Position numbers and translations under genes: made by a program
Source of the DNA: Polycladidibacter stylochi
GTDB taxonomy: Bacteria > Pseudomonadota > Alphaproteobacteria > Rhizobiales > Stappiaceae
Assembly (NCBI RefSeq): GCF_001562055.1
Contig: NZ_LLWE01000019.1
Location: forward strand, 62,001 to 126,000
Direction of reading: 5' to 3'
DNA: 64,000 nt
Part shown: piece by piece, positions 1 to 64,000 of the stretch
Layout of the letters: each line of letters opens with the position of its first letter
Numbering within the stretch: position 1 is the first letter of the stretch
The notes under the pieces: model-generated
Database searches by the model: none
Told to the model about the DNA's origin: nothing
What the model saw: the letters and a program-made list of their open reading frames with translations, nothing else

Positions 1-548
1 AGTTTGGAAAGGTCCTGATCCATTGGATCCTGTTTTCGCGCATTTTTTATGGCTTCTTGTAGGGCAACACCAGCAAGACGCACTTCGAGAAGCACCCCTT
101 CTGTTGGGCCATAACCACGCTTTAAAGTTGCCTCCAGCACAACAGAAAATGAATCTTTATATGATAAAATATGACTTTTGACTTTTTCCAGAAGTTTAAT
201 ATTTGCTTCTTCTGTCACAATTTTTCTAGTATTTTCTAGATACCTTAGCGTTCTTCCTGTAGTAACTTGCGCTTGCTGAAGCGCATAGGGTGTTGGTTTA
301 GCAACAAACTCACTACTAATCGCCCTTAACCGATCCACAGATGTTGTGAGGGCCGTCGCCGCCTCGGATATCTTCTCATACTTCGATGCCTCAGTGCGCA
401 ACGCCACGGTTTTCAATTGCAGCAAGTAAAGCATTCCAACCGATAAAGCTAATATTATGACCGGAATCACCCCTAGGAGAAGAACCCTAGTTACTATAGA
501 GTATAGCCATGGCTGCTTAGTCAATTCTTGAGCTTCAATATCGCTCAT
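1..548 (-). CDS. Methyl-accepting chemotaxis protein, N-terminal part (cut by window edge)
   Basis: The frame is open from an ATG at 548 to the window edge, so only the first ~182 residues are visible. A GGGGGAG ribosome binding site lies 8 nt before the start. The protein has a short cytoplasmic tail, one membrane helix at about residues 21-44 (VLLLGVIPVIILALSVGM) and then a helical periplasmic domain. Phrases such as GYGPTEGVLLEVR resemble the helical bimodular sensor domains of chemoreceptors, which usually bind small organic acids. The HAMP and signalling domains would lie beyond the edge, so the assignment rests on the N-terminal layout only. A sensor histidine kinase with the same input domain is the main alternative. 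Confidence 0.6.
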   Translation of the reverse strand, partial: MSDIEAQELTKQPWLYSIVTRVLLLGVIPVIILALSVGMLYLLQLKTVALRTEASKYEKISEAATALTTSVDRLRAISSEFVAKPTPYALQQAQVTTGRTLRYLENTRKIVTEEANIKLLEKVKSHILSYKDSFSVVLEATLKRGYGPTEGVLLEVRLAGVALQEAIKNARKQDPMDQDLSK

Positions 549-978
549 AACTTGAACTCCCCCTGCTATTTTTATAGGCTAACGACAATCAGTCTATTAA
601 AATCAATCATCGTTTATTATTTTGGTAATTTAAAAAGCATTTTTCAAAAAAAAACAATTGCAAAACTATTTTATACAACTTTAGACTAGCTCAAACACTT
701 TTCTTCCTGCTCATCATTTCATGCAGGTGAATAAATTTCACCCATAACCTCACCATCGAATAATTCACCCCCATAAAATCTAACATGCAATTTGGAATAG
801 GAATTGACTTCACTTAGCATTTGCGTATATTGCGCGGGCTCTATAGTGCGGGATTGAAAAGATTCCGCCGATTTGCGCTGCTCGAGGCTGTCGATTCTCA
901 CGGGATTTCCAAAAGAATGGCAACAAGATCACATTATGTGACGCCGAAGAGTGCGCCTCAAGAATAAGGACGTGAACA
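549..978. other. Intergenic region between the chemoreceptor and rplU
   Basis: This stretch is AT-rich near 590-700. It should hold the start signals of the divergent chemoreceptor gene and of rplU. The only clear candidate is a promoter at 804-831. A 60-codon minus-strand frame (719-901, GTG start) is open here but overlaps that promoter and matches no family I know, so I do not call it a gene. Confidence 0.5.
804..831 (+). promoter_or_regulatory. Candidate promoter of rplU-rpmA
   Basis: TTGACT (804-809) and TATATT (826-831) are separated by 16 nt, close to the housekeeping sigma consensus. Transcription would begin near 838 and leave a leader of about 140 nt before rplU. This was found by eye only. 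Confidence 0.4.
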
Positions 979-1542
979 ATGTTCGCAGTCATCAAAACAG
1001 GTGGCAAGCAGTACACTGTTGCTGCTAACGATCTGCTGAAGATCGAAAAAATCTCTGCTGAAGCAGGCGAAACCGTCGTTTTTGACGAGGTTCTGGTTGT
1101 TGGTTCCGAAGGTGAAACCACCATTGGTGCACCAACTGTTGAAGGCGCTTCTGTCGCTGCAGAAGTTGTTGAGCAAGGTCGTGATCGCAAGATCATCATC
1201 TTCAAAAAGCGTCGTCGTCAGAACTCACGCCGCCGCAACGGCCACCGTCAGGCTTTCACCACTGTTAAAATCTCCGAGATTTTGACTGGTGGCGCAAAAG
1301 CAGCTAAAAAGGCAGCAGCACCAAAAGCTGCAGCAGCTCCTGCAGGCGCTGATGACCTGAAGAAGCTGAACGGCCTGGGCCCTGCTATCGAGAAGAAACT
1401 GATCGCTGCTGGCTTGACCACTTACGCTCAGATTGCTGCTCTTAGCGCTGAAGATATCGCCCGCATCGAAGAAGAAAACGGCTTGAAAGGCCGCTTCGAA
1501 CGCGACAACTGGGTTGAACAAGCTAAGGAACTCTCTGCTTAA
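979..1542 (+). CDS. rplU: 50S ribosomal protein L21 with C-terminal helical extension
   Basis: L21 binds 23S rRNA in the large subunit. Residues 1 to about 104 are the L21 core, beginning [11 protein letters not shown] and containing the basic RNA-binding stretch [15 protein letters not shown]. An Ala/Lys-rich linker follows at about 105-125. The last ~60 residues ([17 protein letters not shown] onward) form a helix-hairpin-helix-like domain. E. coli L21 has about 103 residues, so this one is nearly doubled; such extensions are common in Hyphomicrobiales. The ATG is preceded by AAGGAC. rpmA follows 42 nt downstream, so the two are probably one transcript. Confidence 0.97.
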
Positions 1543-1584
1543 TTCGCAGTAGTTTTCGCTTAAGAGAAAAAACGAGGTTTCGTT

Positions 1585-1854
1585 ATGGCTCATAAAAAAG
1601 CTGGCGGTTCATCCCGCAACGGTCGCGATACCGCGGGCCGCCGTCTAGGTATCAAAAAATTTGGTGGTGAAGTTGTTGTTGCTGGCAACATCATTGCACG
1701 TCAGCGTGGCACAAAGTGGCACCCTGGTAACGGCGTAGGTATGGGCAAAGACCACACCATTTTTGCGACTGTAGATGGCAACGTGTCATTTGCAACCAAA
1801 CGCAATGGCCGAACTTATATTAACGTGATGCCAGTGGCGGAAGCCGCAGAGTAA
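1585..1854 (+). CDS. rpmA: 50S ribosomal protein L27
   Basis: L27 lies near the peptidyl transferase centre, where its N-terminal tail contacts tRNA. The 89-residue product has the normal size and begins [15 protein letters not shown], the diagnostic N-terminus without the cleavable leader seen in Firmicutes. Other family phrases are [10 protein letters not shown] and GKDHTIFA. The gene follows rplU and ends about 80 nt before a strong terminator hairpin. Confidence 0.98.
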
Positions 1855-1933
1855 AGCCGACGTGAACATACCAAACCGTCGGCGTCTCATCGACCCGGCG
1901 GGATGGAAGATCCGGCTAGATCACAAAGATCAA

Positions 1934-1962
1934 GGGAAGATGGGATGCCATCTTCCCTTTTT
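1934..1962 (+). terminator. Rho-independent terminator of rplU-rpmA
   Basis: A perfect 10-bp stem GGGAAGATGG/CCATCTTCCC with a GATG loop is followed by five T. It separates the ribosomal protein genes from the acetyltransferase array. Confidence 0.85.
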
Positions 1963-1985
1963 CATTTTGTGCCGGAGTTTTTAAA

Positions 1986-2627
1986 ATGGTTATCGAATAC
2001 GAGGAAATCCCAGAGGAAAGCAGTTGCAGTGCGGACGGGTTGCCGCAGGACACCGCGCGTTTACGCCTTGATGCGGCGCGCAAGGATGATTTGGCCGACA
2101 TCCTTTATTTGGCCAACAACCGCAAGATTGCCGAAGCGCTTTCCAATATGCCGCACCCTTTCTTGCTTGAAGACGCTAAGGCTATTGTGAAACGCTCGCA
2201 AAACCCGATGGCCCATCAAAGCGTTTTCGCCGCTCGTATGAAAAACACAGGCCGGTTTATTGGTGCTGTCGGCTTTGCTCCCTCCATAGATGAGCCCGGC
2301 ATGGTACAACTTGGCTACTGGCTCGGCGAGCCGTTTTGGGGGCAAGGTTATGCCACCGAAGCCGCCCAGAGCGCCGTTGACTTTGCTTTCATGCATTGCG
2401 AGCACGAAGAAATTCTCGCCACCTGCCGCTTAACCAACCCGGCCTCCAAGCGTGTTTTGGAAAAAACCGGTTTCCAGCAAATCGGTCAGGCATTGGGTCA
2501 TTCCAGTGCGCTGAAAAGCCATGTGGCTGTGGAACGCTTTATTTTGAAGAAAAGCACTTGGAAAGCATTGCGGCGCTGGGGGGCGCGAGACGATGGAAAA
2601 CTGGTTATTAGCCAATACGCAAGTTAG
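1986..2627 (+). CDS. GNAT-family N-acetyltransferase 1 (RimJ/RimL type)
   Basis: This predicted cytoplasmic acetyltransferase would transfer acetyl from acetyl-CoA to an amine, perhaps the N-terminus of a ribosomal protein. The substrate is not visible from sequence. The 213 residues carry the RimJ-like start TARLRLDAARKDDL after a ~20-residue lead-in, and the acetyl-CoA motif A region GYWLGEPFWGQGYATEA near residues 110-126. A GGAG ribosome binding site lies 8 nt before the ATG. It is the first of four tandem paralogues and overlaps the second by 35 nt. An acetyltransferase between rpmA and obgE is usual in rhizobia. Confidence 0.85.
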   Translation: MVIEYEEIPEESSCSADGLPQDTARLRLDAARKDDLADILYLANNRKIAEALSNMPHPFLLEDAKAIVKRSQNPMAHQSVFAARMKNTGRFIGAVGFAPSIDEPGMVQLGYWLGEPFWGQGYATEAAQSAVDFAFMHCEHEEILATCRLTNPASKRVLEKTGFQQIGQALGHSSALKSHVAVERFILKKSTWKALRRWGARDDGKLVISQYAS

Positions 2628-3180
2628 TTTAAGACCTATAGTTCGGACTGATTTTGACGCATTCTGGCAGCTTGGCAGTTGCAATTACAACGTGGTGCGC
2701 TGGCTAACCGGCGCACCTTGGCCGCCACAACGTGAAAATGTCGAGGCTTTCTTCGCGCAGATCTCCCCTGCCCCTTACCCGCAAGCGCCTATGCGCCGTG
2801 CCATAGTGGTTGATGGTGCCTTTGCCGGCACCATTGAGCTTGCACTTCCCGGTGATCTGGAGGATTACCCGCATCTGCCGACAATTGGCTATTGGCTGGG
2901 TGAGCCGTTCTGGGGCAAAGGCTTCGCTAGCCGCGCTGTGCGTTTAATACTGCAGCAGGCGTTTGCAATTGAGGGTGTAGGCACAGTTGCTGCGCGTGCA
3001 TTTCAAGAGAACGCCGGTTCGCTTAACGTCCTATCTAAGGCTGGATTTAAGATAGTTGGGGCTTGCAAACGCTACAGTAAAGCCCGCGGAGAAACCGTGG
3101 CTTGCCATGTTTTGATAGTTACTCATGACGATTTTTTAAAACAGTTGGATCTTAAAGATGCAAACCATTTTGAACGTTAG
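2593..3180 (+). CDS. GNAT-family N-acetyltransferase 2
   Basis: This is the second member of the array, 195 residues. It starts inside the end of the first gene and ends inside the third, so translation is probably coupled. The beginning VSLRPIVRTDFDAFWQL and the acetyl-CoA-binding segment GYWLGEPFWGKGFASRA are typical of the RimJ/RimL class. The C-terminal phrase NAGSLNVLSKAGFKIVG is the usual last strand and helix. The substrate is unknown. The near identity of the motif A segment to gene 1 suggests duplication in place. Confidence 0.83.
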   Translation: MENWLLANTQVSLRPIVRTDFDAFWQLGSCNYNVVRWLTGAPWPPQRENVEAFFAQISPAPYPQAPMRRAIVVDGAFAGTIELALPGDLEDYPHLPTIGYWLGEPFWGKGFASRAVRLILQQAFAIEGVGTVAARAFQENAGSLNVLSKAGFKIVGACKRYSKARGETVACHVLIVTHDDFLKQLDLKDANHFER

Positions 3181-3715
3181 ACTTGAAACATCCCGCCTGC
3201 AATTACGCCCTGCTGAAGAGCGGGATATTGCCTGCTTCCATCAATATTTATCTGACTACGCTGTCTCCAGCATGCTTGCGGGTGTTCCGCACCCGTACAC
3301 GCTGGAAGATGCACGAAACGGCTACTTTGCCTCGCTGGAAGAACGTAAAAATGGCGACGTGCTACGCTGGGTGATTGACAATGGCTCGGGCATGATTGGC
3401 TCTATAGGGGCTAGAAAATTACAAAGCCCCAATGCGCTGCTTGGATATTGGCTCGGTCCACCATTTCAGGGTCTTGGTTATATGCGCGAGGCACTGGCCC
3501 GCGTGCTTGCCTATTTGTTTAATGAGCGCGGCATGGCTAACGCTTCAGCCCATGTTTTTGAAGGTAATGAGCGCTCTGCCAATGTGCTATTGCAGGCTGG
3601 CTTTAGCTTCACAGCCACCTGCACCAGTCATAGCCTTGCCAGAAGCGATGAAAATGTCCCTGACAGAATTTTCACGCTCACACGCGACACATATAAAAGC
3701 GCTTTATTACAATAG
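3158..3715 (+). CDS. GNAT-family N-acetyltransferase 3
   Basis: This third array member has 185 residues and overlaps the second by 23 nt. It begins TSRLQLRPAEERDI and carries the motif A segment GYWLGPPFQGLGYMREA, a slightly divergent Q/R-x-x-G-x-G/A acetyl-CoA loop. NERSANVLLQAGF is the typical C-terminal motif. It shares more with gene 4 than with genes 1 and 2: both have VIDxGSGxIGxxGARxL before motif A. The substrate cannot be read from sequence. Confidence 0.83.
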   Translation: MQTILNVRLETSRLQLRPAEERDIACFHQYLSDYAVSSMLAGVPHPYTLEDARNGYFASLEERKNGDVLRWVIDNGSGMIGSIGARKLQSPNALLGYWLGPPFQGLGYMREALARVLAYLFNERGMANASAHVFEGNERSANVLLQAGFSFTATCTSHSLARSDENVPDRIFTLTRDTYKSALLQ

Positions 3716-3741
3716 CTTATTATCTATTTGGAGTTTTATAA

Positions 3742-6591
<2,850 letters not shown>

Positions 6592-6615
6592 TGTAAAAAA
6601 ACAGGATTTATTGAC

Positions 6616-7881
6616 GTGACACAAGATATTACCAGCCTGATGAACGAGATGGGCGTGCGGGCACGTCGTGCGGCCAAGGCACTGGCTTTGGCAACGAGCG
6701 CACAAAAGAACGCTGCCCTGAACGCCATGGCAAGTGCATTGCGTGCTCAAACTGAGACCATTCTGGCTGCCAACAGCGAAGATATTGCCGCCATGAAGGC
6801 AGGAGGCCAAAGCGAAGCCTATCTGGATCGCGGTACCTTAACGGCGGAGCGGGTTGAAGATATTGCCAAGGCCTTGGAAAGCATTGCCAAACTGAACGAC
6901 CCTGTAGGCAGTGAAATTGCCAGCTGGCAACGGCCTAATGGCCTGCAAATTGCCCGCGTGCGCACACCATTGGGCGTAATTGGCGTTATTTACGAAAGCC
7001 GTCCTAATGTGACCGCCGATGCAGGCGCACTCTGCCTGAAAGCAGGTAATGCTGTGGTGCTGCGCGGGGGCTCTGATACTATTCGCTCCAATATGGCAAT
7101 TCATGCGGCACTGCAAAGTGGTTTGGAAGCGGCAAACCTGCCAAAAGACGCCATACAGTTTGTGCCGGTCACCGACCGTGCAGCCGTAGGTGAAATGCTG
7201 AAAGGTCTTGGTGGCAATCTGGATGTGATCGTACCACGTGGCGGCAAAAGCCTTGTGGCACGGGTGCAAGACGAGGCCCGCGTACCTGTTTTTGCCCACC
7301 TTGAGGGGCTGGTGCACCTGTTTGTTGACCGTGCCGCCGATTTGGACAAAGCGCTTGATATTGTGGTCAATTCCAAAATGCGCCGCACCGGTATTTGTGG
7401 CTCACTGGAAACCCTGCTGGTTGACAGTGCAGTAGCCTCTAGCCACTTACCCGCAATTGTGGCTGCCCTGCAAGAAAAGGGCTGCGAAATTCGCGGTGAT
7501 GCGCAAGTGGCAGAGCTTTGCACCAATATTGTACCCGTAACCCAAGAAGACTGGTCTACCGAATATCTGGACAAAATCCTTGCGGTGAAGGTTGTGGACG
7601 GTCTCGACGCCGCGATTGCCCATATCGATCGCTACAGCTCCTGCCATACCGATTGTATTATCAGCGAAGACCAGCAGGCGGCCGACAAGTTCCTGGCTGA
7701 AGTGGACAGTGCCATTGTTTTGCACAATGCCTCGACCCAGTTTGCCGATGGCGGCGAGTTTGGCATGGGCGCAGAAATCGGTATTGCCACTGGCCGTATG
7801 CATGCGCGTGGTCCTGTGGGCGTGGAGCAGCTCACCAGCTTCAAGTATCAGGTAAAAGGTACGGGTCAAACCCGCCCTTGA
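6616..7881 (+). CDS. proA: Gamma-glutamyl phosphate reductase
   Basis: ProA reduces gamma-glutamyl phosphate to glutamate semialdehyde with NADPH, the second step of proline synthesis. The 421-residue protein has the aldehyde dehydrogenase fold with [16 protein letters not shown], the NADP region LRGGSD and catalytic Cys261 in [11 protein letters not shown]. The C-terminal [21 protein letters not shown] is diagnostic. The start is GTG, preceded by AGGA. The protein is full length and follows proB directly, so the pair should be co-expressed. Confidence 0.96.
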
Positions 7882-7890
7882 GTAAGCTAA

Positions 7891-8580
7891 ATGATCGAAA
7901 TGGATAAATCTGGCGTGGACAATCAACGGCAGCGTAATAACGACAATGCCCAGAATACGTCTAGGCCAGATTTTTATAGAATACCGGCAGCGGCAGCAGG
8001 CAACCGCATTGGGCTTTATGGCGGCTCGTTTAACCCGCCACATGAAGGACATTTGCAAGTAGCACTCACCGCTATGCGCCGCTTACAGCTGGACCAATTG
8101 TGGTGGTTGGTCACACCTGGCAACCCGTTAAAGGACCATAGCGCCCTAAATGGGTTAGATGCCAGATTAACGGCCACAGCACAAATGGTACGCCACCCGC
8201 GTATGCGCATTTGTGCAATCGAAGCCACTCTTGGCTCTTGCTATACGGCAGACACACTGCGCAAGCTGAAGTTGATCCGTCCACACTTGCATTTTACTTG
8301 GATTATGGGGGCGGATAACCTAGAGAGTTTCCACCGCTGGCAAAACTGGCGCGAAATTGTCGAAACCGTGCCCATTGCGGTCATCAACCGGCCTGGTGCC
8401 ACGTTATCGCCGTTGTTTTCCCCTATGGCTATTACTTATGCGAAGGCAAAAGCGCGTGAGCGTAATGCATCGCAAATTGCCTGTTCACCCGCTCCTTGCT
8501 GGGTGTTTTTACATTGTCCACTGAACCCGATGTCATCGAGTTTTATTAGAGACAATGTGGCAACACAAACCAAAAGCTAG
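7891..8580 (+). CDS. nadD: Nicotinate-nucleotide adenylyltransferase
   Basis: NadD makes deamido-NAD from nicotinate mononucleotide and ATP. The nucleotidyltransferase signature GLYGGSFNPPHEGHL is at about residues 42-56, preceded by an N-terminal extension of ~38 residues that is common in rhizobial NadD. The C-terminal ATP-contacting motif appears as MSSSFIRDN, a variant of SSTxIR. MGADNLESFHRWQNW is also a family phrase. The gene starts 9 nt after proA, suggesting one operon. Its stop is followed by a candidate promoter for rsfS. Confidence 0.94.
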   Translation: MIEMDKSGVDNQRQRNNDNAQNTSRPDFYRIPAAAAGNRIGLYGGSFNPPHEGHLQVALTAMRRLQLDQLWWLVTPGNPLKDHSALNGLDARLTATAQMVRHPRMRICAIEATLGSCYTADTLRKLKLIRPHLHFTWIMGADNLESFHRWQNWREIVETVPIAVINRPGATLSPLFSPMAITYAKAKARERNASQIACSPAPCWVFLHCPLNPMSSSFIRDNVATQTKS

Positions 8581-8601
8581 AGTGCTCCTAACATATGTGA
8601 C

Positions 8602-8631
8602 TTGAAAAAACACTCTTGTTAGGGCTATCGT
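8602..8631 (+). promoter_or_regulatory. Candidate promoter of rsfS
   Basis: TTGAAA (8602-8607) and TATCGT (8626-8631) are separated by 18 nt just after nadD. If real, the GTG at 8630 lies inside the -10 box and cannot start rsfS, which favours the ATG at 8708 or 8732. Read by eye. Confidence 0.3.
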
Positions 8632-8731
8632 GCTTGACGGAAGCCTAGAAACGGTGCATGTGAATGGGTTCCAATCGAAGGCGAATAGCCTAGTTAACCA
8701 TCAAACCATGGCGAGGGCTCTTAAGCTGACC

Positions 8732-9145
8732 ATGACAAATGACTTTGAAGGGACCGAAAGTATCGCTCCTCTTCACGCACAAGGCGCATCAGCAGATGCC
8801 AAAGTGCTTCAAGCAATCCTGAACAGCCTGGAAGATTCCAAGGCCGAGGATATCGTTTCACTTGATCTTGCGGGTAAAACTTCGCTGACCGACTACATGG
8901 TGGTGGCCTCTGGCCGTTCACATCGTCATGTGGGCGCTGTTGCCGACCATTTGCTGCAAGACCTTAAAAAAGCTGGTTACGGTAGTGCCCGGGTTGAAGG
9001 CATGCCAAACTGTGACTGGGTGCTGATCGATATCGGTGATGCCATCATCCACATTTTCCGCCCTGAAGTGCGCGAGTTTTATAATGTGGAGCGTATGTGG
9101 TCGACCGAAAACGACAGCGATAGCCCTGTACAATACATCAGCTAG
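8732..9145 (+). CDS. rsfS: Ribosomal silencing factor RsfS
   Basis: RsfS binds L14 on free 50S subunits and blocks subunit joining when nutrients are low. The family core begins at VLQAILNSLEDSKAEDIVSLDLAGK and continues through DYMVVASGRSHRHV, GVEGMPNCDWVLIDIGDAIIHIF and VREFYNVERMW. I chose the ATG at 8732 (137 residues); 8708 and the GTG at 8630 are in frame and none has a convincing ribosome binding site except a weak AGGG before 8630. The start is therefore uncertain but the identity is not. It sits between nadD and rlmH, the usual place. Confidence 0.93.
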   Translation: MTNDFEGTESIAPLHAQGASADAKVLQAILNSLEDSKAEDIVSLDLAGKTSLTDYMVVASGRSHRHVGAVADHLLQDLKKAGYGSARVEGMPNCDWVLIDIGDAIIHIFRPEVREFYNVERMWSTENDSDSPVQYIS

Positions 9146-9297
9146 TACGGTATTGGCCAAACCATAGTTTGCCACCGCGAAAACAGCCCTGTGGTAGGGC
9201 TTGCTATAGCTATGGCAAAGGTGCTGGCCAAGCTCCCCGGATGATCTGCAGCTTTCCTGTCGGATCCCATCTGGGGTGAAACCGCTCGGGTTAATTT

Positions 9298-9780
9298 ATG
9301 AAAATTACCATTGCCTGTGTGGGCAAAATGAAAGCTGGCGCAGAAAAAGATCTGTGCGAGCGCTATTTGGACCGCGCCAAGAAAGCGGGCCGCGCTGTTG
9401 GTATTACCGCTGTAAATGTGATTGAGCTCACCGAAAGCAAAGCAGCGCGCACACAGGACCGCAAAGCCGAGGAAGCGGCTGCTCTCTTGAAAATAGTGCC
9501 TGCCGGCGCACAATTAATTGTGCTGGATGAACACGGCAAAGCGCTTGATTCTGTAAATTTCTCCCAAAAAGTTAGCAATGCTTGCGATATGGGGGCCAGC
9601 GACATGGTTTTGGCCATTGGCGGACCGGATGGTCATGGTGCTGAAGTGCTTGCACGCGCCGATATCAAACTCGCACTCGGTGCGATGACTTGGCCGCACC
9701 AGATTGTGCGCATTCTCTGTGCCGAGCAAATTTACCGCGCTATTACCATAATGACCGGGCACCCTTATCACCGGGTGTAG
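9298..9780 (+). CDS. rlmH: 23S rRNA pseudouridine-1915 N3-methyltransferase RlmH
   Basis: RlmH methylates pseudouridine 1915 in helix 69 of 23S rRNA on assembled ribosomes, using S-adenosylmethionine bound in a trefoil knot. The 160-residue protein has the family start MKITIACVGKMKAG, the knot segment LAIGGPDGHG, and the C-terminal LCAEQIYRAITIMTGHPYHR. Length is normal. It is separated from rsfS by about 150 nt, which holds no other gene. A weak inverted repeat at about 9803-9827 separates it from the convergent gene downstream. Confidence 0.96.
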   Translation: MKITIACVGKMKAGAEKDLCERYLDRAKKAGRAVGITAVNVIELTESKAARTQDRKAEEAAALLKIVPAGAQLIVLDEHGKALDSVNFSQKVSNACDMGASDMVLAIGGPDGHGAEVLARADIKLALGAMTWPHQIVRILCAEQIYRAITIMTGHPYHRV

Positions 9781-9844
9781 GGTTCTGATGCTGTTTTGCC
9801 AACCATGACAAGCAGTCCTTGCCATGGCCAACATCGCTAAGAAA

Positions 9845-10294
9845 CTATCTCAGTAGACGCATGTGCGGCAAACCGTTGCCATGAACAGAGGTAGAAACGC
9901 CGTTTCGATCCAGCGTACAAGTGATGCGTTTGCGAAAGTTTGAAAAACTTTCAAACTCGACCACATCCACCGCCTCATCCAGTTCTACAGTGATTTGCAT
10001 AAACTGATCTTGGCCAAGAGCTTTAACGGCAATCAACTTACCTTTAAACGACTGCCCCATGTACTCCCCCTGCACTTGCCGCCCCGCTTGCAGTGCCAGC
10101 TTGCCACTTTGCTTTTCACAAAGTGCAGAAGCGCTATTCCAGTCCTTATAACCGTTTTGGCGGGCCACAAGCTCGAGCGCTTGTGAATGGGATACAGGTT
10201 TTCCTTGCTCGCTTAATGCAAGTTTCAGGTTCTTGGCCTGTCGTTTCAGATTGGTAAGTGAAGCTGAAGGTTGTTGTGAGCTAACATTTGTCAT
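9845..10294 (-). CDS. Small protein of the Glyoxalase_8-like type
   Basis: The predicted product has 149 residues. Its first third, LKRQAKNLKLALSEQGKPVSHSQALELVARQNGYKDWNSA, matches the helical N-terminal motif of proteins labelled glyoxalase-superfamily (Glyoxalase_8 as I recall it), frequent in rhizobia. The remainder is beta-rich and shows no metal-binding glyoxalase residues I recognise, so an enzyme function is not supported. The ATG at 10294 has AAAAGG 7 nt upstream; starts at 10300 and 10318 are too close to that site. It faces rlmH tail to tail. Confidence 0.6.
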   Translation of the reverse strand: MTNVSSQQPSASLTNLKRQAKNLKLALSEQGKPVSHSQALELVARQNGYKDWNSASALCEKQSGKLALQAGRQVQGEYMGQSFKGKLIAVKALGQDQFMQITVELDEAVDVVEFESFSNFRKRITCTLDRNGVSTSVHGNGLPHMRLLR

Positions 10295-10776
10295 CGTCAT
10301 GCCTTTTGGGCATCGCACATCATGTCAGTTGCTCACATTACCGAACATGGCGATCCCTTAGGTGCATGTTGGACAGTACTTTATTCGGTATACCTTCACC
10401 AATATCGTGAGCGGCAGGTGGCATACAACCAGTCAGATAATGCTTAGAATTAGAAGTGCAGATTTGTCAAGTCTAATTAACCGCCAATTCCTGCATTTTA
10501 TAGGCCTTTCTTTGTGACAAAGTTCGTGTGTAAATGAAACAAGGCCCTTTCCTTGCCGCATTTTCTCTATAATTTTTCAAAATCAGGAGTTGATGTAATG
10601 TTTATGTACGCAATGACCCGTTTTCTTGCGGTTATTAAAATGCACTGACAGTGTAAATGCAGTTGTGGTTGACATTTCCTTAACGCTCAATCTCCATTAT
10701 ATGGTTCACTTGCTATTACGATTGCGTTATTCGATCATAATAATATTTAGGGCTGACAAACCGGGAAACGACAAAA
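10295..10776. other. Intergenic region upstream of the M23 gene
   Basis: About 480 nt without a sizeable gene. It holds a -10-like TATAAT (10568-10573) and a 16-codon reading frame with a good ribosome binding site at 10598. A TTGACA at 10669-10674 has no well-spaced -10. Confidence 0.4.
10598..10648 (+). CDS. Possible 16-residue peptide with strong ribosome binding site
   Basis: AGGAG lies 8 nt before an ATG that encodes MFMYAMTRFLAVIKMH and a TGA stop. A TATAAT box lies 25 nt upstream of the ATG, which would give a very short leader. The peptide is Met-rich and amphipathic. It may be a leader peptide or a true small protein, or the spacing may be chance. It is about 130 nt before the M23 gene on the same strand. 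Confidence 0.3.
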   Translation: MFMYAMTRFLAVIKMH

Positions 10777-12147
10777 TTGGCGCTTAGGAAGCATTGCAAT
10801 ATAAAGCTTAAACAGCTCTGTCTTGTAGCTATTGCAAGCGTCTTCGTTTTGTCGTTTCTAGCTGTTCGCCCTTCTTTGGCCGCAAAAAAAGAGCAGGCTT
10901 CTCTCACACATGATTTCAAAAGCGAACAAGAAAAAGCGCTAAAAGAAAAAGAAGCCCGTGAAAAAGAACTATTGGACTTAACGCGCGATATATCTATTTC
11001 AGAAGAAAAGAAAGCGCAAATTGAGCGGGAAATACGCACTCTTGATCGGGATAAAAGAGCACTCAATGGTGAACTCATTCGCTCAGGAGAGAAGTTAAAA
11101 CAGCTTGAAAGCCAGTTGGCGCTTACTGAATCCCGACTGGCAAGGCACCGCCATAATGAGGATAAGGTCCGAGCTTCATTGAATGCACGCCGCGATGTCC
11201 TTGCCGAGGTCTTAAGTGCTTTACAGCGCATTGGCCACCGGCCGCCACCAGCATTGGCCGTACACCCTCAAGATGCGCTTTCAGCAGTACGCAGTGCAAT
11301 TTTGCTCAATGCAGTAATGCCTGAACTACGCGTAGAAGCCGAAGCACTGGCGAGCGATTTAAACGAGCTGACAAGTTTGCGTAGCAAAATTGAAGATGAA
11401 CGTAACCGGTATCGTAGTGGCGCACAGCAACTGGCTGAAGAGCGCCAAAAAATGCAAGCGTTGTTGAGCGAGAAGGAAAAGCAATCCAGCAAAACCGCAG
11501 CCCAGCTGGAGCAAGAACGCATGCGGTTACAGCAATTGGCAGCAAAAGCAACCAGTTTGAAAGAGTTGCTTGCTACAATTGAACAGCAAATGGACAGCGC
11601 AAAGAGCGCTGCCAATGCAGCACGTAAAGCTGCTGAGGAACGAAAAAAGCACAAGGATTTTGTGGACCCTTACGCAGACCCGGGTCGTTTAAGCCCACAA
11701 ATTGCTTTTGCTAAAGCGAAAGGGTTGCTGCCCTTGCCTGTTTCCGGCAGTTTACTACAAGACTACGGCGTTGCAGATGGATTTGGAAATAAAACGAATG
11801 GCCAGTCCATTGTAACCGGACCGAACGCGCAAGTAACCTCGCCCACAGATGGGTGGGTGGCTTTTGCTGGTGCTTTCAGGTCCTATGGGCAAATGGTGAT
11901 TATAAATGCAGGTGACGGCTATTTGGTGCTACTTGCAGGAATGGATCATATTAATGTTGAATTGGGCCAGTTTGTACTGGCCGGTGAACCGGTTGCGCGA
12001 ATGGGAGAAACACGGCTTGCCAGTGTGAATGCCCTTAACTTTAACTCAACAGCGCCGGTGCTCTATATAGAGTTTAGGAAAGACGGCAATGCCATTAACC
12101 CCAAATCCTGGTGGGCTGGTGGCGTCAACAAAAAGGTTCGTGGATGA
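10777..12147 (+). CDS. EnvC/LytM-like murein hydrolase activator
   Basis: The product has a signal peptide (about residues 1-36, ending SLAAKK), a long coiled coil (about 40-290, rich in Glu/Lys/Gln) and a C-terminal M23/LytM fold (about 310-456). The zinc residues of active M23 enzymes are missing: the HxGxD position reads NGQSIVTG and the second HxH site is not seen. This is the pattern of EnvC, which activates periplasmic amidases at division rather than cutting peptidoglycan. The start is TTG at 10777. Its stop overlaps the ATG of the S41 protease (ATGA), a coupling usual in rhizobia. Confidence 0.85.
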   Translation: MALRKHCNIKLKQLCLVAIASVFVLSFLAVRPSLAAKKEQASLTHDFKSEQEKALKEKEAREKELLDLTRDISISEEKKAQIEREIRTLDRDKRALNGELIRSGEKLKQLESQLALTESRLARHRHNEDKVRASLNARRDVLAEVLSALQRIGHRPPPALAVHPQDALSAVRSAILLNAVMPELRVEAEALASDLNELTSLRSKIEDERNRYRSGAQQLAEERQKMQALLSEKEKQSSKTAAQLEQERMRLQQLAAKATSLKELLATIEQQMDSAKSAANAARKAAEERKKHKDFVDPYADPGRLSPQIAFAKAKGLLPLPVSGSLLQDYGVADGFGNKTNGQSIVTGPNAQVTSPTDGWVAFAGAFRSYGQMVIINAGDGYLVLLAGMDHINVELGQFVLAGEPVARMGETRLASVNALNFNSTAPVLYIEFRKDGNAINPKSWWAGGVNKKVRG

Positions 12148-13475
12148 TGAGAAATGCATCACTAATGCTGGTAGGTATGGCTATGGGGGCCGCTGCCGTA
12201 TTTACATTGAACAACGCCCCTGTGAACTTGACCGAGCCTGCACATGCGGCAACGGCCGAGACATATAATCAGCTGAACTTGTTTGGCGATGTATTTGAAC
12301 GCGTACGCTCGGACTATGTTGAAGAGCCTAAAGACTCGGAACTGATTGAAGCCGCTATTAATGGCATGCTTACCGATCTTGATCCGCATTCCAGCTATCT
12401 TTCGGCCAAAAGCTTCCGCGACATGCAGGTACAGACCAAAGGGGAATTTGGCGGCCTTGGCATTGAGGTAACCATGGAAGACGGCCTTGTAAAGGTTGTG
12501 GCACCTATCGACGATACCCCCGCTTATAAAGCTGGTGTGCAAGCCGGTGACTTGATTACCCAACTGGACGGGGAACAGGTAATGGGCCTGACCTTGAACC
12601 AGGCGGTTGAGAAAATGCGCGGACCGGTGAAAACCGATATTGAAATTACAGTTCGCCGTGAAGGGGTTAATGAGCCGCTCAAAATCAAGATCACCCGTGA
12701 CATCATCAAGATCCGCAGTGTGCGCTGGGAGCCAATGGAAGATGTGGGCTATATCCGCATTACCCAGTTTAACGAGCAAACACAGGTAGGCATTGAAAAG
12801 GCCATAAAAGAAATCTCCGGTAAGGTGCCAAGTGATAAGCTGAAAGGCTATATTATCGATTTGCGTAACAACCCCGGCGGATTATTGGATCAGGCCATTG
12901 CAGTTTCCGATGACTTCCTTAATCGCGGTGAAATTGTTTCCACCCGTGGACGCCATGCGGAAGAAACCCAGCGCTACAATGCCCGCAATGGTGATTTAAC
13001 AAAAGGTCTGCCCGTGATTGTAATGGTAAACGGTGGCTCAGCCAGTGCTTCAGAAATTGTGGCTGGTGCTTTGCAAGATCATCGCCGCGCAACCATTCTA
13101 GGGACCCGCTCTTTTGGTAAGGGTTCGGTGCAGACTATTATTCCACTTGGTGCAAATGGCGCTATTCGTTTAACCACAGCACGCTACTACACACCCTCTG
13201 GCAACTCCATCCAAGCCAAAGGGATACACCCTGACATTGTGGTTAAGCAGGAGCTGCCGGACGAGCTGAAAGGTAAGCTGCTGGAAACCAAGGGTGAAGC
13301 CGGTTTGCGCGGTCACTTGCAGGCAGAAGAAGGTGAAGAAGGCTCTGGCAGCCAGGCCTATGTGCCACGCGAGAAGGAAAAAGACACCCAGTTGAACATG
13401 GCGCTGGACTTGCTGCGCGGGAACAAAACCGATGATGCTTTTCCACCTGTGAGTGATCAGCGAGTTGAAAAGTAA
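12144..13475 (+). CDS. ctpA: C-terminal processing protease, S41 family
   Basis: This is a periplasmic serine protease that trims the C-termini of exported proteins or peptidoglycan hydrolases. The ATG at 12144 overlaps the previous stop and follows AAAAAGG, giving 443 residues. A signal segment at 1-30 is followed by a PDZ domain (about 75-160, GLGIEV) and the S41 core. The catalytic Ser is in GGSASASEIVAGALQ and the Lys in SFGKGSVQT. The C-terminal tail is charged. Coupling to the EnvC-like gene suggests joint action in cell-wall remodelling. Confidence 0.93.
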   Translation: MMRNASLMLVGMAMGAAAVFTLNNAPVNLTEPAHAATAETYNQLNLFGDVFERVRSDYVEEPKDSELIEAAINGMLTDLDPHSSYLSAKSFRDMQVQTKGEFGGLGIEVTMEDGLVKVVAPIDDTPAYKAGVQAGDLITQLDGEQVMGLTLNQAVEKMRGPVKTDIEITVRREGVNEPLKIKITRDIIKIRSVRWEPMEDVGYIRITQFNEQTQVGIEKAIKEISGKVPSDKLKGYIIDLRNNPGGLLDQAIAVSDDFLNRGEIVSTRGRHAEETQRYNARNGDLTKGLPVIVMVNGGSASASEIVAGALQDHRRATILGTRSFGKGSVQTIIPLGANGAIRLTTARYYTPSGNSIQAKGIHPDIVVKQELPDELKGKLLETKGEAGLRGHLQAEEGEEGSGSQAYVPREKEKDTQLNMALDLLRGNKTDDAFPPVSDQRVEK

Positions 13476-13484
13476 TAATGGCAT

Positions 13485-13520
13485 TGCGTCGGGCTGCCTA
13501 AGCTGCCCGACAACGCATTT
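13485..13520 (+). terminator. Likely terminator after ctpA
   Basis: TGCGTCGGGC and GCCCGACAACGCA pair with a small bulge around a 10-nt loop and are followed by TTT. The stem is good and the T-tract short. Confidence 0.5.
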
Positions 13521-13551
13521 TGAATGATATGCAGCCGCTTTTGGGGGTAAC

Positions 13552-14667
13552 ATGGCGGGTGACGACCTTAGGGCACCACTTGGAAAAACACAAAAAGGGG
13601 TATTGCTTCGCCTGCCCTACGGTTTGATCGGCCTTACAATTATCACACTGGTACTGGTGACTGGCTTTATCTGGACCAATGTCGTTGATGACCCGCTTGG
13701 CGGAGAACCGACAGCCGTTGTCAGTTTGAACTACAAGCCCGACGGTATTTCACGCAATGATATCGGTATTGTGGACCTTGGTGATGGTGCAAATCAACCT
13801 TTAAGCGAGGCTGCTATAAAAGCTGCAAGTGCTTATGGTGAAGGTCACGCCCCGGCTCCGACCAGTCTTTCCCAATCACCGAATGCAGAGCTGGTTGAAA
13901 CAGGCCCTTATGGCTTGTTGCCCAAAGTGTCGGCAAAGGGGTTACAGCCTTTGCGCGAGTATGCCCGCCCAGCCCCCGCTGCAAATGCCTATCAGGCAAG
14001 AATTGCAATTGTTGTGAGCGGTATCGGCCAAAGTGCCGCAATGTCAGATATAGCCATTAACGATTTACCCCGGGATATCACATTGGCTCTATCCCCCTAT
14101 GGAGAAGCGCTGGGGCAATGGGTAAGCAAAGCGCGGCGGCGAGGTCATGAGCTATTACTGCAAGTTCCGCTAGAGCCCTTTGATTTTCCAAGTAACGATG
14201 CTGGTCCGCAAAGCTTGCTGGTGAACAACAAAGCGGCAGACAATGTAGACCGGCTACACTGGGTGCTTTCGCGCGCTACCAACTATGTGGGCCTTATCAA
14301 TTTCATGGGTGGCCGCTTTTTAAGCAAGGAATTGTCATTACAAGCCTTGATGAAGGAAACCCATAAACGCGGTTTGATGTTTATGGACGATGGCAACGCC
14401 AATGGCAGCCAAGCTCGTAAAGTTGCCCGGAACACACAAGTCCCTTTTATAGGTGCCGACTTGGTACTTGATAGTGAGTTGAACAGCGAGGACATTGGCG
14501 CGCAGTTACTGGAGCTGGAATCGATTGCAAGGCGTAAAGGCATTGCAGTTGCATCGGCGACCGCCTTTCCAATTACTTTGAAGGAGCTCAAGCGCTGGTC
14601 GCAAAACCTCGAAGCACGTGGACTAAAGCTTATCCCGATCTCGGCTGCTTTGAATAAGCCGCAGTAA
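13552..14667 (+). CDS. Divergent polysaccharide deacetylase family protein
   Basis: The 371-residue protein has one N-terminal membrane anchor (about residues 22-42, LIGLTIITLVLVTGFIW), a Pro/Ala-rich linker and a periplasmic deacetylase-like barrel (about 145-365). The core motif RIAIVVSGIGQS corresponds to the IVIDDLGLS type strand of the YibQ/DUF610 family, but the usual Asp is Ser here. LPRDITLALSPYG, HELLLQVPLEP and GLMFMDDGNA are also family phrases. The residue change makes enzymatic activity doubtful. It stands between ctpA and rppH as in other rhizobia, so a cell-envelope role is likely. Confidence 0.85.
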   Translation: MAGDDLRAPLGKTQKGVLLRLPYGLIGLTIITLVLVTGFIWTNVVDDPLGGEPTAVVSLNYKPDGISRNDIGIVDLGDGANQPLSEAAIKAASAYGEGHAPAPTSLSQSPNAELVETGPYGLLPKVSAKGLQPLREYARPAPAANAYQARIAIVVSGIGQSAAMSDIAINDLPRDITLALSPYGEALGQWVSKARRRGHELLLQVPLEPFDFPSNDAGPQSLLVNNKAADNVDRLHWVLSRATNYVGLINFMGGRFLSKELSLQALMKETHKRGLMFMDDGNANGSQARKVARNTQVPFIGADLVLDSELNSEDIGAQLLELESIARRKGIAVASATAFPITLKELKRWSQNLEARGLKLIPISAALNKPQ

Positions 14668-14733
14668 GACACTCAAGTATCTCGCAAAACGCCCCGTTAT
14701 TGTTTTAGGAAGTAGCATAAAAGGAATTTCTAA

Positions 14734-15234
14734 ATGGTTTTGGACTGCCCAAATGATTACCGCCCCTGCGTGGGAATTATGCTCATTAACAAGCAAGGCA
14801 AAGTATGGGTTGGCAAGCGTTTTGGCGACAAAATGCCCATACCGGACGAGTTTATCTGGCAAATGCCACAGGGTGGTATTGATGCCGGTGAAGAACCGGC
14901 AACAGCTGCACTGCGCGAACTTTATGAAGAAACTTCGGTACGTTCTGCGCGGATACTGGAAGAAGCACCGCTGTGGTATTGCTACGACTACCCGCCCGAG
15001 GTGCAGCTTTCAGCCAAGCGTGGCAAATTCAAGGGGCAAGCACAGCGCTGGTTTGCCGTGGCCTTTGACGGACCGGACAGCGAGATCAATATTTTGCAGC
15101 CGCCCGAAGGCCAGCATCAGGAATTCTCTGAATGGCAATGGATGGATGCGGACAAACTGCCCGAGTTGATTGTGCCTTTTAAACGCGAAGTTTACCAGCA
15201 AGTTGTTGCTGCCTTTAAGCACCTGACAAGTTAA
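14734..15234 (+). CDS. rppH: RNA pyrophosphohydrolase (Nudix)
   Basis: RppH removes pyrophosphate from mRNA 5' ends and so opens the way to RNase E decay. The 166-residue protein starts after AGGA and contains the Nudix box GGIDAGEEPATAALRELYEE at about residues 49-68, followed by TSV where most Nudix proteins have a Gly. The RppH signatures YRPCVGIMLIN, WQMPQGGID and WFAVAFDG are present. Some rhizobial members are annotated as dinucleoside polyphosphate hydrolases; the gene neighbourhood and the WQMPQGG motif favour RppH. Confidence 0.94.
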   Translation: MVLDCPNDYRPCVGIMLINKQGKVWVGKRFGDKMPIPDEFIWQMPQGGIDAGEEPATAALRELYEETSVRSARILEEAPLWYCYDYPPEVQLSAKRGKFKGQAQRWFAVAFDGPDSEINILQPPEGQHQEFSEWQWMDADKLPELIVPFKREVYQQVVAAFKHLTS

Positions 15235-15252
15235 CAATTAATCTACTTGTTT

Positions 15253-15286
15253 CATCACCAGACTACGTATGGGTCTGGTGATGTTT
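15253..15286. terminator. Terminator between rppH and the rhodanese gene
   Basis: A perfect 11-bp stem CATCACCAGAC/GTCTGGTGATG with a 9-nt loop is followed by TTT on the plus strand. It lies between two convergent genes and may serve both. Confidence 0.7.
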
Positions 15287-15308
15287 GTAGTCTCACCTTA
15301 CATTAACA

Positions 15309-15707
15309 TCAGCAATCTGTTTGTAAGGCGAAGCCTTCATGCTTCCAGCCCGAAATCCCTCCCAGCATCACTTTGACCTGATAGCCAAGTGAAGCCAGCT
15401 TGAGTGCAGCTTTATCAGCGCCATTGCAATGGGGGCCATTACAGTAGACAACCAATAGTGTGCCCTGGGGGATACTCTGGAGGGTTTCGCTAGAAATTGT
15501 TGCGTGCGGAATGTTCTTTGCACTGCGAATATGCCCCTTGGCATAATCACTGTTTCCACGGACATCGAGTAGCTGAAAGTCATTTGATCCGGCATTCAAA
15601 GCTTTATTTACATCGCTACAATCCGTTTCAAATGCCAGTTTACGGCTGTAATGATTGACGATCTCACAAAAATCGTTTGCTGAATAACTCAATCCAATCG
15701 TGCTCAT
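15309..15707 (-). CDS. Rhodanese-like sulfurtransferase
   Basis: The 132-residue single rhodanese domain should handle persulfide sulfur at an active-site cysteine. FQLLDVRGNSDYAKGHIRSAKNIPH is the first-half signature, and the loop VVYCNGPHCNGAD places the catalytic Cys at about residue 90 in CNGPHCN. VMLGGISGWKHEGF is the usual C-terminus. It is divergent from an FtrA-type regulator with about 115 nt between the starts, a pairing common in rhizobia, so that regulator probably controls it. The substrate is unknown. Confidence 0.88.
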   Translation of the reverse strand: MSTIGLSYSANDFCEIVNHYSRKLAFETDCSDVNKALNAGSNDFQLLDVRGNSDYAKGHIRSAKNIPHATISSETLQSIPQGTLLVVYCNGPHCNGADKAALKLASLGYQVKVMLGGISGWKHEGFALQTDC

Positions 15708-15822
15708 CTTTTATTCCCTCATGTTGACTACAAACATCATTCAAGAAAAATCACCGCACAAAAACTGGCAAAAATGCTACAATACCACAAATAATTGCCA
15801 AATTTGTCGAAAAGGAAAGAGT

Positions 15823-16782
15823 GTGACGCTCAGTGGTCCTAAAGTTGTGTCCTTGGTTTATGATGGTCTTTGCCATTTTGAGTTCAGCATCACCTACGAG
15901 GTATTTGGGCTGGAGCGCCCTGAATATGGCGATAACTGGTTTTCATTTCAGGCAGTGGCAGTAGAGGATGGTCCTTTACACACCTCTAGCGGCCTAAGCA
16001 TCAACTGTAGCTGTAACTGGCAAGCACTCGTAAACGCCGATATCATTCTTGTACCCGGTTGGCGAAGACTACGAGAAATACCCGCTCTTGAAATTTGCAG
16101 AGCCCTACAACAGGCACAAGCACGCGGCGCGCAAGTGGCTTCGATTTGCTCAGGTGTATTTCTTTTAGGCCATGCAGGGCTTTTAAAAGGCAAAAGCGCA
16201 ACGACCCATTGGAAGTATAAGCCACTATTTGAAGAGCTCTTCCCCGATAGCACTTTCGAAAACAACAAACTATTTGTAGAAGATGAAAACCTGATTACTT
16301 CGGCAGGCAGCTCTGCCGGTATTGATTTATGCTTGAAAATAACGAGGCAACATTACGGCGATGCTATTGTCAACCAAGTTGCCAAACGGTTGTTGGTACC
16401 GGCGGTAAGAGAGGGGTATCAAGCACAAGCACCACAGCATCCGCCATTACCCGCAAAGCGAAACCATAGATTTATTGAAGTTATGGAAGCGCAGGCCAAT
16501 AATCTGCAACAGCCGCTAGATATTGCCAGCCTTGCTCAAAAGGCAAACATGTCGCAGCGCAGTTTTATACGTAAATGCCATGAAGAATTCGGGTGTGCAC
16601 CGCTACAGTGGTTTGTAGCGAAGAAGCTCGCATATGCGATGGAATTACTGGAATGTGAAAAGCAACTCACACTAGAACAAATCGCTTTTCAAGCAGGGCT
16701 GCAAAGTGCCGCTACCATGCGCCACCACTTCAAAAAACGGCACAATATCACACCTGACCAATACAGAAAAAGTTATGGGTAA
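15823..16782 (+). CDS. GlxA/FtrA-type AraC family transcriptional regulator
   Basis: The N-terminal half (about 1-185) has the DJ-1/PfpI fold with the nucleophile-elbow sequence ASICSGVFLLGHAGLL. The C-terminal third carries two helix-turn-helix motifs of the AraC type (IASLAQKANMSQRSFIRKC and LEQIAFQAGLQSAATMRHHF). The GTG at 15823 follows AAGGAAA by 6 nt and gives VTLSGPKVVSLVYDG, the normal family start, with 319 residues. It probably activates the divergent rhodanese gene. FtrA in E. coli is a poorly known regulator, so the signal it senses is open. Confidence 0.88.
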   Translation: MTLSGPKVVSLVYDGLCHFEFSITYEVFGLERPEYGDNWFSFQAVAVEDGPLHTSSGLSINCSCNWQALVNADIILVPGWRRLREIPALEICRALQQAQARGAQVASICSGVFLLGHAGLLKGKSATTHWKYKPLFEELFPDSTFENNKLFVEDENLITSAGSSAGIDLCLKITRQHYGDAIVNQVAKRLLVPAVREGYQAQAPQHPPLPAKRNHRFIEVMEAQANNLQQPLDIASLAQKANMSQRSFIRKCHEEFGCAPLQWFVAKKLAYAMELLECEKQLTLEQIAFQAGLQSAATMRHHFKKRHNITPDQYRKSYG

Positions 16783-16814
16783 ATCGCCTTTAAAGATTTC
16801 GCTTCGAAGGCGAT
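16783..16814 (+). terminator. Candidate hairpin after the FtrA-type gene
   Basis: ATCGCCTT/AAGGCGAT form an 8-bp stem around a 16-nt loop. No T-tract follows. The hairpin lies immediately after the stop codon. Confidence 0.35.
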
Positions 16815-16858
16815 ATAATCAACGCAGCATGATCGAGCGATCGTGATAAGCTACTTTG

Positions 16859-17170
16859 TTATGCCGTCAGCAATAGATACACAGCCAGCACAGCAGCAAG
16901 GGCGAGCATTCCCCAGCCAACGGGACCACCCCAAACACTACGCCCGGCGGCAACTTCTATTTTCTCTTCCGCATCAATAACCTTTTCTTCAATAGCCGCT
17001 TCTGCATCATGCAGTACTTCAGAAACAACCTCTGGAGCCTGCTCCATGGTTATTTTTTTGGCTTCCTCTAAAAGGCCTACATCAAGTTCGGTCGATTTAA
17101 GCGATTCGCCCGTATTGGTAATTCTTTGTTGTTCCGCTTTCGTTGGTTTTTCATGGGTGCTTCTTGTCAT
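16859..17170 (-). CDS. Small tail-anchored hypothetical protein
   Basis: This 103-residue protein starts after a strong GGAGGTACCGCC site. The first ~80 residues are charged and probably helical, rich in Glu and Lys (LLEEAKKITMEQAPEVVSEVL, EEKVIDAEEKIEV). A single membrane helix at the very C-terminus (GMLALAAVLAVYLLLTA) suggests a tail-anchored protein facing the cytoplasm. I recognise no family. It is isolated, with a ~450-nt gene-free stretch upstream. Confidence 0.65.
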   Translation of the reverse strand: MTRSTHEKPTKAEQQRITNTGESLKSTELDVGLLEEAKKITMEQAPEVVSEVLHDAEAAIEEKVIDAEEKIEVAAGRSVWGGPVGWGMLALAAVLAVYLLLTA

Positions 17171-17628
17171 GGCGGTACCTCCAAGCTACGCACTTAAATT
17201 TGAGAAGAGCTTATCCTGCAGCTATTCACTATCTATTCAGTCAGGCACTTGCCCAGTTGAGCCAGCCCACCAACACAGATGTTGAACTGCGAACAGAAAA
17301 TGATGCCTTCACTTCCCGCATTCACTGTAACACCGGCTTGGCCCTTTGCAAAACCGGCCCCTCTACTGAATCTATCTAGCGATGATTTTAAATATACGGA
17401 TTAACGGTCTTGGTGCGAACAAAACTTGAAGCTGCAGTGTATTCGAAGTTTTTTAATAACAACCCGCACGCTTTTGAAGGACAAACCTATTGCTGATACC
17501 GTTCGAAACCGTTTTTTGCCCGTGTTAACGTTGACCACAGCTCACAGGGGGATTAAGGCGTACTTAATAGTATTCAAGCTTTCATTATATGTGAACGGCG
17601 ATGTTTGACCACGTGAGGCCCAAGCGTT
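17171..17628. other. Intergenic region upstream of the RNA methyltransferase pair
   Basis: About 460 nt. Short open frames exist on the plus strand (for example 17426-17608), but they show no start signal or family resemblance. No hairpin or clear promoter was seen. Confidence 0.4.
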
Positions 17629-18582
17629 TTGACCCATCATGAGAAAAATAAAAGTACCCGCAAGCGCGTCAACAAACCAACCAGTGTTCTGCCTGTCCTA
17701 TTAGAGATGGACGGTTGGAAAGACTACCAACTGTTGGACATGGGCAATGGCCAAAAGCTGGAACGATACGGCCGCTTTACGGTGGTACGCCCGGAACAAC
17801 AAGCGATGGGGGCCCCTGCCTTACCAAAAGCACAATGGGACCGAGCAGACGCTGTTTTTTCTGGCGATGTGGAAGAAGAAGGCCCGGGGCGCTGGCGTTA
17901 TAACAAACAGCTGCCCGAAACGTGGCACATGAAATATGGTGCCGTAACCTATAACGGCCGCTTTATGTCTTTTCGCCATCTTGGGGTGTTTCCCGAGCAA
18001 GCAGCACACTGGGACTGGGTACAGCAGCAGATCAAGGCAGCCAACCGGCCACTTAAGGTTCTCAACCTGTTTGGCTATACCGGTCTTGCCTCGCTATTGC
18101 CTGCCGCTGCCGGTGCCCATGTAACCCATGTGGACGCCTCGAAAAAAGCTATTGGCTGGGCGCGTGAGAACCAAGTACTTTCGGGACTGGATGATAAGCC
18201 CATACGCTGGATTTGTGATGACGCGATGAAATTCGTGCAGCGCGAAGTGCGGCGCGGCAATACCTATGACGGTATTATTCTTGACCCACCGAAATATGGC
18301 CGCGGACCTAAAGGCGAGGTTTGGGATTTCTTCACCTCCATGCCGGAAATGTTGGCGCTGTTGCGGCAACTACTTTCGCCCAAAGCCCAGTTCATGATTT
18401 TAACAAGTTACGCCATTCGCTCCTCGTTTATTGCCTCGCACGAGTTGGTGCTAGAGCACTTGGGCGGCTTGCCCGGAACTTTGGAGTCTGGTGAGTTGGC
18501 CATTCGCGAACAAGCTGGCGGGCGGTTATTGTCGACCTCGCTATTCAGCCGCTGGAGTGCGCCCAAAGGAGATGCCCAATGA
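17629..18582 (+). CDS. Class I SAM-dependent methyltransferase (RlmI/COG1092-like)
   Basis: The 317-residue protein should methylate a cytosine in rRNA or a related substrate. SAM motif I is LNLFGYTGLASLLPAAAG near residue 145, and the catalytic-site motif IILDPPKYGRGPKGEVWDF resembles the RlmI/RlmK family. It lacks the N-terminal PUA domain of RlmI, so the substrate may differ. The start is TTG at 17629 with GAGG 11 nt upstream; a shorter start is possible. Its stop overlaps the next methyltransferase gene (ATGA), suggesting they act in the same process. Confidence 0.82.
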   Translation: MTHHEKNKSTRKRVNKPTSVLPVLLEMDGWKDYQLLDMGNGQKLERYGRFTVVRPEQQAMGAPALPKAQWDRADAVFSGDVEEEGPGRWRYNKQLPETWHMKYGAVTYNGRFMSFRHLGVFPEQAAHWDWVQQQIKAANRPLKVLNLFGYTGLASLLPAAAGAHVTHVDASKKAIGWARENQVLSGLDDKPIRWICDDAMKFVQREVRRGNTYDGIILDPPKYGRGPKGEVWDFFTSMPEMLALLRQLLSPKAQFMILTSYAIRSSFIASHELVLEHLGGLPGTLESGELAIREQAGGRLLSTSLFSRWSAPKGDAQ

Positions 18583-19421
18583 GCTTTCAGGGTAAAGAAC
18601 GCCAAGGCGGAGTGAAGCAGATTACCTCACACGCCAACCCGATTATTAAAGAAATTAAAGGCCTTGTGGCGCAGCGCAAACACCGCCGCGATAGCGGGCT
18701 GTTTGTGGCCGAAGGACTAAAACTTGCCAGTGATGCCCTAAAAGCCGGATGGGGCGTGCGCTACCTTGCCATGGGGCCGGAAGCCCGTGAAAACCAAGCC
18801 GCGCTCGATGTGGCAGCCAAGGCAAAGGCACAAGGTGCGCTCATTCTTGAGGTGAGCAATGCGATACTCACCAACCTCACACGGCGCGATAACCCGCAGA
18901 TGGTTGTGGGGGTTTACGAGCAAAAAGTCCGTGGGCTTGATACTATTGACGTCAATGAGCGCAAAACATGGATTTGTCTGGATCGGGTGCGCGATCCGGG
19001 GAACCTTGGCACCATTATCCGCACCGGTGATGCTGTAGGGGCTGCCGGTGTGGTATTGATTGGCGATACCACCGACCCCTTCGCCGTGGAAGCGGTGCGG
19101 GCAACCATGGGCTCGCTGTTCCACATGCCGCTTATACGCTGCCGTGAAGACGAATTCATCGACTGGCGGCGCAACTGGCCGGGTCTTGTGGTGGGGACCC
19201 ATTTGCGCGGTACAATGGATTACCGTGAGCCACAATATAAGGAACCGCTATTGCTGGTAATGGGTAACGAGCAGGCCGGTTTAAGTGATGCGCTTGCCGA
19301 CTCGTGCAATACGCTGGTTAAAATCCCTCAGGAAGGCCAAGCGGACAGTCTGAACCTTGCCATTGCAACCGCCGTGATGTTGTTTGAAGTGCGCCGTGAC
19401 ATGCTCCAGCTTGCCAAGTAG
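18579..19421 (+). CDS. TrmH/SpoU family RNA 2'-O-methyltransferase
   Basis: The 280-residue protein has an N-terminal substrate-binding domain (SHANPIIKEIKGLVAQRKHR, GLFVAEGLKLA) and a C-terminal SPOUT knot. Knot motifs are LDRVRDPGNLGTIIRTGDAVGA, RATMGSLFHMP, LLVMGNEQAGLS and VKIPQEGQADSLNLAIATAVML. This layout matches RlmB and related ribose methyltransferases of 23S rRNA. The exact nucleotide is not readable. It overlaps the preceding gene by 4 nt. Confidence 0.9.
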   Translation: MSFQGKERQGGVKQITSHANPIIKEIKGLVAQRKHRRDSGLFVAEGLKLASDALKAGWGVRYLAMGPEARENQAALDVAAKAKAQGALILEVSNAILTNLTRRDNPQMVVGVYEQKVRGLDTIDVNERKTWICLDRVRDPGNLGTIIRTGDAVGAAGVVLIGDTTDPFAVEAVRATMGSLFHMPLIRCREDEFIDWRRNWPGLVVGTHLRGTMDYREPQYKEPLLLVMGNEQAGLSDALADSCNTLVKIPQEGQADSLNLAIATAVMLFEVRRDMLQLAK

Positions 19422-19464
19422 GCTTAAGCTGTCGGGTCATATTGGTATTTAAGGAAATATTTTC

Positions 19465-20331
19465 ATGCACCTTTTGATTTTGGGTTGTGGCTATTCTGCG
19501 CAAGCGCTTGTGAAAGAATATAGCGCACAGTTTGACAGTGTAACCGGCACCACCCGCGATGTAGAAAAGCGTGAAGCTCTCGAGACCCTTGGTATCTCTG
19601 CCCTGATTTTTGATGGACAAACAGCCAGCGAGACGTTGTTAGCGGCGGTTGATAAAGCCACGCATATTTTAATCAGCGTGGCCCCTGATGAGGCTGGAGA
19701 TCCGGTTTACAACCTGTTATCGCAGCGTATCGCCGCCAAACAACAGGTCTGGGTGGGCTATCTTTCAACCATCGGTGTTTATGGCGACCATAACGGCGCA
19801 TGGGTTTATGAAGACACCCCTTGTTATCCGGTTTCGGCCCGCTCACAGCAACGCGTATTAGCCGAACAGAACTGGTTACGTTTGGCCAAAGAGCAAGGGT
19901 TTCCGTTGGCTGTTTTCCGCCTCTCCGGTATTTACGGGCCGGGACGCAATGCCTTTGTCAATTTGCAGCGTGGCACGGCGAAGCGGATTATCAAAAAGGG
20001 TCAGGTCTTTAACCGCATCCATTGCGAGGATATCGCCGGTGCTGTGATGGCCGCGATAGAGAAGAACGCCGCTGGTGTTTACAACGTAAGTGACGACGAA
20101 CCATCTGCCCCACAGGATGTGGTGGAATATGCAGCGCAAATTATGGGGGTAACGCCACCTGCCGAGATTGCCTTTGAAGATGCGCAAATGTCACCTATGG
20201 CCCGCTCGTTTTATGGCGAGATAAAACGCGCGAACAACGACAAAATGAAACAGGAGCTGGGATACCAGCTTAAATACCCCACATACCGAGAAGCCTTCGA
20301 CCATATGTGGGTGCAGGGTTGGCAGGGATAA
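19465..20331 (+). CDS. NAD(P)-dependent epimerase/dehydratase fold protein (YeeZ-like)
   Basis: A Rossmann-fold protein of 288 residues with the N-terminal nucleotide-binding motif LLILGCGYSAQAL, a GxGxxA pattern. YLSTIGVYGDHNGAWVYED, FRLSGIYGPGRNAF and VYNVSDDEPSAPQDVV are typical of extended short-chain dehydrogenases of the YeeZ/COG0451 kind. The classical YxxxK pair is not obvious at the expected place, so the reaction is uncertain. It has its own AAGGA site and is followed by a terminator. Confidence 0.82.
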   Translation: MHLLILGCGYSAQALVKEYSAQFDSVTGTTRDVEKREALETLGISALIFDGQTASETLLAAVDKATHILISVAPDEAGDPVYNLLSQRIAAKQQVWVGYLSTIGVYGDHNGAWVYEDTPCYPVSARSQQRVLAEQNWLRLAKEQGFPLAVFRLSGIYGPGRNAFVNLQRGTAKRIIKKGQVFNRIHCEDIAGAVMAAIEKNAAGVYNVSDDEPSAPQDVVEYAAQIMGVTPPAEIAFEDAQMSPMARSFYGEIKRANNDKMKQELGYQLKYPTYREAFDHMWVQGWQG

Positions 20332-20342
20332 TCAATGGTCGC

Positions 20343-20373
20343 ACGCCGGACCCTGTTTGAGGGTTCGGCGTTT
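20343..20373 (+). terminator. Terminator after the epimerase-fold gene
   Basis: A 12-bp stem ACGCCGGACCCT/AGGGTTCGGCGT with one wobble pair and a GTTTG loop ends in TTT. It separates convergent genes. Confidence 0.65.
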
Positions 20374-20398
20374 AGCGACAACTTATGATGCAATAAAA

Positions 20399-20803
20399 TT
20401 AGTAAAGAGCTACTTGCTCGACATTCTCTGCGATATCATAGTAATCGCCTTTTGATTGGCAGAAAATGTGGCGGCCTTCTTTCACATCAGTTGGTCCTTC
20501 AATCAGTCCCAATGAGATACTGTAGGTTTTCTCATGGCCTTGTAGTTTATGACCATGCCAGTACAAGCTGGAACCACAGTTTTTGCAAAAAGCGCGGCGT
20601 GCATACTCCGAGGCCTCATAGATGCCCACATAGTCTTTGGGGTCACTGATTGCGAGGTCGTCTTCTTCAACTTCTGCGCAAATAAATGGTCCACTGCCCC
20701 ACTTGCGGCATTGACCACAATGGCAACTACTTGAAACCTCAGCTAAATTCCTCATAGTTAGCCGGATTTCCCCGCATAAACAACTCCCTTTCACTTCTGC
20801 CAT
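20399..20803 (-). CDS. GFA/CENP-V domain zinc protein
   Basis: This 134-residue protein has the fold of glutathione-dependent formaldehyde-activating enzyme. Zinc-site cysteines are in SCLCGEI, SSSCHCGQCRKW and AFCKNCGSSLYW. Many members have no proven formaldehyde activity, so only the fold is certain. The ATG at 20803 has GAGG 7 nt upstream; a TTG one codon earlier is not needed. It is isolated, facing the epimerase-fold gene. Confidence 0.85.
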   Translation of the reverse strand: MAEVKGSCLCGEIRLTMRNLAEVSSSCHCGQCRKWGSGPFICAEVEEDDLAISDPKDYVGIYEASEYARRAFCKNCGSSLYWHGHKLQGHEKTYSISLGLIEGPTDVKEGRHIFCQSKGDYYDIAENVEQVALY

Positions 20804-20928
20804 CAAGTAACCTCTTGTAATTTAATGCTTCAAATCAATTAATATTACAGCCTAAAATTAGCAGTTATTCATATTGTGTTCAACTTGCTCCCCACATTAA
20901 TATATCCAGTATTTCTAGGGGGAATATA

Positions 20929-21579
20929 ATGCTTAAATATGTTGTTTGCTTAACTGCTGTTGCGCTTAGTTTAGGTGGTTGTGCATCTTTATCAAAAGAC
21001 CAGTGCTTGCAAGGAGACTGGAAGGGAATCGGTGTTTTAGATGGCAAGGAAGGCCGTCCAGAGACCCGAATTGAAGAACACCAAAAGGCTTGTGCCAAGT
21101 ATAAAGTTATACCCGATAGAGCGGCATATAACAGTGGCCGCAAAGAAGGGTTGAAAACATATTGTAGTGTTTCATCTGGTTTTTCGCAGGGACGCGCGGA
21201 CAAGAGATATTATCAGGTCTGCTCCGGGCGCGCTGCATCGCTGTTTTTAGACGGCTATAACCTTGGACAGACCCTTCGACAAGCCGAGGACGCAAACGAT
21301 GATGCAGAACGAGAAGTTTCTCGCATCAAGGACCGCATCAACCGTTTACAAGATGAGGTGAGCGAAACTTCCTGTCATGATGCGAAAAAGCCTAAGGAAT
21401 GCCGAAAAGACAGGCGCAAAAAAGAAAGCCGAATTTCAGAGTTACGCCTAGATCTGGTTATTGCATACGCAGACTTGCACCGCTCGGAAAGCAGGTTGAA
21501 CTCAACACGTTCACAAGTCTACTCACAAATGCAACTTATGGATCCCAATTACGTTCGGCCAACAGTTATTTACCGCTAA
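20929..21579 (+). CDS. DUF2799-like lipoprotein
   Basis: A lipoprotein signal ends in LGGC at about residue 18 (lipobox LSLGGCAS), so the mature protein should be membrane-anchored. The segments DQCLQGDWKGIGVLDGKEGRP, HQKACAKYKVIPDRAAYNSGRKEGLKTYC and GFSQGRADKRYYQVC resemble DUF2799 proteins. The C-terminal half is a charged coiled coil with a Cys pair. The function of the family is unknown. AGGGGGA lies 5 nt before the ATG. Confidence 0.72.
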   Translation: MLKYVVCLTAVALSLGGCASLSKDQCLQGDWKGIGVLDGKEGRPETRIEEHQKACAKYKVIPDRAAYNSGRKEGLKTYCSVSSGFSQGRADKRYYQVCSGRAASLFLDGYNLGQTLRQAEDANDDAEREVSRIKDRINRLQDEVSETSCHDAKKPKECRKDRRKKESRISELRLDLVIAYADLHRSESRLNSTRSQVYSQMQLMDPNYVRPTVIYR

Positions 21580-21586
21580 ATAAAAT

Positions 21587-21621
21587 AAAGCAGGCTCCGG
21601 TACCACCTTGGAGCCTGCTTT
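21587..21621. terminator. Bidirectional terminator
   Basis: A perfect 12-bp stem AAAGCAGGCTCC/GGAGCCTGCTTT has an 11-nt loop, with A- and T-rich edges. It sits between the convergent lipoprotein and MFS genes. Confidence 0.8.
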
Positions 21622-21631
21622 ATCGTAAAAC

Positions 21632-22969
21632 TTAAGCATATTCTTCTTTTTTATAGGGATCAGACAAGAAGAGACTGAGTAAAAATGCTGCAATTAAAGC
21701 AACAGGTAATATGATCAGTGCCGTTTGATAGTCACCATAGCTCGGGTCTTGTGGCATAGATTCAGGACCAACCACATTGCTTGCTCCCGCCAGAATTTGT
21801 CCTGGAAGTGCCATAAGAATACCGCTGACAATAAATTGCGTTGCATTAACAATTGCAGCTGATGTACCTACCAAACCTGATGGTACCAACTTGGCCGCGA
21901 TGGCATAAGGTAACATAGAACCACCGGCAAAGAAGCCAAAGAAATAAAACAATAACGATGCAGTGATGGTATCCACATTACTGCCAACAAACAATAGAAC
22001 TATGAGAACAACCGCTTGAGCAAGGCTGGCGATTGTCATTGGCAAGACCATCTTGCCAATACGCTCTGACAACCAAGAAATGGCGGGAGAACCAGTCGCA
22101 AGCCCCAACCAACATAATGACGATGTCGTGTAAGCGGTCGTTGCTTCCATGCCTCCGGCCATCATTATTCGCGGCCCCCATACAACGCCTAGGGCAAACA
22201 TAGCACCGAATGTCGCCCCTGCGATGAGTGCATTGACCCAACTGGCTCGTACTGAAACAACAATTTTTATTGATGTCCCTATGCTGTTAGCGAAATTAGC
22301 AAAACCTGTCCAACCTTGGGTTTTAGCATTTTGCTCTGGTGGGTCTTTGAGCAAAATAAACATCATTATGCTTACGAGGGCTCCCATAACAGCAATGCCC
22401 AAAATCAAAGAGCTCCAGGTTATTGATAGATCAATAATCAAGTAGGAGATCACCCTTTGCCCAATCAAAGCGCCTATTGAGGCTGCAAATTGGACGAGAG
22501 AAAACATAAGGCCATATTTGGCCGGATTGAACCACTGTCCCCCAATAAAGCCAGCACCAATAAAGCCGAAGGAGGCACCTAACGCCATCAAAACCTGGCC
22601 AATGATTAAAAGTTCAAAACCTTGTGCTTGGGAGAAAACCAAAATGCCTAGCGTCAAGCAAATAGCCGCAAATGGTAGGCAACGCTTGGCTCCAAACAAG
22701 TCCAGCATTGAACCAGAGCCCAACTGCGCTAAGGCAAAAACCCAAGTATAAACCGAGCCGACCAAGCCCACCTGCGTTATGGTTAGGCTTAAATCTGCTG
22801 CCATTGATTTATTAGTGATGGCATAGCCGGACTGCATAATGAAAACAACAACAACAAAAGCAACACCTAAAGACCAATTAAGCCAAGCACGCCCTTTACC
22901 CCGATACTCACTGTGATCTGGAAGCTGAGTTTCATTCAACTTATTGTGCTGCACTTGGTGCCGGTTCAT
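21632..22969 (-). CDS. MFS transporter of unknown substrate
   Basis: A 445-residue inner-membrane protein with twelve predicted helices. Typical MFS features are the loop after helix 2 (SGSMLDLFGAKR, a variant of GxLxDrxGrR) and GQVLMALGASFGFIGAGFIGGQWF. A charged ~30-residue N-terminal tail precedes helix 1. I cannot name the substrate. It is on the same strand as arsR-acr3 but 228 nt downstream, and it does not resemble ArsJ as I recall it. Confidence 0.85.
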   Translation of the reverse strand: MNRHQVQHNKLNETQLPDHSEYRGKGRAWLNWSLGVAFVVVVFIMQSGYAITNKSMAADLSLTITQVGLVGSVYTWVFALAQLGSGSMLDLFGAKRCLPFAAICLTLGILVFSQAQGFELLIIGQVLMALGASFGFIGAGFIGGQWFNPAKYGLMFSLVQFAASIGALIGQRVISYLIIDLSITWSSLILGIAVMGALVSIMMFILLKDPPEQNAKTQGWTGFANFANSIGTSIKIVVSVRASWVNALIAGATFGAMFALGVVWGPRIMMAGGMEATTAYTTSSLCWLGLATGSPAISWLSERIGKMVLPMTIASLAQAVVLIVLLFVGSNVDTITASLLFYFFGFFAGGSMLPYAIAAKLVPSGLVGTSAAIVNATQFIVSGILMALPGQILAGASNVVGPESMPQDPSYGDYQTALIILPVALIAAFLLSLFLSDPYKKEEYA

Positions 22970-23107
22970 TCCCTTTTCTCCCTATGCATTACGCACCAAC
23001 TGGTGTTCGAACTATAATTGAAAAAATCGAACTGTTTTCGCTATCAATCTATCGTTTTATCTAACGAATGACCGAAGGACACCGTTGACAGATACAACAA
23101 AGCAATA

Positions 23108-23127
23108 GGGGACACAATTGTGCCCCC
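23108..23127. repeat. Inverted repeat upstream of the MFS gene
   Basis: GGGGACACAATTGTGCCCCC is an almost perfect palindrome (one A/C mismatch) between acr3 and the MFS gene. It may be an operator or a weak terminator of acr3. Confidence 0.4.
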
Positions 23128-23197
23128 TACTATTATAACTATATTTTTTCAGAGAGAGGAAATTTTTTCACTCTGTATTGATTGGCTATACCCGTAG

Positions 23198-24244
23198 TTA
23201 GGCAAACCGTGCTTTTGTTCGATTGGCAAAGGCGACAAGAGACAGCATTACAGGTACTTCGACCAGCACGCCAACAACCGTTGCTAGGGCTGCTCCAGAA
23301 TGAAGCCCGAACAAGCTAATCGCCACAGCAACTGCGAGCTCGAAGAAATTCGAGGTACCAATTAGCGCTGCAGGAGCGGCCACATTAAACGGTACCCGCC
23401 ATAAGTAGGCCCAGCCATAGGCGATAAAAAAGATCCCGTAGGATTGCAGCAAAAGCGGAATAGCAATCAGCACGATGATAGTTGGCTGCTCGACAATTGT
23501 TTGCGCTTGGAATGCAAACAACAGTACCACTGTTGCCAACAAGCCAAGTATAGAGAACGGCTTAAGCCTACTGGTAAACCTCTCAACCTCGCTATGGTCG
23601 TCTTTTTTATCCAGCGCCTTCCGGGTGAAATAACCGGCGGTGAGCGGAATGATCACATACAAAATAACAGAGAGAAGCAGCGTTTCCCATGGCACAACAA
23701 TATCTGTAATGCCCAGTAAAAAAGCAGCAATAGGAGCAAAAGCAAACACCATAATGATATCGTTAATGGATACTTGCACAAGGGTGTAATTGGCATCCCC
23801 CTTCACCAGTTGGCTCCAGACAAAAACCATTGCAGTACAGGGCGCAACACCAAGCAAAATCATCCCGGCGATATATTCTTTTGCCGTGGCAGGCTCAACC
23901 ATGCCAGCAAATACATATTCAAAGAATAAAATACCAAGGGCAGCCATTGTAAACGGTTTGATCAGCCAGTTAATGACCAGTGTAATACACAGGCCCTTTG
24001 GTTTACGGCCAACATCTTTCAAGCTGGCAAAATCAACGCCTATCATCATGGGGTAAATCATGATCCAAATCAGAATAGCCACCACGAAGTTGACGCTGGC
24101 ATATTCTAGCGAGGCGATAAACTCAAATACACTCGGAAAACCTACACCTAAAATAACGCCTGCGCCGATGCACAGCGCAACCCATACAGAAAGGTAATTC
24201 TCAAAAACACCGATAGGTGATTTTTCTTTTTTTGCTGTTGCCAT
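23198..24244 (-). CDS. acr3: ACR3-family arsenite efflux transporter
   Basis: Acr3 exports arsenite (and sometimes antimonite) using the proton-motive force. The 348-residue protein has about ten membrane helices. The conserved Cys in [15 protein letters not shown] is the family's functional thiolate. [15 protein letters not shown] and [19 protein letters not shown] are other Acr3 signatures. AGAAGG lies 9 nt before the ATG. It follows arsR by 41 nt, so the two form one transcript repressed by ArsR. No arsC or arsH is present in the window. Confidence 0.94.
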
Positions 24245-24285
24245 TGGGGGTATCCTTCTGGATTAGTGCCTCTATCTCGGCGGCC

Positions 24286-24639
24286 CTATTGATCACACTT
24301 TGCGAAGTCGCCCAGTTTTTGAAAGTCGCAGGCAAGTGGGACATCATTTGCCACAGTGCTACCGCAGCAGTCTTGCACCAAAAACCGGATCAACTCATTT
24401 ACCTTTGTAAAATCAACACTATAGACGATTGATCGCCCTTGACGTTCACTGTCCAGTATTCCCGCCCGCGATAAATGGCCAAGGTGAAAAGAGAGTGAGT
24501 TATGTGGCATTTCTAGCTTCTGGCTTATTTGGCCAGCAGGCAACCCTTTAGGGCCAGCTGCCACTAAAAGCCGAAAAACCTTTAGCCGTGTTTCTTGCGC
24601 AAAGGCTTCAAAAATAGGGATTGCATCTTTCATTTCCAT
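24286..24639 (-). CDS. arsR: ArsR/SmtB family arsenic-responsive repressor
   Basis: A winged-helix repressor of 117 residues with recognition region LEMPHNSLSFHLGHLSRAGILD. It lacks the classical N-terminal ELCVCDL metal motif. Instead a Cys pair (QDCCGS) near residue 92 and further cysteines at the C-terminus (LACDF, AKCDQ) probably bind As(III), as in the Acidithiobacillus-type ArsR. Two ATG starts, 24639 and 24633, are possible; spacing to TTGGA favours 24633. The operator overlaps the start region, indicating autoregulation. Confidence 0.92.
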   Translation of the reverse strand: MEMKDAIPIFEAFAQETRLKVFRLLVAAGPKGLPAGQISQKLEMPHNSLSFHLGHLSRAGILDSERQGRSIVYSVDFTKVNELIRFLVQDCCGSTVANDVPLACDFQKLGDFAKCDQ

Positions 24640-24661
24640 ATGTCCAATATAATGGACATAT
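24638..24661 (-). promoter_or_regulatory. ArsR operator palindrome
   Basis: ATATGTCCA and TGGACATAT are perfect 9-nt inverted arms separated by 6 nt. The palindrome overlaps the arsR start codon and abuts a TATAAT -10 box (minus strand, 24665 to 24660). Binding here would block transcription of arsR-acr3. Assignment to ArsR is inferred from position. Confidence 0.7.
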
Positions 24662-24770
24662 TATAAAAAGCAAGCCTTATCCCTTGTGGTCAAATTAAAA
24701 ATACCGCGATTAGAAGCTTAGTTCTCTTGTTCTCTTGGAACCTGCAAAATTTGCTTGCGTGAATAACTAG

Positions 24771-26177
24771 TTACACACGATAGGCAATGCGCAGATTACC
24801 CCAAAGCAGATCCTCGATATAAATGGGGGCAGAGATGTCCTTTAAAAGAGCAAATTTACCACCCCCCATATCGCGTCGATACGTTTGCAACAAGAACGGC
24901 TTTTCATTCTGCCCGGATGCCAGACCAACACGATCACTAAAAATCATACGGTTTCGGCAGTTCGCCATATTCCATACCGGATCATCCCTTTGTGGTTTGG
25001 AATATTGGGCATTATGAGTTGGGATATAGCCATTCGGGTCTGTTGCTACGCAAAGCACTGTTTTTTCGTGCTTATTCAATAACGGCTCTTGAATTGCCGG
25101 AAGTAATTGCTCTGCAATCTGGGTAAATTCGGTCAAATATTGTTTGGGGTTTGTTCCATCAATATGAACGTAGTTGCGGTCAAAAAGCTGCGAAAGGGTT
25201 ACCTTACCGGCTTCAAGAGCGGCTGTGAACTGGCGCGATATTTCAGAGGCCCCCCACTGCACATCGTCAATTATTTGGGCTGTTTCTCCATCTGGGTCCG
25301 CAATGGCAACATCGGCCAATATAGCATCTGAGTTGATGGCAGTTTGCATCATACCCTCTGAAATACTGGTAAGCATTTCATGGTTGCGGTCGACGATTTG
25401 CGCCATCTCGCCAACTTCACCCGTAAGACGGGTAGTATCTTCATCACTAGAATTACATGCATCGCCAATTGTTGCTGTACTTTGGGCAATCAGTTCAATG
25501 GATGTGTCGAGCTCTGAAAATACCTCTGTAAAAGCGTTAGTGCTTTCTTCCACGCCACTCACATGTTGCAGTGCAGCTGTACCTAATGTGGTGAGAGCTT
25601 TAGTTTCTTCCCCTAAATGCGCGATTGTTTGGTCAATTTGTTCCGTTACTTTACCTGTCTCTCGAGACAAGGCTTTCACTTCGCCAGCCACAACAGCAAA
25701 GCCGCGACCAGCCTCACCGGCACGAGCTGCTTCAATCGTAGCGTTCAAAGCCAGAAGGTTGGTTTGTCTGGCAATACCATCAATAGATGAGGAGAACTCA
25801 CGCACACTTTTTAAAGAAGACTCTAGCCCTTCTAGCTGGCCATTCATCGCGATAACTGCAGACGAGAGTTGTTCAATATTTCTCAGCGCATGTGTCATTA
25901 CATGACGGGCAGAACTCATAGCCTCATGCACCACTTCTGTTTGATCTTTCGAGGTGGTGACTGCCGTTCGCACATGACCGTTACTAGCGTGCACACTTTC
26001 CAGCGCTGTTTCCAGCAAGTGCATGGCTTTGCTGAGTTGGGCTGCCGTTTTGTTGACATCGTCGAGCTCGGCTTTGGACTGCGAGATATCCGTGCCCAAA
26101 GATTCAATACGCTGCAACAGTGGAGTGAGCGCCAAATTTTCTGTTTGGCTAAATTCCTTATCTATTTGATTGTTCAT
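24771..26177 (-). CDS. Soluble methyl-accepting chemotaxis protein with C-terminal sensor
   Basis: The 468-residue protein has no membrane helix, so it should act in the cytoplasm. The signalling hairpin is around residues 130-180 ([40 protein letters not shown]). The C-terminal ~150 residues ([71 protein letters not shown]) form a Cache-like sensor that I have seen in other alphaproteobacterial receptors. The ligand is unknown. The signalling tip precedes the sensor, the reverse of classical receptors. Confidence 0.88.
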
Positions 26178-26332
26178 TACCTAATGATTGTTCCCTTGGC
26201 GATTTTAGCCGTTGGCGTTTGCCGCCAACTCTCCCTATACTAGTATAAATACGGTATAATCGATACTGAGAATATAAGTCGTTTGTCGTGCGTATCAGTA
26301 CTTAAACTAAGTTTAAAGTTTATAGAAAGCAT

Positions 26333-26360
26333 AAAAAAAGACACACCCAACGGATGTGCC
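26333..26360 (-). terminator. Terminator after rplT
   Basis: On the minus strand a GGCACATC/GGTGTGTC stem (two wobble pairs) is followed by seven T. It lies about 30 nt past the rplT stop. Confidence 0.7.
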
Positions 26361-26388
26361 CTTAAAAACTCAACAGGTTCTCTTAGGA

Positions 26389-26745
26389 TTAAGAGATCGC
26401 TGCCTGTGCTTTTTCAACGAGTGCTTTGAACGCAACTGGCTGATTGATAGCAAGGTCGGAAAGAACCTTACGGTCAACTTCAATACCAGATTTGTTCAGG
26501 CCGTCGATAAAGCGACCATAGGTCATACCGTGTTCACGAGTGGCAGCATTGATACGCTGGATCCACAGTGCACGGAAATTACGCTTGCGAGCTTTACGGT
26601 CGCGATAAGCGTACTGACCCGCTTTTTCAACCGCCTGCTTAGCAACGCGAATGGTATTCTTGCGACGACCATAGTAACCTTTGGCAGCCTTCAGAACTTT
26701 TTTGTGACGAGCGTGGGCGGTAACGCCTCTTTTTACACGTGACAT
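26389..26745 (-). CDS. rplT: 50S ribosomal protein L20
   Basis: L20 is needed early in 50S assembly and in many bacteria represses its own operon by binding the mRNA leader. The 118-residue product has the normal length and the family sequence [28 protein letters not shown], followed by [12 protein letters not shown] and [11 protein letters not shown]. It is 28 nt downstream of rpmI, preceded by GGAGG. Confidence 0.98.
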
Positions 26746-26773
26746 GGAGGTCTCCTAAATCAGGTTACTTGGC

Positions 26774-26971
26774 TTAGCCGTAAGGCAGATATTTTTTCAC
26801 GATACGTGCATCTGCTTCACACAGTGTGGTTGTACCACGTGCGTTACGGATGAACTTGGTCGTGCGTTTGATCATGCCGTGGCGTTTGCCAGCCTGACCG
26901 CATTTAACCTTGCCAGTCGCGGTGAGTTTGAAGCGCTTCTTTGCTCCAGACTTCGTCTTCAACTTGGGCAT
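26774..26971 (-). CDS. rpmI: 50S ribosomal protein L35
   Basis: A 65-residue basic protein with the family sequence [23 protein letters not shown] and a typical KKYLPYG end. AAAGGACG lies before the ATG. The gene is first in the rpmI-rplT pair and carries a structured ~200-nt leader with two strong inverted repeats. Confidence 0.98.
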
Positions 26972-26991
26972 TTTTGCGTCCTTTCTTTTAG

Positions 26992-27009
26992 TTGATCGTT
27001 AACGATCAA
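26992..27009 (-). repeat. Perfect 18-bp palindrome in the rpmI leader
   Basis: TTGATCGTTAACGATCAA is fully palindromic and lies about 20 nt before the rpmI start. In RNA it could form a hairpin next to the ribosome binding site; in DNA it could be an operator. Confidence 0.5.
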
Positions 27010-27055
27010 TGATGTTGGGATGCATCATGAGCCGCCACGGCATGCCCTATGACGC

Positions 27056-27085
27056 CTTTGGCTATCGAGATTCGATAGACCAAAG
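27056..27085 (-). promoter_or_regulatory. Strong hairpin in the rpmI-rplT leader
   Basis: CTTTGG-CTATCGA and TCGATAG-CCAAAG pair over 13 bp with a single bulged base and a 3-nt loop. Together with the palindrome at 26992-27009 it suggests a folded leader RNA, possibly the site of L20 autoregulation. Confidence 0.5.
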
Positions 27086-27173
27086 ATGTAGCCGGGCGAC
27101 TCTGAACCGGCGCCTTATAGGAGATGCTCGAGATAAAAGCAAGTGAAGACTTGTATTCGCAGCCCTTCGGGCA

Positions 27174-27203
27174 CAAAAAAACACCCGGAAGTTATCCGGG
27201 TGT
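27174..27203 (-). terminator. Terminator after infC
   Basis: On the minus strand ACACCCGGA/TCCGGGTGT (9 bp, 5-nt loop) is followed by an uninterrupted run of T. It separates infC from rpmI, so those genes probably have separate promoters or an attenuation step. Confidence 0.85.
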
Positions 27204-27220
27204 CGATAATCATTGGTAGA

Positions 27221-27763
27221 TTATTTTGCGATAGGTGCAAGAACCATCATCATCTGACGGCCTTCCAGCTTCGGGTGCAACTCGACCTTAGCAATTTCTG
27301 CAGTCTCGTCCTTCACACGGTTGAGCAATTTCATGCCCAAGTCCTGGTGCGCCATTTCACGGCCACGGAAGCGAAGTGTGACTTTAACTTTGTCACCGTC
27401 TTTGAAGAAGCGCTCGATATTCTTCATCTTCACCTCATAGTCATGGGTGTCGATGTTAGGGCGCATCTTGATCTCTTTGATCTCGACGACCTTCTGCTTT
27501 TTCCGAGCTTCTGCTGCTTTCTTCTGGGCTTGGTACTTGTAGCGACCATAATCCAGAATCTTACAGACAGGCGGCTGGCTGTTTGGCGCGATTTCTACAA
27601 GGTCAAGACCCTGCTCCTGCGCCATTTCCATCGCTTGCTCAGTCGGTGTGGGACCGAGGTTTTCTCCTTCCGCGTTGATCAACTGAACTTCACGGACACG
27701 AATTTCTTTATTAGTGCGCGGCCCTTCCTTAGTGGGGGGTGGTGCGCGAAACGGACGGCGAAT
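27221..27763 (-). CDS. infC: Translation initiation factor IF-3 (ATT start)
   Basis: IF-3 checks start-codon choice on the 30S subunit. No ATG, GTG or TTG stands at the expected N-terminus. An ATT at 27763, preceded by GAGGAG at 9 nt, gives M(ATT)[34 protein letters not shown], matching the usual rhizobial start and a 180-residue length equal to E. coli IF-3. ATT starts are the known means by which IF-3 limits its own synthesis. The C-terminal domain includes [22 protein letters not shown] and [18 protein letters not shown] at 27682 would cut off most of the N-terminal linker and is unlikely. Confidence 0.93.
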
Positions 27764-27967
27764 GGTCGAGCTCTCCTCTTTAATTGCCGATAATGATGAA
27801 ATTTCAAGGCCTATCCCATTGCAAGAATACAGCGTTTCGTCAAGTAAAAAACTGCTAGAGCGACCCAGAAACTTGATTACTGGCTAAAGATCATGAAATT
27901 TCACGAATAAGTCAATATTGCTTTTGTCGCGCCCCTGCAAAAAACCTTAATAACTCTAGGCCTCTTG

Positions 27968-29203
27968 CTATTTAGGGGTCAATAACTCTTCATAGACCGC
28001 AATAGTTTTATCGCACATTTGCTGTTTGGAAAAAGCACCCGTCACGTGCTCACGGGCTCGTTTCACCAATCCTTGCCTCTCTATGGTAGGTAACGCATTC
28101 ACAAGAGCCAGCTTTTGCGCCAAGTCTTCCGCGTTTCCGGCTTCAAAATGCCAACCGGTGCGTAGGCTATCTGTTACCACTGGCGGCACCAACACAGTTT
28201 CCGGCACCGCGCCAATATTGCTCACAATAACCGGCACACCCGCTGCTTGCGCTTCCACGGCAGCGCGACCAAAAGCCTCAGGTTCTGTGGATGCAACAAC
28301 CGAATATTCAGCAAGTGATAGTGCTGCAGGAACATCATGGCAATGCCCTACCAGTTTCACCGCCCCCGTTAAACCATTCGCCGCAATGAGCTGCTCAAGT
28401 TCGGCCTTGTACTCTTCGCGCCCTTGGGTATCGCCGGCAAATACAAAGGTCAGTTGGTTCAGACCGCGCTCTTTAAGAAGCTTAGCCGCCTGAATAATGG
28501 TTTTATGTCCCTTCCAGCCGGTAATGCGGGCAATGGTCAGCACAATATGTTCACCGCCACTCAGCCCCCAAGCTGTACGCAGCTTTTGGCGACGCTCTTC
28601 ACTGACCGCGCTTTCTTGGAAAGCTTGCAGGTCCGAGCCGCGATAAATAACCGTGGTGCGGTTCTGACAACTTGGGTTGCGCTGCCACATCAGGCTCTGG
28701 GTATACTTGGAGTTGGCAATAGCGCAGTCCGCTTTGGTCATCACGCTGTTGTAACGGGCCTTAAACCAGTTGGTTTCCTTATAAATACCATGATAGGTGG
28801 TGACGAAAGGCAACTGACAGCGCTTAGCAGCATAATAGGCTGACCATGCAGGGGCACGTGAGCGAGCATGAATGAGCTGCACATTATAGCGCTCGACCAG
28901 CTTTTGCAGGCGGGCGATATTTTGGTAAATCACCCAGGGCTTTTTTGATTTTACCGGCAGTTCAACATGCGTTGCCCCCATTTGGCACAGCTCTGCCACC
29001 ATGCGCCCACCTTGCGAGACAACCAGCGATCGCCACCCTTTGGCGATAATAGCCTCGGCTACATCTAACGTCGTTCGCTCAGCTCCACCGGTTTGCAAAT
29101 CAGGAATAACTTGCATAATCGTTTGCGTTTGTTCATCGGGCTTTGTCCCTGCCCACGGATCATTTGAATTCATCGTGTCACTTTGCGATACACTATAGGA
29201 CAT
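27968..29203 (-). CDS. Glycosyltransferase family 4 protein
   Basis: The 411-residue protein has the GT-B fold. An N-terminal acceptor domain (VIPDLQTGGAERTTLDVAEAI, LIHARSRAPAWSAYYAAK, TTYHGIYKE) is followed by a C-terminal nucleotide-sugar domain with EAFGRAAVEAQAAGVPVIVSNIGAVPETV, the E-x7-E motif. It resembles glycosyltransferases of lipopolysaccharide core or surface glycan synthesis near infC in rhizobia. The sugar is unknown. It is divergent from the hydrolase gene at 29291. Confidence 0.9.
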   Translation of the reverse strand: MSYSVSQSDTMNSNDPWAGTKPDEQTQTIMQVIPDLQTGGAERTTLDVAEAIIAKGWRSLVVSQGGRMVAELCQMGATHVELPVKSKKPWVIYQNIARLQKLVERYNVQLIHARSRAPAWSAYYAAKRCQLPFVTTYHGIYKETNWFKARYNSVMTKADCAIANSKYTQSLMWQRNPSCQNRTTVIYRGSDLQAFQESAVSEERRQKLRTAWGLSGGEHIVLTIARITGWKGHKTIIQAAKLLKERGLNQLTFVFAGDTQGREEYKAELEQLIAANGLTGAVKLVGHCHDVPAALSLAEYSVVASTEPEAFGRAAVEAQAAGVPVIVSNIGAVPETVLVPPVVTDSLRTGWHFEAGNAEDLAQKLALVNALPTIERQGLVKRAREHVTGAFSKQQMCDKTIAVYEELLTPK

Positions 29204-29290
29204 TGTTACCCTAATGTTTTATCTGGTTCATCTTGGCAGTGCAGCGTGGACAAAACTCTTTGAACTGGCTGCAAGAGTATGGAGTACATA

Positions 29291-30073
29291 ATGGCTGGTG
29301 AAATAACCCAATTTATTGATGTTGGCAAAGGCGAAAGCAGTCGCAAGATCGCCGTGAAACACACAAAACGCGGCGTTCAGGGTGTTTTGTGGCTTTCCGG
29401 TTTTAAATCCGACATGCTCGGCAGCAAAGCAGAAGTGGTGGCCGAATGGGCTGAAGCGCAAAACATTACCTGCACGCGTATGGATTATTCCGGCCATGGC
29501 GAATCAGGCGGCGAGTTCACCGATGGCACCATCAGTGTTTGGCTGGAGGAAGTGCTGGCAGTATTTGACCGGTTCTGTGAGGAGCCGACCGTGGTTATTG
29601 GTTCCTCCATGGGCGGCTGGATGGCACTCTTGCTGGCCAAGATATTGAAAGAACGGCAAGTCTCCAGCAATGGCGTGCTCAATGGCATGTTGCTCATTGC
29701 ACCGGCCCCCGATTTTACCGAGGAGCTGATGTGGAAGCATGAATTTTCCGATGCGGTGAAGCAGCAAATTATGGAAACCGGCTCCTATGAAAAACCCTCG
29801 GACTATGACGAACCTTACATCATTACCAAAGCCCTAATTGAAGATGGCCGCAACAACCTGCTGCTCGGAGATCCGATTGCCACCGATTGCCCATTGATTA
29901 TTTTACAAGGTCAGAAAGACGACGCGGTGCCCTGGCAACATGCCCTACGCATTATCGAAGCTTGTCAGGAAGAAGATGTTATTCTCTCACTGATCAAAGA
30001 TGGCGATCACCGTTTATCCCGCCCGCAAGATTTAGAACTGATGAAGCAGTCTTTAAAGCAGCTTTGTGTCTGA
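29291..30073 (+). CDS. Alpha/beta hydrolase
   Basis: The 260-residue protein has the alpha/beta hydrolase fold with the nucleophile elbow VIGSSMGGWMALLLA (Ser at about 97), an oxyanion-region phrase LSGFKSDMLGSKA, and the C-terminal acid and His in LQGQKDDAVPW and GDHRLSRPQD. The ATG at 29291 has GGAG 7 nt upstream; an ATG four codons earlier is less likely. It resembles serine esterases or carboxylesterases; the substrate is unknown. Divergence from the glycosyltransferase gene is a rhizobial arrangement. Confidence 0.88.
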   Translation: MAGEITQFIDVGKGESSRKIAVKHTKRGVQGVLWLSGFKSDMLGSKAEVVAEWAEAQNITCTRMDYSGHGESGGEFTDGTISVWLEEVLAVFDRFCEEPTVVIGSSMGGWMALLLAKILKERQVSSNGVLNGMLLIAPAPDFTEELMWKHEFSDAVKQQIMETGSYEKPSDYDEPYIITKALIEDGRNNLLLGDPIATDCPLIILQGQKDDAVPWQHALRIIEACQEEDVILSLIKDGDHRLSRPQDLELMKQSLKQLCV

Positions 30074-30112
30074 CAGGGTCTTAACACAACCTATTCATCT
30101 CCAAAAAATGTT

Positions 30113-30132
30113 TTGGCAGGTCCACCTGCCAA
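30113..30132 (+). terminator. Hairpin after the hydrolase gene
   Basis: TTGGCAGG/CCTGCCAA pair perfectly with a TCCA loop, about 40 nt past the stop. The following TTACTTAA is only weakly T-rich. Confidence 0.45.
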
Positions 30133-30291
30133 TTACTTAAGCGGCAAGTATAATTCATGCTGAAAATGCACCTTCCTTTACTGCATTGGCAATTTTATAT
30201 AAGAATTAATCAAGATCCTGTTGTCACAAAAATGTTATAGTTATTCGTCATAGCGAGGCATTCATTTATTTTGCCATTTAACGAGAAAAGC

Positions 30292-31329
30292 ATGAACAGC
30301 ATTCCAACCAAGCCCTGCCTTTCAAACCATAACAAGCGATTGCCATTGCTTGCGGTTGGTTACTGTGCCCTGCTGTTGTTTTTCGCCATATTGGCACCGA
30401 CTGCCCAAGCTCAGAATTTGGCTGCCCTACCACATTCAAAACCGCAGGCGGGCAGCTATTCGGTAAGTGGTGAATTACCGCCTCATTTATACCAACGCCC
30501 CTTATCTCCTGCCAAACAACTGTTTGGCCACAAGCTCACCCCGGCGGATATGAAAGCCCGTGCCTTTGGCAGTTATGCACGTGGCTGTCTTGCTGGTGGG
30601 CAGGCCCTGCCTGTTGATGGCCCGCATTGGCAAGTGATGCGCCTGTCACGCCATCGCAATTATGGACACCCCGAGTTAATCGCTTTTTTAAACAGATTGG
30701 CAAAAGACGCCCCGGCCCTTGGCTGGAACGGCCTGTTGGTGGGCGATATGGCACAGCCACGCGGTGGCCCTATGCTCACCGGTCATGCCAGCCACCAAAT
30801 TGGGCTTGATGTAGACATCTGGCTCAAACCCATGCCCAAACAGCGATACAATATGCAGCAACGCGAGAGCGTTAGCGCAATTTCCATGCTGAAAGGCCCG
30901 TTGAATGTTGCGGGCGCAGATCGAACCGTTAACCGCAAGCGCTGGACTGATGCCCATGCAAGGCTCATTCGCCGCGCGGCACAGGACCCGAAAGTAGCGC
31001 GTATTTTCGTTAATCCGGTGATCAAGAAAGCATTATGCGAGTTTGAAACCGGAGATCGCCACTGGTTGCGAAAAGTGCGCCCTTGGTGGGGGCACCACTA
31101 CCATTTCCATGTGCGCATGAGTTGCCCCAAAGACAGTCGTGGCTGTGTGAACCAAGCCCCGCCACCCTTAGGCGACGGCTGCGGCACGGAACTCACAAAC
31201 TGGTTATCCGATGCCAAATGGGTGCCCAAAAAGCCAAAACCGGGTGTAAAACCCAAGCCCCGCAAACCCAAGCCGCCCATGCAATTAGACCAATTGCCGA
31301 AGGTTTGTGCGCAGATTCTGGCGCGCTAG
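30292..31329 (+). CDS. mepA: Penicillin-insensitive murein endopeptidase MepA
   Basis: MepA cleaves D-alanyl-meso-diaminopimelyl cross-links in the periplasm. The 345-residue precursor has a signal peptide ending near PTAQAQ. Zinc ligands are visible in TGHASHQIGLDVDIW (H and D) and WGHHYHFHVRM (H). Cysteines in SYARGCLAGG, LCEFETGDRH and MSCPKDSRGC match the disulfides of the family. The C-terminus has a Pro/Lys-rich linker (KPKPGVKPKPRKPKPP). The ATG at 30292 was chosen because it starts the signal peptide; a TTG 21 nt earlier is possible. Confidence 0.94.
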   Translation: MNSIPTKPCLSNHNKRLPLLAVGYCALLLFFAILAPTAQAQNLAALPHSKPQAGSYSVSGELPPHLYQRPLSPAKQLFGHKLTPADMKARAFGSYARGCLAGGQALPVDGPHWQVMRLSRHRNYGHPELIAFLNRLAKDAPALGWNGLLVGDMAQPRGGPMLTGHASHQIGLDVDIWLKPMPKQRYNMQQRESVSAISMLKGPLNVAGADRTVNRKRWTDAHARLIRRAAQDPKVARIFVNPVIKKALCEFETGDRHWLRKVRPWWGHHYHFHVRMSCPKDSRGCVNQAPPPLGDGCGTELTNWLSDAKWVPKKPKPGVKPKPRKPKPPMQLDQLPKVCAQILAR

Positions 31330-31361
31330 TGGTATACTTGTATAGCTTATAGCCATGGGAT

Positions 31362-31393
31362 AGAATTCACCAAATTATTATTTGGTGAATTCT
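31362..31393 (+). promoter_or_regulatory. Perfect 14-bp hairpin abutting a start codon
   Basis: AGAATTCACCAAAT and ATTTGGTGAATTCT form a 14-bp perfect stem with a TATT loop. The stem ends one base before the ATG at 31395 and its 3' arm contains GGTGA, the only ribosome-binding-like sequence. It could sequester translation start. As DNA it is also a possible operator, or a terminator of mepA without T-tract. Confidence 0.55.
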
Positions 31394-31394
31394 C

Positions 31395-32579
31395 ATGTTA
31401 CTACTATTCAGATTACTTGGGTTTGTATGTTTTACACTTACTCTCGGCACTTATGCTCTTAGCAACACTCTACGGTTAACAGCGGGTCAAAAATGGCTTG
31501 TGGCCGAAAGCCTATCCAGTTTAACTGCCGCTAAACTTGCGACGAGTAAATTTAATAACCATCAAGACCCTATCGCCATTGTACGCTCCCAGAACGGCTG
31601 GTATGCAATTGTTTTTGGGCCCTTAAAAGCAACCGATCTCGAAACAGCCAAGAAACAGATTAGCAGTAATCTGCCCGATGATGTTTTTATAACTGATGGC
31701 CGTGGGTTTTCGCAGCTTTTATGGCAACCGCAGCCAATCGTTAGGCTAGAGTTGGATGACATGAAAATTCATCTTGGCTCTTTGTCCACACACAAGGGAG
31801 ATTACCAAATCAGTGCACTGAGAAGCTGTCAAAAGGCCGGCTGCACACTTGATGATTTTAACCCGATTTTCTTTCGCGTCACTCTCAATAAAAGCGGCAA
31901 AACCCTATTCGATAAAAAGATACCCGTTGAATACCCGAGTAAATACGGACAGTTAGTCGAATTGGTCTGGCTAGACAATTCCAGCCCCCATCCGCAAATC
32001 ATAACAAAAAGCTATAGTGGCGGGGCGCATTGCTGCTCACTTCACACCGTTCACACCTACCAAAACAACAAGTGGCACACCATCGATGCAGGTGCACTTG
32101 ATGGGTTTGAGGGGTATTCATACGTTGATTTAGATGGTGACCATGAGCTTGAGATTGTCAGTCGGGATAACAGTTTTCTTTATCAATATGCCTCCTATGC
32201 CGGCAGTTATGCCCCACTAAAACTAGAAAAACTCAAAGGCATTGAGCTTATCGACCAAAAATATAATCCAGCGCTGAAAGAGGCTTATAAAACAGGGCTA
32301 AAACAACTGGAAGAATACATGCAAGAAAAGCCGGACCTTTGGCAAGAACCGGGGTATTTAGCTGCATGGGTGGCCTATAAAAGTATACTCGGAACAGGGG
32401 CAAAAGCTTTAAAAACTGCCTCCGAGAAGTATGTCGCTATTGATGGTTTCGGCGTGCATGTCTGCGATAGTTTTGCAAGCAAAGACCAGTGCCCAGATGA
32501 AAAAGGCGTTACACTTCCATTTGCAGCCGGATTGATGTTACATCTTAGCCAGCAGGGCTACATCCAACTACCGCACTAA
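31395..32579 (+). CDS. Exported hypothetical protein with SPOR-like and FG-GAP-like parts
   Basis: A 394-residue protein with a signal segment at about 1-24. Residues ~30-100 (WLVAESLSSLTAAKLATSKF, GWYAIVFGPLKATDLETAKKQI, FITDGRGFSQLLWQP) look like a SPOR-type domain. The middle contains paired cysteines (SCQKAGCTLDD, GGAHCCSLHTVHTYQ) and a Ca-binding-like turn YVDLDGDHELEIVSRD as in FG-GAP repeats. The C-terminus is helical. I recognise no named family; a periplasmic role is inferred. Translation may be gated by the hairpin just upstream. Confidence 0.65.
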   Translation: MLLLFRLLGFVCFTLTLGTYALSNTLRLTAGQKWLVAESLSSLTAAKLATSKFNNHQDPIAIVRSQNGWYAIVFGPLKATDLETAKKQISSNLPDDVFITDGRGFSQLLWQPQPIVRLELDDMKIHLGSLSTHKGDYQISALRSCQKAGCTLDDFNPIFFRVTLNKSGKTLFDKKIPVEYPSKYGQLVELVWLDNSSPHPQIITKSYSGGAHCCSLHTVHTYQNNKWHTIDAGALDGFEGYSYVDLDGDHELEIVSRDNSFLYQYASYAGSYAPLKLEKLKGIELIDQKYNPALKEAYKTGLKQLEEYMQEKPDLWQEPGYLAAWVAYKSILGTGAKALKTASEKYVAIDGFGVHVCDSFASKDQCPDEKGVTLPFAAGLMLHLSQQGYIQLPH

Positions 32580-32647
32580 ACAGATTATCTTCTCAGAACA
32601 CTATAGTGCGTCTATACATTGTTTTTAATTTAAATTTGAGAAACCAT

Positions 32648-32860
32648 ATGTCACCAGAAGAATTTAAAGTTGCTCGTAAACAGCTAGGTCTCAAACAGGC
32701 CGAGCTTGCACACATATTGGGGGTCAGCATTATCACCGTCCAGCGCTCGGAAATTCCAGCGGAAAAGAAATCTTCCTCAAAACCCCATGCAACTATGGTG
32801 CGGGCCATGAACTGGTTTCTTTCGGGCTTTCGGCCACCTGAATGGCCAGAGGGGAAATGA
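32648..32860 (+). CDS. Small helix-turn-helix regulator
   Basis: A 70-residue DNA-binding protein of the Xre class. The motif LGLKQAELAHILGVSIITVQRSE is a clear helix-turn-helix, and MSPEEFKVARKQ is a typical start. Such small proteins are frequent in phages and in mobile regions. The ATG at 32648 has GAG at 10 nt; the frame is open upstream but has no better start. It lies 25 nt before an AT-rich membrane-protein gene, which it may regulate. Confidence 0.75.
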   Translation: MSPEEFKVARKQLGLKQAELAHILGVSIITVQRSEIPAEKKSSSKPHATMVRAMNWFLSGFRPPEWPEGK

Positions 32861-32885
32861 GAATTAGAGTATTTTCGAGGTTTCA

Positions 32886-33995
32886 ATGGCAAAATTTTTA
32901 AAAATTAGTGACGATATAGAACTGAACAATCCGATTGAGTTCTGGGGTAGCTTTTTTAATGATGAAGGGCACTCAAAACAAACAAATAGTATTAAAGATT
33001 ATGAGGAATTACTTGAAAGATTAGCGCATCAAAGTAAACACATCACGCTTATTGGAAGAGGAGAAATAAAGCACTCAAATATATACAATACAATATTTAA
33101 TAAAATAGTTTTAATCTGTGAAAATAACAAGCTTCCTTATTTTAATAAAAACAAATTATTGACAATTAAGTATACAAATTATTTTTCGCTACTAGGGTTC
33201 GCAGCCCTAACCTGTGTAATATCAAAGTTTGAGCCAGATTTTTCACTTTCAGTTCTAGGTAAGGACCAAGAGTTTGATATTGCATACATGCAGTATTATG
33301 TTTTTATAAATAGCAACCTAAATAAATCTTATCTTTCAGTAGAAATTAAAAAACAAGCCGATATCCTTAAGAAGGATATACAAGAGAAGGAGAAAGCTAA
33401 TACCGAAGATTTTGAGTTATTAGCAAAACAAAAAACACAAGAAGCTATCGGCAATATCAAAGAATCAGCACAAGCGAAACTCAATGAGTTTGCAGAGTCA
33501 TTTAAATTAAACAGTGCCCGATCTAACTGGACTAAAAAATACAACGGACATAAGTGTAGTTTGATTTGTAGCGGTATATTCTGCCTCTTTTTATTTACCA
33601 TACCAATATTCGCAACAATAATACTGCATAAAGAAATAATAGATTATGTTGCGCAAGTGAGCATTAGCTTTGCAAGTGCCCTACCAAAAGAAACAACCAA
33701 TTCACTTGGCGTTGAAATAATACGTCAATTTGGCAAGTTACTTTTTATATCGATACCAATTGTAATTTATTTTTGGCTTTGCCGCCTCACTGTTCGGTTT
33801 TGTTTACGATCTTTAATGTTAATGGACGATGCTAACCAGAGAAGAGTTATTCTTGACACCTACTTGCAACTAATAGGTGACAATGTTTCCCAAACAGAGG
33901 ATCGAGAACTATTATTACGAGCACTTTTTGCTCCTTTACCTGGACATAGTGATGCCAAGATAGATTTACCTATCCCACAACAAATTAGAAACTAA
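32886..33995 (+). CDS. AT-rich membrane protein, DUF6161-like
   Basis: The 369-residue protein has an N-terminal region of unknown fold, a coiled coil (about 155-210), two membrane helices (about 225-248 and 290-312) and a C-terminal cytoplasmic tail. The tail DANQRRVILDTYLQLI ... RELLLRALFAPLPG matches the DUF6161 C-terminal pattern as I remember it; no database was consulted. GAGG lies 5 nt before the ATG. Base composition and codon use are much more AT-rich than in the neighbours, which points to horizontal acquisition. The function is unknown. Confidence 0.7.
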   Translation: MAKFLKISDDIELNNPIEFWGSFFNDEGHSKQTNSIKDYEELLERLAHQSKHITLIGRGEIKHSNIYNTIFNKIVLICENNKLPYFNKNKLLTIKYTNYFSLLGFAALTCVISKFEPDFSLSVLGKDQEFDIAYMQYYVFINSNLNKSYLSVEIKKQADILKKDIQEKEKANTEDFELLAKQKTQEAIGNIKESAQAKLNEFAESFKLNSARSNWTKKYNGHKCSLICSGIFCLFLFTIPIFATIILHKEIIDYVAQVSISFASALPKETTNSLGVEIIRQFGKLLFISIPIVIYFWLCRLTVRFCLRSLMLMDDANQRRVILDTYLQLIGDNVSQTEDRELLLRALFAPLPGHSDAKIDLPIPQQIRN

Positions 33996-34093
33996 TATCT
34001 ACGCCTTAGAAAGCTACCAATTGGCTAGGCCCATACAAGCTGCAGAGTGTAAACTGCGAGCACCTAATATTATTTTTAGCCTGTGAGTAGCAG

Positions 34094-34642
34094 ATGAATT
34101 TAGCAAGCCTGCAGTTTGCCAAAGCGCCTTTAGGGCGCATCATAGTCGTGGTACTAGCGCTTTTGGTTGTTGGGAGCTGCAAGCCCCGCGGTGAGCCTGG
34201 TATTTTAACACCGCCAATTCGTATTGGTAAAATGCTTAGCTCTAGCAGCATGTATTTGCGCGGCAAGCAAATAGACGAGGTTAAAGTCCAAGCGGTTTAT
34301 CAAACACAGCGTGGCTACGGCGTACTTGTTTCGCTCACCACTGTTGACTATCCGTTAACCTACAGCAAAACCATCACCTCTAAAAACCAGCGGGCTAGTT
34401 TTACAGAGCTATGGCATGCCCAAAGCGGCGTTGGCCCCTACTCCTACACAGTCGTCGGCTTTATCGGGCTCTCGCAAGCCAAGTTTAATGAGGCCGCCAA
34501 AATCGGCCTACCTCTCTATATCGAAGGCGTTTACAACAATAAAACTTATGGCAACCAAACCCATGGTTCGGTTTACGGCGTTGTTCCCAAGCAAGCCTTT
34601 CGCGAGGTATTGGCCTTACAAGCCAAAGGTTACAATTATTAA
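34094..34642 (+). CDS. Hypothetical lipoprotein
   Basis: The 182-residue protein has a membrane segment followed by a possible lipobox (VLALLVVGSCKP, Cys at about 29). The mature part (about 30-182) is rich in beta-like segments, for example KVQAVYQTQRGYGVLVSLTTVDYPLTYS and GPYSYTVVGFIGLSQAKF. I recognise no family. It is separated from the previous AT-rich gene by about 100 nt and ends just before a strong terminator. Confidence 0.6.
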   Translation: MNLASLQFAKAPLGRIIVVVLALLVVGSCKPRGEPGILTPPIRIGKMLSSSSMYLRGKQIDEVKVQAVYQTQRGYGVLVSLTTVDYPLTYSKTITSKNQRASFTELWHAQSGVGPYSYTVVGFIGLSQAKFNEAAKIGLPLYIEGVYNNKTYGNQTHGSVYGVVPKQAFREVLALQAKGYNY

Positions 34643-34657
34643 AATTATTTAGCATTA

Positions 34658-34691
34658 AAAAAGCGCTGGTGCCCAAACACCAGCGCTTTTT
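34658..34691. terminator. Bidirectional terminator between lipoprotein and pheT
   Basis: A perfect 14-bp stem AAAAAGCGCTGGTG/CACCAGCGCTTTTT with a 6-nt loop has A and T runs on either side. It serves the two convergent genes. Confidence 0.9.
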
Positions 34692-34740
34692 ATTTGTCTT
34701 GTATGCGGCCCTTTCAGCAAGGGCCACAAAGCTTATTTCA

Positions 34741-37161
34741 TCAACCGCGCAGGGTGCCGCCAGTCGCTTTGGCAACAGATTTGACAATCTTGTCGCTTAC
34801 CGCCTCGATATCCTCATCACTCAAGGTTTTCTTTATCGGTTGCAGCATGACGTCAATGGCGAGCGATCGCTGGCCTTCCGGCACGCCCTGTCCCTCATAA
34901 ATATCGAAGAGGTTGACGCCGGCAATCAGAGCCTTATCAGCACCTTTGGCCGCCTTAAGAAGTTTTTCTGCTGGGACATCCGCATCTACCAAGAATGCAA
35001 AGTCACGGCGTACCGGCATCAGGTTGGTGGTACTCATCGCGCCCTTGGAGCGGGTTGCTTTTTTCTTTGGTGCTGGCGGGGCATCGACAAACACTTCAAA
35101 GGCAACAATCGGGCCTTCAATGTCGAGCTGCTCCAGCACTTTGGGGTGAATTTCACCAAAATATGCCAATGTGTTTTTCGGGCCCAACTTCAGCGCACCT
35201 GAACGGCCGGGGTGATAGTAGCTCGGTGCATCGGTGAACACCATCAAGCGGTCCGCTGGTGTGCCAATAGCAGCCAATACAGCTTCTGCGTCGGCCTTTG
35301 CATCAAACACATCCACATCCGCTGCATTGCCCTGCCAATGGCGGGCCGCACCGGTGAGTTTGGCTGTGCCACGACGCAAACCAGCGGCGACCATTTTCTG
35401 GCCCTTTTCGCTGTCATTGGCGAATGTCTGGCCCACTTCAAACAGCGCCACATCGGCAAAGCCACGGTCGGCATTACGTTGGCTGGCGGACATCAAGCCC
35501 GGCAGGAGTGATGGCCGCATCTCGGACATATCAGAGGAAATCGGGTTGGCGAGCGACAGGTCCGCCCCGCCACCACCGAAGATTTCCGCTTGGTCCTTGG
35601 CAATGAACGACCATGTGACCGCTTCCAGCATACCGCGGGTAGCCAGTGCGCGGCGGGCCTTGCCACGGCGGATCTGGCCCAAGGTCAGTACTTTTTCACT
35701 TACCGGATGAATGCGTGGCAGTGCCTCGGACTTGAGCTTATCAAGACCGACAATGCGCACCACTTCTTCCACCAGATCGGCTTTGCCATGCACATCAGGG
35801 CGCCAGCTTGGCGTTGCCACTTTAACAACGGCCCCATTACCGGAAACCCAGAAGCCAAGCAGTGTCAGGGTCGCTTTGATTTCAGCTTCAGAAACATCAA
35901 GGCCGGTGAGACGCTTCACTTCTGCAAGCGGGAAATCGATGATGTGCTCTGGCTGTGGCACTTCACCGGCAATACGTGCATTTGTCGGCTCACCGCCACA
36001 CATGTCCAACACCATCTGCGTGGCCACATCCAGCCCTTCAGCAAGGTATGCAGGGTCAACACCGCGCTCGAAGCGGTAGCGGGCATCAGAGTTTACCCCG
36101 AGTTTGCGGCCAGTGCGCGCAACCATTAACGGATCCCATAACGCGGCCTCGATGATCACATTTGTCGTCTCATCCGAACAACCAGAGGCTTCACCACCCA
36201 GCATGCCTGCTAGGGATTCAACCCCGTTATCATCGCGGATAACCAGCATCCCAGCTTCGATCTGGTATGTTTTGTCGTCCAGCCCCTTGAACTCGACAGC
36301 TTCACCCTGATGATGGGTCACCACCAAATCACCGGCAACCTTGTCTGCATCAAACACGTGCAGCGGGCGGCCCTGATCAAAGGTCATGTAGTTGGTGATA
36401 TCAACGAGGATGTTGATCGGGCGCAGGCCAATAGATGTGAGCCGATCTTGCAGCCACTTCGGCGATGGACCGTTTTTGACATTACGCACAAGGCGGTAGC
36501 CAAATGCCGGGCAATCCTGCGGCTTATCGCCAAGCTCAAGTTTCACTTCAAACGGCAATTCACCTTGAGCGGCAATTTGCGGGCGGTCTTTGGCTTTGAG
36601 CGTACCAAGGCCAGCTGCTGCCAGATCACGGGCAATACCGTGGATAGAGGCACAGTCCGGGCGGTTCGGCGTCAGGCCAATTTCGATAACCGGATCGTCC
36701 AGACCGGCATATTCCACAAAGGGCACACCAATCGGTGCATCTTCCGGCAGATCAATGATGCCATCATGATCGTCAGAAAGCTGCAATTCGCTTTCCGAAG
36801 CCATCATGCCATAGCTTTCTACATCGCGGATTTTGCCAATTGCCAGTGTAATGTCCAAACCCGGGACATAATCGCCTGGTTTACCCAACACACCTTTCAG
36901 GCCTTTACGGGCATTTGGCGCACCACAAACAACTTGCAGCGGCTCGCCTTCACCGGTGTCCACCTTCAGCACCTGCAGGCGGTCTGCATTCGGGTGGGGT
37001 TGGGCATCAAGCACATGAACGATTTTGAAAACGCCCAGTGTGTCGGCAGGGTTGTTAACCTCTTCAACCTCAAGGCCGATCATGGTCAGCTTTTCGAGGA
37101 TTTCATCAAGGCTGGCTGTGGTTTCCAAATGGTCTTTCAGCCAGGAGAGAGTGAATTTCAT
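34741..37161 (-). CDS. pheT: Phenylalanyl-tRNA synthetase beta subunit
   Basis: PheT pairs with PheS to charge tRNA-Phe. The 806-residue protein has the N-terminal tRNA-binding (EMAP-like) domain (about 40-150, DAQPHPNADRLQVLKVDTGE), B3/4 editing domain, B5 domain and a C-terminal FDX-ACB domain (PVRRDFAFLVDADVPAEKLLKAAKGA). NRPDCASIHGIARDLA and FRFERGVD-like RYRFERGVDPAYLAEGLD are family signatures. Full length. pheS lies 39 nt upstream on the same strand. Confidence 0.97.
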   Translation of the reverse strand: MKFTLSWLKDHLETTASLDEILEKLTMIGLEVEEVNNPADTLGVFKIVHVLDAQPHPNADRLQVLKVDTGEGEPLQVVCGAPNARKGLKGVLGKPGDYVPGLDITLAIGKIRDVESYGMMASESELQLSDDHDGIIDLPEDAPIGVPFVEYAGLDDPVIEIGLTPNRPDCASIHGIARDLAAAGLGTLKAKDRPQIAAQGELPFEVKLELGDKPQDCPAFGYRLVRNVKNGPSPKWLQDRLTSIGLRPINILVDITNYMTFDQGRPLHVFDADKVAGDLVVTHHQGEAVEFKGLDDKTYQIEAGMLVIRDDNGVESLAGMLGGEASGCSDETTNVIIEAALWDPLMVARTGRKLGVNSDARYRFERGVDPAYLAEGLDVATQMVLDMCGGEPTNARIAGEVPQPEHIIDFPLAEVKRLTGLDVSEAEIKATLTLLGFWVSGNGAVVKVATPSWRPDVHGKADLVEEVVRIVGLDKLKSEALPRIHPVSEKVLTLGQIRRGKARRALATRGMLEAVTWSFIAKDQAEIFGGGGADLSLANPISSDMSEMRPSLLPGLMSASQRNADRGFADVALFEVGQTFANDSEKGQKMVAAGLRRGTAKLTGAARHWQGNAADVDVFDAKADAEAVLAAIGTPADRLMVFTDAPSYYHPGRSGALKLGPKNTLAYFGEIHPKVLEQLDIEGPIVAFEVFVDAPPAPKKKATRSKGAMSTTNLMPVRRDFAFLVDADVPAEKLLKAAKGADKALIAGVNLFDIYEGQGVPEGQRSLAIDVMLQPIKKTLSDEDIEAVSDKIVKSVAKATGGTLRG

Positions 37162-37200
37162 TGCGCTTCTCTTTTAAAAATCTGTTTGCTTCAAGACCAC

Positions 37201-38283
37201 TTAGTCGGACAGGCCGCCAAGCAGGGTGGGCATATCAAGCGGGCGGAACCCATAGTGTTTCAGCCAGCGGACATCCGCATCGAAGAAGGCGCGCAGATCG
37301 TTCATGCCGTATTTCAACATGGCCAGACGATCAATGCCGATACCCCATGCAAAGCCTTGGTATTCATCGGGATCAAGGCCGCAATTACGCAGAACATTTG
37401 GATGCACCATGCCGCAACCGAGGATTTCCATCCAATCGCTACCTTCACCAATTTTCACTTCAGCGCCAGAGCGGTCGCACTGCACATCCACCTCCATGGA
37501 AGGCTCGGTGAACGGGAAGAAGCTTGGGCGGAAACGCAGCACCACGTTATCTACCTCGAAAAATGCCTTGAGGAATTCTTCAAGCGTGCCTTTCAAGTGG
37601 CCCATATGCGCGGACTTATCAATCACCAAGCCTTCCAGCTGATGGAACATTGGTGTATGGGTCTGATCGCTGTCACAGCGGTAAGTACGGCCAGGCATGA
37701 TAACGCGCAGCGGCGGTTGCTGAGAACGCATGGTGCGGATTTGCACTGGCGAGGTGTGGGTACGCAGCAGCTTGCGCTCGCCATCTTCTTTCTCGTTAAA
37801 GAAGAAAGTGTCGTGCATTTCGCGAGCTGGATGGCCTTCGGGGAAGTTCAGCGCGGTGAAGTTCAGCTCATCGCTTTCCACATCGGGGCCTTCAGCCACG
37901 GCAAACCCCATATCGGCAAAAATGGCAGTCAGCTCGTCCACCACTTGCGAAACAGGGTGAATGCGGCCTTCATCAGCAGGGTTCAAGCGCAGCGGCTGGG
38001 TAACATCCACCTTCTCGCTGGCAAGGCGGGCTTCAAGCGCAGCTTCTTTCAGCACGCCCTTGCGCGCGTTAATGGCGTCAGCCACGCGATTTTTCAGACC
38101 ATTCAGCGCGGGACCCATTTCCTTGCGCTCTTCTGGTGACATTTTGCCCAGTGTCTTCATTTTTTCAGAGACACTGCCCTTTTTCCCAAGGGCGGCGACA
38201 CGCACATCTTCCAGTGCGGCCTCGGTTTCAGCGCTGGCAATAGCGGCGCTGATCTCAGCTTCTAAGGTATTGAGGTCGGACAT
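37201..38283 (-). CDS. pheS: Phenylalanyl-tRNA synthetase alpha subunit
   Basis: PheS carries the catalytic class II synthetase core. The 360-residue protein has an N-terminal coiled coil (about 1-85), then motif 2 [23 protein letters not shown] (written here as [17 protein letters not shown]) and motif 3 [33 protein letters not shown] is the motif around the Phe pocket. The ribosome binding site is weak. Upstream there is a long gene-free stretch with no clear Phe-rich leader peptide. Confidence 0.97.
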
Positions 38284-40968
<2,685 letters not shown>

Positions 40969-40984
40969 ATTACGCTTGAATAAC

Positions 40985-41021
40985 AAAAGCCCCGGGCCAC
41001 ACACTGGCGCTCGGGGCTTTA
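40985..41021. terminator. Terminator between katG and pyrE
   Basis: AAAGCCCCGGGC/GCTCGGGGCTTT pair with one G/T interruption around an 11-nt loop, with flanking A and T. Both convergent genes can use it. Confidence 0.8.
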
Positions 41022-41073
41022 TTAGTGGTCTAGCTCTAGCGGCGCTCATAAAACAAGCGCCAGCCCTAAGCTT

Positions 41074-41769
41074 TTAGATAGAGATGCTGGTAATGCCGCC
41101 GTGGTCACCAGACCATTTCAACGGATCATTAAGGAAGCTCTCAACTTCGTTCAAGGTTTTGGTGTCGAAGTATTCGTTGGTACGGCATACTTTCAAAATA
41201 TCCCACCAAGTAGCCAGGTAGTGCAGCTTCAAGCCGTGCTCTTGCAACTTCACTTTGGTTTCAGGGAAGATATCGTAGTAGAACACCACCATGGTATCGT
41301 TCACTTCGGCACCGGCTTTGCGCAATGCTTCACAGAACTTGATTTTCGAACCGCCATCGGTGGTCAAATCTTCCACCAGCAGAATGCGGCTGCCCTCTTC
41401 CACATGACCTTCAATTTGCGCGTCACGGCCAAAACCTTTTGGTTTTTTGCGCACATATTGCATCGGCAGGTTCATTTTGTCGGCAATCCATGCAGCAAAC
41501 GGAATACCGGCGGTTTCGCCGCCTGCAACAGCGTCGAACTGCTCAAAGCCCACATCGCGGAACATGGTTGCTGTGGCAAAGTCCATCAAGGTGTTGCGGA
41601 TGCGCGGGTAGGAAATCAGCTTGCGGCAATCGATATATACCGGGCTGGCAAGACCGGATGTAAATGTATACGGCTCTTCAGGACGAAAATGAACGGCCTT
41701 GATTTCCATCAGCATCTTGGCGGTAATTTCAGCCATCAGCTCGCGATCAGGGAAGCTATTTGAGAACAT
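41074..41769 (-). CDS. pyrE: Orotate phosphoribosyltransferase
   Basis: PyrE joins orotate to PRPP to give orotidine monophosphate. The 231-residue protein contains the PRPP-binding motif [18 protein letters not shown] and [41 protein letters not shown] is the orotate-side motif. It is the last gene of the TRAP-pyr string, 32 nt after pyrC. In this setting PyrE can draw orotate from outside the cell as well as from de novo synthesis. Confidence 0.96.
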
Positions 41770-41801
41770 GCGTAACCTCAGGTATTACGGGTCGTATCTA
41801 A

Positions 41802-42860
41802 TTAGGACGGATTATTGATGGCTTTCCAGTGCAGCGGGAAGCCGGGGTCAAATACCGTCACAGAGCCATCCCCGGTGTGTATATGGCTGGGGAACTCAAC
41901 CGGCGCATCACATTTCACAAGTTCAATGGTGCGCTCGTTGGCTGCCATGCCATAGAATGCCGGTCCGTTCAAGGAGGTAAATGCCTCTAATTGGTCCAGT
42001 GCACCTTCATTTTCAAAAACATGTGCCAAACAGCTCATTGTATTGATAGCGGTGAAGATGCCGGCACAGCCACAACCACACACTTTGCGCTCGTCGCGGT
42101 GCGGGGCAGAATCAGTTCCCAAGAAGAAACGCGGACTGCCAGAAGTTGCCGCAGCGACCAGCGCTAAGCGGTGCTCTTCGCGTTTGGCCACTGGCAAACA
42201 GTAGAAATGCGGCTTGATACCACCCACCAGAATGTCATTGCGATTAATGATCAGGTGGTGCGTGGTAATGGTTGCAGCCAGATTATCGCCACCGGATTTG
42301 GCATAGTCCACGCCATCCTTGGTAGTGATGTGCTCCATGACCACTTTCAGCTGCGGAAAGCGTTTGCGCATGGGGTCGAGAATACGGTCAATAAACACGG
42401 CCTCGCGGTCGAAAATATCAACGTCTGCATCGGTCACTTCGCCATGAACGCATAGGGGCAAGCCGATTTCGGCCATTTTTTCCAAAACGTTTGAGACGTT
42501 TTCAAAATCGCGGACACCGCTTTGCGAGTTGGTGGTGGCACCGGCCGGATAGAGCTTAACCGCACTAATCAACCCGCTTTTTGCAGCTTCCGCTACATCT
42601 TGCGGATCCGTGGTTTCGGTCAGATACAAAGTCATCAACGGGGTAAAATCATGACCCTCGGGCAGCGCGGCCATAATGCGCTCGCGGTAAGCTTTGGCAT
42701 CTTTTGCACTCACCACGGGCGGAACCAGGTTAGGCATGATAATCGCGCGGCCAAAGTTCTCGCTGGTAGATGGTAAAATGCCCTTCAGCATCTCGTCATC
42801 ACGCAAGTGCAAGTGCCAGTCATCGGGGCGGCGCAGGGTCAGCCTTGTGGTCGTACTCAT
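41802..42860 (-). CDS. pyrC: Dihydroorotase, class II
   Basis: PyrC interconverts N-carbamoyl-L-aspartate and dihydroorotate. The 352-residue class II enzyme has metal ligands in DDWHLHLRD, the carbamylated Lys in [25 protein letters not shown] and the catalytic Asp in [14 protein letters not shown]. The reaction is reversible. The start overlaps the end of the carbamoylase gene by 4 nt, so the two are translationally coupled. Some rhizobia carry pyrC and pyrE side by side, but not the upstream genes seen here as far as I recall. Confidence 0.96.
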
Positions 42861-44149
42861 GGGTGGGCCTTTCCAAGATAGTCATATATGATTGCTGTTG
42901 CGACCATAAAGTCAGAAATTTCCATTTGTTCAAGTGGATTATGCGATCCATTGGCGTTGCGCACAAAGACCATGGCACTTGCCACCCCTTCATTGGCAAA
43001 AACGGCGGCATCATGGCCCGCACCACTTGCCATCACAAATGGCTCGCCAACCACATCCGCCATAGAAGCACTGAGCTGGGCCACCATATAGTCATCGCAA
43101 AGAGCCGGTGCCACCGCGTGTTCTTCATCCAGCTCGAATCGCACACCACGATCTTTTTCCAAGGTGCACATCTCTTCACGCAGTAGCGCACGCATTGCGT
43201 TGAGTACATGGATTGACTGGCTACGAATGTCCAGCGAAAAACTCACCTCGTCGGGAATGCGGGTCATGGCATGGCGTGCGGGGTCAGTGCCTACAATACC
43301 ACTGGTCAGCACCATATCCGAGCCTTTTTGCAAAATGGTCAACCAGCTCTCATCCAAGCGGGTGAGCAAATCGGCCAAGGCAAACACCGGATCATGGCGG
43401 TAAGCACGCGGCACAGCGCCCGAGTGTCCCGCTTCACCAATACAGCGCAGTTTTTTATGGCGGAAATTACCGCGAATGCCTGAAACCACGGCGGCGGGCA
43501 AATCTTTTTCCACCAAGAGCGGTCCTTGCTCAATATGCAGCTCCAGATACTGATAGACCTCGCTAGTATCAAGTAGCGGAGTTCCCGCTGCTATGGGCGC
43601 GGTATCGATACCCACCGCTTGCATGGCACGTTCCAGCGTGTGACCGTCGGTTTTGTGCTTGGAGGTTAACTCCTCGCGCGATAATTTGCCGAGCAATGCT
43701 TTTGAAGCCATATAACAAGGGCCAAACCACGCACTTTCCTCGCCGCGCAGCGCCATCACCCGCACTGCCATTGGCAGTTGCTTTTGCGTTTGTTTGGCTT
43801 CAATCAGGCAAAGCAGGCCGCCGACAATCCCCGCCAAACCGTCGAAATTGCCCCCTTGTGGCACACTATCGATGTGCGAAGCCACAAGAATATAAGGCGT
43901 TTGCGTTGCATGTTCTGGCAAGCAGTAAATGCTGTTTTGCAGGGTATCCTTTTGCACGCAAAGCCCATAGCGGGTTGCCAAGGCATCCAGATAGGCAAGG
44001 CTTTGGGTTTCTATGTCGGAATAGGCCGGTCGGCTGACTCCCTCGGTATCCTTGGTATTTTGCGCGAAATACTCAAAAATCTCGGTAGCCAACTGATGCA
44101 TTTTCGGGCGTAAAGAGTGCCTGGTTTCTTGCGGTGCTGTTGTGCTCAT
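42857..44149 (-). CDS. N-carbamoyl-L-amino-acid hydrolase / M20 Zn amidohydrolase
   Basis: The 430-residue protein belongs to the M20 hydantoinase/carbamoylase family (allantoate amidohydrolase relatives). Metal ligands are visible in [15 protein letters not shown] (H, D), RGEESAWF (E,E), [10 protein letters not shown] (H) and GSHNPLEQ (H). [15 protein letters not shown] and [11 protein letters not shown] are further signatures. Family members split an N-carbamoyl group into amino acid, CO2 and ammonia. Wedged between pyrC and pyrD with 4-nt overlaps on both sides, its likely substrate is N-carbamoyl-L-aspartate, which would make it a ureidosuccinase. That is inference from position. Confidence 0.9.
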
Positions 44150-45090
44150 TGCCCAATCTCCTGCATCACTGGTTTGTCCGAGGCTTCATCATCGCGCACC
44201 GAACCGATTATCTCGCTCAAACTGGTGATGTTGTTAGTGCGCATATACTCTTGCAACTCGCCCACCAGATGCACCATGGTCATGGGGCTGATAAAAGTTG
44301 CCGTCCCCACTTGCACCGCACTAGCACCCGCGATCAAATATTCCAGCACATCATCCAGTGTGGCAATACCACCGCAGCCAATAACCGGTATGGAAACCGC
44401 CTTGGCACACTGGTAGGCCATGCGCAGCGTAATTGGTTTCAGCGCGGGACCGGAAAGCCCGCCCATCAGATTGCCCAGCTTGGGCTTGCGGCTGCGAATA
44501 TCAATCGCCATCGCCAGCAGTGTATTGGCCACAACCAGCGCATCGGCTCCGGCCTCTTGTGCTGCCAATGCTACCTCTGTCACCTCGCCGGTATTAGGGG
44601 AGAGTTTCGCCCATAAGGGCTTGTCGGTCGCTTGACGCAGCTTATTGAGCACATTGCTTGTGGTATGCGGGCGCATGGCAAATGCCTTGCCGTCCTCCTC
44701 AATATTCGGGCAAGAGATGTTCACCTCAATCGCCGCAACTCCCTCAACACTGACCTCTTCACACAATCTGGCGAATTCATCGGCACTGGGGGCCGAGATC
44801 GACGCCACCAGTGGCGCTTGATAGCGGTTAAAAAAAGGCACCGTGTGGGTTAAAAAATGCTCGATACCCTTGCTGGGTATGCCAATGGCATTGAGCATCG
44901 CTCCTTTTACTTCGCAAACCCGCGGTGTGGGGTTCCCACTGCGTTTTTCACGGGTGATGGTTTTGGTCACATGGGCGCCAATGACATCCAGATCAAACAC
45001 ATCCGCCAAGTCTTCGGAAAACGTACCGGACGCGGGCATAATGGGGTTTGCCAGTTGCAAACCGCCCAAATTAACCGAGAGATCTAGCAT
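44146..45090 (-). CDS. pyrD: Dihydroorotate dehydrogenase class 1B, catalytic subunit
   Basis: The 314-residue FMN barrel has the class 1B catalytic Cys in EVNISCPNI and the NTLLAMAIDIRSRKPKLGN and GGLSGPALKP motifs of 1B enzymes. The loop NAIGIPSKGI differs from the common NAIGLQNPG: the second Asn of the orotate pocket reads Ser here. Class 1B enzymes use NAD through PyrK, and their reaction can run as orotate reduction. Most rhizobia use the quinone-linked class 2 enzyme, so a 1B pair is notable. It overlaps pyrK by 7 nt. Confidence 0.93.
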   Translation of the reverse strand: MLDLSVNLGGLQLANPIMPASGTFSEDLADVFDLDVIGAHVTKTITREKRSGNPTPRVCEVKGAMLNAIGIPSKGIEHFLTHTVPFFNRYQAPLVASISAPSADEFARLCEEVSVEGVAAIEVNISCPNIEEDGKAFAMRPHTTSNVLNKLRQATDKPLWAKLSPNTGEVTEVALAAQEAGADALVVANTLLAMAIDIRSRKPKLGNLMGGLSGPALKPITLRMAYQCAKAVSIPVIGCGGIATLDDVLEYLIAGASAVQVGTATFISPMTMVHLVGELQEYMRTNNITSLSEIIGSVRDDEASDKPVMQEIGQ

Positions 45091-45929
45091 GGTATTGCCT
45101 CCATCAAGTCAAAAACTGGCCCTTCACGGCACACGCGCAACTGTACCTGCTCGCCATCACGGTTGAACGGGCGCACGCAACACTGGCACATGCCCAAACC
45201 ACAGGCCATTTGCTGCTCCAGTGCCACTTGTCCCTCTATTCCATAATGGCGAGACAGCTCTTGCAGCATAGCCAACAAGCGGTTGGAACCGCAGGTATAA
45301 AAGGCATCAACCCCATTCTCGGCAATCTGCTTTTCAATGATGCTGCGCAGGTTCTGCGTATCCGAAGTGCCATCTTCATCGGTTAGCGCGATGACATTGA
45401 CACCTAATTGCCGGAAATAATCGGTAGAAAGCAGCGCCGCTTGCGAGCGGGCCGAACAGATCGCCGTTACCTGCCGCCCTTGCTGACGCGCATATTGAGC
45501 AAGGGGGGCAAGCGTTGCCAAGCCGACCCCACGCGCGACAATAAGCAGTTTTTGCCAGTCATCTTTTATGGAGTATCCATGGCCAAGCGGGCCTAGAACA
45601 GGCAAAATCGCGCCTCTTTTCAGGGCGGTTAACGCCCCTGTCCCCTCACCTGCAACTTTGTACAAAAACGATAAGCGCCGCTTGTGGCGGTCAAAGCCGT
45701 ATATGCTCATAGGGCGACGTAAGTAAGGGCTGTGCGCATCTGAAACCGGACACAAAAGATTAAAAAACTGTCCCGGCGTACAGGCAAGGATTTCTTCTGG
45801 AGCCGAGACAACCAACAGGTGGTACTCGGCATTTACCGGCTTGTTCGAGAGCACAGTCGTTGGGACTTCAAAAGCAGTTAGTGCGGTTTCAGGGTGTCCT
45901 AAAGCCGCTTGAAGAGTTTTTTTTTGCAT
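45084..45929 (-). CDS. pyrK: Dihydroorotate dehydrogenase electron transfer subunit
   Basis: PyrK passes electrons between NAD and the FMN of PyrD through FAD and a [2Fe-2S] cluster. The 281-residue protein has the ferredoxin-reductase fold with YLRRPMSIYGFDRH (FAD) and GPLGHGYSI. Cluster cysteines are in MACGLGMCQCCVRPF and RVCREGPVF. The N-terminal ~25 residues extend beyond the usual start. dctM ends 3 nt upstream, so the transporter and enzyme genes are one transcript. Confidence 0.92.
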   Translation of the reverse strand: MQKKTLQAALGHPETALTAFEVPTTVLSNKPVNAEYHLLVVSAPEEILACTPGQFFNLLCPVSDAHSPYLRRPMSIYGFDRHKRRLSFLYKVAGEGTGALTALKRGAILPVLGPLGHGYSIKDDWQKLLIVARGVGLATLAPLAQYARQQGRQVTAICSARSQAALLSTDYFRQLGVNVIALTDEDGTSDTQNLRSIIEKQIAENGVDAFYTCGSNRLLAMLQELSRHYGIEGQVALEQQMACGLGMCQCCVRPFNRDGEQVQLRVCREGPVFDLMEAIPC

Positions 45930-45932
45930 GTT

Positions 45933-47213
45933 TTAGCCGAAAATGAGGCGAGGGATAAACAGGGAGATTTGCGGCACATAGGTGATAAGCAACAGCACCA
46001 GAATGTTCGCAATAACGAACGGCCACACACCGGAAACAATGGTCGTTACAGGCTTGTTGAGCGTGGAAGAGGCTACAAATATATCCAGACCAAACGGCGG
46101 CGTGATCATACCAAGGCTGATGTTCAAGGTAACAATCATGCCAAAGTGAACCGGATCAACCCCAAGTGACATAGCCACCGGATAAAGCGGCGGAATGAGG
46201 ATCAGCAGGGCCGAGTTGGGGTCAATAAACATCCCTGCAATGAGGAAACAAATATTTATCACCAGCAGGAACAGGATCATCCCCGCATCGATATAATCAA
46301 GAAAACCGATAATCATTGACGGGACTTGTGCCAGCGTCACGAAATAGGAAATCATGCCACCAAAGGCAAGCAGAATGAAAATCACCGTGGTTTGCAGGGC
46401 GCTTTTCTCGGTTAAGTCAAATAGGTCTTTCAATGTAAGCTGGCGGTAGATACAAAGCTCCACAAAGATAGCGTAGACAACCGAACAGACCGCAGCTTCT
46501 GTGGGTGTTACAAAACCCGAGTAGATACCCCCCAAAATTATGAGCGGCATTCCCAGCGCCCAACCGGCACGTAAAAATGCCTGCCAACGTTCTTTCAATG
46601 TGGTTTTGGCAACTGTGTGAATGGTACTACGCCGTGCCTCCAACATCACAAGTGCTGCAAAGGCCAACCCAAGACACACACCAATGGCAAGACCTCCAGC
46701 AAACAGCTGCGCAATGGAAGTCCCCGTCATCCAGCCATAAATGATAAGTGTTATGGAAGGGGGAATAAGTAATGCGGTTTCAGCGCTTGAGACGATCAGG
46801 CCAAGACTGAATTTTTCGGAAAAACCAGTTTTCAGTAAGCGTGGATATACCATCTTGCCCATGGCGGCCACAGTCGCAGGCGCAGAACCAGAGACCGAGC
46901 CAAACATCATGGAGGCGCCAATGGTTGTATGGCCCATACCACCGCGGGTATGCCCCACCAGAGCTTGAATGAAGTCGGTCAAACGTTTGGCAATTTGTCC
47001 TGCCCCCATGAGCTGGGCAGCAAAAATGAAAAACGGAATTGCTAAAAGAGTTGTGTGGTTTACACCACCAACAACTTTTTGAATAAGCGCGACGTCATTA
47101 AGTGCTGGAAAATAAATTTCCTTAATAGCCAATGAGGGCACAGCCAACACCAAAAACATTTCAAAGCCTAGAAGCAGCAATAAGAGCGCTAAAACTACCG
47201 GAATAAGAATCAT
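45933..47213 (-). CDS. dctM: TRAP transporter large permease DctM-type
   Basis: The large permease subunit forms the sodium-driven channel of a TRAP carboxylate transporter. The 426-residue protein has about twelve membrane helices, with GGMGHTTIGASMMFGSVSGSAPATVAAMGKMVYPRL and MGLDPVHFG-like LGVDPVHFGMIVTLNISLGMITPPFG, both family signatures. It overlaps dctQ by 4 nt. The gene is followed almost immediately by pyrK. Confidence 0.95.
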   Translation of the reverse strand: MILIPVVLALLLLLLGFEMFLVLAVPSLAIKEIYFPALNDVALIQKVVGGVNHTTLLAIPFFIFAAQLMGAGQIAKRLTDFIQALVGHTRGGMGHTTIGASMMFGSVSGSAPATVAAMGKMVYPRLLKTGFSEKFSLGLIVSSAETALLIPPSITLIIYGWMTGTSIAQLFAGGLAIGVCLGLAFAALVMLEARRSTIHTVAKTTLKERWQAFLRAGWALGMPLIILGGIYSGFVTPTEAAVCSVVYAIFVELCIYRQLTLKDLFDLTEKSALQTTVIFILLAFGGMISYFVTLAQVPSMIIGFLDYIDAGMILFLLVINICFLIAGMFIDPNSALLILIPPLYPVAMSLGVDPVHFGMIVTLNISLGMITPPFGLDIFVASSTLNKPVTTIVSGVWPFVIANILVLLLITYVPQISLFIPRLIFG

Positions 47214-47716
47214 GAATTTGGCCCCGCTGGTTTCTGGCTGGCATAACGATCAAAGCAATTGAAGAAACTAAGCGCATATCGAAGTGCTAAACTTGAAAAA
47301 CCCACGACAGGTGCAAAATAGATCCACCCCATTTCAATGCCTAGTGTCGGACTTACCTGCCCTGTCCCAAAAATAAAATTCATAAGGCGATATGAGAGTA
47401 TAATCATGTAGAGACAAACCAAAAAACCAGTTAAATCAATCAGCTTCGTGAGTACTCGACGGGATTTCTTACTCAATTTGTTTCGTAGACTATCAATGCT
47501 GACATGGCGGCCTTTTTCCAATGCAAGCCCCAGGGCAAAAAAGATAAGGTATATATTTAACAGCCTTACGGCTTCTTCAATCCACGCAAAGTAATGCACA
47601 TAAGTAACAGCAACCTCACGCACAAGAATATTCAAGAAGAACAAAGAAACCATCAAAAGAAATAGCGCCACTATCACGCTCTTTTCGATTTTCCGCAGCA
47701 CTCCAACGAAATCCAT
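47210..47716 (-). CDS. dctQ: TRAP transporter small permease DctQ-type
   Basis: A 168-residue membrane protein with four predicted helices. The segment AWIEEAVRLLNIYLIFFALGLALEKGRHVSIDSL is the characteristic central region of small TRAP permeases. It is required with DctM for transport. It overlaps dctM by 4 nt and follows dctP after a 128-nt gap with an inverted repeat. Confidence 0.92.
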   Translation of the reverse strand: MDFVGVLRKIEKSVIVALFLLMVSLFFLNILVREVAVTYVHYFAWIEEAVRLLNIYLIFFALGLALEKGRHVSIDSLRNKLSKKSRRVLTKLIDLTGFLVCLYMIILSYRLMNFIFGTGQVSPTLGIEMGWIYFAPVVGFSSLALRYALSFFNCFDRYASQKPAGPNS

Positions 47717-47769
47717 GACACACCTTTAGTTTTTATTTTCTTTTTTCTGCTCACCAGAAAAGAAATAAC

Positions 47770-47799
47770 CGAGGAGACCAATTTAATGATCACCTCGGC
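47770..47799 (-). terminator. Possible attenuating hairpin between dctP and dctQ
   Basis: CCGAGG/CCTCGG pair, extended after a mismatch by a further 4 bp, and are followed on the minus strand by a T-rich tract. A partial terminator here would give more binding protein than permease, a common pattern in TRAP and ABC operons. Confidence 0.5.
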
Positions 47800-47844
47800 T
47801 TTTAAAAGCAACTGTTAAATTGCGTAGATAAAACTAAAAATACT

Positions 47845-48873
47845 TTAGTTTATCTCTGCATAGGCCTTTTCGTAGGTATCGATCAACATTTTACCTTCAT
47901 CGCCTGCACCGGCGAGGTAAGCTTCACGTGCTGCAGGATACATCAGCTCACGCATTTGAGCTTTTTCCGCATCATTAGGCCGACGCACTTTGATACCGCT
48001 TTTTTCCATTGTTGCCAGAGCTTCTTCAGCAGCTTTTGCTTTGTGCTCTACCATTTGTGGAATAATTTCGTGGAACGCTGCCACAATAACGTCCTGGTAG
48101 TTTGCAGGAAGCGCATTCCACCATGCAGGATTAAACAGAACAACATCTTCAAAAGCCCCGTGGTTGGTTACAACCAAGTTCTTTTGAACTTCATAGAACT
48201 TCATGCGCTGAATGGTATCAAGCGGGTTTTCCTGACCATCAACCAGACCGGTTTGCAAAGAAGTGTATACTTCGTTGAACGGCAGTACGATAGCGGAAGC
48301 GCCAAGAGCAGTGAATTGCTCGATGAGGATTTTAGAATCCATCACGCGGAACTTTTGGCCCTTATAGTCTTCCAGATTGTTAAGGGCTTTGTTGGAAGTC
48401 ATGTTTTTCCAACCATTTGGCCATAATGCAATTGCCTTCACACCACGACTATCAAATGTACCTAACAATGCTTTACCAAATGCACCATCGCGAATAACCT
48501 TAGCTTTCGCAGCATCATTTGGCATCAAGTATGGAATATCCAATACGGATACACTTGGGTTAAAGCCCCCTAAAAAGCCAGCGGGTGAAACTGTTGCTTC
48601 AATCACGCCTAACTGTACACTTTCAGTCATTTCACGCTGGTTACCAAGTTGGCCCTGCGGAAAAATTTGAAACTCAACAGCGCCATTTGTGCGCTCTTTC
48701 ACAAGGTCTGCCACTTTTTCCAAGTGAATGTGACGGCTTTGAGCTGTTGATTCCAAATGACCTAAGCGGACTGTGTAATCTGCTGCTAAAGCTTGAAATG
48801 AAGCGATTGAAAGCGAGCCAGCCAAGGCAATTGACGCGGCAACAGAACGCAATCTACGGTTTGTGTTAGACAT
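47845..48873 (-). CDS. dctP: TRAP transporter substrate-binding protein DctP-type
   Basis: The 342-residue periplasmic protein has a signal peptide ending near ALAADYT. Family motifs include FQIFPQGQLGNQREMTESVQLG, DYKGQKFRVMDSKI and LQTGLVDGQENPLDTI. The Arg in KFRVMD corresponds to the conserved residue that binds the carboxylate of the substrate, so an acid such as orotate is compatible. The substrate is not readable from sequence. It is the first gene of the pyr string; a TTGACA at 48959-48954 (minus strand) with a weak AAATGT -10 may be its promoter. Confidence 0.94.
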   Translation of the reverse strand: MSNTNRRLRSVAASIALAGSLSIASFQALAADYTVRLGHLESTAQSRHIHLEKVADLVKERTNGAVEFQIFPQGQLGNQREMTESVQLGVIEATVSPAGFLGGFNPSVSVLDIPYLMPNDAAKAKVIRDGAFGKALLGTFDSRGVKAIALWPNGWKNMTSNKALNNLEDYKGQKFRVMDSKILIEQFTALGASAIVLPFNEVYTSLQTGLVDGQENPLDTIQRMKFYEVQKNLVVTNHGAFEDVVLFNPAWWNALPANYQDVIVAAFHEIIPQMVEHKAKAAEEALATMEKSGIKVRRPNDAEKAQMRELMYPAAREAYLAGAGDEGKMLIDTYEKAYAEIN

Positions 48874-49361
48874 AATATCTCCGAAAGTAAAATATAACTC
48901 GCGCCTTTTTGCGGGTTACAAACAAAAGTTACATTTACCTGAGAGACATTCAGTGTCAACAGTTAGTATTCACTTTATAAATATATTAGTTATTTACCAT
49001 TTGATCAAATTTTAATCGTTTAATAATAGTTTTTAAAAGCAATTGAATACATGAGATACTAAATTTACTAGTAAATAAATGTAGAATTACTTATAATTTC
49101 ACTAAATATATCGATGCAGTTACGCTTCGAAACACAGTAGATTTTAATTTGTAATCTTACTGTAATTATTTCTTTAATTTATATAAATAGTTATTGAATG
49201 AATTCGTCACAAAGTGTAAATACTTATCCATCCCACATATGCGCTGTGACTAAATAGCAATTGGTGAAGAATTCTTATCAATGAACTCTTCCTATAGCTT
49301 TCAGTAGGCATTAGAAAATCATTATGACTTAGAGTTTTACTGTTATTGGTTTGGAATTGTC
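48874..49361. other. AT-rich intergenic region upstream of dctP
   Basis: About 490 nt, strongly AT-rich, between divergent genes. It contains a perfect 12-bp palindrome ATTTGATCAAAT (48999-49010), about 125 nt upstream of dctP, a candidate operator. A possible dctP promoter is at 48931-48959. Confidence 0.45.
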
Positions 49362-50414
49362 ATGCTTGCACCACTATTAATGTCCTCAGTGTCTTTCCAC
49401 CCTTCTGCAGGATGTCAAATAATTGAGCAAGAAGTACCCTCACCTTCCAGAAGTCAGGTACTTCTAAAACTTGTATGCGCAAGCCTTAACGCAAATGACA
49501 TTGACTTATACAACGATACAGTTTCAGGGAGGATAAAAACAAATACCAGTATAACGCCATGCCATGAAGCATGTGCTACTGTCGTTTCCTACGGGGACCT
49601 GGTGGAAGGCTTTGATGTTGGAGAGCTTGTTGCCATTAACCCCTGTCGTCCTTGTTGGCACTGTAAATACTGCCTCAACGATCAAACTCATTTATGCTTA
49701 GATACTATTACAACCAATCAAGAGTTAGCCTATGCTAAACACGGCATGCTCAGCGAGTATTTTGTAGTAGAGGATTATCAATGCTACCCTGTTGGCCCTG
49801 AGTGCGATACACACTTACTAAGCTTGTGTGCCGCACTAGCAGGTGCGCTACATCGCACCAATCGAGCGGGCCCCTTATTGGGCAAGCGTGTTCTGGTGTC
49901 CGGCTCAAACGCCAACGGCCTTCTTACTGCTTTAGCGGCGACGTTGGAGGCGGCAGAAAAAGTCTATTATCTCGCAGACTCCGAGCACACTATCCTTACA
50001 GCAATGCAGTTGGGCATTACTAATATTGTCGATACTCGCCTGTCAGATACACATAAACAGGAAATCTTATCTGATATCGATATCGCAATAGAAACAAGTG
50101 GCAGTACACATTTACTGCACGATTGCCTTTATTATGTTTCCCGTGGAGGACGCGTTGTTTATTCGAGTGGAAAACAAGATAATGTGTCTATCTCATTGCT
50201 ATACCTAATTGCACAAAAAGAACTCGAGCTGCGCGGAGCAACACAATTCGACGGCGAGTTTGCTAAAGCAGTTGACCTTATTGCCCGACAGGAAGTAAAC
50301 CTTTTACCCTTAATCACGACCAGCGTACCATTTGAAGAATCTATCAGCGCATTTGAGCTCGCAAGCTCGAAACGACCCACAATTAAAGTTCTGATATCGG
50401 CTAGAAACGAGTAG
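49362..50414 (+). CDS. Zinc-type alcohol dehydrogenase-like protein with altered active site
   Basis: The 350-residue protein has the medium-chain dehydrogenase fold. The structural-zinc cysteines are intact in NPCRPCWHCKYCLNDQTHLC. The catalytic zinc Cys is replaced: where relatives have CGSDLH, this reads NANDID. The GHE motif reads CHE. The Rossmann glycines (usual GAGPIG) read GSNANG. The protein may be a noncanonical or dead enzyme. The start is ATG at 49362 (GGA 6 nt upstream) or a second ATG at 49380. The next gene begins about 60 nt downstream. Confidence 0.78.
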   Translation: MLAPLLMSSVSFHPSAGCQIIEQEVPSPSRSQVLLKLVCASLNANDIDLYNDTVSGRIKTNTSITPCHEACATVVSYGDLVEGFDVGELVAINPCRPCWHCKYCLNDQTHLCLDTITTNQELAYAKHGMLSEYFVVEDYQCYPVGPECDTHLLSLCAALAGALHRTNRAGPLLGKRVLVSGSNANGLLTALAATLEAAEKVYYLADSEHTILTAMQLGITNIVDTRLSDTHKQEILSDIDIAIETSGSTHLLHDCLYYVSRGGRVVYSSGKQDNVSISLLYLIAQKELELRGATQFDGEFAKAVDLIARQEVNLLPLITTSVPFEESISAFELASSKRPTIKVLISARNE

Positions 50415-50472
50415 ATATTTGAAAATACGCGGATATGCTGCTTGCTTTGAAACGGCTATCAAGGAGCACCGC

Positions 50473-51087
50473 ATGGCCAGTTCTCAAGTGGAAGACACGA
50501 TCACGCTAGAAGATAGATTGAAGAAAATAATACTGGACGATCCAGTTACAATGGAGCTCTTGCACATTGTAAACCGCTTGCAACTAAAACAATGTTGGCT
50601 GGTTTCTGGTGCGATTTATCAAAATGTCTGGAATACCCTCTCAAATAAGCCTTTGGGCAACGGGATTAAAGACTACGATATCATCTATTATGATGCGGAT
50701 GATTTAAGCTATGACGGGGAAGACAAGCATATTGGCACCCTAAATAAGCTAAGTGCACATATGAGAATCGAAGTTGAGCTTAAAAACCAGGCACGCGTGC
50801 ATTTGTGGTATCCCAAACGGTTTCAATGCCCTTACCCGCAACTCCAAACCGCTCTACAGTCCCTATTATATTATGCTTCGACAACACATAGTGTTGCAGT
50901 GCGGTTAAGTGGTCGGGGGGAATTGGAAATACATGCACCTTTTGGTTTGGAAGATATTTTTTCTATGATTATTCGCCCCAATTATGCGCTCAACAATCAA
51001 AAGAGTTATGTTAGCAAAGCCATGCGCCAACAAAGCATTTGGCCACAACTAACCGTTCTGCCATGGGAAAACGATCTGACCAAGTAA
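50473..51087 (+). CDS. Nucleotidyltransferase family protein (NTP_transf_6/DUF925-like)
   Basis: The 204-residue protein has a minimal nucleotidyltransferase fold. Family phrases are QLKQCWLVSGAIYQNVWN, the acidic pair region GIKDYDIIYYDADDLSYDGED and IEVELKNQARVHLWYPKRF. The end LEIHAPFGLEDIFSMIIRPN is diagnostic. The carboxylates needed for metal binding are present, so it should be active, but its substrate is unknown. The ATG at 50473 follows AAGGAG. A second, degenerate copy lies directly downstream. Confidence 0.82.
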   Translation: MASSQVEDTITLEDRLKKIILDDPVTMELLHIVNRLQLKQCWLVSGAIYQNVWNTLSNKPLGNGIKDYDIIYYDADDLSYDGEDKHIGTLNKLSAHMRIEVELKNQARVHLWYPKRFQCPYPQLQTALQSLLYYASTTHSVAVRLSGRGELEIHAPFGLEDIFSMIIRPNYALNNQKSYVSKAMRQQSIWPQLTVLPWENDLTK

Positions 51088-51168
51088 GAGTTTGCTAGCC
51101 TTAACGATCACTTACTCTAGCCACATTCATTGTATGGCAATAAAGTCTCTGGCAAAAAGTCAGGTAAC

Positions 51169-51798
51169 ATGAGCCAACAAGAATTTTGTTTTCAGCAAGA
51201 GAAGCACCCCCTACTTGTATTGGATACACATCATGCCTCGGAACAAGACTATCAAGTGCTCCTAAGGCTGTCTGTTCTCCAGTGTAAACAACTCATGATA
51301 CGGCTGAATGCCTGCCGTTCCTTGAATCTCAATGACTATTACATTTCTGGAAAAACTGTTTGCTGGTATTTGTGGGCCGCGCTCGTATCAAGCCGCTCAC
51401 TGTCTCTAACTAAAATACTGCCTGAGCCAGTTTTCGTTTGCTACTATAGGCCGCTAGAAAGAAACCAACTTCGCGCACAAAACTACAACAAGCTAATGCA
51501 ATGCTTGGGCGGTCGTTCTAAACTAATCAATGTAAGCCAACTCAACCGAAATGCCTTGCTGCAATATGTTGAGTTATCGCAACCAATCAGCGCAACGACA
51601 GAAGCTTTGACACGACATCCTGTGCAAACCTACGCTTTTGGCATAAGGCTTTGTGCAAATAGACGTATAGAGATCTTTGCGCCCTTTGGTCTTAAGTCGG
51701 TTCTTCAGATGCAATTTACCCCAAACCCACTGGTTGTTGATCCCGCCACTTATCGAAAAGAAAAGCTGCAATACCTCACAGCGTTCAGGGACGATTAA
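51169..51798 (+). CDS. Degenerate paralogue of the nucleotidyltransferase
   Basis: This 209-residue protein aligns by eye with the previous gene: NLNDYYISGKTVCWYLW to QLKQCWLVSGAIYQNVW, and IEIFAPFGLKSVLQMQFTPNP to LEIHAPFGLEDIFSMIIRPN. The acidic stretch DYDIIYYDADD is replaced by EPVFVCYYRPLE, so the catalytic aspartates are gone. It is probably a pseudoenzyme, perhaps a partner or regulator of the active copy. Starts at 51130 and 51133 are also open. Its stop codon overlaps that of the convergent pabB-pabC gene. Confidence 0.7.
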   Translation: MSQQEFCFQQEKHPLLVLDTHHASEQDYQVLLRLSVLQCKQLMIRLNACRSLNLNDYYISGKTVCWYLWAALVSSRSLSLTKILPEPVFVCYYRPLERNQLRAQNYNKLMQCLGGRSKLINVSQLNRNALLQYVELSQPISATTEALTRHPVQTYAFGIRLCANRRIEIFAPFGLKSVLQMQFTPNPLVVDPATYRKEKLQYLTAFRDD

Positions 51799-53594
51799 AC
51801 ATTAACGACCTTAGCTGCCTTCAACCCACGAACTGAATTGGCTACAAACAGTTCATCAGCAGCTTTTAAATCATCCACCTTTAAATCTGCCTCTACGGCC
51901 AAACCTAAATCTAAAAGCCCTTGTCTAAAGGTACCCGGCAATAAGCCATGCATTAAGCATGGAGTGAGCAATATGCCATCTTTTTTGAGGAATATGTTGG
52001 TAAAGCTACCTTCTGTAAGAAAGCCACTTTCATTTGTAAAAATAACTTCTTGTAGGTCTAATCGGCTTTGCCAAAGCGACCTCTCATTGTCATAGAACGA
52101 TCTTCTTGAGGTCTTATGAAACAAAAAGCGATCTTGTGATGACACTGTTTTATCACTTAAGGCCACCAGCCAAACTTGACCCTTATCTCGTTCACTTACG
52201 TTTAGAGCCGTAGATTTCACCGAAAAATCTCCATTTTCTGACAGGTCGACCCTAACGCGTTGCGGTGTATCACAGTCTACTACATGCTCATTCAATGCAG
52301 TGCTAATCTGTTGCGAGGAAACATTAAAACCAAAATAATTTGCTGATGCCTCAAGCCGTTTCATATGGCGTGCCAACAGCAAATAGCCATCTTCGGGTGT
52401 CCATTTCAATGTTTCAAAAATCGTAAATTCTTCGCGATTACCGGTCAAAAAGTTTAATTTCAAGCGGCATTCATCGTATTCTGCCGACACGCCGCTATCC
52501 CAGACAATACCGCCACCTGCACCTATGGTTCCGCGTCCATTATCATCTATTTCCAACGTTCGAATTGCAACGTTAAATCTATAATCGCCACTAGGTTCAA
52601 TATACCCAATGGAGCCCGTGTAAATACCTCGACTGGAAGCCTCAAGCTCATCAATTATTTCCATAGCGCGTAACTTCGGCGCTCCAGTAATAGAGCCACA
52701 AGGAAACAACTCGCGAATTGCTTCTTTCAAACCAGAATGCTCGTGTAATTGCCCTGTTACAGTTGATGTCATCGTTAAGAGGCTACGGTAAGTTTCCACG
52801 TGACAAATATTCGAAGCTTTCACAGTTCCATGCACACAAACACGCGATAGATCATTGCGCATGAGATCAAGTATCATGATGTTTTCAGCACGCGATTTTG
52901 CATCACTTTGCAAACTCTGCTTATGTTCAAGGTCTTCTTGAAGGGTTCGGCCGCGCTTGATTGTACCCTTCATAGGCTTAGTGGTGAGGCTATCTTCATT
53001 TGCAGACAAAAAACACTCGGGAGATAAAGAGAGTATAACCTTCTCTCCCGTATTAATTAGGGCAGCGTAATCAACAGGTTGGGAAAATAATAGTTGCTGG
53101 AACAATGCAATCGGGCAGCCGTTCAAATCAATTTTGGCCCGCATAGCCAAATTTACCTGATAGATATCCCCTTTAGCAATGTAATCGCGCACAGCTTGAA
53201 AAGCAGCCTCATACTGGCTCTTACTCATGTCAAAACCGCAAAAGTTTACATCCGGGGAAGCATCACTCGTTTTGGCTTGTTCTATGTAGGATTGTGTTTC
53301 GCGATCATTTAATAACTGTAGACTTTCAAAGGCAGCAAACCAACCTAATAATCCACATGGCTGCTTAAGCTTTTTATGGCGAAGTTTCTCTTCAAACGCG
53401 TACCCGAGTTCATAGGAAAAATAGCCGGCAAGATGCAAGCCTTTCCGGCGGCATGTTTCAATTCTCTCCAAAAAGCTTGGTACGTCCTGTAGGCTTTGAC
53501 AACTAAGATATTCCGCAGGTTTTTTATAGAGGCGGGATTGCTTGTTGAGCTTGTTAGAGACAAGTAAGATGCTGCCTTTAGGAAATGCCTGCAT
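51795..53594 (-). CDS. pabB: Aminodeoxychorismate synthase component I / aminodeoxychorismate lyase fusion
   Basis: The fusion makes p-aminobenzoate for folate. The N-terminal ~390 residues are PabB: KGDIYQVNLAMRA, PMKGTIKRG (with the lysine typical of PabB), ELFPCGSITGAPKLRAMEII and IGAGGGIVWDS. The C-terminal ~200 residues are the PLP-dependent PabC-like lyase with the PLP Lys in HKTSRRSFYD and TNIFLKKDGILLTP, GLLPGTFRQ. Total 599 residues. Both halves appear intact. Glutamine amidotransferase PabA is not in the window. Its stop overlaps that of the preceding plus-strand gene. Confidence 0.93.
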   Translation of the reverse strand: MQAFPKGSILLVSNKLNKQSRLYKKPAEYLSCQSLQDVPSFLERIETCRRKGLHLAGYFSYELGYAFEEKLRHKKLKQPCGLLGWFAAFESLQLLNDRETQSYIEQAKTSDASPDVNFCGFDMSKSQYEAAFQAVRDYIAKGDIYQVNLAMRAKIDLNGCPIALFQQLLFSQPVDYAALINTGEKVILSLSPECFLSANEDSLTTKPMKGTIKRGRTLQEDLEHKQSLQSDAKSRAENIMILDLMRNDLSRVCVHGTVKASNICHVETYRSLLTMTSTVTGQLHEHSGLKEAIRELFPCGSITGAPKLRAMEIIDELEASSRGIYTGSIGYIEPSGDYRFNVAIRTLEIDDNGRGTIGAGGGIVWDSGVSAEYDECRLKLNFLTGNREEFTIFETLKWTPEDGYLLLARHMKRLEASANYFGFNVSSQQISTALNEHVVDCDTPQRVRVDLSENGDFSVKSTALNVSERDKGQVWLVALSDKTVSSQDRFLFHKTSRRSFYDNERSLWQSRLDLQEVIFTNESGFLTEGSFTNIFLKKDGILLTPCLMHGLLPGTFRQGLLDLGLAVEADLKVDDLKAADELFVANSVRGLKAAKVVNV

Positions 53595-53782
53595 TATTAC
53601 GCCATAGTTTCATTCCGTTTAGAAACTGAATAGCAAAGCACTATGGGAAAATCATTGTAATTCTATGAGAATTATCACTTATACAAATATGTTGATCACG
53701 TTGAGGAGGATATGCCCCTAAAATCATGCTGAAAAGAGTTTCTCACTACTCTTTCCAACATAATAATTCACAGGATATGTCA

Positions 53783-54259
53783 TTAGGCCGTTTCAAGCTC
53801 TTGCTCTACGACAGGGTTCAATGGGTCTGTCTCGCAAAAACGTGTACATGTCGGCGTTTGCGACAGCTGCAAAACGCGGGAGAATAATGCAGACATTTGC
53901 TCAAGGCCAGTATCGTCCAGACCTTCCAACAACTGTGATGCACTTTTATTACGTGCTTCAGATACTTCTTCAGCCCGCCGCTGACCGCGCACTGTCAGTT
54001 CGACCATAACTTCACGGCCACGACGACGCAGCCTTCTCACCAGCCAGTCCTTTTCCAGCCTGTCAATCAAGCGAACTGTAGCGGAGTGGCTTAAGCGGAC
54101 CTCTTTAGCCACGGTACCAATTGAAATTCCGGGTGCACGTTTCATAGCAATAAGCGCGGCTACAGCACTAGGAGATAAATCTCCATATAGGTCAGCACTT
54201 TCATCTTCAAGAATAGTTGATATTGCAGAAAGTTGATTAGCAATGTGTTTTACGTTCAT
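53783..54259 (-). CDS. MarR family transcriptional regulator
   Basis: The 158-residue protein has a winged helix with recognition region VAKEVRLSHSATVRLIDRLEKDWLVRR and RRRGREVMVELTVRGQ. The C-terminus has Cys residues in CTRFCETDP, a pattern seen in redox- or metal-linked MarR proteins of alphaproteobacteria. The ATG at 54259 is preferred; a GTG at 54313 is open but its site is too close. The target genes are unknown. Confidence 0.83.
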   Translation of the reverse strand: MNVKHIANQLSAISTILEDESADLYGDLSPSAVAALIAMKRAPGISIGTVAKEVRLSHSATVRLIDRLEKDWLVRRLRRRGREVMVELTVRGQRRAEEVSEARNKSASQLLEGLDDTGLEQMSALFSRVLQLSQTPTCTRFCETDPLNPVVEQELETA

Positions 54260-54688
54260 TTGTATATCTAACTTAAAATTTTTAGGATGATTTTTCGAGA
54301 GCACTGCCCTCACCCTTCTAACAATATACGAAATGTAGGTAATATAAAATTTAATCTCTTCAACATATTCCCAACAACTAAAACAAAAAACAAGTTTAAA
54401 ATCGTATATTATTTAGTTAGTTTTTTTGATTATCGCCTCGAATAACGATAAACCAATAAATATGCAAATAGACATATCTAAAATTTAAATATCCATAATG
54501 TGGAAATACGGCCACTCATAGACTTTTCACTGCATGCACAATAAATACAATGTTTAACTTTCTTTAAGATTACTTTGAAAGATTTTTTGTAAGTAATTTC
54601 ACATCCGTGTAACATGCAATGAAAATTTGTAATGATCGATTTTTAATACATGCAGCCTCATCGCATAAGAGAATCGATTCGCCCTCAA
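54260..54688. other. AT-rich intergenic region
   Basis: About 430 nt, very AT-rich, between two minus-strand genes. No hairpin, promoter or reading frame with support was seen. Confidence 0.4.
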
Positions 54689-55018
54689 TTAGTGCAGCTG
54701 AGTTCTGACACCTCGCCCTTTATCTCCCATCCATAATAACAGTAGTCCTAATGGGCCTAATAGCACCCAAGGCGGCATCAATAACAATGACTGCAAGAAT
54801 GGGTCCCATAGTGCCACCGATACATGGCGCTGAATTGCAGCTTGTGCTGCATTTAGTGTTTGTGGTGACCACTCGAACCACAACTGTCCTGTTGATGCGG
54901 AAAGCCATGTCGATGCTGCAATGCTTTTTGTAAGATCCATAATGAGGGACACCATTGCCCCAGCAATGAACCAAAGCCCTAAAAAACGAGATAAGAAGCC
55001 AAACACTATTTTCTCCAT
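54689..55018 (-). CDS. Small membrane protein of unknown function
   Basis: A 109-residue protein with two membrane segments: about residues 5-30 (VFGFLSRFLGLWFIAGAMVSLIM) and 78-100 (LLLMPPWVLLGPLGLLLLWMG). The loop holds a Trp-rich stretch TGQLWFEWSPQTLNAAQ. Conserved-looking in rhizobia, sometimes labelled PetM-like, but no function is established. The AAGG site is only 2 nt before the ATG. Confidence 0.65.
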   Translation of the reverse strand: MEKIVFGFLSRFLGLWFIAGAMVSLIMDLTKSIAASTWLSASTGQLWFEWSPQTLNAAQAAIQRHVSVALWDPFLQSLLLMPPWVLLGPLGLLLLWMGDKGRGVRTQLH

Positions 55019-55230
55019 AGCCTTGAATTTTCTTAAAGATAAACGCTTTCATACTATATATTATAGCTTTTAGAAAATTATTCACCCACTTACAGGCGTG
55101 AAACTGACTTCACGTCATAAACTGCATGTTGCATGTGAATTATTTCTTTTTCATGTACAGCAATATAAGGTTTAAATTCAGCCAGTTATCTACCAATCTG
55201 GGGAAATAGCAATTGATAATAAAAAACCGC

Positions 55231-55258
55231 TTGCGTCTCCCCCCATGATTTGTATATA
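55231..55258 (+). promoter_or_regulatory. Candidate promoter of tRNA-Ser
   Basis: TTGCGT (55231-55236) and TATATA (55253-55258) are separated by 16 nt and lie about 40 nt before the tRNA. The spacing and distance fit a stable-RNA promoter. Confidence 0.45.
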
Positions 55259-55296
55259 CAGCTCCTCACGAAATGACTGGCGCAAACTGGTCTAGC

Positions 55297-55386
55297 GGAG
55301 AGGTGGCCGAGTGGTCGAAGGCGCACGCCTGGAACGCGTGTAGGCGGGTAACCGTCTCCAGGGTTCGAATCCCTGTCTCTCCGCCA
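55297..55386 (+). tRNA. tRNA-Ser (GGA)
   Basis: A 90-nt class II tRNA. The acceptor stem GGAGAGG pairs with TCTCTCC (one G/T pair) and the 3' end carries encoded CCA. The anticodon stem CACGC/GCGTG encloses the loop CTGGAAC, giving anticodon GGA for UCC codons. A long variable arm and the T-loop GGTTCGAATCC are clear. No integration-related gene is next to it. Confidence 0.95.
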
Positions 55387-56069
55387 TCACTACCCCAATT
55401 AATCAAGCATCAACTTGGCTGGTAGCTAATTATCATTGGTGTAAGATTTGAAATCATACTTAACAGCTTGATAATCCTATTACAAACTGCTTGCTAGGGT
55501 TTCCATCAGAGTTTTTGTAAATATTAATATGATCGCTATTGTCGCCAAATTGGTAGCAGTTGGAACACCCTATTTCAAAAAGATTAACTTGCTGGTTTCC
55601 GACTTCTACAAAACTTGAAAGACAGAGCATCTCTTTGCAATAAAGCTATAGGCTTAATCATCAATTTTGACAGTTAGCTGCAATTTTTAATCATCAAAAC
55701 TCGATCCATACACTCGCTACTAATTATAATAGGGTTTGTAAATTATAGCGTAAATCAAATACCCCAAAACTATTAATATTTAAATTTACATTTACTACAT
55801 GGCTACTTTTCTCGCTCCACTATTGATAGCAACTCCTTTTTTGTACTGGCAATTGCATATCGTTTGTCCACAACAAAGCAACTTTATCATTAAATATACT
55901 AGGCAATGCATCTCTTTATATGCAGAATTAACGTCGCGTTTTCAATATAATATACTTTACATCTCACTAAATAAAAATATATTAGCTGAATAAGTTTCAT
56001 TATTACCCTTGTTTTATGAAGTGAAAATTGTAGTTCTTCTAGTAACTTATCATATTTTAGGGCGAACAA
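55387..56069. other. AT-rich intergenic region after tRNA-Ser
   Basis: About 680 nt, very AT-rich. A 64-codon plus-strand frame at 55799-55993 has no ribosome binding site or recognisable product and is not called. Nothing else was recognised. Confidence 0.45.
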
Positions 56070-57752
56070 ATGAAAATTAAAAATTTAAGCATAGCCACTA
56101 AAATGTTTATCCCTATCGGTGTCATTGTTGCAGTAATAATTACGATCTCTACATTGTATTTACTGCGCATGTACAGCAACACAATGAATGAACGCAAACA
56201 AAGTATTCGAAATCTAACTGAGAATGCCCAGTCTATTATTCAGCACTATTACGACCTCGAAAAGGCTGGTGTACTGAAACGGGATGAAGCCCAGAAAAAA
56301 GCTAAGGCTGCAATTGATATCCTCCGTTATGATAACGGAAGTGGTTATGTATTTGTCTATGATTACCAAGGAACAAACTTGGTTCTACCTCTTAAGGACC
56401 GTATTGGTAAAAACTACATCGACCTTAAAGACAATAATGGCATACCATTCATTCGTTTGCTTATTGAGGCTGCTCAAAAGGGAGGTGGCGAAGTTGCTTA
56501 TACTTGGCCACGTGGCAATAGTCGACAACAGTACGACAAAATAAGTTTCGGAGCTGGGTTTGAACCTTGGCAATGGATGTTCGGAACAGGCGCCTTTGTT
56601 GACGATATCCAAGATGACTTTATGAGTAGTGCCCGATTAACTCTAATTGTCACTATTGTTGGGTTAGTGATCGCCTCTTGTATCTCTTATTTAATGATAC
56701 AGACCATCTCTAAACCTATTAAGTCGGTTACACACACTTTAAGCCAATTATCCCTTGGGAATATAGATGTCAAAGTCATTCACGATGCGCGTAACGACGA
56801 GATCGGTCAAATGGCCCAAGCTGCGCAGGTATTCATTAATAACGAAATTGAACGACGGGAACTAGAAGCTGATCGGCAAAAAGCCCAACGGGTAGAAATA
56901 GAACGCGGGCAAAAACTCGCTCAAATTTGTAGCGAGTTTGAAAGATCTATAGGACAAGACCTGGACGGCTTGAAGACATTTTCCTCGAAACTAAAACAGA
57001 ATGCAACTGTACTTGACAAAAGCGCTGAGAACGCAGCTCAGCAAGGTAATGTGAATGCCAGCGCAACGCAAGATACAGCCCGAAATGTAGATGCTGTTGC
57101 CGCAGCAGCAGAAGAGCTTTCATCAGTTGTGATGGAGGTAAGCCGACAAATTCAAACAACAACACAAATGGCTCTACAGGCACATGAGGAGGCCAACACA
57201 ACCAATAATAGAGTACAAAAACTTGTTGAATCGGCCACAACGATTTCTCAAGTAGTTGTGCTTATTCAAGATGTTGCAGAGCAAACCAATTTACTCGCCC
57301 TCAATGCCACAATTGAAGCCGCTCGTGCTGGGGATGCGGGGAAAGGATTTGCTGTTGTTGCCTCTGAAGTAAAGCAACTTGCGAACCAGACATCTAAAGC
57401 AACAGATGAAATAGAAAAACAAATAACAAGTATACAAAAAGATACAGAATCTACTGTAACAGCAATGGCTTCTATTTCACAATTGGTATCGAGCCTCTCG
57501 CAAGCCTCAACACAAATAGCCAGCGCTATTGAAGAGCAAAATGTGGCCACAAAAGAAATTGCAGGTAATATTGCAAAGGCATCGCAAGCAACGCGGAGCA
57601 TGACAGAGAGTGTAGGTAAATTATCCGAGGCTGCCAACATTACCCGCTCACAGGCTCATGAAACCGACAGCAACACCATGAAGCTAAGCCAAACCGTCAC
57701 AACAGTGGAAAATAGTATTGCACATTTTCTTAGTGAGGTAACTCAAAGCTAA
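56070..57752 (+). CDS. Methyl-accepting chemotaxis protein with sCache sensor
   Basis: A 560-residue transmembrane chemoreceptor. Membrane helices are at about 10-32 and 192-212. Between them lies a single-Cache periplasmic sensor ([58 protein letters not shown]). HAMP follows ([19 protein letters not shown]) and the signalling tip [37 protein letters not shown] is at about 405-440. The Cache ligand is probably a small metabolite; which one is not readable. The ATG follows AGGG. Confidence 0.95.
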
Positions 57753-57784
57753 AGAAAATTATTATTTTTCAGTTTCTTACAAAG

Positions 57785-57825
57785 GTATGCGCAGCATGGT
57801 TCTTTTGGGCTGCGCATACTGTTGT
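57785..57825. terminator. Terminator after the chemoreceptor gene
   Basis: A perfect 11-bp stem GTATGCGCAGC/GCTGCGCATAC with a 13-nt loop is followed by a T-rich stretch. It lies between convergent genes. Confidence 0.75.
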
Positions 57826-57838
57826 TATTAGCTAATGA

Positions 57839-59842
57839 CTATTTAACGACCTTCAGTCTCTTGTCCAGTATAACGCCCGTTTTCGGTGAGACGTCTTTCA
57901 TATCGCGAATGGCGGCGATGATTTCGTTACGATACACAAGGCCGGTATTATCGTAGTCCAAGTTACGAACGTCCATTGATGCAATATCACCGGCAACCCC
58001 ACCACCAATTGGCTTACCATTCCAAGCTTCGCCAAATCCGCCAAGCGAGATATAAGTGTTGAACGCTATAGTAAACTCTTTATCGAGTACTCTCTCAATT
58101 GGCGTGCCGTTCAAGGTTATATTTCTGGCATATGCTTCAGCGGCACTATTACCAAGTACAAGTTCATAGCGAATACCCGATGAGAAGTGCAAGAAACCAC
58201 GGGAAACAAAGCCGCCACGGTCTGTTTGTGCAACTTCTTCGGGGCGTAACAAGCGCTTTGCATTGCTGTTGAGGAAATCACGAATTTGCGCTCCGCTCAT
58301 GCGCGCCACATGAACAGCATCCGCATATGGCATCACATCAAACCACTGCCGGAAACTGAGTGCGCCAGCACCAACACCTTTCGAAAGACCTGTTGCGTTA
58401 AATAATGCAAAGTCCACTTTACCACTTGGGAACGTAGCTGAACGTTTAACAAGTGTATCATTCATAAAGTTGGCGAGTGCGCTTTCCCCGATATAGCGAT
58501 CATTCACTGTACGTTCTGTATTGATGAGAGTATCATCTGTAACGCGTCCAATCACTTCAGAGAGCTTTGTCTCTAGCGCGCTAACCATAGGCGCAATTAC
58601 ACTTGTTTCAAATTCTTGGTCGTAATCACCTTCCTGCTCAAGCTTTGAAAATTTGGGATCTGATGACGCAACACGCTGGTCGCGTTTTTTCGTGGCATGG
58701 GTTTGAACTGAATTAAACCAGCCTTCCTGCCCTTTATTTGCAGCAATGGACATGGAAATATCGCCCAAATACCGGCCATGTGCTTTTGCCTGGGTTAGGA
58801 GTAACCCGCCAACCATATTCGCAGTATCAATACCTTCAGCATTTAACAGGGTATGAGAATGGCCACCAATAAGTACGACAGGCTTATTTATCATTGGCGA
58901 CACGGCTTCGGCTATAGCGAAATCACCTTCACCAATCATTCGCGCGGTCGCTGCCTTGCCGCTAATATGCTTACCTTTACCGTAGCCACAGTGGCTTAGA
59001 ATGACAACAACATCACTTACAGCTTCAACGGCACTGTATATGTTTTTAATCGCGGTTACCGGGCTGGCCACAGCAAGGTCAGGATCATTTTCTTGACCAA
59101 CACGCGTGTCAATTGCCGTTGTCAGGCCAATAAAGCCTATGCGTAATCCATTAACTTCTGCAAGTGCAGCCGGCGCATAGTCTTTATTCATATGGAGATC
59201 TTTTGAGCCATGAACGTTGGCTGAAAGAACAGGGAAATTACAATCCCTTTCCAGCCCCTGTTTAAGCTGGCGCGCACCACGGTCAAATTCATGGTTGCCT
59301 AATACACTAATGTCCAGACCAGCTTCGGAATATGCTTTGTAACCCGCATCAACAACAAACTCTTCGGGATTCCAGCCCATCAATTCATCAAAAATTGAAC
59401 CTGTATGGTCATCGCCACCGCTAACAAATAAAACAATTTCATTCGGCTTGGCTTCGGCTTTGGCCTGTTTAACCATTTTCACAATTTGCGAAAACCGATG
59501 CGTATCACCCTTTTTACTATGAAACTCAGTTAAGTGATTATGCATGTCATTAAAGTGCATAATTCGCAGTATGCGCTGTTCACCATCGGCCATTAATTGC
59601 TGTGGGGCCGGCTTGCCTTGCTGGGTTACAATGGTATTAATAGGACCGGCAAGTGGGTCGCCATGTAGCATATACAGTTTATCAAAGGCACCTTTTGCGT
59701 TGGGTGTTACAGGCACCATTGCCAACTCGCCTGCCATTGCTTTTGCATTTGCACGTGTAACAATAGTTGGTAACAGTGCTGCTGTGAGCGAAAGGCTGCC
59801 GGATGCAGCAAGAAAATTGCGCCGCGTGAGTTTAGTTGTCAT
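57839..59842 (-). CDS. Tat-exported 5'-nucleotidase/2',3'-cyclic phosphodiesterase family protein
   Basis: The 667-residue protein has a twin-arginine signal (KLTRRNFLAASGS), so it is exported folded. The metallophosphatase domain has MHFNDMHNHL, SGGDDHTGS, GNHEFDRG and GGHSHTLL. The C-terminal nucleotidase domain (about 430-640) includes GESALANFMND and FNATGLSKG. About 70 residues lie between the Tat signal and the first metal motif, more than usual. It may release nucleosides and phosphate outside the membrane. The ATG at 59842 has GGAG 7 nt upstream. Confidence 0.9.
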   Translation of the reverse strand: MTTKLTRRNFLAASGSLSLTAALLPTIVTRANAKAMAGELAMVPVTPNAKGAFDKLYMLHGDPLAGPINTIVTQQGKPAPQQLMADGEQRILRIMHFNDMHNHLTEFHSKKGDTHRFSQIVKMVKQAKAEAKPNEIVLFVSGGDDHTGSIFDELMGWNPEEFVVDAGYKAYSEAGLDISVLGNHEFDRGARQLKQGLERDCNFPVLSANVHGSKDLHMNKDYAPAALAEVNGLRIGFIGLTTAIDTRVGQENDPDLAVASPVTAIKNIYSAVEAVSDVVVILSHCGYGKGKHISGKAATARMIGEGDFAIAEAVSPMINKPVVLIGGHSHTLLNAEGIDTANMVGGLLLTQAKAHGRYLGDISMSIAANKGQEGWFNSVQTHATKKRDQRVASSDPKFSKLEQEGDYDQEFETSVIAPMVSALETKLSEVIGRVTDDTLINTERTVNDRYIGESALANFMNDTLVKRSATFPSGKVDFALFNATGLSKGVGAGALSFRQWFDVMPYADAVHVARMSGAQIRDFLNSNAKRLLRPEEVAQTDRGGFVSRGFLHFSSGIRYELVLGNSAAEAYARNITLNGTPIERVLDKEFTIAFNTYISLGGFGEAWNGKPIGGGVAGDIASMDVRNLDYDNTGLVYRNEIIAAIRDMKDVSPKTGVILDKRLKVVK

Positions 59843-60162
59843 GATTTTCTCCATTTTAGGAGGAAATCCGTAAAATCTATTCGCTACATTCACATGTCAC
59901 TACACCCAATATTCTATGAATTTTTTGTAACAACCGGCAGCTTTACATTATTCTAAATAACCAGTGATGATTTTTTATTTTAGTAACAACTAGTTAGTCA
60001 ATAAAAATGGGTGAATTACTAGAATAGTACATATGCTCTTCCTCGTTTATGGATAAGCATGATCAACTAACTTTTAGAACTTCGGGTCTCTACGTGTTCG
60101 CAACCTCATTTCTAAACTCGTCATATTTAACAGTTTGCAAATCACTCACATCACTGGGGTAT

Positions 60163-60681
60163 ATGGGGTTAAAAAGTGTTGGTTTATTAATATGCTGCCT
60201 GCTCTTTCTTTGTATTTCGTCACGATACCAAAGTGCAAAAGCAATTGATTTAAACTATGAAAAGCAATCTTACCCCAACTTATTGGGTACATGGAAAGCA
60301 ATAAGAAAGGATGCTATTTTTTGGCATCGTGACACTATTAACCATCAGAATTCAGCAAGTGTGCTCATCATCTCCAAACAAAGCGAAGCAATGTTAGAGG
60401 CTGAGTTACATTGGCAGCATGTTGAAGGAAAAGGACCTGATCACAACGGGCAGTTTGATACGCTTGGAGGAAAAGAGCAGTTGATTGGTCTCATTGGCTG
60501 GGATTTAGCAAGTATTCATTTCGCCCAACATCCTAATTCTGGAGTTTTGCAGGGGCAGATTTTAAACAATGAGGCCTTGGAATTAACACGCGTTGAGGCG
60601 GGCCCTTTTGCTGTCGTTGAGCGTTATATTTTTATCCGCCAAGCCAGTTCAACAGGTGCTCCAACACCTCGATCCCAATGA
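60163..60681 (+). CDS. Exported hypothetical protein
   Basis: A 172-residue product with a signal segment (VGLLICCLLFLCISS, about 5-20). The mature region contains YPNLLGTWKAIRKDAIFWHR, SKQSEAMLEAELHWQHVEGKGPDHNGQFDT and TRVEAGPFAVVERYIFIRQ, resembling a small beta-barrel or lipocalin-like domain. I recognise no family. The ATG at 60163 follows GGGG closely; an ATG at 60049 in the same frame has no site. Confidence 0.55.
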   Translation: MGLKSVGLLICCLLFLCISSRYQSAKAIDLNYEKQSYPNLLGTWKAIRKDAIFWHRDTINHQNSASVLIISKQSEAMLEAELHWQHVEGKGPDHNGQFDTLGGKEQLIGLIGWDLASIHFAQHPNSGVLQGQILNNEALELTRVEAGPFAVVERYIFIRQASSTGAPTPRSQ

Positions 60682-60845
60682 TACCATATCTTTTCCCGGC
60701 TAACAGCAAAGCGTAATTTTGTTGCCAATGCTGCAAAGCATGCTATGAGCTGTTTTAAAGCCCCAATCACCACTGCTTAGGTATATGTAATTAAGCCTAG
60801 TTTCGTGCCATTTAGGGCAATACCATTCAATTGAGCTGAGTTATT

Positions 60846-61661
60846 ATGAGTGAAGTTGACGAAGAAGCCTTAGCCGAGGCTTACAACAATGCGCTTGCGC
60901 TTGAAAAGCAAGGTAAGCATGAAGCTGCGGCAGTGGCTTATCAAAAGGTACTTGAATTAGACCCTGCGGATCATGGTGGCGCAAAGGTACGACTTGCTTC
61001 CATGGGGCAAGGCTCAATACCAAGCAAGGCACCTGACGCTTATGTCAGCACACTATTTGATCAGCACGCTGAAGTGTTTGATTTAGTGCTCGTTGACCAG
61101 TTAGGTTATTCTGTACCACTATTGGTACGAGACCGTATTGAGAAGCTTGCTTTAGGCCCATTTAAACGCCTTTTAGACTTGGGCTGTGGCACTGGTCTGA
61201 CCGGTGAGGCACTTGAAGACTTATGCGAAACGCGTGTTGGTGTTGATCTATCTGAAGGTATGATCGAAATTGCTGACGAGAAAGAAGTATATGACACCTT
61301 ATATGTGAGCGAAGTTGTCCACTTCTTGCAAGCAACTACTGCACCCCAATGGGATATTATATGCGCCACTGACGTTTTACCCTATGTGGGGGCACTGGAA
61401 ACATTCTTCTCGCACGTGAATAAGCATATAACAGATAATGGTGTTTTTGCTTTCTCCAGCGAAACTCTGGGTCAAGAGATATTGAATGGGAAGGACTACA
61501 TGGTTGGTGCGTTCCAACGCTTCGCACACAGCAAGGATTATCTCAAAAAGCTACTAGAAGATAATGGCTTTCAGGCGCTGTGCTTTGAAGACATCATCGT
61601 GCGTTATGAACAGGGCCAGCCAGTGCCAGGCTACTTAATAGTTGCCCAGTCAAAATCTTAG
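60846..61661 (+). CDS. TPR-containing SAM-dependent methyltransferase (COG4976-like)
   Basis: Residues ~8-45 form one tetratricopeptide repeat (AEAYNNALALEKQGKHEAAAVAYQKVLELDP). The methyltransferase domain follows with SAM motif I LLDLGCGTGLTGEAL near residue 110 and DLSEGMIEIA. DIICATDVLPYVGAL is the motif IV-like region. The family is known as predicted TPR methyltransferase; the substrate is unknown. 271 residues, ATG with weak site. Confidence 0.85.
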   Translation: MSEVDEEALAEAYNNALALEKQGKHEAAAVAYQKVLELDPADHGGAKVRLASMGQGSIPSKAPDAYVSTLFDQHAEVFDLVLVDQLGYSVPLLVRDRIEKLALGPFKRLLDLGCGTGLTGEALEDLCETRVGVDLSEGMIEIADEKEVYDTLYVSEVVHFLQATTAPQWDIICATDVLPYVGALETFFSHVNKHITDNGVFAFSSETLGQEILNGKDYMVGAFQRFAHSKDYLKKLLEDNGFQALCFEDIIVRYEQGQPVPGYLIVAQSKS

Positions 61662-61771
61662 CAATACTTCTACGCATAACCGATAATATTTGGATCTTTA
61701 CTTATGGCGTATCTTCTGTAACCCTGATTACAGTCAAAGTTACGCCACAAGTTCATTGCTAGCTACTCTTT

Positions 61772-62482
61772 TTAGGCTGTAAATAGCTTAGAGTTTTGCT
61801 CACGAATATTTGGTAGAGAGGTCAAAATCTGCCGCAAGTGCTGCTCCATATGCTCTTGCGCAGCAGATGTACTGCCCGAAGCTATCGCTTGCGCAATTTC
61901 CCTATGTTGCGCAATTAATGTCGTAACCGGTGTTGCACTATCTAAACTCAAATAGCGTACTCTATCCAGCTGCGCTTTCATATCAACCACCAAGCGCCAA
62001 CCCATTTCACAATCGACGCTTTCTGCAATGGTGCTGTGGTATGCCTCGTCAAGTTTTAAGAACTCTGCATTGTTATGGTGTTTATGGGCAAGCTCTTGTA
62101 GGTCCAGCAAACGATAGAGTTCCTCAACTAGGCCTTTGGGTTGCATTTCAGTTGCTTTACGGATCATAGCCACTTCAATGGCTTCACGTAAAAACTGAGC
62201 ATTCGTTACTTCCCGATAGGAAATAAGCAATACAAAAGTACCCCGCTGGGGTTTTATTTCTACCAAGCCAACGTCGGCGAGTTTGATAAAAGCCTCACGC
62301 ACTGGTTGGCGTGAAACCCCAAGCGATTTAGCTAAGTCAGCCTCTGACAGAGCATTGCCTGGTTCTAAATCTAATTGAACAATAGAACGCTTTAGAGCTT
62401 TAAAAACGCGTGTTGCTACAGTGCCTTCATTCATTTGCTCGAAGGTTTCTATTGTTTTTGTGAAATTCGCTTTTTTACTCAT
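61772..62482 (-). CDS. GntR family regulator (FadR/FCD type)
   Basis: The 236-residue protein has the GntR winged helix (SEADLAKSLGVSRQPVREAFIKLADVGLVEIKPQRGTFV) and a C-terminal FCD ligand domain (about 95-225, with metal-type His in EAYHSTIAES and AQHREIAQAIASG). It is divergent from uxuA, so it probably controls glucuronate/mannonate genes like UxuR. The ligand is inferred, not read. Confidence 0.87.
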   Translation of the reverse strand: MSKKANFTKTIETFEQMNEGTVATRVFKALKRSIVQLDLEPGNALSEADLAKSLGVSRQPVREAFIKLADVGLVEIKPQRGTFVLLISYREVTNAQFLREAIEVAMIRKATEMQPKGLVEELYRLLDLQELAHKHHNNAEFLKLDEAYHSTIAESVDCEMGWRLVVDMKAQLDRVRYLSLDSATPVTTLIAQHREIAQAIASGSTSAAQEHMEQHLRQILTSLPNIREQNSKLFTA

Positions 62483-62483
62483 A

Positions 62484-62513
62484 TTGACAATATACTACCA
62501 TTCTAGTTAGATA
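62484..62513 (+). promoter_or_regulatory. Candidate uxuA promoter
   Basis: TTGACA (62484-62489) and TTAGAT (62508-62513) are separated by 18 nt, directly upstream of the divergent GntR gene start. A GntR operator could overlap here. Read by eye. Confidence 0.3.
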
Positions 62514-62665
62514 ACAAGCAACAACAGCACATAGAGACTGGTAAACAGAAAATATTGGGGATAGGTACAGCACACCATAACAAATCCCATCATAGTGAAA
62601 AGTTATACCAAGTTTTATGCGCTGCAAACCATGATCAGCTACCAACAGAACTGAAAGAAAAACGA

Positions 62666-63886
62666 ATGCGCGCGACATGGAGATGGTTTGGTCCGAAGGA
62701 CCTGTGCACAATGGCCGATATCCGACATGTAGAGGCTAAGGGCATTGTAACTGCACTGCATCACATTCCCGATGGTGTGCTTGTAACACCTGAAGAAATT
62801 GCCAAGCGGCACAATGAAGTGCGCTTCCTGCCCGATGGCACACCAACCGGGCTGGAATGGGAGATCATTGAAAGTCTGCCTGTTTCAGAAGACATTAAGC
62901 AGCAAAAGGGCGAGTGGCGGGCTCATATCGAGAACTATAAGCAAAGCCTGCGAAATCTAGCCGCCAGCGGTGTTAAAACCGTATGCTACAACTTCATGCC
63001 AATACTGGACTGGACACGCACCAACCTGCACCATCGCTTACCCAATGGTGCCACCTGTATGCGCTTCGATATTTACGATTTTGCTGCCTACGATTTACAC
63101 CTGCTGCAACGCCAAGGGGCCGAGGCTGACTATAGCGAGGACGTTCGCATTGAGACTGCCAAGCGCTTTGCTGCCATGGATGACACCTTTAAGGAGAAAC
63201 TAGGCAACGCCATTATGTGCGGCCTGCCGGGTGCTGAAAAGCAAGAGCTTTCTCATGTACGTGAGGCATTGTCGCTTTATGACGATATTGATGAAGAGCG
63301 GCTACGCCAACATTTCATTGATTTCTTAAGCGAAGTAATTCCCGTTGCCGAAACGCTTGGCATGAAAATGGGCTGCCACCCCGATGATCCGCCATTCCCG
63401 CTGCTGGGTTTGCCGCGCATTTCTTCTACCGAAGCGCAATTTAAGCAGTTGCTCGATGCAGTCGATAGCCCTGCCAATGGACTATCATTATGTACAGGTT
63501 CCCTCGGTGTGCGACTGGATAATGATTTGCCGGGCATGCTGGATCGCATGGGTGATCGTGTTCACTTTATGCATATTCGTAATGTGGTCAGCGAACGCCC
63601 CGAACTGGTGAAAGATAGCCCCCGCCTCGATAACTTCTACGAGTCCGAGCATCTCATTGGCAATGTAGATTTGGTTGCGGTGATTAAGGCGGCATTGCGC
63701 GAGGAAAAGCGACGAAAAGATGCCGGGCAAGTCGATTGGGAGTTGCCATTCCGCCCCGATCACGGGCTAGATATTCTAGATGACGTAGGCCGTGGCACCC
63801 AGCCAGGTTATCCAACCATTGGCCGTATGAAGGGCCTTGCAGAGATGAACGGTATCATTGCCGCACTACAACACGAAGTAAGCTAA
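62666..63886 (+). CDS. uxuA: Mannonate dehydratase
   Basis: UxuA converts D-mannonate to 2-keto-3-deoxygluconate in hexuronate breakdown. The 406-residue protein begins MRATWRWFGPKDL, the family start, and has VCYNFMPILDWTRTNLHH, MGCHPDDPPFPLLGLPRI, CTGSLG, FMHIRNV and FRPDHG, which supply the metal ligands. An open frame upstream (from 62555) is not part of the family. The divergent GntR gene is the likely regulator. No other hexuronate gene is in the window. Confidence 0.94.
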   Translation: MRATWRWFGPKDLCTMADIRHVEAKGIVTALHHIPDGVLVTPEEIAKRHNEVRFLPDGTPTGLEWEIIESLPVSEDIKQQKGEWRAHIENYKQSLRNLAASGVKTVCYNFMPILDWTRTNLHHRLPNGATCMRFDIYDFAAYDLHLLQRQGAEADYSEDVRIETAKRFAAMDDTFKEKLGNAIMCGLPGAEKQELSHVREALSLYDDIDEERLRQHFIDFLSEVIPVAETLGMKMGCHPDDPPFPLLGLPRISSTEAQFKQLLDAVDSPANGLSLCTGSLGVRLDNDLPGMLDRMGDRVHFMHIRNVVSERPELVKDSPRLDNFYESEHLIGNVDLVAVIKAALREEKRRKDAGQVDWELPFRPDHGLDILDDVGRGTQPGYPTIGRMKGLAEMNGIIAALQHEVS

Positions 63887-63896
63887 CCTCCCCCGC

Positions 63897-63942
63897 GATA
63901 CCGCGCATTCTTAGGTTTTAACTGTAAGGAGTGCGCGGTATC
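63897..63942 (+). terminator. Hairpin after uxuA
   Basis: GATACCGCGCA/TGCGCGGTATC form a perfect 11-bp stem, and inner bases partly extend it. No T-tract follows, so termination is uncertain. Confidence 0.45.
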
Positions 63943-64000
63943 TACCAATATAAACATGTATTCAACATACGCTACTAGAATCTCTAACCTTAAAATACGA

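Follow-up and report, generated by a model that had tools for sequence, protein, structure and literature searches.

Two PF06042 genes in tandem

The window (the whole stretch of DNA analysed, 64,000 nucleotides long and with a G+C content of 48.0%) is part of contig C41 of genome G000, which comprises 3,682,052 bases in 43 contigs. At 50473-51798, two open reading frames follow one another on the same strand, as the original prediction of an active nucleotidyltransferase beside its inactive paralogue had described. We refer to these genes as A and B; the features of the locus are as follows.

49362..50414, plus strand: zinc-type alcohol dehydrogenase-like gene (cluster c19), the upstream neighbour
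50473..51087, plus strand: gene A, a PF06042 nucleotidyltransferase with its acidic residues intact; 204 aa, with GGAG ahead of the ATG
50671..50703, plus strand: DYDIIYYDADD of A (residues 67-77), in which D67 and D69 form the DxD pair
50776..50778, plus strand: E102 of A, the candidate third carboxylate, from the alignment
50935..50949, plus strand: APFGL of A (residues 155-159), from BLASTP and the alignment
51088..51168, no strand: gap of 81 bp between A and B
51169..51798, plus strand: gene B, a predicted PF06042 pseudoenzyme; 209 aa from the ATG at 51169
51424..51459, plus strand: EPVFVCYYRPLE of B (residues 86-97), roughly opposite the acidic motif of A
51679..51693, plus strand: APFGL of B (residues 171-175), in register with APFGL of A
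51795..53594, minus strand: fusion of chorismate-binding and class IV aminotransferase domains, the convergent neighbour, which we take to be pabBC-like

A start of B at the upstream TTG (51130) would lengthen its product to 222 aa. Between 50200 and 52000, a scan detected nothing resembling a promoter, and nothing resembling a terminator on the plus strand.

Searched against Pfam (E values up to 10), each protein matched PF06042 alone, A with an E value of 1e-47 (162.4 bits) and B with 5.2e-15 (56.1 bits), both above the gathering cut-off of 25 bits. No other copies of the family were found in G000. The homology of A and B is weaker by pairwise BLASTP (E value of 2e-07 over 42 residues around APFGL) but secure by profile-profile comparison, in which 192 columns were aligned with a probability of 99.6 and an E value of 8.2e-25. 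Thus, the proposed kinship of the two genes is borne out, and the objection that they might share no homology falls away. Both quoted motifs, DYDIIYYDADD in A and EPVFVCYYRPLE in B, are present. The motifs said to be common to the two proteins fared differently: the C-terminal APFGL is in register, but the N-terminal 'SG' of B lies one residue out of line with that of A. NCBIfam yielded only a halogenase model as a weak hit for A, rejected at 10.3 bits against a cut-off of 900.

Distribution and ancestry of the pair

A recent taxonomic source divides the group to which this genome probably belongs, formerly Pseudovibrio, into several genera (PMC12080928), and for this reason we use 'genus' for Pseudovibrio in the broad sense. 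Within a family sample of 87 genomes, 78 matched PF06042. A is present in all 16 genomes of the genus, and B adjoins it on the same strand in 14; G016 and G020 carry A and lack B, and none of the 16 carries B in the absence of A. The co-occurrence of the two genes in other genomes, a check that accompanied the original prediction, therefore establishes a linked pair that is conserved across the genus. Elsewhere in the family sample, 62 of 71 genomes matched PF06042, with one copy each. The copy of G068 (G068:C1:764086-764573) is in two overlapping pieces, and may be a pseudogene. Four genomes from genera g2 (G001-G003) and g5 (G012) gave no match, and PF06042 is thus dispensable in parts of the Stappiaceae.

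The family, order, class and phylum samples, which overlap and are not exhaustive, contained no adjacent pair of full copies outside the genus. With the B profile, 83 of the 397 genomes in the order sample matched, and two matches occurred only in its four members of the genus. PF06042 searches of the class sample (385 genomes) and the phylum sample (397 genomes) found 81 and 85 genomes with a match, respectively, and here G000 alone had two adjacent full copies. Of the other genomes in these two samples, G672 carries its two full copies on separate contigs, the second copy of G548 is partial and lies on a different contig from the full one, and fragments were seen in G497, G1027, G1073 and G1119. 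Outside the A/B pair, PF06042 is single-copy in nearly all sampled genomes. A scan with the B alignment named eight carriers, all of them Pseudovibrio, from a single peptide pattern that does not amount to a census.

One member of the genus, P. denitrificans JCM 12308 (G017; L012 / L105), has A in pieces and B with one in-frame TGA. Its usual neighbour c2 was not seen either, and both assembly error and real decay are possible.

The surroundings of the pair are less stable than the pair itself. Both flanks vary between lineages, including within a clade of nine genomes, whereas the adjacency of A and B is constant. Of the 16 genus genomes in the synteny table, two have the alcohol dehydrogenase-like gene next to the PF06042 locus. 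B sits between A and the presumed pabBC-like gene in G000, G018, G019 and G027; in G016, which has no B, A adjoins that gene directly. The single PF06042 copies of G005 and G082 also adjoin it, and that of G070 lies about 1.8 kb off, and this gene is an old neighbour of the PF06042 locus. We drew no inference on function from it, because it runs towards the PF06042 genes from the opposite strand and the flank is not the same in all lineages. In G020 (L108), the nearest sampled relative of G000, A lies in another neighbourhood, with no pabBC-like gene within 14 kb. The gap between A and B ranges from 45 to 374 bp in 13 genomes, so that shared transcription is not assured. The neighbours of A and B that were scanned are alcohol dehydrogenase, chorismate-binding/aminotransferase, MarR and TRAP genes. 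A reading in terms of defence or phage was rejected, with no PADLOC and no PHROGs match at E values up to 1; furthermore, a scan of viral contigs with A returned 44 pattern stretches and no relative.

A PF06042 tree was built from 61 of 78 distinct sequences; the two rows of G017, in which both genes are interrupted, were excluded from it and from the residue counts below. The A proteins of the genus form one clade (99/90) and the B proteins another (100/100), which establishes a single origin for B. The B clade, on a stem of 1.3 changes per site, groups with the single active copies of genus g7 (95/75) and not with A, and a clade of A plus B is rejected only weakly (AU p of 0.023, and again 0.023 without the two longest B rows). 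A simple duplication of A inside the genus is disfavoured on these two grounds. The candidate origins are a duplication on the stem of the genus with long-branch pull, an older duplication followed by losses, or acquisition from a relative. If the grouping with g7 is real, B would be kin to the g7 copy, and A to the copies of g6 and g4.

The timing of the gain can be approached through the two genomes that lack B. In an rpoB tree, G016 is sister to G019 (100/99) and G020 is sister to G000 (100/100), and one sister of each pair (G019 and G000) carries B. The simplest account is thus a single gain ahead of the radiation of the genus and two later losses. Three separate gains would require an equal number of changes, but B forms one clade and always lies beside A. 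Most simply, therefore, B was already present in the ancestor of the genus.

Active site, fold and selection

The AlignHUSH paper on DUF925 describes two conserved aspartates and a third Asp or Glu, and proposes a nucleotidyl transfer reaction (PMC3228556). From the nucleotidyltransferase fold and that source, it follows that D67, D69 and E102 of A would act as metal ligands. Residues were counted in 13 full-length B rows and in 48 A-type rows, of which 15 belong to the genus and 33 to other genera. Asp occupies the positions of D67 and D69 in 48/48 A-type rows and in 0/13 B rows; Glu occupies that of E102 in 47/48 (the other has Gln) and 0/13; and the position of G46 is Gly in 48/48 and 0/13. 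A thus has the DxD pair and third acid of an active PF06042 nucleotidyltransferase, and B has neither: opposite D67, D69 and E102, the B protein of the window has I83, P85 and K118. The original prediction had noted that the acidic residues of the active site are present in A and gone from B, and this loss proves to be common to all 13 full-length B proteins. A fourteenth, the B of G017, which is shortened by its stop, has the same replacements. P156, G158 and L159 of APFGL are retained in 13/13 B rows. A presumed likeness of this segment to 'motif B' of CCA-adding enzymes was set aside.

AlphaFold2 gave a model of A with a pLDDT of 92.4 and a pTM of 0.86. The model of B reached 79.9 and 0.79, from an alignment that included A proteins and may pull it towards the fold of A. 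Among solved structures, 2LA3 matches both models best (Z of 19.6, rmsd of 2.9 and 182 aligned residues for A; 16.6, 2.8 and 177 for B), and the B protein of the window is thus predicted to retain the fold. For both models, the next-best matches are the head domains of bacterial CCA-adding enzymes, with Z values of up to 11.1 for A (3wfo_A, rmsd of 4.4, 165 aligned) and 9.6 for B (3h3a_B, rmsd of 3.6, 154 aligned). Sequence profiles searched against the PDB (E values up to 10) found 2LA3 and no CCA enzyme. On its predicted structure, A is a head-only member of the CCA-adding structural group.

These comparisons place the pair among known systems. Within PF06042 (NTP_transf_6, formerly DUF925; solved member NP_344798.1, PDB 2LA3), A and B both pass the Pfam cut-off and have 2LA3 as their top solved match; however, B departs from the family in lacking the DxD pair and the third acid, and the pair itself departs from a family that is nearly always single-copy in the sampled genomes. 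The bacterial CCA-adding enzymes and poly(A) polymerases share the head-domain fold with both models, but their chains of 340-450 aa consist of head, neck, body and tail, whereas A and B, at about 200 aa, match the first 200 or so residues and lack neck, body and tail. The MNT-HEPN toxin-antitoxin systems (MntA-HepT) likewise consist of two genes, one of them a minimal nucleotidyltransferase. Their fold similarity to A is weak (Z of 4.0-4.5), and the adjacent partner of A is a PF06042 paralogue in place of a HEPN protein. The eukaryotic NF45-NF90 heterodimer of DZF-domain proteins is comparable in another way: its members are paralogues with the nucleotidyltransferase fold that lack catalytic residues and associate with each other (PMC11952958). 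They belong to a different clade of the fold, and both partners are inactive, whereas A, judged from its sequence, is predicted to be active and its pairing with B is a proposal.

Selection on B was assessed in the nine-genome clade, where dN/dS was 0.028-0.155 for B (27/36 pairs with a defined value) and 0.050-0.168 for A (34/36 pairs), although many dS values exceed 1 and these figures are rough. Purifying selection on B has therefore continued in this clade after the loss of the active site, and such low values indicate that B is not a pseudogene there. G000 lies outside the clade, and none of its close relatives in the set carries B, so that these figures apply to the nine genomes alone.

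Possible roles of B and its relation to A

Our preferred reading, to which we give slightly less than even odds (a probability of about 0.45), is that B is a lineage-restricted, conserved pseudoenzyme that serves as a non-catalytic partner or regulator of A, in line with the heterodimer or regulatory partner that the original prediction had proposed. It draws on the constant linkage of the two genes, on the absence of any B without A and on the selection acting on B. B would have arisen from an active PF06042 nucleotidyltransferase and lost its metal-binding acids once, before the radiation of the genus, while keeping the fold. It would no longer transfer nucleotides and would act in trans on A, most likely in a heteromer that helps to hold, select or gate the substrate of A. 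A itself would transfer a nucleotide to some acceptor, as its fold, that of the head domain of bacterial CCA-adding enzymes, suggests. Because B is absent from G016 and G020, A presumably works without it there; B is dispensable in some lineages, and in the lineage of G000 it may be on the way out. A bolder version, which seems to us quite improbable, makes A and B the two obligate subunits of one template-independent nucleotidyltransferase, with A supplying the catalytic head and the inactive head B standing in for part of what neck, body and tail do to hold the substrate in CCA-adding enzymes. If true, the Pseudovibrio group alone would have a heteromeric enzyme that tails RNA or small molecules with the aid of a pseudoenzyme.

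The selection on B and its retained fold require no contact with A, and they would fit equally a non-catalytic protein with a role of its own, such as nucleotide or RNA binding, that merely stayed beside A after duplication. This is possible, if rather unlikely. In many species a wide gap separates A from B, and the N-terminal helix region (opposite residues 25-44 of A) is more alike among distant B rows (0.57) than in A (0.40). Moreover, the fold has other members that bind nucleic acid but do not catalyse, such as NF45-NF90 (PMC11952958). A free-standing role, however, would not need B to stay beside A while the flanks change, and B never occurs without A. New chemistry, in which B is an enzyme that catalyses an altered reaction or draws on other residues for its active site, we regard as very improbable. 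A D or E stands opposite D74 of A in 12/13 B rows and selection is strong in the nine-genome clade, but the B of the window is the one that lacks this acid, two of the usual metal ligands are missing from 13/13 rows, as is the third acid, their replacements vary (Q, P, I, V or H opposite D67; H, Q, K, R or A opposite E102), and the alignment contains no new conserved acidic set.

The same missing acid, in the window's B alone, bears on whether B in G000 is instead a decaying or functionally relaxed relic whose role in the rest of the genus has been, or is being, lost. The original prediction had named a second copy that is decaying and absent from close relatives as evidence against itself. 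Across the genus, where 14/16 genomes carry B, this does not apply, but for G000 it holds by half. The nearest sampled relative, G020, has no B, and no B copy has diverged further than that of the window, which has the longest end branch in the PF06042 tree (2.92). Its codon score is -0.005, against 0.145 for A and a mean of 0.19 (minimum of 0.07) for the 33 window genes of at least 250 aa. It also retains only 17/30 of the positions that are invariant in the other 12 B rows, whereas A of G000 retains 49/55. Relaxed constraint on B in G000 is thus a live possibility. Nevertheless, the frame has stayed open over 209 codons despite heavy divergence, the Pfam cut-off is passed, a confident fold is predicted, and A and the control proteins of G000 are likewise fast-evolving. 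The losses are also uneven, with 10/13 invariant positions kept in residues 136-209 and 7/17 before them, and in these alignments the C-terminal segment is the best preserved part of the protein. We consider a relic unlikely, and the partner or regulator reading remains the one we favour.

Coevolution of A and B, measured by distance correlation, was discarded as a line of evidence. The partial correlation between them was 0.64 (6/2000 permutations as high), or 0.92 without G000, but the unrelated control genes coaE and rsmG correlated equally or more highly with both A and B, and between themselves (0.72-0.83; 0.84-0.90 without G000).

Open-licence papers on PF06042, NTP_transf_6 or DUF925 included no work on cell function and reported no substrate, and those found on pseudoenzymes with nucleotidyltransferases, or on nucleotidyltransferases of Pseudovibrio, described no such active/inactive pair. 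PF06042 has one solved structure, and a pair that is genus-wide and was lost twice offers a handle on the family, through comparison of species that have B with those that lack it and through assays of the effect of B on A. If B does regulate or complete A, this would be a bacterial case beside the eukaryotic pseudoenzyme partners of this fold; inactive partners are already known there from NF45-NF90 (PMC11952958).
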